DNA from: an uncultured Pseudomonadota bacterium | GTDB taxonomy: Bacteria > Pseudomonadota > Gammaproteobacteria > Burkholderiales > Methylophilaceae | Length of the DNA: 51,107 nucleotides | Direction: 5' to 3' | Assembly: GCA_903876765.1 (NCBI GenBank) | Contig: CAIRBH010000040.1 | Coordinates: 1 to 51,107 of the forward strand | Shown here: in pieces, positions 1-51,107 of the stretch | How positions within the stretch are numbered: position 1 is the stretch's first letter | Layout of the letters: the number at the start of each line of letters is the position of its first letter | Notes under the pieces: model-generated | What the model saw: only the letters and a program-made list of their open reading frames with translations | Databases searched by the model: none | What the model was told of the DNA's origin: nothing | Program-made: the position numbers and the translations under genes

Positions 1-2531
1 ATCAAAATCAGGCACAAGTCGCCAGTTTGCAAGCGGCATAGCGCCGTATCTATGGCTAAAAATTCACCTTGAATTTCATCTATCTGGCTGGTGCGCTTGG
101 CGTTGACCAATCCGCGCTGCAATAACTTAAGCACTTCACCATCGGCACGGCCGCGCTGACATTGGTCTTGATACAAAATAATCTCATCAAAAACATCGCC
201 TAAAATCTCTGTCTGGCGGCTGATATCAACATCGCGCCTATCGCCTGCGCCGCTAATTACCACAACGCGCTTTTTGGCTGGCATGGTTTGTACGGCAGCA
301 ACTAGCGCTAACATGGCGTCTGGGTTATGACCATAATCGGCAATCACACTTGCACCGCGATAATCAAAAAAGTTAAAGCGGCCAGGGGCAGTCTGCGCGT
401 CATTGACAAAGCTTGCTAGGCCAGCTCTGATGGTTGGCCAATCTATTTTTAGGGCCCATGCAGCCGCCACAGACGCCATAACATTTTCTACCTGAAAACC
501 TATCGTGCCATTTCTGGTAATGGGGATTTGCGCCAAGGCAATACGTTCTTCGAATTCGGATTGGCCAGCTAGCAATTGCGCGGCTACGATAAAACCGCCC
601 TCGCAATAGACGATGCGCCGACCACGAGCATAATGGGTTGCCATCACTGGGTGATGTGGATCTTGCGTAAAAAACGTCACTGTGCCTGGACAGCTATCAG
701 CCATACTAGCGGTCATGGGGTCAGCCGCATTGAGCACCGCTACGCCATCTGGCGAGACATTTTGCACGATCACCCGCTTCACCACGGCCAAATCTTCTAC
801 TGTAGTAATGTAGCTTAAGCCTAGGTGGTCACCCATGCCGATATTGGTTACCACCGCTACATTGCAGCGGTCGAACGCCAAGCCCTCGCGCAGTACCCCG
901 CCTCGCGCCGTTTCAAACACGGCCGCATCAACCTCAGGATGAAACAGCACATTGCGGGCACTTTTTGGCCCACTGCAATCGCCAGTATCTATGCGCTTGC
1001 CCTGAATATAAACGCCGTCAGAATTGGTCATACCAACCCGCAAACCTTGGCCGCCCATAATATGTGCAATCAAGCGTACGGTGGTGGTTTTACCATTGGT
1101 GCCTGCAACCGCCACCAAGGGAATGCGGCCATTTTCACCTAGGCCAAACATGCTAGCGACTATCGCCTCACCTACTGCACGCGCCTTGCCAAATGAGGGT
1201 TGTAAGTGCATACGCAGCCCTGGTGCGGCATTGACTTCTACCACACCGCCGCCTTGTTCTGTCAGGGGTTTACTTACGGTGTCACACACCACATCTACGC
1301 CACATACGTCTAGGCCTATCATTTGCGCGGCGGCAACGGCTGAGGCAGCTAGCTCAGGATGCACATCATCGGTCACATCGGTAGCGGTGCCGCCTGTGCT
1401 GAGGTTTGCGTTGTTGCGCAAAATCACACGACTACCCTTAGGCGGTATGGATTCTGGGGTAAAGTTTTGGGCGTCTAAACTGGCTAAAGCAATATCATCT
1501 ATGCGAATTTTAGTCAGTGAAGTGGCATGGCCTAGGCCGCGTCTTGGGTCGCTATTTACCTGCTCTACTAAGGCTCTGATGCTATGTATGCCATTGCCTA
1601 TGACCAGCGGTGGCTCGCGCCTTGCGGCTGCCACCAATTGATTACCCACCACCAGCAAGCGAAAGTCACTGCCTGGCAAAAATCTTTCTACTAAAATATT
1701 GTCACTGATGGCGGCAGCGGCCTGATAGGCGGCATGCAATTGCTCGCGGCTGGTGATATTCACGGTAACACCCTTGCCTTGATTACCATCTTTAGGTTTT
1801 AGCACCACCGCACCACCAAGGTCTTGCATGGCCTGCCATGCGTCTTCAGCGCTAGAGACTTCACGGCCATTGGGTACAGAAACCCCTGCCGATTCGAGTA
1901 AACGCTTAGTCAGCTCTTTGTCTTGCGCTATAGATTCGGCAATCGCACTACTGCGGTCGGTCTCTGCCGCTTGTATGCGCCGCTGCCGACTACCCCAGCC
2001 AAATTGCACCAAACTGCCTTCAGTGAGACGTCTATACGGCACACCCCGCGCGGTAGCCGCATCAACAATAGCACCAGTGCTGGGGCCTAAGCGCACATCT
2101 TCATCTAAATCTTTTAGCTGAAATAGGGCTGCGTCTAAATCAAAAAATGTATCGTTTAAAGCCGCTTGACACAAAGTTTCGGCCAACGCTAGTGCTAGCC
2201 GCCCTACCGCTTCTTCGCTATATTCAAACACCACCTGATAAATACTGGTTTCTAAGGTAGCCTCCGTGCGGCTAAATGATACCTGACAGCCTGATTCTGC
2301 CTGCAAGGCAAGCGCCGCCAGCCCTAAAACCTGCGCCATAGAAATACTCTCGCTATGACCGCTCAGTTTTAGCGAGCCTATGGCGGGGAATAGAGCGCGT
2401 AATCTGGCCTCAAAACCACTGATATTGGCGATGCTGTTTTCTTCTTCAGTACAAGTGACTATCGCCTCAATGGAGGTATGACGACTCCATAAATTAGGCC
2501 CGCGTAGTGCACGAACTCGTGATACTTGCAT
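1..2531 (-). CDS. cphA: Cyanophycin synthetase CphA (3' end outside window)
   Basis: ATP-dependent polymerase that adds aspartate and arginine alternately to build cyanophycin, a cytoplasmic nitrogen and carbon reserve. The frame is open from ATG at 2531 to the window edge (843 codons), so only a short C-terminal piece is missing compared with the usual family length. The N-terminus reads MQVSRVRALRGPNLWSRH, typical of CphA. A central ATP-grasp region follows (VVLKPKDGNQGKGV; later VVEVNAAPGLRMHL), then a Mur-ligase-type domain with P-loop GTNGKT at residues 477-482. The start overlaps the stop of the upstream paralogue by one base (TAATG), which suggests translational coupling. The classical P-loop and full-length Mur domain mark this as the main CphA1-type enzyme. 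Confidence 0.95.
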   Translation of the reverse strand, partial: MQVSRVRALRGPNLWSRHTSIEAIVTCTEEENSIANISGFEARLRALFPAIGSLKLSGHSESISMAQVLGLAALALQAESGCQVSFSRTEATLETSIYQVVFEYSEEAVGRLALALAETLCQAALNDTFFDLDAALFQLKDLDEDVRLGPSTGAIVDAATARGVPYRRLTEGSLVQFGWGSRQRRIQAAETDRSSAIAESIAQDKELTKRLLESAGVSVPNGREVSSAEDAWQAMQDLGGAVVLKPKDGNQGKGVTVNITSREQLHAAYQAAAAISDNILVERFLPGSDFRLLVVGNQLVAAARREPPLVIGNGIHSIRALVEQVNSDPRRGLGHATSLTKIRIDDIALASLDAQNFTPESIPPKGSRVILRNNANLSTGGTATDVTDDVHPELAASAVAAAQMIGLDVCGVDVVCDTVSKPLTEQGGGVVEVNAAPGLRMHLQPSFGKARAVGEAIVASMFGLGENGRIPLVAVAGTNGKTTTVRLIAHIMGGQGLRVGMTNSDGVYIQGKRIDTGDCSGPKSARNVLFHPEVDAAVFETARGGVLREGLAFDRCNVAVVTNIGMGDHLGLSYITTVEDLAVVKRVIVQNVSPDGVAVLNAADPMTASMADSCPGTVTFFTQDPHHPVMATHYARGRRIVYCEGGFIVAAQLLAGQSEFEERIALAQIPITRNGTIGFQVENVMASVAAAWALKIDWPTIRAGLASFVNDAQTAPGRFNFFDYRGASVIADYGHNPDAMLALVAAVQTMPAKKRVVVISGAGDRRDVDISRQTEILGDVFDEIILYQDQCQRGRADGEVLKLLQRGLVNAKRTSQIDEIQGEFLAIDTALCRLQTGDLCLIL

Positions 2532-4717
2532 TAAACAATTTTCCTTGTAATATCGAATTCAACATCGGCTGGCATCACTGAAAAAGTCTCAATACCAGCG
2601 CGTATCAGTGCTGGAGAAATGCCTAAGGCCCATGCGGCAGCGATTGCCGCCAGCACATAATCGAGCTTTTCACCATGGCAATCTGCACCCAATAAAGGAA
2701 TAGATGTCAGCTTAGTTAAGACTATTTTTGCACTGCCTGTCACCAAGAGTATGCGGTCATCATGCAATATCACGGCTTGGCCATTAGCTGCTAAGTGCGC
2801 CACTACCATGGGCAAATTGGCCACCCGCGTAAAGAAAATCACCGCCCCATCAGATAATTCGGCCATTTGCGCGACTTGCGGGTCATTGGCATTTAGCACG
2901 GCGGTACCACTAGAGAGCACCACATCGACTTGCGTGCGTAACACGTTATAAACCTGTTCTGGTGTTTCAATATAACTCGCGCCGTAATGCAGCTCAGCTT
3001 GCAGATTAGTCACCAGTCCAACCTGACAACGGTCATAAGCTAGGCCCTCAGTCAAAATGCTGCTCATGCTATTTTCTATCACTGCGGCATCTACCCTACG
3101 GTTGATGAGTAATTTTTGCCCCGCCGCCCATGTGGCGCAATCTTGTTTTTCAATCAAACGTTGATCAAAATACAAGCCGTCACTGCATGCCAACCCTACA
3201 TACTGGCCGCTTAAATGCAGCAAGCGCGCGATAATTTTTGCCACCAAAGTTTTACCACGGCTACCAGCAATACCAATCACCGGAATACGACCACTGTCAT
3301 TTTCTGCAAAAAGGCTATCCACAATAGCGCGGCCCACTGGGCGCGGCTGACCCTCAGCAGGCTTAAGATGCATCAGCAAGCCTGGGCCCGCATTGACCTC
3401 TACGATGGCGCCACGCTGCACATCCAGAGGCTGTGAAATATCCTCAGCCACCATGTCTATGCCAGCAATATCCAGCCCGACTATCTTTGCCGCTAAAACA
3501 GCAGCAGCAGCCACTTCAGGGTGTACTAGGTCGGTGACATCAAGCGCGATATTGCCGTTGCGCTGAATAATCACTGCGGTATTTTTAGGCAAAATTGAAT
3601 CTGCCGTATAGCCCTGCCGCTCAATTTCAAAAACCACAGAGGGGTTTTGCGCGATGGACAGCAAATCCAGCGGGAACTCCTCGGCTTCACCGCGGCGCGG
3701 ATCACTATTAATTTGCAAATCAATTAGCTGCGCAATCGTAGATTGGCCATCACCTAGCACAGAGACCGACTCGCCTCTCGCCGCGGCAGCAAGTCGACCG
3801 CCAATCACCAACAAGCGATGCTCATTACCGCGCACAAAGCGCTCCACAATCACTTCGCTACCCTCAGCATCGGCCAATTTGAATGCCGCTTCAACCTCGG
3901 CGCGCTTCATCAGCTCGGTAGAAACGCCGCGCCCATGATTGCCGTCACTGGGTTTCACCACCACGGGCAAGCCAATGTCTTCAGCGGCTTCCCAAGCGTC
4001 TGCTGGGTTATCGACTATCCTGCCTTCAGGCACAGGCACGCCACAAGTTTGCAATAAGCTTTTGGTTAAATCTTTGTCGCGCGAAATACCTTCAGCAATC
4101 GCACTGGTCTGGTCTGTTTCAGCCGTCCAAACCCTATGCTGACGGGCACCATAACCTAGCTGTACTAAATTGCCATCGGTCAATCGAATAGCAGGAATTT
4201 GTCGCTCAGTGGCCGCATCAACAATACAGGCGGTGCTAGGCCCCAAACACAAAGAATCAACCATATCGCGCAGCTCGGCCAGCGTCGCGGCTACATCAAA
4301 CGGGCGGTCTTCAATAGCCGCCATGACTAAGTCACGGCCAGCAATAAATGCTGCACGACTGACTTCTTCATTACGTGAGCGAACAACCACTTTATATACG
4401 CCTCGCACATTGGTGCTGCGCGCTTTGCCAAAGCCGCCCTGCATACCAGCCATGCTTTGTAATTCTAGCGTGACGTGCTCTAAAATATGCCCAGGCCAAG
4501 TGCCTTCACGTAGGCGCTCTAAAAACCCGCCAGGCTCACCTATGCCACAACGGTGCTCGGCTAATGATGGCATCCAAGCGGTCAAGCGTTCATAAAAACC
4601 AGGGATGGTATTAGACGGAGAATCTTCTAAAGCGCCTATATCTAGCCAAACTTCCAGCACAGGACGATAAGTCCAGATATTAGGGCCACGCAGTGGTAAA
4701 AATTTGAGGAACTCCAT
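2531..4717 (-). CDS. cphA2: Cyanophycin synthetase-like paralogue (CphA2/CphA' type)
   Basis: A 728-residue relative of CphA, clearly shorter than the usual 870-900. It has the N-terminal LRGPNIWTYRPVLEVW motif, an ATP-grasp region (VVVKPSDGNHGRGVS; IVEVNAGPGLLMHL) and a Mur-ligase P-loop changed to GSRGKT (residues 485-490). It ends soon after WALGISPALIRAG, so the terminal Mur-ligase subdomain is absent. In cyanobacteria CphA2 uses the beta-Asp-Arg dipeptide; in several betaproteobacteria a second cphA gene sits directly before cphA. Which activity applies here cannot be read from sequence. I chose ATG 4717 (weak GGA upstream) over an in-frame TTG at 4729, which has no ribosome-binding site. 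The stop overlaps the cphA start. Confidence 0.9.
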   Translation of the reverse strand: MEFLKFLPLRGPNIWTYRPVLEVWLDIGALEDSPSNTIPGFYERLTAWMPSLAEHRCGIGEPGGFLERLREGTWPGHILEHVTLELQSMAGMQGGFGKARSTNVRGVYKVVVRSRNEEVSRAAFIAGRDLVMAAIEDRPFDVAATLAELRDMVDSLCLGPSTACIVDAATERQIPAIRLTDGNLVQLGYGARQHRVWTAETDQTSAIAEGISRDKDLTKSLLQTCGVPVPEGRIVDNPADAWEAAEDIGLPVVVKPSDGNHGRGVSTELMKRAEVEAAFKLADAEGSEVIVERFVRGNEHRLLVIGGRLAAAARGESVSVLGDGQSTIAQLIDLQINSDPRRGEAEEFPLDLLSIAQNPSVVFEIERQGYTADSILPKNTAVIIQRNGNIALDVTDLVHPEVAAAAVLAAKIVGLDIAGIDMVAEDISQPLDVQRGAIVEVNAGPGLLMHLKPAEGQPRPVGRAIVDSLFAENDSGRIPVIGIAGSRGKTLVAKIIARLLHLSGQYVGLACSDGLYFDQRLIEKQDCATWAAGQKLLINRRVDAAVIENSMSSILTEGLAYDRCQVGLVTNLQAELHYGASYIETPEQVYNVLRTQVDVVLSSGTAVLNANDPQVAQMAELSDGAVIFFTRVANLPMVVAHLAANGQAVILHDDRILLVTGSAKIVLTKLTSIPLLGADCHGEKLDYVLAAIAAAWALGISPALIRAGIETFSVMPADVEFDITRKIV

Positions 4718-4762
4718 CAATCTATCCAAATATATTTAAAGTGGGAGGTAATGCTTGTACTG

Positions 4763-4800
4763 TTAAGTTTTCATAGCGCTCTTAAGTTTTTATGGAGCTA
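4763..4800. repeat. Tandem 19-bp imperfect repeat in cph intergenic region
   Basis: Two adjacent 19-bp units, TTAAGTTTTCATAGCGCTC and TTAAGTTTTTATGGAGCTA, match at 15 of 19 positions. They lie between the divergent cphA2 and ABC transporter genes, about 46 bp upstream of the cphA2 start. A spacing near two helical turns would suit paired regulator sites, but no known regulator motif was recognised. Confidence 0.6.
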
Positions 4801-4931
4801 TTAATTTATAGTGCGGTGATTTAGCTTAACACTCACAGCGCCAGTATTAAACATAGACTATTGGCGTATTTATCAGACAAATGCTTTTTCTATATTTATG
4901 CGCCTAGCCGATTGTAGTACACTTAGCCGCT

Positions 4932-7259
4932 GTGAACAATCAAATATCCCCCCCCATTTCGGCAAGCCCGCTGTTACCCAGCACTTGGCAGGCTATAGTC
5001 CATGCACAACTAGCCTTAAGCCCGCTACTAGCTGCCGAACAAATTCAGGCTAGCCTAGAAATTAACCTCAGCCAGCAACTGCACTTTAGCAAGCAGCTAC
5101 TGGTGATGACCAATCAGCGCCTGTTGTGTTTTGCTGATATGCACAATCCCGTGGCAGAAAATTTAACCGCCTATCACTATCACGCAGATTTAACACTGCA
5201 GCGCCATGACCATGCAGGAGTTGGCAAAATAGAATTATTTAATGGCGAAGCACGGCTGGCTGTGTGGTTTTATACACTGGCACATGATATTGCCGCCGCG
5301 CGTTTTAGCAAGCAATTTAAGCAACAATTAATTAGCTTTAATACTGGCCTGCCAGTGCCGATTGAGGCTGGAGAAATCTGCCCAAATTGCCAAACTAGGC
5401 TGAGTATAGAAGATGACGAATGCCCACAATGCAACAGCACCATAGATAGCCCACCCTCGACTTGGACCTTATTCAGGTTATGGCGTTTTGCCAAACCCTA
5501 CCAATGGCAATTATTAGCAGGGTTTTTACTCATGCTGGCATCCACGGCAGCCACGCTAGTGCCGCCCTATCTGACTATTCCGCTCATGGATAAAGTGCTA
5601 ATTCCCTATCAAAATGGCGCGCCGATTGACATCAAGATGGTGGCATTGCTACTCACAGGTTTATTTGGCTCGGCACTGTTGGCTTGGGGCTTAGGCTGGG
5701 CTAAAACTTACATATTGGCACTGGTCAGTGAACGTATAGGCGCAGATTTGCGTACCATCACCTACGAACATTTACTAAAACTCTCACTGGAGTATTTTGG
5801 TGGTAAACGTACTGGCGATTTAATGGCGCGCATAGGCTCAGAATCTGACCGAATCTGTGTGTTTTTATCACTACATTTATTAGATTTTGCCACCGACGTG
5901 CTGATGATTATCATGACGGCCACCATTCTCATCTCTATCAACGCTAAATTAGCACTAGTCACTTTACTACCACTACCGTTTATTGCTTGGATGATACATT
6001 TGGTGCGCGACAAACTGCGTACTGGCTTTGAAAAAATTGACCGCGTTTGGTCACAAGTGAGCAATGTATTAGCCGACACCATCCCTGGTATTCGCGTTGT
6101 GAAAGCGTTTGCCCAAGAAAACCGCGAATCCAACCGCTTTCGTGAGGCCAACCAGCACAACTTGGCCGTCAATGACCGAATCAATAAAATTTGGTCACTA
6201 TTCTCACCCAGCGTCACCTTACTGACTGAGGTGGGCTTGCTCATGGTATGGGCATTTGGCATTTGGCAAATATCCCATAATGAAATTAGTGTGGGGGTAT
6301 TAACGGCCTTTCTGGCGTATATCAGCCGCTTTTACACTAGGCTAGATTCCATGAGCCGGATTGTATCGGTGACGCAAAAAGCCGCTTCTGGGGCAAAACG
6401 TATTTTCGACATTCTTGACCATGTTTCTAGCGTGCCAGAACCGACTAACCCCGTGCATCTTGAAGCGGTGCGCGGCCAAATTGAAATACGCAACGCAGGC
6501 TTTCGCTACGGCAATCGTGCGGTGATTAAAGATATTAACCTCACCATCGCCCCAGGCGAAATGATAGGCCTAGTCGGCCATAGTGGCTCAGGTAAAAGCA
6601 CGCTGGTTAATTTAATGTGCCGCTTTTATGACGTATCAACAGGTGCTATTAGCTTAGATGGCGTCAACATTCGTGCGCTGCCTATTTCTGAATACAGGCG
6701 CAATATCGGCCTAGTCTTGCAAGAGCCGTTTTTGTTTTTTGGTAGCATTGCCGAAAATATTGCCTACGGCAAACCTGACGCCAGCCGTGCCGAAATAGTT
6801 GCGGCGGCTCGCGCTGCACATGCCCATGAGTTTATCTTGCGCTTACCGCATGGCTATGACTCGCTAGTGGGCGAACGTGGTCATGGCCTATCGGGTGGCG
6901 AACGCCAACGCATCTCGATTGCCAGAGCGCTATTAATTGACCCACGCATTCTGATTTTGGATGAAGCGACGGCATCAGTTGATACCGAAACCGAAAAAGA
7001 AATCCAAAAAGCACTGGATAATTTAGTGCATGGCCGCACCACCATTGCCATTGCGCATCGACTATCCACTTTGCACAAAGCTAATCGCCTAGTGGTGTTA
7101 GATCAAGGCCAAATCGTCGAAGTAGGCAACCATGATGATTTAATGGCGCGCGAGGGGGCTTATTACCGCTTGTATCAAGCTCAAGCACGCAATGTAGATA
7201 CAGACTTAGATGACCTCAAACATGACGATGACACCAGCCATAAAGAAGTCGACATATAG
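4932..7259 (+). CDS. Cyanophycin-associated ABC exporter (fused TMD-NBD)
   Basis: A 775-residue half-transporter of the ABCB/exporter type in the inner membrane. Its N-terminal ~180 residues are unlike a standard exporter and carry a four-cysteine zinc ribbon (C150, C153, C164, C167). A six-helix transmembrane domain follows at about 190-480, then a nucleotide-binding domain with Walker A GHSGSGKST (549-557), signature LSGGERQ, Walker B ILILDEATASVD and an IAHRLS H-loop. The GTG start at 4932 has no strong ribosome-binding site. The DUF1854 gene follows after two bases. This pair next to cphA recurs in betaproteobacteria and I recall it being called cyanophycin metabolism-associated. The substrate is unknown; export of a peptide or granule-related molecule is a guess. 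Confidence 0.9.
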   Translation: MNNQISPPISASPLLPSTWQAIVHAQLALSPLLAAEQIQASLEINLSQQLHFSKQLLVMTNQRLLCFADMHNPVAENLTAYHYHADLTLQRHDHAGVGKIELFNGEARLAVWFYTLAHDIAAARFSKQFKQQLISFNTGLPVPIEAGEICPNCQTRLSIEDDECPQCNSTIDSPPSTWTLFRLWRFAKPYQWQLLAGFLLMLASTAATLVPPYLTIPLMDKVLIPYQNGAPIDIKMVALLLTGLFGSALLAWGLGWAKTYILALVSERIGADLRTITYEHLLKLSLEYFGGKRTGDLMARIGSESDRICVFLSLHLLDFATDVLMIIMTATILISINAKLALVTLLPLPFIAWMIHLVRDKLRTGFEKIDRVWSQVSNVLADTIPGIRVVKAFAQENRESNRFREANQHNLAVNDRINKIWSLFSPSVTLLTEVGLLMVWAFGIWQISHNEISVGVLTAFLAYISRFYTRLDSMSRIVSVTQKAASGAKRIFDILDHVSSVPEPTNPVHLEAVRGQIEIRNAGFRYGNRAVIKDINLTIAPGEMIGLVGHSGSGKSTLVNLMCRFYDVSTGAISLDGVNIRALPISEYRRNIGLVLQEPFLFFGSIAENIAYGKPDASRAEIVAAARAAHAHEFILRLPHGYDSLVGERGHGLSGGERQRISIARALLIDPRILILDEATASVDTETEKEIQKALDNLVHGRTTIAIAHRLSTLHKANRLVVLDQGQIVEVGNHDDLMAREGAYYRLYQAQARNVDTDLDDLKHDDDTSHKEVDI

Positions 7260-7261
7260 CT

Positions 7262-7744
7262 ATGGACCAGCAAACTAAGCATACTCCATTTACCCTCAGT
7301 CGCAATGCCGCTGGTCAGCTAGCACTCGTGACAGAAGACGGCAGCACTCATCTGGGTGTATATCCAGTGCGGGCTTTTCCGATTAGCGCGGCGGATGACG
7401 GCTTATCTCTCGTCAGCGCTGAAGGCCATGAGTTGCTATGGATAGCCTGTTTAGCCAATCTTACTGACGATAAGCAGCAACTACTCATGGCAGAGCTCAG
7501 CCAACGTGAATTCATGCCAGAAATTTTACAGATACTCAGCGTTTCTAGCTTCGCCACCCCCAGCACCTGGCAAATAGCAACCAACCGTGGCCATGCCGAA
7601 CTGGTGCTTAAGGCTGAGGACCATATACGGCGCTTAACCCACACTAGCTTATTGATTACCGATAGCCATGGCATTAACTTTTTGCTGCGTCATATTGACC
7701 AGTTAGATAAACACAGCCGCAGACTATTAGATAGATTTTTGTAG
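7262..7744 (+). CDS. DUF1854 family protein, cyanophycin-associated
   Basis: A 160-residue soluble protein with no signal peptide or membrane segment. The C-terminal portion (DHIRRL, DSHGINFLLRHIDQLDKHSRRLLDRFL-like ending) fits DUF1854. It starts two bases after the ABC transporter stop, so the two are almost certainly co-transcribed and probably work together. Its biochemical role is not known; a regulatory or adaptor part for the exporter is inferred from gene order only. The last 126 bp of this gene are duplicated downstream at 8336-8461. Confidence 0.85.
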   Translation: MDQQTKHTPFTLSRNAAGQLALVTEDGSTHLGVYPVRAFPISAADDGLSLVSAEGHELLWIACLANLTDDKQQLLMAELSQREFMPEILQILSVSSFATPSTWQIATNRGHAELVLKAEDHIRRLTHTSLLITDSHGINFLLRHIDQLDKHSRRLLDRFL

Positions 7745-7745
7745 C

Positions 7746-7761
7746 GGCCAGCTTAATGGCC
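7746..7761 (+). terminator. Small hairpin after the DUF1854 gene
   Basis: Inverted repeat GGCCA-GCTTAA-TGGCC begins two bases after the stop codon. No T-run follows, so it may be a weak terminator or a 3'-end stabilising hairpin. Confidence 0.35.
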
Positions 7762-7829
7762 ACTTTGCGGCGGTGCTATTTAGAGGTAATTCGGCCATAG
7801 TGAGCAAGAATGAGTCAATGGTGTTCGTG

Positions 7830-8003
7830 TCATTTAGCTGACTTCTGAATGATTTCTCCACCTTTTTCAATATCTTTGCCAAGGCCTTGGATGGTATTGC
7901 ATGCGGACAATGTTCCCACAGTCAAGACGAGAAATATTAGTTTATTAATGCAATTTAAGAAACTAAATAGAGAGTTTTCAGCAATAAATTTAATATTCAA
8001 CAC
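7830..8003 (-). CDS. Entericidin-like small lipoprotein, start codon unclear
   Basis: Reading the minus strand gives NKLIFLVLTVGTLSAC followed by NTIQGLGKDIEKGGEIIQ and a short tail ending SAK. This is the typical plan of entericidin A/B lipoproteins: hydrophobic signal, LSAC lipobox, then a small amphipathic GxGKDIEKGG core. The codon where the methionine should be (7947-7949) is ATT, and no ribosome-binding site precedes it. The alternatives are ATT initiation (39 codons) or a GTG at 8003 just after an in-frame stop (57 codons), which gives an unusual N-terminal extension. The coordinates given use the GTG. The gene may have lost its start. Entericidins are small cell-envelope lipoproteins; their exact role here is unknown. 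Confidence 0.5.
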   Translation of the reverse strand: MLNIKFIAENSLFSFLNCINKLIFLVLTVGTLSACNTIQGLGKDIEKGGEIIQKSAK

Positions 8004-8053
8004 CTACAAAATAGGCCCAGCCATATAAGCTTTCAAGGCAGAAAGCGAAAGTG

Positions 8054-8143
8054 TTAATGTGAGAAAGAAACTTTCATATATGAATCAAACATCAAAGCTA
8101 TTAGACAAAAGCATTCAATCAATATTTTCGCTATTTTAATCAT
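8054..8143 (-). CDS. Putative 29-residue hydrophobic peptide
   Basis: A short ORF starting MIKIAKILIECFC, preceded by a strong AGGAGA five bases before ATG 8143, ending at TAA. The first ~20 residues resemble a signal or membrane segment, but there is no lipobox or recognisable mature part. It could be a real micro-peptide, or the start of a second entericidin-like gene whose remainder was lost. Only the ribosome-binding site and hydrophobic start support it. Confidence 0.3.
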   Translation of the reverse strand: MIKIAKILIECFCLIALMFDSYMKVSFSH

Positions 8144-8335
8144 GAGTCTCTCCTAAAAATATAACTTACACGGCTGGAAATTGATTAATAGTAGTATCGC
8201 TGTCATTTATGAAATTATTAAGAAACTTATATGATGATTTAAGTTTTTAAGTTTCACTTTAAGTATTCAAAAATAACTTTTATTTATTGCCACAAAGATG
8301 CCACACAAACCAAACCTACAAAAGGTTAGGCTTAA

Positions 8336-8461
8336 GACCATATAAGGCGCTTAACCCACACTAGCTTATTGATTACCGATAGCCATGGCGTTAACTTTTT
8401 GCTGCGTCATATTGACCAGTGAGATAAACACAGCCGCAGACTATTAGATAGGTTTTTGTAG
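8336..8461 (+). pseudogene. Duplicated 3' end of the DUF1854 gene
   Basis: These 126 bp match 7619-7744 without gaps at a constant offset of 717 bp, with four substitutions by direct comparison. One of them turns the Leu codon TTA of the original frame into a TGA stop (about 8420). There is no start codon or ribosome-binding site. It is a non-functional fragment, left either by tandem duplication of the gene followed by internal deletion or by a small local duplication. Confidence 0.9.
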
Positions 8462-8598
8462 TTGCTCCTATCCTTGCAAATTGGGTGGGAGGCTAATTGC
8501 GCACCCTGTTGAGGGCCTAAAAGGGTCGGTAGTTGAGAAACTGAGCGCCCATTTTGGGGACTATTACCTAACATTAAGCATCATAACCATATAATTAA

Positions 8599-8628
8599 AA
8601 AGGCTTACAGATTGCTCTGTAAGCCTTT
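8599..8628 (-). terminator. Rho-independent terminator of groESL
   Basis: A 13-bp perfect stem (AAAGGCTTACAGA / TCTGTAAGCCTTT) with a four-base loop. On the minus strand the stem runs into TTTTTAATT, a proper U-tract about 60 bp after the groEL stop. Confidence 0.9.
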
Positions 8629-8690
8629 AGTTTAAAGCTTTTGATGACATCAGCTTTTCAAATAAAAAGTTGATGCGTAATCAAAGAACC

Positions 8691-10346
<1,656 letters not shown>

Positions 10347-10407
10347 CTAAATAATTTTGTTAATACTTGGGTCTGAGGTGGTGAAACAGATTTAGCGCTA
10401 GGCGAGA

Positions 10408-10459
10408 AAGATTTTTTTGCGCAGACAGTACAAGTGAGTACGGCCAGCTAAAAAATCTT
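10408..10459. repeat. Long inverted repeat between groES and groEL
   Basis: AAGATTTTTT (10408-10417) is complementary to AAAAAATCTT (10450-10459). Inside the loop a second inverted repeat, GTAC-AAGTGA-GTAC (10428-10441), can form an inner stem. It falls in the groES-groEL spacer and could be an mRNA-processing or stabilising hairpin, or a REP-like element. Confidence 0.55.
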
Positions 10460-10495
10460 GAGCAACACCGCGATAAACTGTTGTAAGCCCTCAGA

Positions 10496-10783
10496 TTATT
10501 CTACGATTGCCATGATGTCTTCTTCACGCATTACCAATAGCTCTTCGCCATCAACTTTTACAGTTTGACCTGCGTATTTACCGAACAATACTTTATCGCC
10601 AACTTTAACGTCTAAAGCGATTACTTTGCCGCTTTCATCGCGTTTACCTGAACCTACCGCTTGGATAACGCCTTGATCTGGTTTTTCTGTTGCACTATCT
10701 GGAATCACAATGCCAGAGGCTGTTGTGCGTTCTTCTTCTGAGCGTTTTACGATGACACGGTCGTGTAAAGGACGAATTTTCAT
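10496..10783 (-). CDS. groES: Co-chaperonin GroES
   Basis: The 95-residue heptameric lid of the GroEL chamber. [14 protein letters not shown] at the N-terminus, the mobile-loop stretch [15 protein letters not shown] and the C-terminal [14 protein letters not shown] are all typical. It is first in the groES-groEL operon. The ribosome-binding site is GGAGA. A CIRCE operator lies about 90 bp upstream, so heat induction through HrcA is expected. Confidence 0.99.
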
Positions 10784-10875
10784 ACCATTTCTCCAAAATT
10801 AAATCAAAAAATTAAATGCTAAGGGACTGATAAAACCAATCTTATCAAGCTAAATAATACAGAGCGAGTGCGATT

Positions 10876-10902
10876 TTAGCACTCAAACCCCTAGAGTGCT
10901 AG
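10876..10902 (-). promoter_or_regulatory. CIRCE operator (HrcA site) upstream of groES
   Basis: TTAGCACTC-N9-GAGTGCTAG matches the CIRCE consensus TTAGCACTC-N9-GAGTGCTAA in all but the last base. It is centred about 105 bp before the groES start. HrcA represses at such sites and releases them on heat shock. A possible -10 (TAAAAT, minus strand) overlaps the promoter-proximal edge. Confidence 0.9.
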
Positions 10903-10996
10903 TTATTGGGTCACTCAACGATATTTCAAGATTAAACTGAATAAAATTTAAAAAAAATTAATATGCTACCCAGTGTTTAACATTTAAAATAAGGCT

Positions 10997-11557
10997 ATGA
11001 CGCAAAACGAATCAGCAATTGAACAAATTAACCTAGGCTTCAATGAGCAAGAAGATCGCTTATTACTTAGGGTAGGCCTGGCTGATAAAACCGAAGTGGC
11101 GGTGTGGATTACACGGCGTGTATGTAAGTCCATCTATGGTTCGTTACAAAGCGCTGCCAGCACATTAATGCCCACTAGCACGCCATTTTCAGCCCCTACG
11201 GTCAGCACGCCAAAAGACAAGAAGCAGGCCATTGATAGTTTTGTGCGCGAATCAGAGACTGAACAAAAGATAGCCCAGTTAGATTTTAAGTCCGAATATA
11301 TCAGCGATAGGCAAGCGCGCTCAGCACTGCCTTTGCTCGCCCTACAATGCCTCATAGTTAGCATAGACAATCTACCACCCTATATAGAGCTGCAATGCAG
11401 CAACGGCCAATCTGTTAAAATGGCACTCACCCATGAGTTGGTCCAGGCACTTAGCAGCATGCTGCAATTAACCAGCCGTGAAGCTGGCTGGGATTTACTA
11501 AGCACTAACGAGAATACGCCAGTCAGTATGTTCACAGCCACACAAACCCTACACTAA
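10997..11557 (+). CDS. Hypothetical protein, divergent from groES
   Basis: A 186-residue protein I do not recognise. It has no signal peptide, membrane helix or cysteine motif. The N-terminal third (LLLRVGLADKTEVAVWITRRVCKSIYGSL) and the C-terminal third (VSIDNLPPYIELQCSNGQSVKMALTHELVQALSSML) look like short beta-rich blocks joined by a polar, Ser/Thr/Pro-rich linker at about residues 55-75. An AAGG sequence precedes ATG 10997. yjdM follows 42 bp downstream on the same strand, so the two may share a transcript. Function unknown. Confidence 0.8.
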   Translation: MTQNESAIEQINLGFNEQEDRLLLRVGLADKTEVAVWITRRVCKSIYGSLQSAASTLMPTSTPFSAPTVSTPKDKKQAIDSFVRESETEQKIAQLDFKSEYISDRQARSALPLLALQCLIVSIDNLPPYIELQCSNGQSVKMALTHELVQALSSMLQLTSREAGWDLLSTNENTPVSMFTATQTLH

Positions 11558-11599
11558 GCCCACAGGCTAAGTCCTTGCCACATTCTAAGAGATCGCACT

Positions 11600-11941
11600 A
11601 TGACCCAATTACCTCCATGCCCACAATGCAGTTCTGCATACACTTACGAAGATGGCGATCTGTTCATTTGTCCAGAGTGTGCGCATGAATGGCCTAAACA
11701 GGCGGCCAGCGAGACTGCCGATGTTGCCAAAGTAATCCGTGACGCCAACGGCAATATTCTGCAAGATGGTGACACCATTAGCGTGATTAAAGACCTCAAG
11801 GTCAAAGGCTCTTCATTGGTAGTAAAAGTGGGCACCAAAGTGAAAAATATTCGACTGGTAGAAGGCGACCACGACATAGACTGCAAAATCGACGGCATAG
11901 GGGCGATGAAGCTAAAATCAGAGTTTGTGAAGAAAGTTTAG
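11600..11941 (+). CDS. yjdM: PhnA/YjdM family zinc-ribbon protein
   Basis: A 113-residue protein matching the YjdM (PhnA) family. An N-terminal zinc ribbon ([21 protein letters not shown], four cysteines in residues ~8-29) is followed by a compact beta domain with [13 protein letters not shown] and [19 protein letters not shown]. Despite the historical name, the family has no proven role in phosphonate use, and no other phn gene is nearby. ATG 11600 follows a weak AGAGA ribosome-binding site. Confidence 0.93.
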
Positions 11942-11977
11942 ATAGTCTGGGGACGCTTGCGCCAGCCGCTGAACTGG

Positions 11978-13891
11978 CTAACGCTTATCCACAAAGTGGA
12001 TAGCTTGCGGCTGCGACAGATTGAGTACAGGTTTACGTATCTTGCCCATCACATGCATTTCACAGGGTTTACAGTCGAACTTGAGTGTGAACCTATCGTT
12101 GCCATTAATTAAGGTCATGGGTTCTGCCGTCACCGTGCCTTGCACGCCTATGACGCCTTTTGCTTCTTTTGGGCATAAACCGTGGCTAAAGCGTAAACAG
12201 TGCTTGGTAATCATCAAGGGCACTTCGCCTAATTCTTCATTGGCTTCATAGGCTAGCGCTATGACCTTTACGCCATGTTTTTGGTAAAACTGTCTGGCTT
12301 TTTTATTATAAACATTGGCTAAATAACTCAAGGTATCTTCAGGGTAAATCGCCCATGGCTGAGCAGCAGCGCGAAGCGCTGGCCGCTCATAAGCTGTAGC
12401 GCGCACAACTTGTAATTTTGCTAGAGCATCACGCCTAAGGCCATTGATAATAGAAGCTGGCACAAACCATGGCTGTGCGATGTTAAGCACTATGGCCTCT
12501 GCCACAAACTCTGTATTACCCAGTTTGGCTAGGTTTTCATGTAAGCTGGCCTGAGATTTTTCAATATTGTCGGCCCGCTGTTTTGCTGCGTTGCAATCGG
12601 CGCTTGCAGTCAACCCCGCTTCATCAGTCAGCGTCAAAGCAAAACCTGCGTCGGTTTCTGTCAAAGTCATCATTAAGGCGATTTTTCGCTGTGCGGAGTC
12701 TTTTTCTAACAGGCGCATAAATACATGGTCACGGTTACGATAAACCATCATGCCAGGGCGCATATCCAGCGGCATTTCATTGGGGTAAAGTTTGTTGCCC
12801 GCCACGGTATTCACCCGCACACCAACCAGTTCTTTGTGCACGTCAAAAAAACACACGCCGTCACCATTATGCAGCTCCACCTCGGTATCTACCACAAAAT
12901 AGTCATGCCCGACTTTGCTGACTTTGCCTAAGGCTTCGCCAGAAAATTTAGGCGTATCAAACGCGCCTATATCGGCTTGGCGACCATTGGCAAAATAATC
13001 TGTCGCGCTGCGGTTAAAGGTTTTTTCTGGCTGCGGCTTAAAGGTATAAGCACAATGGCCATGCGATGATTTTGCCAACTCTGGCTGTTCGTGCAAAATG
13101 TCATCTAACAATTGCCGATAATGTGCAGTGGCATTTTTCACATAGGGCAAATCTTTATAGCGGCCTTCAATTTTAAACGAGCTCACTCCAGCAGCAATCA
13201 AAGCCCGCAGGTTGGCACTTTGGTCGTTATCTTTCATGGATAAAAAATGTTTATCTTTGCCTATCATGCGACCTTTTTGGTCCTCTAAGGTAAAAGGCAG
13301 ACGGCACTCTTGCGAACATTCGCCACGATTTGCACTGCGCCCAGTATGGGCATGGCTGATAAAACATTGGCCACTAAACGCCACACACAAAGCGCCGTGA
13401 ATAAAATACTCTAGGTTGCAAGTGGTGGCCGCAGCAATTTTTTGTATGCTGACTAAATCTAGCTCGCGCGCTAATACTAATTGCGAGAAGCCAACCTGAT
13501 CCAAAAACAGCGCTTTTTCAACGGTACGAATATCGGTTTGCGTGCTGGCATGTAATTGTATGGGCGGCAAATCCATTTCTAGCAGCCCCATATCTTGCAC
13601 TATCAGGGCGTCAACTTCAGCCTCATAAAGCTGCTGAACCAGCTCTCTAGCGCCTGCCAGCTCGTTATCATGAAAAATGGTATTGAGCGCAACAAACACT
13701 TCGGCATGATAGCGATGTGCATGCTTGACCAATTGCGCAATGTCGGCCACGCTATTTGGCGCTTTGGCTCTTGCACCAAACGCTGGCCCGCCAATATACA
13801 CCGCATCTGCGCCGTGATTAATGGCCTCTATGCCAAACGTGAGATTTTTGGCAGGAGCGAGCAGTTCAAGATGGCGACGCGTTTTTTGCAT
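11978..13891 (-). CDS. rlhA: 23S rRNA 5-hydroxycytidine synthase RlhA (U32 peptidase family)
   Basis: A 637-residue member of the U32 family. RlhA is the prephenate-dependent hydroxylase that makes 5-hydroxycytidine at C2501 of 23S rRNA. The length fits RlhA (about 650) and not the shorter TrhP/YegQ (about 450). The N-terminal part shows the U32 signature (LELLAPAKN, GADAVYIGGPAFGAR, then ANRGECSQECRLPF with cysteines expected to hold an iron-sulfur centre). The C-terminal half corresponds to the DUF3656-type extension. The gene stands alone, divergent from bioA and convergent with yjdM. Confidence 0.85.
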   Translation of the reverse strand: MQKTRRHLELLAPAKNLTFGIEAINHGADAVYIGGPAFGARAKAPNSVADIAQLVKHAHRYHAEVFVALNTIFHDNELAGARELVQQLYEAEVDALIVQDMGLLEMDLPPIQLHASTQTDIRTVEKALFLDQVGFSQLVLARELDLVSIQKIAAATTCNLEYFIHGALCVAFSGQCFISHAHTGRSANRGECSQECRLPFTLEDQKGRMIGKDKHFLSMKDNDQSANLRALIAAGVSSFKIEGRYKDLPYVKNATAHYRQLLDDILHEQPELAKSSHGHCAYTFKPQPEKTFNRSATDYFANGRQADIGAFDTPKFSGEALGKVSKVGHDYFVVDTEVELHNGDGVCFFDVHKELVGVRVNTVAGNKLYPNEMPLDMRPGMMVYRNRDHVFMRLLEKDSAQRKIALMMTLTETDAGFALTLTDEAGLTASADCNAAKQRADNIEKSQASLHENLAKLGNTEFVAEAIVLNIAQPWFVPASIINGLRRDALAKLQVVRATAYERPALRAAAQPWAIYPEDTLSYLANVYNKKARQFYQKHGVKVIALAYEANEELGEVPLMITKHCLRFSHGLCPKEAKGVIGVQGTVTAEPMTLINGNDRFTLKFDCKPCEMHVMGKIRKPVLNLSQPQAIHFVDKR

Positions 13892-13994
13892 GATGCAGCA
13901 TTAAAGTGTTAAATGAGCCTGAATTTTAGACTAAACAATGGCTTATGACGACATTTGATTTTTTTGCCTAAGCAAAACGTCGTACAATTGAAGC

Positions 13995-15314
13995 ATGAGC
14001 AATCAAACCTTATTAAACAGAAGTCTGCAATCGGTTTGGCACCCCTGCACGCAAATGAAGCATCATGAGCATTTTCCGCTCATTCCTATTGAGCGCGGCG
14101 ATGGTGTGTGGCTAATTGATGCTGATGGCAAACGCTACTTAGATGCGCTGAGCTCATGGTGGGTCAATTTATTTGGCCATAATAACCCTCGCATTAAAGA
14201 CGCCATTAAGTTACAGCTAGATACTTTAGAGCATGTGATGTTGGCCGGCTTTACCCATGAACCAGTGGTGAATTTATCTGAAAAGCTCGCTAAATTAACT
14301 GGCCTAGGCCACGCTTTTTATGCGTCCGATGGTGCTAGTGCCACTGAGATCGCACTTAAGATGAGTTTTCATTATTGGCGCAATCTACATGCTGACGCCA
14401 AGGCCAAGCCGCTAAAAACTAAGTTTATCAGCCTAAAAAATAGCTATCACGGTGAGACCCTAGGCGCACTTGGCGTGACTGATGTCGCCATTTTTAAGGA
14501 CACTTACGCACCGCTATTAATGCAGTCTGCACAAATGCCTAGTCCTGATTTTAGGTTAAGTGCAGCGGGCGAAAGCGCAGAAGATTTTGCCTTGCGCTGC
14601 GCACTAGCCTTAGAGCTTTATATCAGCGAACATCATCATGAATTGGCCGCTTTTATTATAGAGCCATTGGTGCAATGCGCAGCTGGCATGGCCATGTATC
14701 ACCCCAGCTATTTACGCCGCGCAAGAGAGATTTGCACGCAATATGAGGTGCACTTAATTGCCGATGAAATAGCCGTCGGCTTTGGCCGCACTGGTACTAT
14801 GTTTGCCTGCGAGCAGGCCGATATTAAGCCAGATTTTATGTGTTTATCCAAAGGCATTACTGGCGGTTATTTAGCGTTATCGGCGGTATTGACCACAGAA
14901 AAAGTCTATCAGGCGTTTTATGATGACAGCGCGCTAAAAGGCTTTTTGCATAGCCATAGCTACACCGGCAATCCTCTGGCTTGCAGCGCGGCATTAGCCA
15001 CATTAGCCATATTCGATACGGATCAGGTCATAGCAAAAAATAAGCAAAAAGCCGCTTATTTGGCTAGCCAAGCCAGCGTTTTTAACGACCTGCCCATCAA
15101 GCATTTACGCCAGCAGGGCATGATTTTAGCGTTTGATGTGCAAAGCAAGCAGACTAAGTTTGCCAGCGCTTGTTATACCGCCGCCTTAAGCCAAGGCCTG
15201 TTATTGCGCCCTATCGGCAACACCGTGTATTTTATGCCACCTTACACGACCACTGAATCTGAAATCGATTTTATGATAGAAGCGACCTTAGGCGCGTTGC
15301 GGCAGCTGTTATGA
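13995..15314 (+). CDS. bioA: Adenosylmethionine-8-amino-7-oxononanoate aminotransferase BioA
   Basis: PLP-dependent transaminase that makes 7,8-diaminopelargonate from KAPA and S-adenosylmethionine in biotin synthesis. The 439-residue class III aminotransferase shows the BioA-specific start VWHPCTQMKHHEHFP, the substrate-pocket motif LDALSSWWVNLFGH, the cofactor motif LIADEIAVGFGRTG and the PLP lysine in SKGITGGY (K286). No other bio gene is in the window. Its stop overlaps the next gene by four bases (ATGA), so dacB is translationally coupled to it. Confidence 0.97.
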   Translation: MSNQTLLNRSLQSVWHPCTQMKHHEHFPLIPIERGDGVWLIDADGKRYLDALSSWWVNLFGHNNPRIKDAIKLQLDTLEHVMLAGFTHEPVVNLSEKLAKLTGLGHAFYASDGASATEIALKMSFHYWRNLHADAKAKPLKTKFISLKNSYHGETLGALGVTDVAIFKDTYAPLLMQSAQMPSPDFRLSAAGESAEDFALRCALALELYISEHHHELAAFIIEPLVQCAAGMAMYHPSYLRRAREICTQYEVHLIADEIAVGFGRTGTMFACEQADIKPDFMCLSKGITGGYLALSAVLTTEKVYQAFYDDSALKGFLHSHSYTGNPLACSAALATLAIFDTDQVIAKNKQKAAYLASQASVFNDLPIKHLRQQGMILAFDVQSKQTKFASACYTAALSQGLLLRPIGNTVYFMPPYTTTESEIDFMIEATLGALRQLL

Positions 15315-16771
15315 AAAAACGTCTAACTCACTGGATTGTTGGCCTAGCTGGTTTGGCTCTCAACATCAGCTTGACTGCCCATGCCGAACTGCCTAGCACG
15401 GTAGCACAAGCACTAAAGCAAGCAGGCATCCCACAAGAGAATGTCGCAATCGTCGTGCAAAGTGTAGATGAGGTCAGCGCTAAGCTAATTCTTAACGAGA
15501 CAAATAGTCTTAATCCAGCATCGCTCATGAAGCTGGTCACTAGCAATGCTGCACTTGATTTACTCACGCCTGCCTATCGCTGGAAAACCGAGGTTTATCA
15601 AGATGGTCTAGTCACTAATGGCGTGCTCAACGGTAATTTGGTGATTAAAGCCTATGGCGACCCTAACTTTAAGGCACAGGATTTTTGGCGCTTGCTGACT
15701 AGCCTACAGCAAGTGGGCATTAAAGAAATCAAGGGCGATTTAGTGATAGATAAAAGCTATTTTTCGAATAACATTACTGGTAAAACTAGCTTTGATAACG
15801 AAATTTGGCGCGCCTATAACGCCACGCCCAGCGCGTTTTTGGTGAACGGCCGCAGCACCAGCTTTAAATTTAGTGCAGCCGCCAGCAATAGCGGCACGGT
15901 GAATATCAGCCAAGAATTTGCTCTGCCAGAAATAGAGATCATCAATAATATGCGGCTCATCCCCAGTAGCTGTAACGACTGGCGCAACCACATGAGTTAT
16001 AGCGTGAATGTTGAAGAAAAAGACGGCAAAGAAATAGGCAAAAGCGTGACTTTTAGCGGTTCTTTTTCACCCGATTGCGCTGAAAAATATCTTGAGCTCA
16101 GTGTGTTTAATGATGACCAATATGCTTTTTACACCTTTAAAAAATTGTGGGCTGACTTGGGCGGCAAGTTTGCTGGCCAATTAAAGACCCAAGACACACC
16201 GCGCACTGCAATAAAATTGCTGGAGCAGCAATCTGCCACGCTGGCTGAGCTGCTAAGAGACATGAATAAATGGAGCAATAATTTGATGGCGCGGCAATTA
16301 CTGCTGACCATAGCCGCAGAAAAAGTCGCCATCCCCGCCAATCAAGCGAATGGAGCCATCGCCATTAACAACTGGCTGGCTAGCAAATCATTCAATACGA
16401 GTAAAGTCAACCGCAGTGATGTGGTGATTGAGAACGGCTCAGGGCTATCTCGCAGCGAGCGCATTAGTGCAGGGTTGTTAGCGCAAATGCTAATTAGCAC
16501 CTACCATAGCCCCGTCATGCCAGAATTCATTAGCGCCTTGCCAATTTTGGCATTAGATGGCACGGTCATGAAGCGGCTAAAAGATAGCCCCGTAGCGCAG
16601 CGCGCCCATTTAAAAACAGGTTCTTTAGACGGGGTGAGCGCCATCGCGGGCTACATTTTAGACCAGCAGAACAAATGTCAGGTCGTCGTCATGATAGTCA
16701 ATCATGAAAAAGCCGCCGCCAGCAAAGCCGCGCAAGATGCGCTCATTACATGGGTTTATCAGCAGCCATGA
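15311..16771 (+). CDS. dacB: D-alanyl-D-alanine carboxypeptidase/endopeptidase (PBP4, S13)
   Basis: Periplasmic class C penicillin-binding protein that trims and cleaves peptidoglycan cross-links. The 486 residues begin with a Sec signal peptide (about 1-25, ending SLTAHA). All three active-site motifs are present: SLMK (S71, K74), SNN (S322-N324) and KTG (K435). The long insert between the first two motifs is typical of peptidase family S13. It overlaps bioA by four bases, a pairing with no obvious metabolic logic. Confidence 0.95.
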   Translation: MKKRLTHWIVGLAGLALNISLTAHAELPSTVAQALKQAGIPQENVAIVVQSVDEVSAKLILNETNSLNPASLMKLVTSNAALDLLTPAYRWKTEVYQDGLVTNGVLNGNLVIKAYGDPNFKAQDFWRLLTSLQQVGIKEIKGDLVIDKSYFSNNITGKTSFDNEIWRAYNATPSAFLVNGRSTSFKFSAAASNSGTVNISQEFALPEIEIINNMRLIPSSCNDWRNHMSYSVNVEEKDGKEIGKSVTFSGSFSPDCAEKYLELSVFNDDQYAFYTFKKLWADLGGKFAGQLKTQDTPRTAIKLLEQQSATLAELLRDMNKWSNNLMARQLLLTIAAEKVAIPANQANGAIAINNWLASKSFNTSKVNRSDVVIENGSGLSRSERISAGLLAQMLISTYHSPVMPEFISALPILALDGTVMKRLKDSPVAQRAHLKTGSLDGVSAIAGYILDQQNKCQVVVMIVNHEKAAASKAAQDALITWVYQQP

Positions 16772-16868
16772 GGCCTCAATCAGTTGCCGCCGACTATATT
16801 AGCCTAGCGAGTTTGCGGTATCATATCGCTTCAAATTATCTAACGAAATCATCATCGAGGTTTAACGC

Positions 16869-17327
16869 ATGAAACTACTTAATTTATTGCTGGCAGCTGG
16901 GTGTGCAATTACGCTCAATGCTTGCAAAGCCGAAACCAACCAACCAACTCAGGAAAAACCAGCAATGACACAAAACGCGATTACCACATTACAAAAAATT
17001 GACACCCAAGTGGGCACAGGCCGTGAGGCCGAAGCTGGCTTTAACGTCACCGTGCACTACACGGGCTGGTTATACGACGAAGCGGCAGAAGGCCATAAAG
17101 GTAAGAAATTTGATAGCAGCGTAGACCGCAAGCAGCCTTTTAACTTCTTTTTAGGTGGCGGCCAAGTGATACAGGGCTGGGATGAAGGCTTTGCTGGCAT
17201 GAAAATCGGCGGCAAACGCACCTTAATCATTCCATCAGAAATGGGCTATGGCGCACGGGGTGCAGGTGGCGTGATTCCGCCAAATGCGACATTGGTTTTT
17301 GATGTTGAATTATTAGACGTTAAATAA
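16869..17327 (+). CDS. FKBP-type peptidyl-prolyl isomerase, lipoprotein
   Basis: A 152-residue proline isomerase. The first 19 residues form a lipoprotein signal with lipobox LNAC (C19), so it should be anchored in the periplasm. After a short polar linker comes one FKBP domain: VTVHYTGWLYD, FDSSVDRKQPFNFFLGGGQVIQGWDEG and the ending GVIPPNATLVFDVELLDV. A role in folding or rescue of envelope proteins is inferred from the family. It is probably monocistronic, with a GAGG ribosome-binding site. Confidence 0.94.
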   Translation: MKLLNLLLAAGCAITLNACKAETNQPTQEKPAMTQNAITTLQKIDTQVGTGREAEAGFNVTVHYTGWLYDEAAEGHKGKKFDSSVDRKQPFNFFLGGGQVIQGWDEGFAGMKIGGKRTLIIPSEMGYGARGAGGVIPPNATLVFDVELLDVK

Positions 17328-17343
17328 TTAGCCGTTAAATAAA

Positions 17344-17374
17344 ATGTAGGAGCGCTATTGATTGCGCGAAGGCC
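17344..17374 (+). repeat. Solitary REP-like element
   Basis: ATGTAGGAGCGC followed by a short loop and TGCGCGAAGGCC resembles bacterial REP sequences, which start with GTAG or a similar tetranucleotide followed by an imperfect palindrome (here GCGC...GCGC). It sits just after the FKBP gene, a usual place for such elements. I saw only this one clear copy. Confidence 0.4.
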
Positions 17375-17447
17375 ATGCTGAACTAACGAGCCTTAGCCTT
17401 TGCGCCATGTTAAATTGCCCGCCAAAATATGGCCCCTAGGAGAAAAT

Positions 17448-17873
17448 ATGAAAGTACTTGTTAAGTGGATAGATGGCGTCAGCTTTGTCGGCGAATCAGA
17501 ATCTGGCCATGCCGTAGTATTAGATGGTGCGCCAGAAAATGGTGGCCGCAACATAGGGATGCGCCCCATGGAAATGCTGCTAGTGGGCATGGGCGGCTGC
17601 ACTTCGTTTGACGTGGTGGCTATATTAAAAAAAGCCAGGCAGCCCATTACCGCCTGTGTGGCTGAAATTGATGCGACGCGCGCCGATGAAATCCCCAAAG
17701 TGTTCACTAAAATTCATGTGCATTTTGTGGTGACTGGCGATCATTTAAATGAAGCCCAAGTCGAACGCGCGGTTAAATTATCCGCAGAAAAATATTGCTC
17801 AGCTTCTATCATGCTGAGCAAAAGCGTAGCAATTACCCATGATTTTGAGATTAAACCTATAGCAACAGCTTAA
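17448..17873 (+). CDS. OsmC family protein (YhfA-like)
   Basis: A 141-residue OsmC-fold protein. MRPMEMLLVGMGGCTSFDVV carries the first conserved cysteine, and the second lies in AEKYCSAS. These two cysteines reduce peroxides in characterised OsmC/Ohr proteins; the YhfA branch is less well studied. I chose ATG 17448 because of the TAGGAGA sequence five bases before it. An in-frame ATG at 17400 lacks a ribosome-binding site and would add 16 residues with no match to the family. Confidence 0.93.
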   Translation: MKVLVKWIDGVSFVGESESGHAVVLDGAPENGGRNIGMRPMEMLLVGMGGCTSFDVVAILKKARQPITACVAEIDATRADEIPKVFTKIHVHFVVTGDHLNEAQVERAVKLSAEKYCSASIMLSKSVAITHDFEIKPIATA

Positions 17874-18023
17874 AACCACCAATAAATTAAACTATTATCA
17901 CAACAAACTGGCTTAACTAGGTAAAGCCAATTTACATATATTTCTTTGGCTTGTTCAGGCTAGCTGATTTAAAATTAGGCCTGTAGTATTCATTAACTTC
18001 TATTAACCTTCCGGATTTTACTT

Positions 18024-19874
18024 ATGCCAGTTTATCGTTCACGCACCACCACACACGGCCGCAATATGGCAGGCGCACGCGCGCTTTGGCGTGCCACAGG
18101 CATGAAAGATGGTGATTTTGATAAACCTATTATCGCTGTGTGCAACTCGTTTACCCAATTTGTACCTGGTCATGTGCACCTCAAAGATTTAGGTCAATTG
18201 GTCGCGCGCGAAATTGAGCGTGCTGGTGGCGTCGCCAAAGAATTTAATACCATTGCGGTAGATGACGGCATTGCTATGGGCCACAGCGGTATGTTGTATA
18301 GCTTGCCTAGCCGCGATTTAATTGCCGATAGCGTGGAATACATGGTCAATGCTCACTGCGCTGACGCCATGGTATGCATTTCAAATTGCGACAAAATCAC
18401 CCCTGGTATGCTCATGGCAGCCTTGCGTTTAAATATTCCCGTGGTTTTCGTTTCTGGTGGGCCTATGGAAGCGGGTAAAGTCAATTGGCAAGGCGAGGCA
18501 ATGAAGTTAGATTTAGTCGATGCCATGGTAGCTGCGGCAGACAGCAAAGTGAGCGACGCAAAGGCAGAAGCCATTGAGCGTTCCGCCTGCCCCACTTGTG
18601 GCTCTTGTTCTGGCATGTTTACCGCTAACTCCATGAATTGTTTAACCGAAGCGCTAGGCTTAAGTTTGCCAGGCAATGGCTCTGCGCTGGCCACCCATGG
18701 CGCACGTAAAGAACTGTTCTTAAAAGCGGGTCGCTTGATAGTAGAACTGGCAAAACGCCATTATGAGCAAGACGATTACAGCATATTGCCGCGCAGTATC
18801 GCCAATATCAAAGCTTTTGAAAACGCCATGAGTTTAGACGTATCCATGGGCGGATCGACCAATACTGTACTGCATTTGCTTGCTGCCGCGCATGAAGCCG
18901 AAGTGGATTTCACCATGGCTGATATTGACCGAATTTCACGCAAAGTGCCGTGTTTGAGCAAAGTAGCGCCTGCCACGCAAAAGTATCACATGGAAGACGT
19001 GCACCATGCAGGCGGTGTCATGGGTATATTAGGTGAATTGGATCGTGCTGGGGTATTGCACCGTGATACGCCTACCGTGCATAGTGCCAGCTTGGGCGAT
19101 GCCTTAGATCAGTGGGACATCATGGTTACCAAGGACGAGGCAGTTAAAAAGTTCTTCCGCGCCGCGCCAGGGGGCATTAGCACCACCATTGCTTTTTCAC
19201 AAAGTATGCTCTACCCCACCTTAGATGATGACCGTGCCGAAGGCTGTATTCGTGATAAAGCCCATGCCTATTCTCAAGATGGCGGCTTAGCCGTTCTGTA
19301 CGGCAATATTGCTGTAGATGGCTGCATTGTGAAAACCGCTGGCGTTGATGACAGTATTTTAAAATTTACTGGCCGTGCGCGTATTTTTGAAAGCCAAGAT
19401 GCTACAGTTGAGGCAATTCTTGCCGATAAAATAGTTGCAGGTGATGTGGTGGTGATACGCTATGAAGGCCCGCGTGGCGGCCCTGGTATGCAAGAAATGT
19501 TATATCCTACTTCTTACTTAAAATCTAAAGACTTAGGTAAAGTGTGCGCCTTACTCACCGATGGTCGTTTTTCTGGTGGCACTTCAGGCTTAAGTATTGG
19601 CCATGCCTCGCCAGAAGCAGCTGAGGGCGGCGCGATAGGCTTGGTAGAAGAAGGCGATAGCATAGAAATTGATATTCCAAATCGCAGCATACACTTAGCC
19701 ATTAGCGAGGCAGAAATGACCGCGCGTCGCGCCAAAATGAATGCCAAAGGCAAAGATGCTTGGAAACCCGTCAACCGTCAACGTGCAGTTTCACCAGCTT
19801 TGCGTGCTTATGCGGCCATGACCACCAGCGCGGCGCGCGGCGCAGTGAGAGATGTGGCGCAAATTGAAAAGTAA
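18024..19874 (+). CDS. ilvD: Dihydroxy-acid dehydratase IlvD
   Basis: Iron-sulfur dehydratase that forms the 2-keto acid precursors of valine, isoleucine and leucine. The 616-residue length is standard for the family. Cluster and active-site motifs are clear: [45 protein letters not shown] and, near the C-terminus, [17 protein letters not shown]. No other ilv gene is present. The mutarotase gene starts 42 bp downstream and may be co-transcribed. Confidence 0.98.
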
Positions 19875-19916
19875 GCAATCGAATTTTAATGCAACGAATA
19901 CGAGTATATAAATAAT

Positions 19917-20861
19917 ATGACGACAGCAGCATTAGCGACTAAGCCCGCAGAGACTCATCCGCTTAAAACGACAAAACGTTTAAAGCTGCATGCCCACGTC
20001 ATGCAAACGCAAGATGAAAATGGCATGCAGTATCTTGAGGTTGATAACCCACTGGCCCATGCAAAAATCGCCCTGCAAGGCGCGCATGTAGTGGATTGGC
20101 ACCCTAAATTTTTAGCGCATCCAGTCTTGTGGTTATCAAGCAATGCGCGCTTTGTTAAAGGTCGCTCCATACGTGGTGGCGTGCCTATTTGCTGGCCTTG
20201 GTTTGGCGCTCACCCCACCGACAGCACGTTTTGCCCACATGGTTTTGCGCGCGTCATTCCTTGGCGGGTGATGGATATTGATGCCACGCCGACAGGCGCC
20301 ACTCGCATCATCTTAGAAATGGTAGATACGCCAGAAGCTAAACGTCAACTTTCTTATCCGTATAAGCTGAAAGTGACGATTACCGTTGGCCGACGTTTGC
20401 GTGTCGATATGTCAACCACCAATCATGCTGACCACCCGTTTGTCATTGGTGAGGCGTTTCACACTTATTTAAATATTAGCGATATCGCCAATGTCGAAAT
20501 TACCGGCCTACAAGATTGCGTATATGCCGACAAAATACAAAAATACCAACGTCAAGTTGAGCATAATGCGCTACGCTTTGATGGCGAATTTGACCGTGTG
20601 TTTATCAACCATAGCTCAGATTGCACAGTGCTTGATACTGGTTATAATCGCTTGATTCATGTGCAAAAATCAGGCAGTGACACCACAGTGGTTTGGAGCC
20701 CAGGCGCCGAAAAAGCCGTGCAAATGGCCGATATGGGCGAGCCTGACGAATGGCGAAAAACGATATGTGTAGAAACGACCAATGCGCTAGAAAATATGGT
20801 GGTGATTAATCCCGGGCGCAGCCATGTGATTAGCGCGGAGTATGTAGTCGAGACGCTTTAA
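19917..20861 (+). CDS. D-hexose-6-phosphate mutarotase (YeaD family)
   Basis: A 314-residue aldose-1-epimerase-fold protein that interconverts the anomers of hexose 6-phosphates. Family motifs are visible: GAHVVDWHP, the strongly conserved [25 protein letters not shown] and the C-terminal [10 protein letters not shown] and [10 protein letters not shown]. The stop overlaps the start of the next gene by one base (TAATG), pointing to translational coupling. Confidence 0.94.
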
Positions 20862-22906
20862 TGCCTAACGCATTAGAGCATGAGACCAGCCCCTATCTTC
20901 TGCAACACGCAGACAACCCTGTGCACTGGTATCCATGGGGTGAAGAAGCGCTCAGTTTAGCCCGCCAACAAAACAAGCCGATATTGCTGTCTATAGGCTA
21001 TTCTGCCTGCCATTGGTGCCATGTCATGGCGCATGAATCGTTTGAAGATGATACTACCGCCGCCTTGATGAACAGCCACTTTATTAATATTAAAGTGGAC
21101 CGTGAAGAGCGCCCCGATATTGACCAAATATACCAAACCGCGCATAGCATGCTCTCTAAAGCCAGTGGTGGCTGGCCACTGACGGTATTTTTAACACCTG
21201 ACCAAGCCCCCTTTTTCACTGGCACTTATTTTCCTAAAACTGCCCGCTATCAACTGCCTGGTTTTGCCGATTTAATCCCACGGGTTGCGGCTTATTATCA
21301 TGAACGCAAAGCCGATATCGCCAGCCAAAATCAACAACTAGCCGATGCCTTAAAAAGAACTATTCCGCATGCTAACCCTGTTGTTACGGCAGACCAAGCC
21401 ACGCTTACGCTAGGTTTTCAGCAACTACATGATAGCTTTGATTTTGACAATGGCGGCTTTGGCTCGGCGCCTAAGTTTCCTAACCCTGCCGACATCACCT
21501 TGCTGTTACATCAAGCGCAGGCTGGTAACCAGACAGCTCAAAGCATGGCCTTGCAAATGTTGACCGCCATGGCCAGAGGCGGTATTTACGACCAAATTGG
21601 CGGCGGTTTTTGTCGCTACAGTGTGGATGAACGCTGGCAAATTCCTCACTTTGAAAAAATGCTCTACGACAACGGACAGTTATTATTTTTGTATGCTGAC
21701 GGCTGGCAGCTTAGCCAAAATGCTGAAGAAAAAGCGCTATACCATAAGGTGATAGAAGAAACCATCATTTGGTTGCAGCGCGAAATGCTATCGCCCAAAG
21801 GGGCGTTTTATTCATCGCTGGATGCCGATTCACTCGATGCGCATGGCCACAGTGAAGAAGGAGCGTTTTATGTATGGCAGGTCGCTGAAATTAAAACCCT
21901 ACTCACCCCTGCTGAGTTTGTTGTCGCAACGCGCTGCCTAGGCTTTGACCGCGCCGCGAATTTTGAAGGTCAGGCATGGCATGCTTACCTCGCCCTCATG
22001 CCTGATGCAGAAGATCAAGCCTTGCTCAATAGCGCCATAGCAAAGTTATTTGCTGCCCGCGAAGAACGTAACCGCCCTGGCCTAGACGATAAAATACTCA
22101 CCGCTTGGAACGCTTTGGCTATTAAAGGCTTAGCGCGTGCTGGAGCAGTTTTTAACCGAGCTGATTGGATAAAGCTAGCACAAAATGCTGTGGATTTTAT
22201 TCATGCACATTTATGGCTTAAAAACTCCGCGGGTGACTATCAATTATTCGCCACCGCTAAAGATGACAAAGTACACCTCAACGCTTACTTGGATGATTAC
22301 GCATTTTTATTAGACGCTCTCATTGAATTAACGCAAGCAGACTACCGAAGCGCTGATATGCAATTTGCCGAAGAAATCGCTGAAGCTTTACTGGATCATT
22401 TTGAGGCCACTGATGGCGGCTTTTATTTTACTTCTCATCAACATGAGCAATTAATTCATAGGCCCAAATCGGCTTACGACAATGCCACACCAAATGGCAA
22501 CGGCATTGCCGCTGTGGCATTGCAAAGACTAGGCCATATTTTAGGCGATCCTCGCTATTTGCAAGCATCAGAGCGGGTTTTGCGGGCATTTGACAGCCTG
22601 ATTAAACGTAATCCCGCTGGCTGTGCCAGCTTAAGCCATGCTTTGTCTGAATACTTAACGCCAGCCACGCTAGTCATTTTGCGTGGCGATGCCACAAACC
22701 TTGCACTATGGCGGGTGCAAATGTGCCAGCAATATTATCCGCATCATGTTTTTTTCTATTTAGATGCCAGTATTAGCAACTTGCCAAAAGCCTTAGAGCG
22801 GCCTTTGCCAGAAGATCTCAGGCAAGATGTCAACGCTTGGGTGTGCAAGGGCGTTGTCTGCTCACCTAGCATCCATCATCTGGCTGACTTACTGAGTTAT
22901 ATTTAG
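20861..22906 (+). CDS. Thioredoxin-domain protein of the YyaL/SPATA20 family
   Basis: A 681-residue two-part protein. The N-terminal ~170 residues are a thioredoxin-like domain (DUF255) with motif HWYPWGEEA and CHWC at residues 50-53. The rest is an (alpha/alpha)6-barrel-like region resembling glycan epimerases or hydrolases ([52 protein letters not shown]). The family is widespread but its reaction is not settled. There is no signal peptide, so it is cytoplasmic. It is coupled to the mutarotase gene by TAATG, which loosely suggests a sugar-related role. Confidence 0.93.
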
Positions 22907-22929
22907 TGCATAGTAAGGCGGTAACTTGC

Positions 22930-22958
22930 TTGTTAGGCGCGCTAAATATAGGTATCAT
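22930..22958 (+). promoter_or_regulatory. Probable sigma-70 promoter of the cytochrome c gene
   Basis: TTGTTA, a 17-bp spacer and TATCAT lie about 55 bp before the ATG of the small cytochrome c gene. AAGGAG follows as the ribosome-binding site. Called by eye only. Confidence 0.4.
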
Positions 22959-23013
22959 TACTATCTGTAGGGTATAAAAAATTAATGATGAAGTCTAAAC
23001 TCAAGGAGATAAC

Positions 23014-23331
23014 ATGAAAGCATTATTGTTAGCAATTGCAGCAGCTAGTTCTATGTTAGTTGCCGCTCAAGTCAATGCCGCTGACGCATCCGCCTTAGCG
23101 CAAAAAAGTGGCTGCTTAGCTTGTCACAGTATCGATAAAAAAGTATTAGGCCCAGCATATAAAGATGTTGCCGCAAAATACAAAGGCGATAAAACTGCTG
23201 AAGCTAAATTAGTTGCCAAAGTTAAAGCGGGTGGTAGTGGCGTTTGGGGTCCTATGCCTATGCCACCAAACAGCCCACAAGTTAAAGATGCAGACATTAC
23301 AGCAATCGTACAATGGATTTTGTCACTATAA
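23014..23331 (+). CDS. Class I cytochrome c (c-551/c-552 type)
   Basis: A 105-residue periplasmic electron carrier. A cleavable signal peptide ends at AQVNAA (about residue 23). There is one heme site, CLACH (C34, C37, H38), and a methionine ligand candidate in GPMPMPP (M81 or M83). It is monocistronic, with its own probable promoter, a good ribosome-binding site and a terminator. It shares the stretch GPAY(K/R)DVAAKYK with the mto shuttle cytochrome at 31231, so the two are related but differ in the distal ligand region. It is likely a donor to a terminal oxidase or a peroxidase. Confidence 0.96.
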   Translation: MKALLLAIAAASSMLVAAQVNAADASALAQKSGCLACHSIDKKVLGPAYKDVAAKYKGDKTAEAKLVAKVKAGGSGVWGPMPMPPNSPQVKDADITAIVQWILSL

Positions 23332-23348
23332 TTTAGTGATGGTCTAGT

Positions 23349-23378
23349 AAAAAAGCCAGCTAATAAGCTGGCTTTTTT
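23349..23378. terminator. Bidirectional terminator
   Basis: A 12-bp perfect stem (AAAAAAGCCAGC / GCTGGCTTTTTT) with a six-base loop and T-runs on both strands. It lies between the convergent cytochrome c and permease genes. Confidence 0.92.
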
Positions 23379-23405
23379 ATTGCTACTCAATAACCTGCAC
23401 TAGCA

Positions 23406-24803
23406 TTATTTGTTTAAGTTACTGTGATGCATAGAGTAAACAAAATAGATCACCACGCCTATTAAAATCCAAACCCCAAACCGCATCCAAGTGACCGCGG
23501 GCAAAAAGGTCATCAGCGCACCACAAGAAAATATGCCTAACGACGGAATTAATGGGTTCCATGGGTTTTTGAAAGGGCGTTTTAGATGGGGTTGGCGTTT
23601 ACGCAACACAATCACCCCAACACACACCATAATAAAACTGGCCAGTGTGCCAATATTCACCGTTTCAGCCAATTCACCTAGTGGGATAAATCCCGCCACA
23701 ATTGAGACCAGCGCACCGCACATCAGAATGATTTTGGTCGGAGTTTGGCGATCAGGGTTCACTTGCGAAAAGATTGGTGAAATCAAACCATCACGGCTCA
23801 TGGCAAACAGTATACGGGTTAAGCCATAAAGCAACACCAACAGCACAGTAATCAGCCCTGCCAATACGCCTGTAGCCACCAAAGTAGACGCCCAAGTGTA
23901 GCCTATTTTAGTTAAGGCGAACGCTACTGGGGACGACACATTTAATTCATTATAAGGCACGATACCAGTGAGCAAGGCCGATACGATAATGTAGATAATG
24001 GTACAAAATGAAAGCGAGGCGATGAGGCCTATCGGCAAATCACGTTGTGGGTTTTTAGCCTCTTCTGCCGCCGTTGAAACTGCATCAAAACCAAAGTAAG
24101 CGAAAAATACCAAAGAGGCTCCTGCTAACACCCCAATATTTTTACCATTTTCTAAAGTACTAAACCAACCAAAAGGCATAAAGGGCTGCCAATTATCAGC
24201 ATTCAGGTGCATAGACGCTAAGCCTATAAAAATAGCGATCGTGGTGAGCTTGATAATCACGATAATGTTATTAAAGCGTGCGCTCTCTTTCACGCCTATC
24301 ATCAGCAAAATAGTCAGCACCCAAATAATGGCGAATGCGGGTAAGTTAATCAGCCCGCCCATCATAGGGGCTTTCGTCAGCGTTTCAGGTAGTGCAATAT
24401 TAAAATTAGTTAAGGTATTAATAAAATAGCCAGACCAGCCATTGGCCACTGCCGCTGCCCCTACGCCGTATTCTAGCAAGAGTATCCAGCCCATGACCCA
24501 GGCAATAAATTCGCCAAAAGCCACATAGCTATAACCGTAAGCGCTGCCAGAACCGCCCACCGAGGCTGCCAGCTCAGCGTAAGACAGTGCGGCAAAGGCC
24601 GAGGCCACACCCGCAATAATAAATGACAGCACCACCGCTGGGCCAGATTGCGTTGCGGCGGCAATGCCAGTTAATACAAATATCCCTGTGCCTATGGCGC
24701 AACCTATGCCTAACAGCGCCAAATCAAAGGCAGTCAGGCATTTTTTTAGGCCACTATTTGAGTGGTCAACAATCGCTTTTGTACGCAGTAACTTTCTATG
24801 CAT
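23406..24803 (-). CDS. APC superfamily amino acid permease
   Basis: A 465-residue inner-membrane transporter with about 12 hydrophobic segments. It begins with the APC/CAT pattern: LTAFDLALLGIGCAIGTGIFV in helix 1, then ALSYAELAASVGGSGSAYGYSYV around helix 3 and FFAYFGFDAVSTAAEEAKNP. These resemble the cationic amino acid transporter (YfnA-like) branch. Substrate cannot be told from sequence; arginine would fit the cyanophycin locus but is only a guess. It is monocistronic, with a terminator downstream. Confidence 0.92.
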   Translation of the reverse strand: MHRKLLRTKAIVDHSNSGLKKCLTAFDLALLGIGCAIGTGIFVLTGIAAATQSGPAVVLSFIIAGVASAFAALSYAELAASVGGSGSAYGYSYVAFGEFIAWVMGWILLLEYGVGAAAVANGWSGYFINTLTNFNIALPETLTKAPMMGGLINLPAFAIIWVLTILLMIGVKESARFNNIIVIIKLTTIAIFIGLASMHLNADNWQPFMPFGWFSTLENGKNIGVLAGASLVFFAYFGFDAVSTAAEEAKNPQRDLPIGLIASLSFCTIIYIIVSALLTGIVPYNELNVSSPVAFALTKIGYTWASTLVATGVLAGLITVLLVLLYGLTRILFAMSRDGLISPIFSQVNPDRQTPTKIILMCGALVSIVAGFIPLGELAETVNIGTLASFIMVCVGVIVLRKRQPHLKRPFKNPWNPLIPSLGIFSCGALMTFLPAVTWMRFGVWILIGVVIYFVYSMHHSNLNK

Positions 24804-24920
24804 TGCTTTTCCCCATCATTATTTTTGTTAGCTTATGAACATACTAGCGAATTAAATCTATTCACGCTACTTTAGTCACGCTAGTTTAAAGATTAAGTTT
24901 AGCGACAATGTCGACCATGT

Positions 24921-26225
24921 TTAGCTATTGAACATCGTTGTTAAAACAGCAATCATGTAGCTGTGGTCTAGCACACCAGCGCTTTCTCGCAGACTATGCA
25001 TGGCCCACATCGGTGAACCCACATCCACACTCGCCAGCCCTAAATTAGCCGCCACTAGCGGCCCTATGGTGCTGCCACAGCCTAAGTCGGTGCGGTGTGC
25101 ATATTGCTGGTAAGGCACCTTGGCCTGCTCACACAGTGTCATAAAGCGCGCAGCACTTTCTGCATTGGTGGCATAGCGTTGGTTGGCATTGGTTTTAATC
25201 ACTGGGCCTTTATTTACCAATACATGGTGGCTAGGCTCATAGGCTGAGGAGTGATTGGGGTGGTAGGCGTGCGCCATATCGGCACTAATAAAAAAGCTAT
25301 TCGCCAAGGCACGCAGCCGTGCTTCATCGTCTAACTGTTGACTACTGGCAATGCGATTAATCACATCATTTAAAAAGCTGCCACTCGCCCCTGCCGCGCT
25401 TTCACTACCCACTTCTTCGTGGTCAAAAAAAGCACATACGCAGCTAGCCTCAGAGGTTAGGGTCGCCAGTAAAGCGGTTAAAGCGGCATGGCAAGAGGCT
25501 AAATTATCCAACTGACTATTGGCGATAAACTCTTGATTGGCGCCCCAAAAACTGCCTTTTTGCGTATCAAATACGTTAAGCTCAAAGCTTAAAATGTCTT
25601 TCACATCGGCATGAATCGCTTGTGCAATATGGCCCAAAAATTGTTGCTCGGCCTCAACCCCTGCTTGGGTTTCACCAAAAATCAGCGGCAATTCGGTTTG
25701 TTTATTCAGCAGCAAACCTTTGTCATTCACCTCACGGTTCATGTGAATGGCTAAGTTAGGCAAGCGCATCAGCGCTTCATTAAACTTCACTAAGCGCATT
25801 TCAAAGCCAGCCGCGGTACGCACACTGACGCGGCCTGCTAGGCTCAAATCACGGTCTGTAAAACTGGCTAAAATCGGCCCGCCATACACCTCAACGCCAA
25901 TACGCACTAAGCCATCACCTGCATAAGCGGCATGGGGTTTAAGTCGCAAGCCAGGCGAATCAGTATGCGCCCCCACCATGCGAAAACCCGTTGTAGTGAG
26001 GGCTTGTTTGCCCATGGTAAAGGCAATGATAGAAGCCCCGCCACGCACCACGTAATAGCGCTCCCCTGCTTTGAGTTGCCAAGCTTGGCTTTCCGTTAGC
26101 GGCACAAAGCCCTCTTTCAATAAACGCTGGGCAACGGTATCCACCACATGCCAAGGGCTAGGGCTGGCATCAATAAAATCAAGCAATGCTTGGGCTTGTT
26201 GTTTTGGCTGGGGTTGGCTGTGCAT
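24921..26225 (-). CDS. apeB: M18 family aminopeptidase (aspartyl-preferring)
   Basis: A 434-residue zinc metallopeptidase of family M18, a large cytoplasmic oligomer that removes N-terminal, often acidic, residues. Metal-binding and active-site motifs are present: GAHTDSPGLRLKP, ASFTDRDLSLAGRV, FDHEEVGSESAAGASGSF, DMAHAYHPN and the C-terminal GCGSTIGPL. It stands alone after a 117-bp gap from the permease gene. Breaking down Asp-containing dipeptides is a possible role but is not shown. Confidence 0.95.
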   Translation of the reverse strand: MHSQPQPKQQAQALLDFIDASPSPWHVVDTVAQRLLKEGFVPLTESQAWQLKAGERYYVVRGGASIIAFTMGKQALTTTGFRMVGAHTDSPGLRLKPHAAYAGDGLVRIGVEVYGGPILASFTDRDLSLAGRVSVRTAAGFEMRLVKFNEALMRLPNLAIHMNREVNDKGLLLNKQTELPLIFGETQAGVEAEQQFLGHIAQAIHADVKDILSFELNVFDTQKGSFWGANQEFIANSQLDNLASCHAALTALLATLTSEASCVCAFFDHEEVGSESAAGASGSFLNDVINRIASSQQLDDEARLRALANSFFISADMAHAYHPNHSSAYEPSHHVLVNKGPVIKTNANQRYATNAESAARFMTLCEQAKVPYQQYAHRTDLGCGSTIGPLVAANLGLASVDVGSPMWAMHSLRESAGVLDHSYMIAVLTTMFNS

Positions 26226-26342
26226 ATTGTTGGTAGATTCTTTGCATGTCTAGGTTAGATAGTTTAAATTTTATCATACCAAACCTCATTGCCCAGCTCA
26301 CTTATGTAGTGCCTATGTTTAAAAGCGGATGGTGTAAAAACA

Positions 26343-26367
26343 AAAAGGGAGCTTTTGGCTCCCTTTT
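26343..26367 (-). terminator. Terminator of the mto operon
   Basis: Stem AAAAGGGAGC / GCTCCCTTTT with a five-base loop. On the minus strand it runs into CCCTTTTTG, about 45 bp after the mtoC stop. Confidence 0.85.
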
Positions 26368-26410
26368 ATTAGTACATCTAGCTTAGCGTTCAATGATTAG
26401 CGGCTATCGT

Positions 26411-26983
26411 TTACTCATCTGGGTCTATGTATTCTTTAGGTAACAGATGGGCAATGCCTTTGTGGCAATCAATACAGGTTTTACCTTCCACTTTGGCTTG
26501 TGCATGCATTTTTTGTGCTTTAGGTTTCTGTTTTTTAGCTTCCATTGCATCAAAATTATGGCAGTTTCTGCATTCACGTGAGCCAGAAGCCTTCATGCGC
26601 TTCCACTCTGAAGTCGCCATTTCCATACGATGCGCTTCAAACTTAGCTGGCGTATCCACCCAACCTACAATTTTTTCATAGACTTCTTTGCTAGCACTAA
26701 TCTTACGCATCATTTTATGCGTCCAGTCTTTAGGCACATGGCAATCAGAACAAATCGCGCGTACACCAGTGCGGTTTTTGAAGTGTATGGTTTCTTGGTA
26801 TTCCACATACACGTTATCACGCATTTCATGGCAACCAATACAGAACTCTAACTTATTGGTTTGTTCAAGCGCCGTATTAAAGCCACCCCAGAACAAAATG
26901 CCGGAGACAAAGCCAACCAATAGCAGGCTTAGCAATGAGTACTTAATACTTGGCCGTCTTAATGTTGCCCATAATTTTTTCAT
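26411..26983 (-). CDS. mtoC: Tetraheme NapC/NirT cytochrome c (MtoC/CymA-like)
   Basis: A 190-residue inner-membrane cytochrome that exchanges electrons between the quinone pool and periplasmic carriers. One N-terminal membrane anchor lies at about residues 15-33. The periplasmic part has exactly four CxxCH sites: C48-H52 (CIGCHEM, with M54 as the usual first-heme ligand), C78-, C138- and C170-. It is last in the mtoDABC operon with a GAGGA ribosome-binding site, and its start is about 106 bp from the mtoB stop across a hairpin. In Sideroxydans the equivalent gene, called cymA or mtoC, holds the same place. Confidence 0.95.
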   Translation of the reverse strand: MKKLWATLRRPSIKYSLLSLLLVGFVSGILFWGGFNTALEQTNKLEFCIGCHEMRDNVYVEYQETIHFKNRTGVRAICSDCHVPKDWTHKMMRKISASKEVYEKIVGWVDTPAKFEAHRMEMATSEWKRMKASGSRECRNCHNFDAMEAKKQKPKAQKMHAQAKVEGKTCIDCHKGIAHLLPKEYIDPDE

Positions 26984-27036
26984 GATTTTTCCTCAATTTA
27001 ACAACAAACAATGCATACACACTGTGTAAACTTAAC

Positions 27037-27066
27037 AATAACGAGGCGGTGTTCAGCCTCGTTATT
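27037..27066. terminator. Hairpin in the mtoB-mtoC spacer
   Basis: An 11-bp perfect stem (AATAACGAGGC / GCCTCGTTATT) with an eight-base loop. On the plus strand a T-run follows; on the operon (minus) strand only TTATTGTTAA follows. Note that mtoC lies upstream at lower coordinates than this hairpin in transcription order after mtoB. It is probably a partial attenuator or processing site inside the operon. Confidence 0.6.
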
Positions 27067-27089
27067 TTTTAAAAGCACTTCACCACTTA

Positions 27090-30000
27090 TTAGAAGCTAT
27101 AAATATAAGCAGCACCGACACTATGTACATTATAAGAAGGCGCCTTCTCATTGGTTGGCAAAATACCAGTTGGCGTATTGCCAGCTTGTAATGATTCGTA
27201 GAACCAGTCAGATGAAGTCAAGTGTTGATAGGTATAACCCACACGCACAGTAGAACGTTTATCAACCGCGTATTTCCCATTTAATTTGAGTGTCACAATA
27301 CGAGTATTAACATCAGGCAAGGCTTGCATCGGAATGTATGCCGTTGTCCAAGCGGTCGCTCCACTTGAGCCAGAATTAGTAGTAGTTAAGGGAGAAGTCA
27401 CCGCGATGACACCTGTAAAGTCTTGAGATGTTTTAGCCCAAGTAAAGAGAAGGTCTCCACCTAAATCTAACTTAGGTGTTAACAACCCTTTGGTTAATAA
27501 ATTAAAGCCTAAAGTGTTATTCTGGTCATGAATGCTCGTGCCCCATTGATTACATGGATCAATTTTTGCACTTTGAGCGCGTGCAACTATATCTGCATAG
27601 CAACCACCTATCATTGAATCGGTATTGGTATTCGCTGCAGTTCCTCCAGCGATAGCCGTGCCAGCATTCGTCCCATAGTTATCAAAGGTCATATTCTGAC
27701 GTTGGCTACTGTAGCTATAGTAGGCGCTGGTACTTACCTTGTCATTAAAGGCAAAAGTGCTATCTAAGTTGATTGCATAACTTTTTGAGTCTTGCAATCC
27801 CACTGTGGTCTTTTTAAAGTTATCGAGATTGAAATCAATTCCACCAGTTAGCGTTAGTCTATCTGTTGCCTGCCAATTGGTACTTGCACGGACTTTGTTG
27901 CGATCTCTATCGCCTACATAAGGCATTTGTTGGCCAGGCATTTGCATTAAATTTTGACCGTTAGCATAGTAGGTTGCCGCAGTAATCTGACCACCAGGAC
28001 CCATAAACGTAGTCAAAGCAATCGCTTGATTCGTTGTCAACGTTGGATAGATCGCTTTCCAAGATTTCACAGCCGCATACAACGCATTATTTGGATCTCC
28101 ATCAATAGTTGCTGCAGCAACCCCAGCAGCTATTGGTGCTGCACTACTGCTAAGGCCTGTTGGCCAACCAAGCGATGGCCCATAGGCCGTGATACCTAAA
28201 CTTTTTACGGATTGCAAGAAGCTGTAAAGACTGTACCCACCTGTATTGACAAGGGCTTGATTAGGTACTAAGTTTGCTGTTGGTGTTAATGCTAAGAACG
28301 CATCTGGGTTGTACCCTTGCGCATTTCTAACAGAAAAAGCATAGCCAATTTTAGCCGTTACATTATCAATCATCGTATTACGATATTCTGCACGTACTGT
28401 ATTTTCATTGGTTCTTTCAGCATCTGCACAAGAAACCCATGAATCATTACAGTGGCGATCAATCGTTTCAAAATCATAGCCCACTTTAACGGCGTTGCCT
28501 TGGACAATTAAATAATCGGCATCTAAATTAACGCGGTGCGATGTCTTGCTATACGCGCGATTTTGCCAGATATTGACACCGGTGCTACCGGTATTAATTA
28601 CGTCAGTCAAAGGTATCAAGCCAGCAGTGTGTAGCGCATTATTATAAAGAGCCGCTGCAGTATTTGTAGTAAGCACCGAATTGACGGTATCAATATCCAT
28701 CTGCGCAAAAGTTTTAACAGGGGTTTGATTATTACGGTCATCATACTTGTAGCCCGCTGACACATTAAGATCTTTAATAGGCTTGGCTGTCAGTTTCAGA
28801 TAAGCAGTTTTATTAATCACTTCTCCATGGAGTGAGTTTTCAGGTAAATAACCCGATGCAATTAATGACGTTCTTAAGAACGCATCATTTTGCGTGTTAC
28901 GTCCATATGAAAACTCTCCCACCAGCTTAGTCGAGGGGGTGAAGTTATAGCCCCCGGTGAAACGTGCTTCATGCATCTGGTTGCTTGGTGGCGTAATATC
29001 TGCACCGTTAACAAGACCAAGATCTGGATTTACAAAAGTAACAACTTTATTGTTCTGTGTAAACACTGACCCATAATAAGCCGCTTTGAAGAATGACTGG
29101 TCTCCAGTGAAATTAAGTGCGAGATTAAACTGGTCGTGTGACTGATCCATATCAATGGGAAGTAAGATATCTTTTTCACCATTGGGCACAAATTCTTGTA
29201 ATCGTGTGCCTGTTTTGTCTTCATGCGAGATACTACCTGTAATGTCCCACTGATTTTCTATATTGAAAACAATACCAGCATCATATTTACGACGTTGCGT
29301 ATCAATTTTCACATTGTGGAATAATGCCGTATCAGTTGCGGCAGCATTCAGCATGGTTTGCAAATAGTTGGATCCACTAGCTGATGATGGCAATAGCCGC
29401 TCTACAGGGCCGCATTTAGCATAGGTCAGCGTTCCTGCAACACAAGCTGCTATGGCACTTACACCGCTACTATTGTAGCGCCAGAGCAAATCGTTATTGA
29501 CAAAATTGCTAGAGAGCGCTCGCGTGTTATAGGCATCTGGTGTTGATGATCCACCAACCCAACTAGCTAAAGGAACATTAGCACCACCAGTAATTGGAGT
29601 GACGTTAAGCTGCATTGGTTTGACCCAACCGCTAGGCAACACAAAATTATTGGTGCCATTGGTTATATAAGGTGTTTGGTAATCGCCGTTACCATTTTTT
29701 ACAAACTGATCATAACCAAGATTAATGCGGAACTTGCCCTGGCGACCGAACTCAGCAGACATTTTTCGCGTATCTAAGGCAAGATCACTGGCTTTGAAAC
29801 TCCAGCGCCCGGTCTCACCAGAATCATAGGCAGCACCTCCACGCACATCAATGTTAGCGATGCCATAAGTACTTTTGTCATCTAAGCCGTTGTACTCACC
29901 ATACTTCCAATTTTTGTTGTTGATGTAAGTGCCACCAATTTCAATTTGACTGATGGGTTTAACTAGCTCAGCTGCTGATGCTTCATCAGCCGCCTCACCG

Positions 30001-30095
30001 GCATAAGCTACGGAGACTACCGCCATGCTCAACAGCGCAGCACGAAGGGCGATAATCGATAATTTTAAAGAGAAGCTATCTAAATAGTTGTTCAT
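27090..30095 (-). CDS. mtoB: MtrB/PioB-family outer-membrane porin (MtoB)
   Basis: The beta-barrel that sheathes the decaheme cytochrome and lets it reach across the outer membrane. A signal peptide ends near A32 (SVAYA). The mature protein shows alternating beta strands and ends in an aromatic residue (YIYSF), as expected for an outer-membrane barrel. At 1001 residues it is much longer than Shewanella MtrB (about 700) or, from memory, Sideroxydans MtoB. Much of the excess appears to be long loops, especially about 590-730. Three cysteine pairs occur (218/228, 549/556, 832/848), but there is no N-terminal CxxC as in Shewanella MtrB. It lies 23 bp after mtoA (AGGA ribosome-binding site). Confidence 0.95.
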   Translation of the reverse strand: MNNYLDSFSLKLSIIALRAALLSMAVVSVAYAGEAADEASAAELVKPISQIEIGGTYINNKNWKYGEYNGLDDKSTYGIANIDVRGGAAYDSGETGRWSFKASDLALDTRKMSAEFGRQGKFRINLGYDQFVKNGNGDYQTPYITNGTNNFVLPSGWVKPMQLNVTPITGGANVPLASWVGGSSTPDAYNTRALSSNFVNNDLLWRYNSSGVSAIAACVAGTLTYAKCGPVERLLPSSASGSNYLQTMLNAAATDTALFHNVKIDTQRRKYDAGIVFNIENQWDITGSISHEDKTGTRLQEFVPNGEKDILLPIDMDQSHDQFNLALNFTGDQSFFKAAYYGSVFTQNNKVVTFVNPDLGLVNGADITPPSNQMHEARFTGGYNFTPSTKLVGEFSYGRNTQNDAFLRTSLIASGYLPENSLHGEVINKTAYLKLTAKPIKDLNVSAGYKYDDRNNQTPVKTFAQMDIDTVNSVLTTNTAAALYNNALHTAGLIPLTDVINTGSTGVNIWQNRAYSKTSHRVNLDADYLIVQGNAVKVGYDFETIDRHCNDSWVSCADAERTNENTVRAEYRNTMIDNVTAKIGYAFSVRNAQGYNPDAFLALTPTANLVPNQALVNTGGYSLYSFLQSVKSLGITAYGPSLGWPTGLSSSAAPIAAGVAAATIDGDPNNALYAAVKSWKAIYPTLTTNQAIALTTFMGPGGQITAATYYANGQNLMQMPGQQMPYVGDRDRNKVRASTNWQATDRLTLTGGIDFNLDNFKKTTVGLQDSKSYAINLDSTFAFNDKVSTSAYYSYSSQRQNMTFDNYGTNAGTAIAGGTAANTNTDSMIGGCYADIVARAQSAKIDPCNQWGTSIHDQNNTLGFNLLTKGLLTPKLDLGGDLLFTWAKTSQDFTGVIAVTSPLTTTNSGSSGATAWTTAYIPMQALPDVNTRIVTLKLNGKYAVDKRSTVRVGYTYQHLTSSDWFYESLQAGNTPTGILPTNEKAPSYNVHSVGAAYIYSF

Positions 30096-30118
30096 GATAT
30101 TTTCCTGATCTCTGTTAT

Positions 30119-31168
30119 TTATCTGTTGAACTTAGCGCCAGATGGATGGTTAGATCCATGGACGAGCGCGTGGCAATTTAGACAAGCTCGACCAACACCA
30201 TTGGTGGTTGGGGTCGCGCTGCCAGGAGCCTGATAAGTCACACCGTTGACGATAATGTTGGTTGCATTACCTGATAGCGTCATGTTAGAACCTGAGAACT
30301 TAGCATTCGCGTGTTGGTTGCTGTGACACTCTTGACATAAGAACGGCGGTCTCGCTTTTAACAGTGGCGTAGTGTTTGAGCCATGAGGTGTGTGGCAGTT
30401 GGTACAATCATCAGTCACTGGCTGATGTTCGAATAACAACGGTCCGCGCTTCTCTGCATGGCAGGTATAACACGTTGCATTAACAGAATCCTTGATGAGC
30501 AATTTTGGCCCAGTGGTTCCGTGTGGGTTATGACAGTCAGAACATGACATTTTGCCTGCATCAAGTGGGTGTGTTGAAATACGATGTGTTTCAGCACGTT
30601 GAGTTTTATGGCAATTAAAACAAACCTCTGGCTGAGTTGTTTTAGCCAGTACTTTATCTTGTCTAGCATGCACTTCATGACAGGCCGCACAAACTATATT
30701 ACGGCTTTCATGCTGACTGCCAGTCCAGTGATTGCGTTTACCTGCGGCATTCGCATGGCAAGTTTGGCAAGAAGCATTTTGTTTGCTTGAAGCCGTTCTA
30801 GGGAATGATGAGTTACTACCACTCTTCATACCAAACAACACGTCTGGTGAAGGACGTGTTGCTTTACCGTCGGCATTTTTTACGTGCGCATCACTGTCAC
30901 CATGACAAGATTGACAACTAGGTGTTCGAGAGTCGGCTTTTACACCATGCTTAGTTTGATAAATTGACAATACCGGTTTTACTTCACTCTCATCATGACA
31001 CTTGGTACAAACAGCGTCCTTTTTTAGAGAGTCAGTTACTGCCGATTGCGTGACGGTTCGCACCGAAGACTCACCTAAATCAGGCAGTTCTGCTGCAAAA
31101 ATTCCCGAAGACGTTAGCAGCCCCCCGAACATTAAGCACAGTGCCGCAATTTTTGTTGTCAATTTCAT
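30119..31168 (-). CDS. mtoA: Decaheme c-type cytochrome MtoA (MtrA/DmsE family)
   Basis: The electron wire that sits inside the MtoB porin. The 349-residue protein has a Sec signal peptide (to about SSGIFA) and exactly ten CxxCH sites (CTKCH, CQSCH, CQTCH, CAACH, CFNCH, CSDCH, CYTCH, CTNCH, CQECH, CLNCH). Spacing and length fit MtrA/MtoA/PioA. I chose ATG 31168, which has GAGGGT at the right distance; an upstream in-frame TTG at 31204 has no ribosome-binding site and would spoil the signal peptide. No dmsAB genes are nearby, which argues against a DMSO-respiration role. The mtoB gene follows directly. Confidence 0.97.
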   Translation of the reverse strand: MKLTTKIAALCLMFGGLLTSSGIFAAELPDLGESSVRTVTQSAVTDSLKKDAVCTKCHDESEVKPVLSIYQTKHGVKADSRTPSCQSCHGDSDAHVKNADGKATRPSPDVLFGMKSGSNSSFPRTASSKQNASCQTCHANAAGKRNHWTGSQHESRNIVCAACHEVHARQDKVLAKTTQPEVCFNCHKTQRAETHRISTHPLDAGKMSCSDCHNPHGTTGPKLLIKDSVNATCYTCHAEKRGPLLFEHQPVTDDCTNCHTPHGSNTTPLLKARPPFLCQECHSNQHANAKFSGSNMTLSGNATNIIVNGVTYQAPGSATPTTNGVGRACLNCHALVHGSNHPSGAKFNR

Positions 31169-31230
31169 TTTATTTACCCTCGGTTTAATCTTGAATAAGG
31201 GCAACCAACACTGGCTACCCTAGATTTGCA

Positions 31231-31620
31231 CTAATCAGTTTCTGGCCATTTACCTCCAGGCAATGACAGCACCCACTCAATCAAATTAGTTTGTTGAGCG
31301 ACGTCTTTGACCTTAATGATTTTGTGTTCTTCTTCATGACCATCTGGGAATTTTGCTTTTTCGCCTGAAGTGATGTGGTTAATTAACTTTTTAACCGTTT
31401 CAGCATGATCTTTATCTTTGTACTTGGCTGCTACATCGCGGTAGGCAGGGCCATCTTTATGCTTATCGACTGCGTGGCATTTTAAGCAGCCGTTTTGACG
31501 GGCTAAAGACAATGCAGCGTCGGCATCTACTGCTAAAGCACTACTGGAATATATCAGGCTTAAACCGATTGAAACTGCTAAGACTTTAAACAATTGACTG
31601 ACTTGTAGTTGAATTTTCAT
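31231..31620 (-). CDS. mtoD: Periplasmic monoheme cytochrome c MtoD
   Basis: First gene of the operon; a 129-residue class I cytochrome c thought to shuttle electrons between MtoA and the inner-membrane cytochrome. Signal peptide to about A30 (SSALA). One heme site, CLKCH (C45, C48, H49). No methionine occurs after the initiator, so the usual Met ligand is absent. In its place lies FPDGHEEEH with H95 and H99. The C-terminal helix (NLIEWVLSL) matches the cytochrome c at 23014. The ribosome-binding site AGGAG lies directly against an inverted repeat, with an FNR-type box about 63 bp upstream. Its stop is 62 bp before mtoA. Confidence 0.93.
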   Translation of the reverse strand: MKIQLQVSQLFKVLAVSIGLSLIYSSSALAVDADAALSLARQNGCLKCHAVDKHKDGPAYRDVAAKYKDKDHAETVKKLINHITSGEKAKFPDGHEEEHKIIKVKDVAQQTNLIEWVLSLPGGKWPETD

Positions 31621-31631
31621 CGCTATCTCCT

Positions 31632-31658
31632 ATTGACCATAATAATTTAATGGTCAAT
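31632..31658 (-). promoter_or_regulatory. Perfect 9-9-9 inverted repeat before mtoD
   Basis: ATTGACCAT-N9-ATGGTCAAT ends one base before the mtoD ribosome-binding site. It could be an operator or, if transcribed, a 9-bp RNA hairpin that affects ribosome access. It matches no regulator motif I can name. Confidence 0.75.
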
Positions 31659-31682
31659 TTACTCTTTAAATTTAAATCCAAT

Positions 31683-31696
31683 TTGATTTAAATCAA
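31683..31696 (-). promoter_or_regulatory. FNR/ANR-type box upstream of the mto operon
   Basis: TTGAT-TTAA-ATCAA is a perfect match to the FNR consensus TTGAT-N4-ATCAA. It lies 63-76 bp before the mtoD start. If used as a class II activator site, transcription would start near 31648 with a -10 around 31656-31661 (TAAATT on the minus strand). Confidence 0.75.
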
Positions 31697-31768
31697 GTGA
31701 AGTGAAGATAGCTATGTTTTTATATGAACTTATAGCAGAACTAGTTATTTTGTAGTTTTATACAACAA

Positions 31769-31803
31769 AATTGATAATAAAAATATTTAATTGATAGTAA
31801 AAA
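31769..31803. repeat. 15-bp direct repeat with 20-bp period
   Basis: AATTGATAATAAAAA (31769-31783) and AATTGATAGTAAAAA (31789-31803) differ at one base. The period is close to two helical turns, upstream of the mto promoter region. No regulator was recognised. Confidence 0.55.
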
Positions 31804-31827
31804 CTGATAGCGTAGCTTTTTCTCAGT
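31803..31827 (-). terminator. Possible weak terminator after hemF
   Basis: On the minus strand ACTGA...TCAGT forms a five-base-pair outer stem with a short inner AGC/GCT pairing, followed by TTTTTAC. It is about 220 bp after the hemF stop. Weak; called by eye. Confidence 0.25.
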
Positions 31828-32000
31828 AGCATAAAAAAGGTAGAAAATGACTAAATTAAGTGGACTGGCAGCATGAATCAGCTACCCTGTACATGGCATA
31901 GCTAGCCGAATAGCAATGCTGTAGGCAAGAATTTAAAAAGGTGAATTGTTGGGAATAACTCCGCCTGATGGCTGACGATAGTAGTTATTGGCTGGGGCTG

Positions 32001-32059
32001 TATTTAACTGGCTAGGGATTAACTGGCCAGAGATTAATTAACCGGGATTAATTAACCAG
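32001..32059. repeat. Four imperfect ~15-bp repeats at the hemF 3' end
   Basis: Units ATTTAACTGGCTAGG, GATTAACTGGCCAGA, GATTAATTAACCGG and GATTAATTAACCAGG lie end to end. The last one overlaps the final hemF codons and stop, so the array looks like a gene-end sequence copied outwards by slippage. Confidence 0.6.
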
Positions 32060-32965
32060 GTCTAGCCAATTTTTATCTACCAAAAAATCAGTATAAAGTT
32101 TGGCTTCTGCGCTATTGGCTTCTGGCTTCCAGTCGTAGCGCCATTTAACGATAGGCGGCATAGAAAGCAGTATGGATTCGGTACGACCATTTGACTGTAA
32201 ACCAAACAAAGTGCCGCGGTCGTAGACCAAGTTAAATTCTACATAACGCCCCCGTCTATAGGCCTGAAAATCTCGCTCACGCTCACCGTAAGGCGTGTCT
32301 TTACGGCGCTGCACTATAGGCAAATAGGCATTTAAAAAGCTATCGCCAACAGCGCGTTGCATAGCAAAGCTTTTTTCAAAACCCAATTCGTTAAAGTCAT
32401 CAAAAAAGATACCGCCTATGCCACGCGGCTCTTTACGATGTTTTAGGTAAAAATACTCGTCACATTCTTTTTTAAATTTAGGGTAGTAGCTAAGGTTAAA
32501 CGCGTCCAAAGCGGTTTTATTGGTGCGATGAAAATGCTCTGCATCTTCTGCAAACCCATAATAAGGCGTCAGATCCATACCGCCACCAAACCACCAAATA
32601 TCGGCTTGTGTGCTGTTTGGTGACTTAGCCACAAAAAAACGTACATTCATGTGCACGGTAGGAATATAAGGATTACGTGGGTGAAATACCAGCGAAACAC
32701 CCATGGCCTCCCAAGCACGACCAGCGGCTTCGGGATGTGCAGCACTGGCTGATGGGGGCAATTTGCTACCCAGTACGTGTGAAAAGCCCACTCCTGCCCG
32801 CTCAAATACATGGCCTTCTTCTAGCAAGCATGAGGTGCCGCCTCCGCCTTCGGGTCGCTGCCAACTGTCTTGTAAAAAGTTTTTACCATCAACCAGCTCT
32901 AAAGCTTCCACAATCTTAGCTTGTAAGTTTTGCAAATAATTGAGTACGGCTTGGGTATCCATCAT
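32048..32965 (-). CDS. hemF: Oxygen-dependent coproporphyrinogen III oxidase
   Basis: Makes protoporphyrinogen IX in heme synthesis using O2. The 305-residue length is standard. Motifs: [52 protein letters not shown] and [14 protein letters not shown] near the C-terminus. The start overlaps the purD stop (TAATG), so it is translated from the purH-purD-hemF transcript. It lies directly upstream of the heme-rich mto operon on the same strand, though separated by 427 bp. Confidence 0.98.
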
Positions 32966-34233
32966 TAACCTTTAATGGCGCGATAGCCAATATCCGTGCG
33001 GTATTGTGCACCATCAAATTTAATATCAGCTAAAATTTGGTAGGCTTGGGTTTGGGCAAACTTGGCTGTTTCGCCCAGCGTAGTGACGCATAATACCCGA
33101 CCGCCACTGGTGAGTACTTTGCCATCTTTAAGCACCGTCCCCGCATGAAAAACCTGCGCATCAGTCAAGTCACTCGGTAAGCCAGTAATTTCATCACCCA
33201 AGCGCGGTGTATCAGGGTAATTCGCCGAGGCCATCACAACGCCGAGCGCAGTGCGTCTATCCCACTCGGCTTCCACTTGGTCTAAGCTGCCATTCACAGC
33301 GTGCTCAGCCAAGGCTACAAAGTCACTTTTTAGCCGCAACATGATTGGCTGCGTTTCGGGGTCGCCCATACGGCAATTAAATTCTAGGGTTTTAACGCCA
33401 CCATCAGGTGAAATCATCAAGCCTGCATATAAAAAGCCAGTGTACGGAATACCATCTTTGGCCATGCCATCCACGGTTGGCCGAATAATTTCGCGCATCA
33501 CTTTAGCATGGATTTGCGGCGTCACCACAGGGGCTGGCGAATAAGCGCCCATACCGCCCGTATTAGGGCCTAGATCATGGTCTTGCAGACGTTTGTGGTC
33601 TTGACTGGTGGCTAGCGCTAAAATATTTTTGCCATCCACCATCACAATAAAACTGGCTTCTTCACCGGTTAAAAATTCTTCTATCACCACTCTAGCGCCA
33701 GCACTGCCAAGTTTGTTGTCAGATAGCATAGCATCTATCGCCTCATGCGCTTCTTGGTCAGACATAGCCACCACTACGCCTTTACCCGCCGCCAAACCAT
33801 CTGCTTTAATCACTATCGGTGTGCCTTGCTCAGCCACATAATCATGCGCTAGCTTAGCATCGGTAAACGTGGCATAAGCCGCGGTAGGAATATGGTGGCG
33901 CAGCATAAACGCCTTGGCATAATCTTTAGAAGACTCTAATTGCGCTGCCGCTTTGGTTGGGCCAAAAATTTTTAACCCTGCCGCACGAAAAGCATCAACC
34001 ACGCCTTGTGAAAGCGGCGCCTCAGGTCCGACGATAGTCAGGTGAATTTGCTCTTTTTGGGCAAAATCCAGTAAATCTGGCACACTAGTGATAGGCACAT
34101 TAAGCATGTCAGGATTGCTGGCAGTGCCAGCATTACCCGGCGCCACATAGACGCGGCTCACTTGTTTATTTTGGGCGATTTTCCAAGCTAGCGCATGTTC
34201 GCGACCACCACTGCCTATGACCATTACTTTCAT
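32965..34233 (-). CDS. purD: Phosphoribosylamine-glycine ligase PurD
   Basis: ATP-grasp enzyme of purine synthesis that joins glycine to phosphoribosylamine. The protein begins [17 protein letters not shown] and has the family motifs [42 protein letters not shown] and [14 protein letters not shown] chose ATG 34233 (422 residues), the usual family start, with AAGGT ten bases upstream; a GTG at 34242 would add three residues. It lies between purH (4-14 bp spacing) and hemF (1-base overlap). Confidence 0.97.
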
Positions 34234-34246
34234 ATCATGCACTACC

Positions 34247-35833
34247 TTAATGTCTAAAATGGCGTATGCCAGTCACAACCATGACCAAACCGTGTTCATC
34301 GGCTGCCGCGATCACTTCTTCATCACGCATACTACCGCCTGGATGAATAACACAGCTGGCGCCAGCTTCTGCCAGTACATCAATGCCGTCACGGAATGGA
34401 AAAAACGCATCAGACGCCACCACCGCGTCTTTAAGGCTAAGCCCCGCGTGTTGCGCTTTAATGGCGGCAATCCTAGTGCTGTCAACGCGGCTCATTTGGC
34501 CAGCGCCCACGCCTAGCGTCATACCATTACCACAAAATACGATGGCGTTAGATTTAACATATTTAGCCACTCGCCACGCAAATAATAGGTCGGCCATTTG
34601 TTGTGGGGTTGGTTGTTTTTTGCTGACTATTTTTAAGTCAGATTCGCTAATTTCATGATTGTCTGCGGTTTGAACTAGCAGGCCAGAGCCGACGCGCTTA
34701 GTATCGTGCGAATTGCGACCTTGCTCCCAGGCACTGCTGCCACCCTTGGGTAAATCAATTTTAAGCAGGCGTACATTGGCTTTTGCAGAAAAAATCGCCA
34801 AGGCTTCTGACGTGTATGCTGGGGCGATTAGCACCTCGACAAACTGTTTACTCACCGCTTCGGCGGCGGCTTTATCCACTATGCTGTTAAACGCAATAAT
34901 GCCGCCAAACGCACTGCTAGGGTCGGTCTGAAAAGCCTTGCTATAAGCCTCTAATGCAGAATTGCCTAGCGCCACACCACACGGATTAGCGTGCTTTACT
35001 ATGACGCAGGCGGTGCTATTAAACGATTTAACGGCTTCCCAAGCGGCATCGCCATCGGCAATATTGTTGTAGCTTAGTTCTTTGCCTTGCAATTGCACTG
35101 CGGTGACTAGCGAGCCTGGCGCTGGATTTAAATCACGATAAAACGCCGCTTGCTGATGCGGGTTTTCACCGTAACGCAAGTCTTGCAGCTTGATAAAACG
35201 GCCATTGGTTTGTGCCGAAAAAGCACTACGCGTGCCATCTGCATTAAATGATGAAAGGTAATCGCTAATCGCCCCGTCATAATTGCTAATGCGGTTAAAC
35301 GCCGCAACAGACAAGGCAAATTGCGTGGCAGAACTCACCGCACCACCCGTGCTTTTTAGCTCAGCAATCACCTCTGCATATTGGCTGGCATCGGTCAGTA
35401 CTGCGACGTCTTTCCAGTTTTTTGCGGCAGAACGCACCATGGCTGGGCCGCCAATATCTATATTTTCAATGGCTTCTTCTAGTGTGCAGTTGGGCTGTGC
35501 TACCGTTGCTTCAAATGGGTATAAATTAACAACCACCATGTCGATATTAGGAATGTTAGCCGCCTTCATGGCTGAGACATGGTCAGGCAAATCACGGCGA
35601 CCCAAAATTCCGCCATGCACTTTAGGGTGAAGGGTTTTAACGCGGCCATCTAACATTTCGCTAAATCCCGTATAGTCGCTTACTTCTACCACGGCTATAT
35701 TGTTGTCACGCAACAGTTTGGCCGTGCCACCTGTAGATAAAATTTCTACCTTAAATTGAGCTAAGGCTTGCGCTAACTCTAAAATGCCCGATTTATCTGA
35801 AACGCTGATTAGCGCACGTTTAATAGTTGCCAT
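34247..35833 (-). CDS. purH: Bifunctional AICAR transformylase/IMP cyclohydrolase PurH
   Basis: Catalyses the last two steps of IMP synthesis. The 528 residues comprise an N-terminal MGS-like cyclohydrolase domain (about 1-150; [43 protein letters not shown]) and a C-terminal transformylase domain with [11 protein letters not shown] and the catalytic Lys-His in [13 protein letters not shown]. The C-terminus has [14 protein letters not shown] and the HPGGS motif. It is followed closely by purD. Confidence 0.98.
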
Positions 35834-35884
35834 GTTGAAAACTCTGTAGAAGGTTGATGACTAAAAAAACTAAAATCTGCGCTA

Positions 35885-36118
35885 TTAGCCGATTTTGTAT
35901 TGCTGCATTTTTTTACGTAAGGTATTGCGATTTAATCCTAGAATTTCTGCCGCCTTGCTTTGGTTACCAGCGGCATACTCTAAGGTGTATTCCAACAAGG
36001 GCTTTTCTACACAGCCCAAGACCATGTCATATAAGGCGTGCGGCGGCTCACCATCTAAATCTTTAAAGTACTGATCTAGCGAAGATTTGACGCTGTTAGA
36101 AAGTTCACATTTATTCAT
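35885..36118 (-). CDS. fis: DNA-binding protein Fis
   Basis: A 77-residue Fis-family nucleoid protein that binds and bends DNA and stimulates growth-related promoters. The C-terminal helix-turn-helix (YAAGNQSKAAEILGLNRNTL then RKKMQQY) is fully conserved; the N-terminal beta-hairpin arm is short, as usual in betaproteobacteria. Its start overlaps the dusB stop by one base (TAATG). The dusB-fis pair is a classic proteobacterial arrangement. Confidence 0.96.
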   Translation of the reverse strand: MNKCELSNSVKSSLDQYFKDLDGEPPHALYDMVLGCVEKPLLEYTLEYAAGNQSKAAEILGLNRNTLRKKMQQYKIG

Positions 36119-37152
36119 TATGCAACCTTAAGAAGTACTAGGCTATCGGTCTGAACGTGCTCATCATACTGCAAGCGATGGTCACGACTTTGCAAGTGAT
36201 CAAAAAATTCATCTATCGCACCTAATTGCAAATCTATGGTTTGCAAGGTGTTCATATTGTGGCGAAAATTCGCCGAATCTTTTAAGCCCTTGGTATACCA
36301 AGAAATATGCTTACGCGCCATACGCATACCGGTTAATTCGCCATAAAAATCATATAAATCATGCAAATGTGCCAACATCACACTACGAATTTCAGCCACT
36401 TCGGGGGCTGGTAGATGTTCGCCAGTCTTAATAAAGTGCTCAATCTCTCGGAATATCCAAGGCCGCCCTTGTGCGGCACGGCCTATCATGACTGCATCCG
36501 CCCCCGTGTATTCGAGCACAAATTTAGCTTTTTCTGGGCTGGTAATATCGCCGTTGGCAATCAAGGGTATGTTAATCGCCTGTTTCACCATGGCTATCGT
36601 GTCGTACTCCGCATCACCAGTATACAAACAAGCGCGGGTGCGGCCATGCATGGCTAAAGCCTGCACGCCAATATCTTCGGCCATTTTGGCTATTTGTACC
36701 GCATTACGGTTATTTTTATCCCAGCCTGTTCTAATCTTCAAGGTAACAGGCACGTCCACCGCATTGACCACGGCTCTGAGAATTTGCGCCACCAGCGGCT
36801 CGTCTTTTAGTAAGGCAGAGCCCGCCATGACATTACATATTTTTTTTGCAGGGCAGCCCATGTTAATGTCGATAATCTGCGCGCCGTTATCCACATTATG
36901 TTTGGCCGCCTCTGCCATCATTTTTGGGTCAGCACCAGCAATTTGCACAGAAATTGGGTCGACTTCACCCTCATGGTTGGCGCGGCGCAGGGTTTTCTCG
37001 CTACCGTAAAGTAAAGAGTTAGAGGTTACCATTTCAGACACGGCTAAGCCTGCGCCCATTTTTTTACATAACTGGCGAAAAGGTCTATCTGTCACCCCAG
37101 CCATGGGGGCGACAATAAGGTTGTTTTTTAAAATGTGACGGCCGATTTGCAC
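36118..37152 (-). CDS. dusB: tRNA-dihydrouridine synthase DusB
   Basis: FMN-dependent enzyme that reduces uridine in tRNA. The 344-residue TIM barrel shows APMAGVTDRPFRQLC, SEMVTSNSLLYG, the active-site cysteine in DINMGCPAKK, VTLKIRTGWD, MHGRTR and NGDITSPEKA. Translation starts at GTG 37152 with a weak AAGA upstream; the family-typical IGRHILKNNLIVAPMAG begins just after it. It heads the dusB-fis unit. Confidence 0.96.
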   Translation of the reverse strand: MQIGRHILKNNLIVAPMAGVTDRPFRQLCKKMGAGLAVSEMVTSNSLLYGSEKTLRRANHEGEVDPISVQIAGADPKMMAEAAKHNVDNGAQIIDINMGCPAKKICNVMAGSALLKDEPLVAQILRAVVNAVDVPVTLKIRTGWDKNNRNAVQIAKMAEDIGVQALAMHGRTRACLYTGDAEYDTIAMVKQAINIPLIANGDITSPEKAKFVLEYTGADAVMIGRAAQGRPWIFREIEHFIKTGEHLPAPEVAEIRSVMLAHLHDLYDFYGELTGMRMARKHISWYTKGLKDSANFRHNMNTLQTIDLQLGAIDEFFDHLQSRDHRLQYDEHVQTDSLVLLKVA

Positions 37153-37255
37153 TGTTATTTTCTTATATTTTTAATTATTATTTTGATGATCTAGCTGATC
37201 ATTATTTTGGCATTTCATTATTAACGCCCGGCCGACTATTTTATACGCAAATGGG

Positions 37256-38659
37256 ATGACAGAAAACTTAAATTTGCAGTTAATTCTGCCTAAAACTAAA
37301 TGTTTGTATAATGACTGTACTAAGCCATTTTTCCTGCCTATAAAGAGCCTTGCTTTGAAGCAAAATACACCAACTGCCAAGCCATCTACTAAGCCATCTG
37401 CTAGGCACGTTGCCTTTGCCAGCTTTATCGGCACCACCATAGAATTTTACGACTTTTATATTTACGCCATGGCCTCGGCCTTGGTGATAGGTCCGGTGTT
37501 TTTTCCTGCGAGTGCCCCTGCTACGCAGGCCTTAAATGCATTTTTAACCTTTGGCATTGCCTTTATTGCACGGCCACTAGGCGCGATTATTTTTGGTCAT
37601 TTTGGTGACCGCATCGGTCGCAAGGCCACTTTAGCCTCATCATTATTATTGATGGGTATTTGCACTTTATTGATAGGCTGTTTGCCAGGGTATAACAGCT
37701 TAGGCCCTTGGGCTGCTGTCATTTTATGCCTATTGAGGTTAGGCCAAGGCTTAGGCCTAGGTGGTGAATGGGCAGGCGCCGCATTATTGGCTACTGAACA
37801 CGCGCCAACTGGCAGGCGCGCTTGGTTTGGCATGTTTCCGCAATTGGGGCCATCTATAGGCTTTTTACTCGCCAGCTTAAGTTTTTTAGTGCTTAGTGTG
37901 TATTTAACAGAAGCAGAATTTAAAGCTTGGGGTTGGCGTATGCCATTTTTTGCCAGCGCTTTATTGGTAATGGTCGGTTTATACATACGCTTTAAACTGG
38001 CAGAAACACCTGCTTTTAGCAAAGCACTAGCAGCGCACCATACCCATAAAACGCCTATACAATCTTTATTAAAAACACATCTTCGGCCATTAATATTGGG
38101 CGCTTTGGCCGTGACGGTTTGCTATAACTTGTTTTATACCACCAGCGTTTTTTGTTTAAGTTATGGCACTAAAACCTTACTTATTCCGCGTGCAGAATTT
38201 TTAAAAATGCTATGTTTTGCCGTGGTTTTTATGGCGCTAATTACGCCGCTATCAGCCCAATTGAGCGATCAATGGGGACGTAAACCAGTGCTACTCACAG
38301 GCTGTTTTTTGGCGATATTAGCAGGGTTTAGCTTAAGCCCTTTGCTGGCCAGCCATTCCACTTTGCTGATTACCTTGTTTTTATCTATCGCCTTATTATT
38401 AATGGGCGCGACGTTTGCCCCTATGGGGGCTTTTTTACCTGAGCAGTTTCCAGTTGCGGTGCGTTACACTGGCGCTGGCCTCAGTTACAATATAGGCGGT
38501 ATTTTAGGTGCGGCTAGTGCCCCTTATATTTCACAAATATTGGTCGATAAAGGGGGCTTGGTCTGGGTGGGCTATTACGTATCGACCATGGCTTTTATCA
38601 GTTTTGTAGCGGTATTACTCATGCACGAAACTAAACAAATCGATTTTAATGACAGTTAG
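37256..38659 (+). CDS. MFS transporter, metabolite:H+ symporter type
   Basis: A 12-helix inner-membrane transporter of the MHS branch (as in ShiA, ProP and KgtP). Motifs: [19 protein letters not shown] in helix 1, the loop 2-3 motif [26 protein letters not shown] in helix 4 and [10 protein letters not shown] midway. Substrate unknown. The start is uncertain. ATG 37256 gives 467 residues but has no ribosome-binding site, and a TATAAT lies inside that extension (37306). An in-frame TTG at 37355 with AAAGAG upstream gives a more usual N-terminus. The last four bases overlap the convergent YkgJ gene. Confidence 0.88.
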
Positions 38660-38913
38660 CTGGGCGCTGTAAGCCGCTCTAAATTGGTCAGCCATAGCAT
38701 GGCTTGCGGCGCTGCATCCCCGCACATTTCTTGGCTAGCTTGCAGACTTGCACAAAATGCTGGGCGCTCTGGCTGGCCAAAGATCATACATTGATCATCA
38801 GCATTTAGCTGTATGCAACGCACACCAGCTGGTTTGCCGTCTGGCATGCCTGGAATAGGGCTATTGATAGAGGGGGCGATACAACAAGCCCCACAACCTA
38901 CCCTGCATTGCAA
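38656..38913 (-). CDS. YkgJ family cysteine cluster protein
   Basis: An 85-residue protein with the YkgJ Fe/Zn-binding cysteine pattern: CRVGCGACC at the N-terminus, then GVRC, QCMIFG, FCASL and a final MCG. The start is TTG at 38913, the first codon after an in-frame stop, and it sits directly against the stop of the next gene upstream (TAATTG). The family nearly always begins in this way, so the TTG is accepted. Function is not known; it is probably co-expressed with the CinA-like gene. Confidence 0.88.
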
Positions 38914-39654
38914 TTAAATTTCCGTCCATGGAAAATTAAGCGCCGTGACGCCATGTTTAATATCGCTGATCGCCGCCTCTACCCGAGCTGCCGTGCCTTT
39001 CACCCCTAGCTCAGTGCTGCGCTGCTTATCTAACTTAGGTAGGCTAAAAAGCTTGAGGTCAGGATATTGCGCCAGAATATGGTTCATTAAATCTATTAGT
39101 CTACTTTCGCCAGCTTCCATCACTATTATTGAAGACTCAATATAATCTTGCTGATGAAAAAGATGCGGGTAGTAGGTATCTAGCACCCAAGTGATCATAG
39201 GGTGTGCCATTTGAGGAAAGCCAGGCAAAAAATAATGCTCATTGATGGCAAACCCGGCCACACGATTAATTGGATTAGGTATTAAGGTTGCGCCTTGCGG
39301 AAAATCAGCCATCAACACACGCTTAGGGTAAGCAGTTTCACCATACTGTGCTTCAATCTCGGCAACCGCTGCCAAATGCCGCTCTATGGGTAGTCCCGCT
39401 GCGTCTGCCGCGCATTGCCGGGTAAAGTCGTCTGGCGTAGCACCTATGCCGCCAAAGCTAAATACAACCTCTGCACGCGCCATACTGGCTTTAATTGAGC
39501 TGGTAATTTGTTCAGGAATATCGCCTAAATAATTGGCCCAGGCCAGCTGCAAACCACGCGCTTTTAGGGCTTGAACTACAAAGGATAAATGCGCATCTTG
39601 CCGTTTACCTGACAGGATTTCATCGCCAATAATATAAATACCGAAGGTTTTCAT
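38914..39654 (-). CDS. Molybdopterin-binding domain protein (CinA/MoaB-like)
   Basis: A 246-residue protein with one MoCF-type domain: GIYIIGDEILSGKRQDAH at the N-terminus, VFSFGGIGATPDDFT and later FLPGFPQM. It resembles the N-terminal half of CinA (COG1058) and lacks the amidase half. CinA-type domains hydrolyse nucleotide pyrophosphates and true MoaB/Mog proteins bind molybdopterin; the exact role here is not clear. Confidence 0.9.
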   Translation of the reverse strand: MKTFGIYIIGDEILSGKRQDAHLSFVVQALKARGLQLAWANYLGDIPEQITSSIKASMARAEVVFSFGGIGATPDDFTRQCAADAAGLPIERHLAAVAEIEAQYGETAYPKRVLMADFPQGATLIPNPINRVAGFAINEHYFLPGFPQMAHPMITWVLDTYYPHLFHQQDYIESSIIVMEAGESRLIDLMNHILAQYPDLKLFSLPKLDKQRSTELGVKGTAARVEAAISDIKHGVTALNFPWTEI

Positions 39655-39677
39655 GCTAATTTTAACTTTGAATAAAT

Positions 39678-40079
39678 TTATTTTAATACGATCAATTGCA
39701 CTAATTCAGTATATTGTAACAATACCTTATCACTAGTTAACAAATAGGCAGGTAAGCTTAATGTCTGTGCGATGAGTAATCTATCAAACGGATCGCGATG
39801 ATGCCAAGGCATATTTTCCGTTCGAATAGTATGCTGTGCCTGTATGGTGAGTTCGGTAAAACCAGTTGCAATGGCCAGGCTGTAAATGTCTTCTGGTGAA
39901 AAACTAAAATCCATTTTATTTAGGCTGGCTTTAATTGCAATCTCCCAAATACTGGCCGCACTAAAATAAACCGTGTTATCTGAATTACCTAATTGGCCTT
40001 GTATTTCAGGACTTAAGCGCTCTGGTGCAATTAATGCACAAAGTAAAATGTTAGTATCAAGTAAAAAAGTGCTGCGCAT
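39678..40079 (-). CDS. PIN-domain toxin (VapC-like)
   Basis: A 133-residue PIN-domain ribonuclease, presumably the toxin of a type II pair. The acidic residues expected in the active site are visible: LLDTNILL, the Glu in AASIWEIAIK, and Asp residues in HHRDPFDRLLIAQ and LLTSDKVL. I chose ATG 40079 with GAG eight bases upstream, rather than TTG 40085. It follows the antitoxin gene after 8 bp. WEIAIK and DPFDRLL are typical of PIN toxins paired with Phd-type antitoxins. Confidence 0.92.
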   Translation of the reverse strand: MRSTFLLDTNILLCALIAPERLSPEIQGQLGNSDNTVYFSAASIWEIAIKASLNKMDFSFSPEDIYSLAIATGFTELTIQAQHTIRTENMPWHHRDPFDRLLIAQTLSLPAYLLTSDKVLLQYTELVQLIVLK

Positions 40080-40087
40080 CGGCAAAC

Positions 40088-40324
40088 TCAGCTTAGATTA
40101 AACATCAGAGCTACTTCATCGCTAGCGATAGAATCGAAGTTAACTGGCAGGTGATAAATACCTTTTCCTAAGCCCAATATGCGCGCTGTTTTTTCTGCTT
40201 CTAGCGGCATAAGCCTAGCGACAGGGCGACCAGCACGAGCAATAATAATGCCCTGGCCCAATGTCGCTTGATCTATATAACGAGACAATTGAGTTTTAGC
40301 CTCATGAATATTAACAGTTTGCAT
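40088..40324 (-). CDS. Phd/YefM family antitoxin
   Basis: A 78-residue antitoxin. The N-terminal Phd fold (VNIHEAKTQLSRYIDQA, then IIIARAGRPVARLMPL) binds DNA and represses its own operon in known cases. The C-terminal tail (DSIASDEVALMFNLS) is the part expected to neutralise the toxin. It is first in a two-gene operon with the PIN toxin. Confidence 0.93.
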   Translation of the reverse strand: MQTVNIHEAKTQLSRYIDQATLGQGIIIARAGRPVARLMPLEAEKTARILGLGKGIYHLPVNFDSIASDEVALMFNLS

Positions 40325-40428
40325 CTTGAATTTTCCCTAAGAAAAGTGAGCCCTTAAAAAGAATGGCTAAGTTTAGTCTAGTTGATAATTTGCGTCCAGT
40401 ACAGTTTTAAAAAAATAACAGGGGTGAT

Positions 40429-40620
40429 TTAACAGCAGCGCTTAATACCTTGCCATTTTCCGTCTTGCCAAAGCTTAAAAAACGCCTTACGAGATAAGGC
40501 AGGCGGAGCATCTGGGGTGGATGCATGAAACGCTAAATGATGCTTTAAATAGACCTCGTAGGCATCATCGCCAGTCAGCCGCCGCACAATATGCCATAGG
40601 TGTTTTATTGTTTTTATCAT
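40429..40620 (-). CDS. ybdD: YbdD/YjiX family protein
   Basis: A 63-residue DUF466 protein (HIVRRLTGDDAYEVYLKHH, ALSRKAFFKLWQDGKW). Small proteins of this family are encoded beside CstA/BtsT carriers and are needed for pyruvate uptake in E. coli. Here the gene begins 36 bp after the cstA stop, in the same operon. It is cytoplasmic or membrane-associated. Confidence 0.95.
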   Translation of the reverse strand: MIKTIKHLWHIVRRLTGDDAYEVYLKHHLAFHASTPDAPPALSRKAFFKLWQDGKWQGIKRCC

Positions 40621-40655
40621 GGCTTAAGCGCTGTGCTTGATGGCGAACAACACTA

Positions 40656-42725
40656 TTAATCTCTCACCCAGTTATCAAGCAAACGGCTAGGTTGATGCGC
40701 AACTTCAGTCAATGGCAATACCGGCTTACCTGCTAAAAACTTGAAAGCCAGATACAGCGTATCCAGAATGACTACCCATAACACTACAACAAAAAACATG
40801 GTTAAATAAGCATCTAATTGCTGGTTGAATATCAATTGCGGAGCGACATTGGCTTTTTCTGGCGGCAATGCGCCTGCGGCTAATTTTGCTGCTAAATCGT
40901 TGGCCGCGGCAAAAAAGCCTACGCGTATATCTTCGCTGAATATTTTTTGCCAAGCGGCAGTGGTAGTGACAATAATCAGCCAAACTAAAGGTAGGCCAGT
41001 AATCCAAGCGTATTTAAGTTTGCCAGATTTTACTAAAATACCTGTGGCAACGCATAAGGCAATCGCTGCCAGCATCTGGTTGGCAATGCCAAATAATGGC
41101 CACAAGATGTTCACGCCGCCATTAGGGTCTATCACGCCTATATATAAAAAATAACCCCAACCTGCCACCACTAGCGCGCTGGTTAAAATGACTGAGGGCA
41201 TCCAAGACGTATGCCCAATTTTTGGCCAAATATTACCCAGCATGTCTTGCAGCATAAAACGACCTACTCGAGTACCTGCATCTAGCGTGGTCAGTATAAA
41301 AATGGCCTCAAACATAATGGCAAAATGGTACCAAATAGCTAGCATGGCTTTACCAAAGGCGTTGCCAAAAATGCTCGCCATACCCACCGCCAAGCTTGGC
41401 GCGCCCCCCGTTCTGGCAAATAGGCTAGTTTCGCCCATGTCTTGTGCCAGCTGCTTCATCTGTTCAACCGTTACGGCAAAACCCCAGCTATTAATTTTAG
41501 CAATAGCATCCACCGCCTCCTTACCCACGACGCCCGCAGGGCTGTTAATGGCAAAGAATATGCCAGGCTCTAATACCGTGGCGGCGATCATGGCCATGAT
41601 CGCCACAAAGCTCTCTAGCAACATCGTGCCATAGCCTATCATACGAATATCACGCTCATTGCCCAGCAGCTTAGGCGTAGTGCCTGAAGCGATCAAGGCA
41701 TGAAAGCCTGAAATAGCGCCACAAGCGATGGTGATAAAGACAAACGGGAACAATTTGCCGCCAAAAATAGGCCCTGTACCATCGGTAAATTGCGTCAATG
41801 CTGGCATGTGTACTTGTGGTTGCAAAATAATAATGGCGACGGCCAGTAACATTACTGTGCCTAATTTAACAAAAGTAGATAAATAATCACGCGGCGCTAG
41901 CAGCAGCCAAACTGGCATCACTGCTGCGGCAAAGCCGTAAGCGATAATCATCCAGGCTAATGATAAGCCTTCATAGTCAAACAAACCGCGTAAAACAGCA
42001 TGGTGATTAATCCAGCCACCGCCTACCACCGCCAACATAAGTAGCATCACACCCAGCAGCGATGCCTCCAGTACCCGTCCCGGGCGAAAATTGCGCATAT
42101 AAACCCCAACTAGCATGGCAATAGGAATGGTTGCCGCCACCGTCGAGGTCGCCCATGGGCTGTGCTTCATGGCATTGACCACCACCAAACCCAGCACCGC
42201 GATTAGAATAATCATGATTAAAAACGTACCTATGAGCGCTGCTGCCCCGCCTATCGGGCCGATTTCATCACGCGCCATTTGCCCTAAGCTGCGGGCATTA
42301 CGGCGGGTAGAGAAAAACAGCGTCACCATATCTTGCACGGCACCGCCCAACACTGCGCCAATCAAAATCCATAAAGTGCCAGGCAAATAACCAAACTGCG
42401 CGGCCAATGTCGGGCCGATTAGCGGGCCTGGCCCAGCGATGGCAGCAAAATGATGGCCAAACACTACCCATTTATTGGTAGGCATAAAATCACGGCCATT
42501 ATCTAAACGCTCCGCTGGCGTTGCGCGCGTTTCATCTATGACCAATACCGAGGCGGCAATCCAAGCCGCATAAAAACGGTAGGCAATGGTATAGACGCAG
42601 CCTGCTGCCGCAATAAACCACATGGCGCTAATACTTTCGCCACGGTGCTGCGCGATTGCAGTCACCGCCGCAATACCTAGCGCCAAGACCATGAACCAGA
42701 TTATTTTCTTGAGATATTTATGCAT
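40656..42725 (-). CDS. cstA: Carbon starvation protein CstA, probable pyruvate/peptide transporter
   Basis: A 689-residue polytopic inner-membrane protein. CstA-family members take up pyruvate (BtsT, CstA) and have been linked to peptide use. Signature stretches: FGHHFAAIAGPGPLIGPTLA, PGTLWILIGAVLGGAVQDM, GAISGFHALIASGTTPKL and LPLVWLI. ATG 42725 opens the cstA-ybdD operon, which is divergent from the ABC exporter at 42858. Induction by carbon limitation is known for the family but no CRP site was identified here. Confidence 0.96.
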   Translation of the reverse strand: MHKYLKKIIWFMVLALGIAAVTAIAQHRGESISAMWFIAAAGCVYTIAYRFYAAWIAASVLVIDETRATPAERLDNGRDFMPTNKWVVFGHHFAAIAGPGPLIGPTLAAQFGYLPGTLWILIGAVLGGAVQDMVTLFFSTRRNARSLGQMARDEIGPIGGAAALIGTFLIMIILIAVLGLVVVNAMKHSPWATSTVAATIPIAMLVGVYMRNFRPGRVLEASLLGVMLLMLAVVGGGWINHHAVLRGLFDYEGLSLAWMIIAYGFAAAVMPVWLLLAPRDYLSTFVKLGTVMLLAVAIIILQPQVHMPALTQFTDGTGPIFGGKLFPFVFITIACGAISGFHALIASGTTPKLLGNERDIRMIGYGTMLLESFVAIMAMIAATVLEPGIFFAINSPAGVVGKEAVDAIAKINSWGFAVTVEQMKQLAQDMGETSLFARTGGAPSLAVGMASIFGNAFGKAMLAIWYHFAIMFEAIFILTTLDAGTRVGRFMLQDMLGNIWPKIGHTSWMPSVILTSALVVAGWGYFLYIGVIDPNGGVNILWPLFGIANQMLAAIALCVATGILVKSGKLKYAWITGLPLVWLIIVTTTAAWQKIFSEDIRVGFFAAANDLAAKLAAGALPPEKANVAPQLIFNQQLDAYLTMFFVVVLWVVILDTLYLAFKFLAGKPVLPLTEVAHQPSRLLDNWVRD

Positions 42726-42857
42726 AATGACGATTGAGCAAATGTTAAAGATAGACTAATTTTAAAGTTACATTAGTATAAATCAGAATGAACCTAAACG
42801 TTTCTAGCTTGCCAGTTATACTATCTGTCATTTCATTTAAACGAGCTCAGTTAAAGC

Positions 42858-44684
42858 ATGCAATCTGCCAATAGCAACAAATCGAATAGCGCAATATCTA
42901 CCAGTTCAAAATCTCCTGCTAAAAAATTATCATCTCTAGCCAGTCTATGGCCGTTTCTAAGGCCTTATCGCGCTCGGGTTTGGCTGGCCTTTATCTTACT
43001 GTGTTTGGGCTCTGCCACACTGCTATTAGTGCCACTGGCTTTTAGGGATTTAATCGACTTTGGTTTTATCAGCAATGCCGCCAACACCTCACACAACGGC
43101 TTGATAGGTGCCTTAAGCCTAAACGGCCACTTTTTGTTGATGTTCGCCCTAGCGGTGTTTTGGGCATTGATGATAGCCGCACGTTATTACACGGTATCTT
43201 GGGTAGGAGAGCGGGCCACGGCAGATTTACGCAGCGCGGTTTATGCGCGCGTCATGACACAATCTCCCCAGTTTTTTGAAACCACACAAACTGGCGAGGT
43301 GCTATCTCGCCTGACTGGCGACACCACCCTCATACAAACCGTGGTGGGCAGTTCAATTTCTATGGGGTTACGCAGTTTATTTCAATTTATTGGCGGCATG
43401 ATTATGCTGGCGGTCACCAACGCCTATTTATTTTCGCTCAATATAGGCTTAATGCTGCTACTCATATTACCTATCATTATCATAGGTCGGTCTGTCAAAA
43501 AACTCTCGCGTGAAACACAAGACCGTATCGCCGACAGCTCAGCAATGGCTGGTGAAATACTCAACGCCATGCCTACTGTTCAGTCTTACACGCAAGAACA
43601 CCGAGAAATTGCACGCTTTAGCAAAAGTGCTGATATTAGTTTTGTCACCGCGTTAAAAAGAGTGCGAGTACGCGCCATGCTGACCATGCTAATAGTCACC
43701 GCCACCTTAGGCACGATTATTTTTGTACTATGGATAGGTGCTCGCCAAGTCAGCGCAGGCAGCATGAGTGGCGGCGAACTGGCCTCATTTGTTTTATACG
43801 CCATGATGGTAGCTGGCGCGGTAGGCACGATGGCAGAAGTATGGGGTGACGTTATGCGGGCAGCTGGCGCTACCGAACGTTTACTCGCCTTATTAAATGC
43901 CGAGGCCACAATTAAAGAGCCGCCAAACGCGCAAATACTCCAACACCCTGAAGAGGCCACCATAGAGTTTAAAAATGTGCTATTTCATTACCCCTCAAGG
44001 CCGCAAATTGCCGCATTAAATGACGTGTCCTTAACTATCAAAGCGGGCGAGACCATTGCCTTGGTCGGGCCTTCTGGCGCGGGTAAAACGACATTATTTC
44101 AATGCTTACTCAGATTTTATGACGGCAACGCTGGGCAAATTACGATTAATCAGCAAAACATCAACACCCTGTCTTTACACAGCCTGAGGCGCAATATTGC
44201 TATCGTGCCGCAAGATGCCGTGATATTTTCAGCCAACGCATTAGAAAACATACGCTATGGCAAGCCTGAGGCCAGCGATGCCGAAGTAATATCTGCCGCC
44301 AAAGCGGCGCAGGTAGATGAGTTTGTAGCCAAACTACCCGATGGCTACCAGACTTTTTTAGGTGAACGTGGCACGCGCTTATCGGGTGGGCAACGACAAC
44401 GTATCGCCATTGCACGAGCCATTCTTAAAGATGCGCCGATATTATTACTCGATGAAGCCACCAGTGCGCTGGACGCCGAATCAGAGATTTTGGTGCAGCA
44501 AGGCTTAAATGCCGCAATGCAAGGCCGCACCACTTTAATGATTGCCCATAGGCTGAGTACTGTGCAAAAAGCTGATAGGATTATTGTGCTAGAAAATGGG
44601 CAGATTGTAGAAATTGGCAGCCCAGCACAATTGCGTGAGCAAGGTGGCTTATATGCCCGCTTAGCAGCATTACAATTAGCCTAA
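42858..44684 (+). CDS. ABC exporter, MsbA-like half-transporter
   Basis: A 608-residue fused membrane and ATPase protein in the inner membrane. Six helices span about 40-325, and the ATPase domain has Walker A GPSGAGKTT (404-412), signature LSGGQRQRIAIARA, Walker B ILLLDEATSALD and IAHRLS. Length and order fit MsbA/BmrA-type exporters of lipids or drugs. The substrate cannot be named; there is no lpxK next door to support lipid A export. It is monocistronic, and its 3' end converges on the MgtC-like gene 18 bp away. Confidence 0.92.
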   Translation: MQSANSNKSNSAISTSSKSPAKKLSSLASLWPFLRPYRARVWLAFILLCLGSATLLLVPLAFRDLIDFGFISNAANTSHNGLIGALSLNGHFLLMFALAVFWALMIAARYYTVSWVGERATADLRSAVYARVMTQSPQFFETTQTGEVLSRLTGDTTLIQTVVGSSISMGLRSLFQFIGGMIMLAVTNAYLFSLNIGLMLLLILPIIIIGRSVKKLSRETQDRIADSSAMAGEILNAMPTVQSYTQEHREIARFSKSADISFVTALKRVRVRAMLTMLIVTATLGTIIFVLWIGARQVSAGSMSGGELASFVLYAMMVAGAVGTMAEVWGDVMRAAGATERLLALLNAEATIKEPPNAQILQHPEEATIEFKNVLFHYPSRPQIAALNDVSLTIKAGETIALVGPSGAGKTTLFQCLLRFYDGNAGQITINQQNINTLSLHSLRRNIAIVPQDAVIFSANALENIRYGKPEASDAEVISAAKAAQVDEFVAKLPDGYQTFLGERGTRLSGGQRQRIAIARAILKDAPILLLDEATSALDAESEILVQQGLNAAMQGRTTLMIAHRLSTVQKADRIIVLENGQIVEIGSPAQLREQGGLYARLAALQLA

Positions 44685-44702
44685 ATGCGCCTTATGGCTT
44701 AG

Positions 44703-45953
44703 CTAAAATAACCACCAAGCTAGCCAGGTAGCCGATACCTGAATGAGCAAGCCAGGTATGACTTGACTAGCAAAGGCTTTGCCACCACTGACAACCGCAG
44801 CCACGGCTTTAGATAGCGCATTGACAGAAAATGCCACTAATATAGGAATAACCGCATCAGCCGGACTCAAGTTACCAGTTGCCGCAAGCGTGGCAACTGA
44901 GATGGTAGGCGCATGCACATCAGCCAAACCTGCCACCCCAGAGACAAACACCAGTCCAGCCTGCCCAAACCAAGCATTCAGCGCGGCTGAAGCAATCAAT
45001 ACCACAGCAATCACCGCCGATAAGGTTAGCGCCGTTTTTACGCTAAAAGATCGGCTGAGCTGGCCCATTTCAGGACAGTTTTTATGAAAACAACTAATGG
45101 TAATAATCAAACCATAAATGGCGATTGAAATGCCGCCAAAAACCAATGGGGCTGACATGGCGCGCAAAGTGGCTGGATGAATTGCCGCCAGCAATAATGT
45201 GAGCTGTAAAATGGTAGAAAGGCAAGAAAACAATGCACCAGACACCGCAGCGCCGATTAACTCTGGCGTTTCTTTAGCGCGTTCGCCCATGGCACCCACC
45301 GTGGCAATGCTAGAAATAAAGCCAGAAACCAAGCCGACCAGCGGCAAGCCTATGCGCCCGCCTAAAAGTCGCAGCGCCAAGTGCCCCAACGCACTAATAA
45401 ACATGACCAAAATGACAATGAGCCAAAGATTGCGTGGGTTAATGGCACTAAATGGCCCAATGAATTCATTGGGCACCAAGGGCAGCACTATCAGGGTTGC
45501 CGCGGCCAATATCAAAAAGTCATTTAATTCTTCTTTAGTTACAGTGCCCCGCACAAAGCCATGAATAGGCTCTTTTGCTGCCAGCAATATGGCGCTAGTC
45601 ACAGCCAAGCTAGCGGCTAATGATGGAGCCGACATGGCCAGCCCCCCTAAAATAACGGTAAATACTAGCGTCATCTCGGTGGTAAGCCCTGGGTGCTCTT
45701 TTACCCTAGCCTGATAAGCCAAAGCGGCAAACACTGTCACACACATCACTGCAACAACGAGTAGCCAAAAACTCACCAGAGTGCTCACTGCGCCCAGCAA
45801 GGCGGCTATGGTAAATGTGCGAATACCCGCTAGCATGGTATCTGGGGCTGGTCCCTTGCTGCGCTCGCGTTCAGTGCCAATTAATAAGCCTATGCCTAAG
45901 GCAACCGCCAAATTAAGCCAAAGTATATTGTCTAATATGACTAGATTTTCCAT
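44703..45953 (-). CDS. MgtC/SapB family membrane protein with DUF4010
   Basis: A 416-residue inner-membrane protein. The N-terminal ~140 residues are an MgtC-type domain (LAVALGIGLLIGTERERSKG, LAGIRTFTIAALLGA), and the rest is the DUF4010 helical region (about 10 more hydrophobic segments). ATG 45953 is preferred over TTG 45956, although neither has a strong ribosome-binding site. It starts about 10 bp after the radC stop and is likely co-transcribed with it. MgtC has been linked to magnesium limitation and ATP-synthase control; the role of the fused form is not known. Confidence 0.88.
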   Translation of the reverse strand: MENLVILDNILWLNLAVALGIGLLIGTERERSKGPAPDTMLAGIRTFTIAALLGAVSTLVSFWLLVVAVMCVTVFAALAYQARVKEHPGLTTEMTLVFTVILGGLAMSAPSLAASLAVTSAILLAAKEPIHGFVRGTVTKEELNDFLILAAATLIVLPLVPNEFIGPFSAINPRNLWLIVILVMFISALGHLALRLLGGRIGLPLVGLVSGFISSIATVGAMGERAKETPELIGAAVSGALFSCLSTILQLTLLLAAIHPATLRAMSAPLVFGGISIAIYGLIITISCFHKNCPEMGQLSRSFSVKTALTLSAVIAVVLIASAALNAWFGQAGLVFVSGVAGLADVHAPTISVATLAATGNLSPADAVIPILVAFSVNALSKAVAAVVSGGKAFASQVIPGLLIQVSATWLAWWLF

Positions 45954-45962
45954 CAATTGAGT

Positions 45963-46637
45963 TTACAGCAAACCACGTTCAGCAAACGAAAAACTTGTAT
46001 TGGCCGCCACAATAAAGTGATCTAGCACCCTAACATCGACTAATGCGAGCGCCTGCTTTAATTGTTGGGTAATGTGTTCATCGGCCTGACTAGGCACTGC
46101 GACGCCAGAGGGATGGTTATGGGCAAAAATGACGCTAGCGGCATTGTGCTTTAGCGCTTTTTTGACTACTTCACGTGGATAAACGCTAGTTTGTGTCAGC
46201 GTGCCAGTGAACATTTCTTCACAATTTAACATTCTGTTTTGTGCATCTAAAAACAATACGACAAACACTTCTTGGCTTAATCCGGCCAATTTCAGGCACA
46301 AAAAATCTCGCACTTGCTGCGGCGAACTAAGGATATCCTTGATCTGCATTTGCTCTGTTAAAGCGCGGTGAGACATTTCAAAAATAGCTTGCAACTGCAC
46401 GTATTTACTAGCGCCTATGCCATGTACTTGCGATAAATCAGCCTGCGATGCGGCAAAAATACCCGTTAAACTGCCAAATCGGGTTAATAAATCTCGGGCT
46501 AAATCTACCGCCGTTTTGCCAGTCACCCCCACACGCAAAAATATGGCCAATAGTTCGGCATCAGATAGTGCACTAACGCCAAGTGCTAGCAGTTTTTCAC
46601 GTGGGCGCTCTGCTGCTGGCCAATCGGTAATCGCCAT
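45963..46637 (-). CDS. radC: RadC family JAB/MPN-domain protein
   Basis: A 224-residue RadC protein. N-terminal helix-hairpin-helix part ([16 protein letters not shown]) and C-terminal JAB metalloprotease-like domain with the metal motif HNHPSG and VLDHFIVA. Despite the name, its role in DNA repair is doubtful. It is divergent from coaBC, a common betaproteobacterial pairing. Confidence 0.95.
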
Positions 46638-46672
46638 GGTTTAGTCCTTTATCAAACGGCAATAATGGATTA

Positions 46673-46701
46673 TTGCGCTTTAGCTATGATTTTCGTATTA
46701 A
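46673..46701 (+). promoter_or_regulatory. Possible coaBC promoter
   Basis: TTGCGC, a 17-bp spacer and TATTAA lie about 44 bp before the coaBC start. Called by eye only. Confidence 0.3.
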
Positions 46702-46744
46702 AATGAACAAATTACCTAAATATTAACCTTAATATTTCATCAAT

Positions 46745-47935
46745 ATGCAAAAAAATAACGCACTAAAATCTAAATCTTTATTACTCGGCATCACCGGTGG
46801 CATTGCCGCTTACAAAGCGGCAGAGCTAGTGCGTTTGTTAGTCAAAGCAGGCATAGATGTGCAAGTTGTCATGACCTCTGCGGCCTGCCAATTTATCACC
46901 CCAGTGACTATGCAAGCGCTCTCAGGTAAACCTGTGTTTATAGAGATGTGGGACAGTAGCGTGGGTAATGGCATGCCTCATATAGAGTTATCAAGAAATG
47001 CTGATGTCATTTTAGTTGCCCCAGCCAGCGCAGACTTTTTAGCCAAATTGGTACAAGGCCGTGCCGATGATTTGCTCTCTACGCTATGCTTAGCTAGAGA
47101 TTGCCCGCTATTAGTCGCCCCCGCCATGAATAAGCAAATGTGGGAAAACCCAGCCACTCAGCGCAACATAACTCAACTTAAAGCCGATGGCATTAGTCTG
47201 CTTGGGCCTGATAGTGGTGAACAAGCCTGTGGTGAAATAGGCCTAGGTAGAATGTTAGAAGCTGAAGCCTTGTTCGCTTTAGTTAACGCACACTTTACCC
47301 CCAAACTGTTAGCTGGCAAGCGGGTACTAATTACGGCTGGCGCTACGCTAGAGATGATAGACCCAGTGCGAGCTATTACCAATTTAAGTAGCGGCAAAAT
47401 GGGCTATGCCATTGCCCAAGCGGCAGCAGATATGGGCGCAATCGTCACCTTAGTTAGTGGTGCTAGCGCATTGAATGCGCCAAAGAACGTTAATACCATC
47501 AAGGCCGAAAGTGCCGATGCGATGTATAGCGCGGTGATGAGCAATGTACTCAACCAAGATATTTTTATCAGCGTGGCCGCCGTGGCCGATTACCGCCCTG
47601 TGGTGCAACATCAAGATAAAATCAAGAAAAATACATCTTCTTTAACCCTAGAACTAACACCCAACAAAGATATTTTAGCCGAAGTGGCCAGCCTACCCAA
47701 CGCGCCTTTCTGCGTAGGGTTTGCCGCGGAAACTGAAAATTTATTAGCCTATGCCGAAGCCAAACGTAAGGCTAAAAAATTGCCCCTGATTGTCGCCAAT
47801 TTAGCCAATGACGCCATGGGTAGCGATGAGAACAGCGTAACGCTGCTAGATAAAAATGGGGCGCATCCGTTAGAACGCGCCCCAAAGACTACTATTGCTA
47901 AGCTACTATTAGCGCATGTGTTTAGCATGCTCTAA
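46745..47935 (+). CDS. coaBC: Bifunctional phosphopantothenoylcysteine decarboxylase/synthetase CoaBC
   Basis: Makes 4'-phosphopantetheine precursors for coenzyme A. The 396 residues contain an N-terminal flavoprotein domain (GITGGIAAYKAAELVR, PAMNKQMWENPATQ, GEQACGEIGLGRM with the conserved catalytic-loop cysteine) and a C-terminal CoaB domain from about residue 190 (VLITAGATLEMIDPVRAITN, SSGKMGYA, VAAVADYRP). ATG 46745 has little ribosome-binding site signal. It is divergent from radC. Confidence 0.97.
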   Translation: MQKNNALKSKSLLLGITGGIAAYKAAELVRLLVKAGIDVQVVMTSAACQFITPVTMQALSGKPVFIEMWDSSVGNGMPHIELSRNADVILVAPASADFLAKLVQGRADDLLSTLCLARDCPLLVAPAMNKQMWENPATQRNITQLKADGISLLGPDSGEQACGEIGLGRMLEAEALFALVNAHFTPKLLAGKRVLITAGATLEMIDPVRAITNLSSGKMGYAIAQAAADMGAIVTLVSGASALNAPKNVNTIKAESADAMYSAVMSNVLNQDIFISVAAVADYRPVVQHQDKIKKNTSSLTLELTPNKDILAEVASLPNAPFCVGFAAETENLLAYAEAKRKAKKLPLIVANLANDAMGSDENSVTLLDKNGAHPLERAPKTTIAKLLLAHVFSML

Positions 47936-47945
47936 TCAATACATT

Positions 47946-50324
47946 TTATTTAAACCTATACGCAGCATTCAGCCCTATTAAATAGTTTCGATCATTAGCT
48001 GGCTCATAGTACTGCGAGCTGCTGTCGTTAACCTTGACAGAACCTACATAACTTTTGTCAAATAGGTTTTCAACACGGACAAACTCAGAAAAGTTCCAAT
48101 TACTAACATTTTGTGCAAAACCACCACGCCAACTAGCAATGGCATAGCCAGGTGCAGCTTCAGTCTTTTTGTCATCCACATATACTTTGCCTGCAGCACG
48201 CGCCTCTAAGGCAGTTGAGAAACCACTAGCAGAATGTTTCCAGCTAAGTTCAGCATAGGCCGTTTTCTTATATGCCCCAGGAATGGCTTTACCATCTTGA
48301 ACCCAAGTACCATAAGGTGTTGCACCACCAAAAACAGCTGGATTAATTTCTTGGCAAGCAGCTATTGTTGCTTTAACTGCACCCAAGCAAAAAGAGTCTG
48401 TGTACTTTGCATCAAGGTAAGCATAAGCAGCGTACCCAGCAAAACCATGGCCAAAATCAGAATCTATGGTTAATTCAAAGCCTTTACGCTTGGTACCGCC
48501 CACATTTTGGTATGAAGATCGACCATTGGTATTATCAGCTACAACAATTTCATTCTGAGTGTCGGTTCTAAAAACGGCAAATGTTGCCCTAGTATTGCTA
48601 CCAATAAAAGCCTTGGTACCAATTTCATAATTATTACTGGTTGCTGGTTTCAAATCAGCATTAAAACCACCTAAACCTCCTGGTAGATAAGCCACTTCAA
48701 CCAGTGAGGGTGTTTCAAATGCCTTGCCAGCATTAACATATAAATTGACCATCTCATTTACTTTAAATAGCGCGCCTACAGCTGGCGTGGTTTTAGAGAA
48801 CGTCGCACTCCCACTGCCATCTCCATTAGTGATAGCACCACCTAGATCAGTACGTATAAAATGATCGTCTGTTGAAATATGTACACTATTGTGGCGTAGA
48901 CCCGCAACTAGATTTAAACGTGAAGTCGGTGACCATTCAGCTTGCGCGTATTGATCAAAGTCCCAAGCAGTCTGGTCTTCATCTCGACGCTGAAGACCTT
49001 TTACGCCACAGGTCACATCACTACCACACACATAGGTATGTGAAAGGTTATCCGCTATAGGCGTTATATTAAAGATAAAATTATCATAGCCAGTCCTTAC
49101 ATCGGTCATAGTGTCATAATTCGCGCCAAGAGTAATACTGTAAGGACCGTTGGCAAACGTACCTTTATTAGTAAACCTTAAATCAGTGCCACTAAAATCA
49201 CGATCAATTTGCACAACACCACCCGCATTACCATTTTCAAGCGTGTAGTAGTAAGCACTATTAGGTTTCAGGGTAAGCGCAGTGCCAGTAGCAAGCGAAG
49301 AAGCAGAGTTAGCAATATTAGAGTTTCCTAACCTAGTTGCAACAGTAGGCACATTGGCGCCAGCCGATTGAAACTGTAAATTGTGTCTTATACCACTATA
49401 AGCCATCAAAGTTGCGGTATTATTGTCATCAAAATCATGTTCTAATTTTGCTCCAACCTGAGTCTGACGACGCTCAACACGCGTATTAAAAGTGTTACTC
49501 TTGGTGACAGTCTGGGTAGGATCCGCCTGAAAAGCGCTATAACTCAAACCCTGTGGATCTTGAGTTAGTGGCTGATTCATATAAGTTGCTAATACAGTAA
49601 GGCGTGTATCTTCATTCAGTTGTAAGCCTAATTTTGCGTTGAGCAAATCCTTACGGACAGCACTATGATCTCGGTAGCCATCACTTTCTAAGTGTGAATA
49701 ATCTACGTTGTAGTTAAAACTACCATTAGTACCCCCTACCTTAATAGATTCACGATCAGTACCATAGCTACCTGTTGTATATGAAGTACTTACAGTTGGA
49801 TCTGCAGGGCCATCCGCAGTAAATATTTGTACGACACCACCAGAAGAGTTACCATAAAGCGCTGAAAATGGTCCGCGCATCACTTCTATGCTTTTTGCTG
49901 AGCTTAAATCAAACGTACCCGCTTGTCCTTGGCCATCAGGCATCGTAAGTGGGATGCCGTCACTATAAAGACGAATGCCACGCACACCAAAGGCTGATCG
50001 AGCGCCAAAACCACGCGTGGAGATTTGTACATCTTGCGCATAGTGGCCTCGAGCCATAGCAACCACACCAGGCACACGAACCAAACTTTCTGAAATACTT
50101 ACTTGTAGCTGCCCCTCTTGGATTTTCTCTGCATCGACGGAGTCAATAGACATCGGCAAATCAAAGCTATTTTGTTCAATACGCGTACCAGTGACAACCA
50201 CTGGCGCCGTTACGATTGCGCCTTCTTGTGATGCATCTTCTGCCATGACAGGCAATGCCCCCCCGACCAAGCCCGCTAATATCAGCTGAATAGATAGTTT
50301 TTTAATTTTAAAATTTTGATTCAT
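47946..50324 (-). CDS. TonB-dependent outer-membrane receptor (FecA-like)
   Basis: A 792-residue ligand-gated barrel. A signal peptide ends near PVMAEDA (about 29), followed by VVVTGTRIE, a plug domain with VPGVVAMARGHYAQDVQIST, RGIRLYSDGIPLTMPDGQGQ, SIEVMRGPFSALYGNSSGGV, and a barrel ending in LIGLNAAYRFK. The plug motifs fit the FecA branch of siderophore or metal-chelate receptors. Ligand unknown; iron would suit the heme-rich physiology but no classical Fur box was seen. It is convergent with coaBC (10 bp apart) and divergent from dut. Confidence 0.92.
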   Translation of the reverse strand: MNQNFKIKKLSIQLILAGLVGGALPVMAEDASQEGAIVTAPVVVTGTRIEQNSFDLPMSIDSVDAEKIQEGQLQVSISESLVRVPGVVAMARGHYAQDVQISTRGFGARSAFGVRGIRLYSDGIPLTMPDGQGQAGTFDLSSAKSIEVMRGPFSALYGNSSGGVVQIFTADGPADPTVSTSYTTGSYGTDRESIKVGGTNGSFNYNVDYSHLESDGYRDHSAVRKDLLNAKLGLQLNEDTRLTVLATYMNQPLTQDPQGLSYSAFQADPTQTVTKSNTFNTRVERRQTQVGAKLEHDFDDNNTATLMAYSGIRHNLQFQSAGANVPTVATRLGNSNIANSASSLATGTALTLKPNSAYYYTLENGNAGGVVQIDRDFSGTDLRFTNKGTFANGPYSITLGANYDTMTDVRTGYDNFIFNITPIADNLSHTYVCGSDVTCGVKGLQRRDEDQTAWDFDQYAQAEWSPTSRLNLVAGLRHNSVHISTDDHFIRTDLGGAITNGDGSGSATFSKTTPAVGALFKVNEMVNLYVNAGKAFETPSLVEVAYLPGGLGGFNADLKPATSNNYEIGTKAFIGSNTRATFAVFRTDTQNEIVVADNTNGRSSYQNVGGTKRKGFELTIDSDFGHGFAGYAAYAYLDAKYTDSFCLGAVKATIAACQEINPAVFGGATPYGTWVQDGKAIPGAYKKTAYAELSWKHSASGFSTALEARAAGKVYVDDKKTEAAPGYAIASWRGGFAQNVSNWNFSEFVRVENLFDKSYVGSVKVNDSSSQYYEPANDRNYLIGLNAAYRFK

Positions 50325-50383
50325 TTAGCTCTCTCCTAATTTAGGCGCAAGTGTAATTAGTTAGCAATTTATGTCCTATAGTG

Positions 50384-50397
50384 ATTTTCATGAAAAT
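50384..50397. promoter_or_regulatory. Perfect 14-bp palindrome between receptor gene and dut
   Basis: ATTTTCATGAAAAT lies about 60 bp upstream of the TonB receptor start and 63 bp before dut. It could be an operator for either gene. It does not match the Fur consensus. Confidence 0.35.
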
Positions 50398-50460
50398 TTA
50401 GTGTTTAATGCTAAAGTTAAGCAATACCCCTACTAATTCGCCTAAATAATTGAGAATTAC

Positions 50461-50913
50461 ATGAAAATTATCGTTGATTTAAAAATTCTAGATGATCGCC
50501 TACACCAACAAATGCCTACTTATGCCACTACTGGCTCAGCTGGGCTAGATTTACGTGCTTGCATTGATGCCCCTATCACCTTGCAACCAGGTGAGACCAC
50601 GCTAATTCCTACTGGCATGGCAATACACTTAGATAATATTTATTATGCCGCGTTGATTTTGCCGCGCTCAGGCTTAGGTCATAAGCATGGCATTGTGCTG
50701 GGTAACTTAGTGGGTCTAATTGATTCTGATTACCAAGGCCAATTGATGGTGTCATGCTGGAATCGTGGCAACACCGCATTTGAGCTAAACCCGATGGAGC
50801 GTATTGCCCAGTTGGTGATTGTGCCCGTAGTGCAAGCTGAATTTCATTTAGTGGGTGATTTTGATAGTAGTGAGCGTGGTGAAGGTGGCTTTGGCAGCAC
50901 TGGCAAACACTAA
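50461..50913 (+). CDS. dut: dUTP diphosphatase Dut
   Basis: Trimeric dUTPase that removes dUTP and supplies dUMP for thymidylate synthesis. The 150 residues contain all five motifs, including [39 protein letters not shown]-type core (in pieces [10 protein letters not shown] and GLIDSDYQG), [11 protein letters not shown] and the C-terminal [15 protein letters not shown] 50461 is a normal start. Confidence 0.98.
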
Positions 50914-51000
50914 TTTAGGACTATTTAGCAATTAAATGGACTGACTTAGTCTTAGACGTGAAAATTAGCGGATAAAGTCTAATTATTATTGATAATTACC

Positions 51001-51030
51001 TTGAGATAATATTAGTTTTCATACTATAAT
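51001..51030 (+). promoter_or_regulatory. Probable promoter of rpmB
   Basis: TTGAGA, an 18-bp spacer and a perfect TATAAT lie about 40 bp before the L28 start. Confidence 0.6.
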
Positions 51031-51069
51031 TGCGGTCTTTCGAAAAAAGCAGAAGTTTGGAGATTAACC

Positions 51070-51107
51070 ATGGCACGTGTATGTATGGTAACTGGCAAAA
51101 AGCCAAT
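51070..51107 (+). CDS. rpmB: Ribosomal protein L28 (5' end only)
   Basis: The 12 complete visible codons read MARVCMVTGKKP, the conserved start of bacterial L28, a large-subunit ribosomal protein. A TTTGGAGA ribosome-binding site precedes ATG 51070. The gene runs off the window; rpmG usually follows it. Confidence 0.93.
   Translation, partial: MARVCMVTGKKP

Follow-up and report, generated by a model that had tools for sequence, protein, structure and literature searches.

Phylogenetic comparisons indicate a mosaic mtoDABC electron-conduit operon in a Methylophilaceae genome

The mtoDABC operon described here is, by our phylogenetic comparisons, a mosaic: MtoD, MtoC and roughly residues 1-92 of MtoA (with hemes 1-2, on the periplasmic side) group with other Methylophilaceae, and MtoA residues 93-349 together with MtoB represent a different conduit lineage, one that falls outside the Sideroxydans-row clade. 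The operon lies in a 51,107-nucleotide stretch of DNA, the whole of which is called the window (contig CAIRBH010000040.1, assembly GCA_903876765.1), from a metagenome-assembled genome (MAG) that an earlier sequence-only reading had placed outside the Gallionellaceae and possibly in the Methylophilaceae, correctly at the level of the family. We read the pattern, as far as sequences can tell, as a sign that a surface-conduit cassette has been exchanged repeatedly, and the explanation as a whole, namely an inserted, laterally acquired porin-cytochrome conduit with cassette exchange and the function proposed below, appears probable. The presence of a conduit is in itself modest news, because the lake-water Methylotenera already on record include some LW1-2 genomes with an MtrB/PioB-type porin and one lake clade (LW2) with RuBisCO and phosphoribulokinase (PMC11978286); the operon, its insertion site and its mosaic structure are not described in the portions of that account at hand. 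A literature search of limited extent brought up no published account of conduit exchange inside mtoA. MtoA and MtoB are used as genetic markers in iron-oxidation studies (PMC12442390, PMC10734462).

The gene positions, order and heme counts given by the sequence-only reading agree with ours (Table 1), as does its terminator at the operon end, where a terminator-like hairpin is present, such sites numbering 11 in the 6.2 kb versus 5.8 in shuffles; an Rfam search of the window gave no match. The open reading frame list starts mtoA at a TTG at 31204, and the alternative ATG at 31168 (MKLTT...), which better fits a signal peptide, is probably the true start. MtoA matches TIGR03508 at 272.1 bits (cut-off 192.2), MtoB matches PF11854 at 395.1 bits and TIGR03509 at 386.6 (cut-off 240.05), MtoD matches PF00034 at 27.9 bits (cut-off 21.3) and MtoC matches PF03264 at 255.9 bits, remaining under the cut-off of the NapC/NirT subfamily TIGR02161 (302.7 versus 310.6). 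The best PDB sequence match of MtoD is 4xxl_A (E 4.4e-35, labelled 'Cytochrome c class I'), which we take to be MtoD of Sideroxydans lithotrophicus ES-1 and which is nearly identical to MtoD of Sideroxydans locus L070. The loop FPDGHEEEH is common to the window and 4xxl_A, the only Met in MtoD is the start codon, and the His-containing distal loop without a Met ligand that marks MtoD is thus present, DGxEExH being kept in 60 of 67 MtoD rows; ES-1 MtoD is bis-His (PMC13390432). MtoA and MtoB have as best PDB sequence matches 6r2q_A and 6r2q_B, from the MtrCAB complex 6R2Q (PMC12203936). The predicted structure of MtoB has 26 strands by our own count and 6r2q_B as its best fold match (TM-score 0.89 on target, 0.58 on query), and its long loops L3 (135-264), L9 (594-729) and L11 (with Cys 832/848) are taken as extracellular in this model. 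A decaheme MtrA-family cytochrome adjoins an MtrB/PioB-family 26-strand barrel in the window, the arrangement that defines a porin-cytochrome conduit.

Table 1. Positions of the operon, its flanking genes and the predicted elements and tracts in the window
Feature	Position	Strand	Description
hemF	32048..32965	-	Oxygen-dependent coproporphyrinogen oxidase; upstream flank
FNR/Anr-type box	31683..31696	.	Perfect box TTGATTTAAATCAA upstream of mtoD; near edge 63 nt from A of ATG
mtoD	31231..31620	-	Predicted periplasmic monoheme cytochrome c; 1 CXXCH
mtoA	30119..31168	-	Decaheme cytochrome, 349 aa, 10 CXXCH; probable mosaic
mtoB	27090..30095	-	Outer-membrane barrel (porin), 1001 aa, no CXXCH
mtoC (cymA/imoA-like)	26411..26983	-	NapC/NirT-family tetraheme cytochrome, 4 CXXCH; inner-membrane quinone link by family
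Putative exchange cassette	26984..30901	-	mtoA from just past heme 2, whole mtoB, up to the mtoB-mtoC gap
Putative second, younger replacement tract	27090..29819	-	MtoB residues 93-1001 versus sister locus L054; dS 1.5 to saturated
11-pair stem-loop	27037..27066	-	mtoB-mtoC gap, presumed place of the cassette 3' junction
Intrinsic-terminator-like hairpin	26343..26367	-	3' of mtoC
M18 aminopeptidase	24921..26225	-	Downstream flank

In the window and in genome G544, the source of locus L054, mtoDABC lies between hemF and the M18 aminopeptidase gene, a place where, by the gene orders compared, most congeners have nothing. The survey covered 19 other same-genus loci from 24 other same-genus genomes. 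In 13 of the 19 the hemF and M18 matches are at most 96 nt apart and hence directly adjacent, in two they are 296 and 489 nt apart without mto, three have a stretch without an M18 match and one, that of G544, is occupied.

The MtoD tree joins the window with L054, G146, G088 and L055 (100*), and the MtoC tree joins it with L054, G146 and G026 (98*), the partial MtoC row of G088 falling outside; G026 and G088 belong to the same family as the window's genome. In the MtoB tree the window is split from the Sideroxydans rows at 100*, the S. lithotrophicus ES-1 sequence itself and DmsE, DmsF and PioAB reference rows being absent from the trees. A rooted tree of 38 of the 90 rows plus four others places the window outside a lineage-I group of 20 rows, supported at 93/90 without a star, to which the Sideroxydans row L070 belongs, and with MtrA as root lineage II appears as a grade and not a clade. 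When groups chosen after the trees had been seen were subjected to AU tests on 40 of the 90 rows, a single clade of the six Methylophilaceae-type rows (L055 included) was rejected for MtoA 93-349 (p-AU 3.2e-5; 0.003 without G088); for MtoA 1-92 the same clade was not rejected (0.64) and lineage II as one clade was (2.6e-5). The lineage label, which was taken from the MtoB tree so that its single change in every segment of MtoB is partly by construction, changes once on the 82 rows of the MtoA C-part tree (shuffle mean 27.0), 17 times on the 82 rows of the N-part tree (26.9) and 10 times on the 38 rows of the MtoC tree (10.5), and in the MtoD tree, where the label signal is partly kept, 12 times on 62 rows (shuffle mean 18.2, least 12). 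These counts exclude the eight of 90 MtoA rows without a lineage label and the rows L057, L067 and L133, duplicates of L043, L044 and L051; also left out were MtoB rows shorter than 600 aa and MtoC rows shorter than 80 or 150 aa, depending on the analysis. The structure alignment covered 42 MtoB rows. Most trees were quick ones with SH-aLRT only, and that of the MtoA N-part is based on 91 columns. Along MtoA the label count declines gradually from 18 to 1, so a single junction may not exist.

Sharp junctions are found in L058 and L106, two contigs of the Comamonadaceae MAG CANFVA01 that may be two strains or two loci. They differ at 6 of 487 positions up to mtoA codon 88 and at 6 of 309 from 13 nt before mtoC onward, and between these points they are divergent, DNA identity dropping from about 98% to about 60% at one place, immediately past mtoA heme 2, and returning 13 nt before mtoC. 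The junctions of the cassette in Table 1 are transferred from the trees and from these two contigs and are approximate in the window. Comparison of the window with L054 suggests the second and younger tract: dS is 0.30-0.96 in the flanking genes, in mtoD and mtoC and for MtoA 1-285 and MtoB 1-92, leaps inside mtoB from 0.40 to at least 1.5, and is also raised over MtoA residues 286-330 (30179-30313). Without recombination, MtoB and the C-part of MtoA would have to be fast-evolving and their trees distorted by long branches, and MtoB is indeed the most divergent protein of the operon, with the MtoA linker between hemes 9 and 10 variable in most pairs examined. Such an account is nevertheless very unlikely, considering the drop and return of identity in L058/L106 and the better support of the C-part tree (28 of 87 inner branches starred, against 12 of 85 for the N-part); moreover, the synonymous leap within mtoB would not be expected from selection on the protein alone, and fast evolution as the sole cause is therefore not favoured. 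Nearly all mosaic loci come from MAGs, in which strain misassembly can mimic exchange and conserved heme codons are likely misjoin points. However, assembly or binning errors seem an unlikely source of the mosaic contigs, since the window and L054, from two assemblies, carry the operon within the same Methylophilaceae gene order, neighbours with differing lineage labels occur in several families, and the older mosaic, in which the window shares 83% (MtoD) and 82% (MtoC) with G146 but only 59% (MtoA) and 37% (MtoB), could not be produced by misjoining near-identical strains.

The sequence-only reading had likened the operon, by gene order and types, to the Fe(II)-oxidation conduit of S. lithotrophicus, a likeness that stands for the mtoDABC order and gene types and fails for MtoA 93-349 and MtoB, which lie outside the Sideroxydans-row clade, only MtoD, MtoC and the MtoA N-part following the Methylophilaceae Mto operon. 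Gene types are alike in the Mto cluster of ES-1 (mtoD-mtoA-mtoB-cymA/imoA, then pmcA), gene order is as in the window at the Sideroxydans loci L070 and L092, and MtoC is likewise of the NapC/NirT family; the MtoB of the window, in contrast, has longer loops and an extra Cys pair, and the window has an FNR-type box and no monoheme cytochrome gene directly past mtoC. Across the 90 loci, 34, the window included, have the mtoDABC order on one strand, the others missing D or C, having a different order or being ended by a contig edge. A 105-aa cytochrome at 23014-23331 with a Met-rich loop was considered as a PmcA candidate, but is separated from the operon by two other genes and lies on the other strand. 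Relative to Shewanella MtrCAB, MtoA resembles MtrA and MtoB resembles MtrB, although loops L3 and L9 of MtoB far exceed the gaps in the MtrB alignment; the window adds MtoD and MtoC, and has no MtrC beside the conduit genes and no other ORF with at least three CXXCH. Methylotenera from Trout Bog is likewise a methylotroph with predicted extracellular electron transfer, attributed to Cyc2 and to a putative novel porin-cytochrome conduit whose genes have no significant homology to known ones in the published description (PMC6344600), whereas the window's conduit is homologous to MtrAB/MtoAB. The published evolution of mtrCAB shares with the window the horizontal transfer of electron-transfer clusters and their modular change; in it, however, the MtrAB core is relatively conserved and the accessories vary (PMC8805035), whereas here the accessories stay and the core appears exchanged from inside mtoA. 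A DmsEF-type module of DMSO respiration, finally, might be suspected because MtoA exceeds the threshold of TIGR03508, a 'DmsE family' model that presumably also takes in MtrA and MtoA. It is scarcely credible, as no dmsA or dmsB occurs among the window ORFs searched or listed, MtoD and MtoC are of the Mto type, and the sole DmsA/YnfE-like protein found in the genome, with a score of 289, stays below the cut-off of 778 and is encoded on another contig, between a dihydroorotate dehydrogenase gene and a JmjC-domain gene.

In the working that we propose, which draws on knowledge of these families, MtoC would trade electrons with the quinone pool, these would be shuttled through the periplasm by MtoD and further carriers, and the MtoA wire within the MtoB barrel would span the outer membrane; in MtrA, heme 1 points toward the periplasm and heme 10 toward the surface (PMC12203936). 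The periplasm-facing parts (MtoD, MtoC, MtoA hemes 1-2) group with the Methylophilaceae version of the operon, and MtoA hemes 3-10 with MtoB appear to move as one unit and to have been exchanged through recombination, both in this operon and in those of other families, which would alter the outside contact, whether mineral, Fe(II), humics or a barrel-binding phage, and leave the periplasm as wired. We lean slightly toward the more specific proposal that homologous recombination, with one end in the conserved heme-2 codons of mtoA and the other where mtoC starts, repeatedly swaps this surface cassette across families, in the manner of phage tail fibres, by which a cell would gain a different extracellular partner or evade a phage with its periplasmic wiring fixed. 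Should the core be exchanged from within mtoA, a tree of the whole protein would blend two histories, and function ought to be inferred from hemes 3-10 plus the barrel, separately from the periplasmic partners. Such exchange would also offer a natural guide for hybrid conduits in laboratory Shewanella, the surface part being the part exchanged.

The host had been suspected of methylotrophy, which its own genome bears out with a PQQ methanol/ethanol dehydrogenase and hexulose-6-phosphate synthase, both over cut-off; formate dehydrogenase, aa3- and cbb3-type oxidases, RuBisCO and phosphoribulokinase are also present. A full Mto-type operon is here added to the known genes of a methylotroph that also bears RuBisCO and phosphoribulokinase. 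RuBisCO, present in 29 of 150 family genomes, this one included, was rejected as a linked partner of mto: it is present in G547, a sister genome free of mto, and no copy was found in G146 or G088, which carry mto, so the traits are not tied to each other. The PF07396 net for Cyc2 had as its sole match a porin, an ORF without any cysteine, and yielded no Cyc2 by that route. In net terms, electrons may be drawn from Fe(II) or from reduced humics towards the oxidases and the quinone pool, supplementing C1 metabolism in a RuBisCO-bearing cell. The conduit might also discharge methanol or formate electrons to Fe(III) or humics at low oxygen, as hypothesized for Trout Bog Methylotenera and for Methylobacter (PMC6344600). 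The dehydrogenases and hexulose-6-phosphate synthase of the genome, the FNR-type box and the closer position of lineage II conduits to MtrA in the rooted tree are in keeping with such outward respiration, and Shewanella MtrCAB runs in both directions (PMC8805035); against it, the window holds no MtrC-like multiheme ORF, and MtoD resembles that of ES-1, a +155 mV carrier proposed to supply an acceptor of high potential (PMC13390432). On balance we regard uptake as the most likely direction, at about an even chance, outward flow as possible but less likely, and both directions or some other use as less likely still.

Expression of the operon would be switched on at low oxygen through the FNR-type site. 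Measured against what we take to be the FNR consensus, this box alone in the window matches perfectly, where 0.09 such matches would be expected and 8 of 100 shuffled sequences had one or more. Boxes with at most one mismatch precede 10 of 60 mtoD genes versus 14 of 300 random stretches, so that the feature is not general, and none was found upstream of mtoD at the Sideroxydans loci L070 and L092. L054 carries a copy with one mismatch at the same place.

An ORF listing agrees with the four genes that the sequence-only reading had placed on the minus strand, all four products give clear family matches in profile searches, and the CXXCH counts (one in MtoD, ten in MtoA, none in MtoB, four in MtoC) and the terminator-like hairpin after mtoC are likewise as described there. 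A stem-loop of 11 pairs occupies the mtoB-mtoC gap, and within the window no monoheme cytochrome gene directly follows mtoC. The operon is flanked on one side by hemF, purD, purH and dusB and on the other by genes for an M18 aminopeptidase and an amino-acid permease.

Features of the window and of two further contigs of its genome (G000)
Feature	Position	Remarks
mtoD	31231-31620, minus strand	
mtoA	30119-31168, minus strand	probable start ATG at 31168, preferred over TTG at 31204
mtoB	27090-30095, minus strand	
mtoC	26411-26983, minus strand	
Terminator-like hairpin	26367-26343	
TTGAT-N4-ATCAA box, perfect	31683-31696	near edge 63 nt from mtoD ATG
Inverted repeat TTGACCAT-N9-ATGGTCAA	31633-31657	between FNR-type box and mtoD start
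Monoheme cytochrome c, 105 aa, Met-rich loop	23014-23331	copy in L054 (sister-genome locus) 97% identical, same relative place
Two adjacent ORFs with cyanophycin-synthase N-terminal domains	4-4729	beside an ABC transporter; one also with ATP-grasp and Mur-ligase domains
RuBisCO, CbbQ-family ATPase, VWA protein and divergent phosphoribulokinase	L143:3817-9505 (G000 contig C11)	
DmsA/YnfE-like molybdoprotein (L202), 708 aa	G000:C15:21265-22491	under every NCBIfam cut-off listed; gene between dihydroorotate dehydrogenase and JmjC-domain genes

The box upstream of mtoD, which we take to be the FNR/Anr consensus, is the single perfect match in the window (0.09 expected; at least one in 8 of 100 shuffles), and low-oxygen control of the operon may be exerted through this putative site. 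It recurs with one mismatch and at an equal distance in L054, the mto locus of the same-genus sister genome G544; in the compared genome G146 it is perfect, though spaced differently from the ORF start that was used, and in G088 it has two mismatches. The box is not general among mtoD upstream regions, being perfect in 5 of 60 and present with at most one mismatch in 10 of 60, against 14 of 300 random stretches. Elsewhere in the window, the monoheme cytochrome may serve either generally as a carrier or as a conduit partner, and the two ORFs with cyanophycin-synthase domains possibly form a cyanophycin-type storage system.

Of 150 sampled family genomes, 4 contain MtoB relatives, that of the window among them, and G544, from outside the sample, is a fifth; at the level of the order, MtoA relatives (E <= 1e-20) occur in 45 of the 399 genomes sampled, again with the window's own. 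In both the window and G544, hemF and the M18 gene enclose mtoDABC, and the flanking proteins are 83-97% identical. Among 24 other same-genus genomes the corresponding locus was obtained for 19: hemF and M18 matches are at most 96 nt apart in 13, two have gaps of 296 and 489 nt without mto, in three the stretch contains no M18 match, and one, G544, is occupied. The site is empty in the mto-free sister G547, which has RuBisCO, and in G146, which nevertheless carries mtoDABC on another contig. From these comparisons it follows that the operon sits at the hemF-M18 site as a single block and that the contig is ordinary Methylophilaceae sequence.

The operon itself is composite. Between the window and G146 identity is 83% for MtoD and 82% for MtoC, 59% for MtoA and 37% for MtoB. 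In MtoA and MtoB the family genomes G146, G026 and G088 resemble one another, and rows from Gallionellaceae and Comamonadaceae, more closely than they do the window. Two lineages, separated with starred support of 100, make up the 82-locus MtoB tree: lineage I (46 loci) holds the Sideroxydans rows, and lineage II (36) the window and L054 along with Acidobacteria, peat Burkholderiales and some Methylococcaceae. With S. baltica MtrA as the root, a single long outgroup that leaves the rooting unsure, lineage I forms one group (93/90, unstarred), outside which lineage II branches as a grade. The MtoD tree places the window with L054, G146, G088 and the locus L055 in a five-row clade (100, starred), and the MtoC tree unites the window, L054, G146 and G026 (98, starred), the partial MtoC of G088 being placed elsewhere without support. 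Separately, the locus L059 may represent a third case of exchange: its conduit is of lineage II, but its MtoD falls with the lineage-I carriers of the Methylococcales, L105 being nearest (83); the lineage-II loci L068, L071 and L083 fall in its wider MtoD group (94, unstarred).

The break lies inside mtoA. When MtoA was split after residue 92, just past heme 2 (residues 85-89), the C-part tree of 82 rows required one change of MtoB lineage label (shuffle mean 27.0, least 20) and the N-part tree 17 (26.9, least 19), compared with 12 for MtoD (62 rows; 18.2, least 12) and 10 for MtoC (38 rows; 10.5, least 7); the label signal is therefore absent from MtoC and partial in the MtoA N-part and MtoD. 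The closest labelled neighbour bears the same label in 82/82 C-parts, 62/82 N-parts, 49/62 MtoD and 26/38 MtoC. Groups for the AU tests (40 rows) were chosen after the trees were viewed. The C-part rejects six Methylophilaceae-type rows as a clade (p 3.2e-5; 0.003 without G088) and the N-part does not (p 0.64); the N-part rejects a single lineage-II clade (2.6e-5), which the C-part tree shows at 100, starred. Along MtoA the label-change count in 40-residue windows declines gradually from 18 to 1, so that junctions may differ in position; all seven MtoB windows give a count of 1, in part because the label itself was taken from MtoB.

Individual pairs locate such junctions more closely. L058 and L106, on two contigs of one Comamonadaceae MAG (CANFVA01), differ at 6 of 487 positions from within mtoD to mtoA codon 88 and at 6 of 309 from 13 nt upstream of the mtoC ATG, while divergence begins right after the heme-2 motif (mtoA codons 83-87) and spans the whole of mtoB; different mtoA-3'/mtoB versions thus stand in near-identical flanks, as two strains or two loci. 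Identity between L056 and L123 falls at roughly the same codons. For the window and L054, dS is 0.92 in purH, 0.86 in purD, 0.96 in hemF, 0.69 in the M18 gene, 0.82 in mtoD and 0.30 in mtoC; in MtoA it runs 0.56 (residues 1-92), 0.45 (93-285), 1.6 (286-330) and 0.93 (last 19), and in MtoB 0.40 (1-92), then 1.5 to saturated (93-1001). Because dS jumps inside mtoB relative to the flanks, the pattern points to replacement beyond mere fast protein change.

AlphaFold2 models MtoB as a barrel (mean pLDDT 75.9, the long loops being poorly predicted) with a predicted 26 strands by our count, one broken strand being merged and short ones omitted; among PDB structures it matches 6r2q_B best (E 8.8e-44; TM-score 0.89 on target). 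Sides were assigned by alternation, with short turns taken to face the periplasm and long loops the outside; on that basis, median outer-loop lengths in 30 lineage-II against 12 lineage-I rows are greater for L3 (84 vs 57.5), L7 (43 vs 23), L9 (87 vs 30), L11 (40 vs 19) and L12 (8 vs 3) and smaller for L4 (8 vs 18), L5 (24 vs 35) and L8 (11 vs 28.5). Cysteines 832 and 848 of L11 occur in 23/30 and 29/30 lineage-II rows and in 0/12 of lineage I.

The host is probably a Methylotenera. Its genome (1.91 Mb in 53 contigs, the window being the whole of C40; 90.3% complete, 0.5% contaminated) has a PQQ methanol/ethanol dehydrogenase and hexulose-6-phosphate synthase above profile cut-offs, formate dehydrogenase, and aa3- and cbb3-type oxidases. 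RuBisCO, a question that the sequence-only reading had left to the rest of the genome, was found with NF010002, presumably the form II model (889 bits, cut-off 489), and the divergent phosphoribulokinase scores 474 bits (cut-off 362). Copies 98-99% identical in G544 and G547 show that the RuBisCO contig is not stray; the enzyme is present in 29 of 150 family genomes. RuBisCO has been reported from Methylophilaceae (PMC13059738) and from lake-water Methylotenera, some with MtrB/PioB (PMC11978286); for lake Methylotenera, a conduit of MtrB/PioB type has already been published.

The suggested Sideroxydans-type Mto conduit holds for the periplasmic parts, which are Mto-like in trees built without Dms or Pio references, and fails for the core (MtoA hemes 3-10 and MtoB), which lies outside the clade of the Sideroxydans rows. 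The window MtoD aligns through the loop FPDGHEEEH with 4xxl_A, which we take to be the solved MtoD of ES-1. According to PMC13390432, ES-1 MtoD is bis-His ligated at +155 mV and thought to supply a high-potential acceptor, and PmcA serves ImoA. The operon's parts, insertion and mosaic make-up are established by the sequence; for the direction of flow we lean, with confidence about evenly balanced, towards predicted electron uptake at low oxygen, because MtoD is of ES-1 type, the window has no MtrC, and a cbb3 oxidase and RuBisCO are present in the cell. The proposed alternative is discharge of electrons to humics or Fe(III), as put forward for Methylotenera in PMC6344600. Neither our literature searches nor the accessible text of PMC8805035 on recombination and modularity, where MtrCAB shows the opposite modular pattern, yielded a case of a conduit core exchanged from within mtoA. 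The loci L045, L048, L069 and L092 have a tandem pair of mtoD-like genes before mtoA, the second with another loop (e.g. DGHEETHK), and Duganella alba FT9W (L098) and Herbaspirillum sp. ST 5-3 (L129), isolates by title, each carry two neighbouring MtoA/MtoB-type sets.
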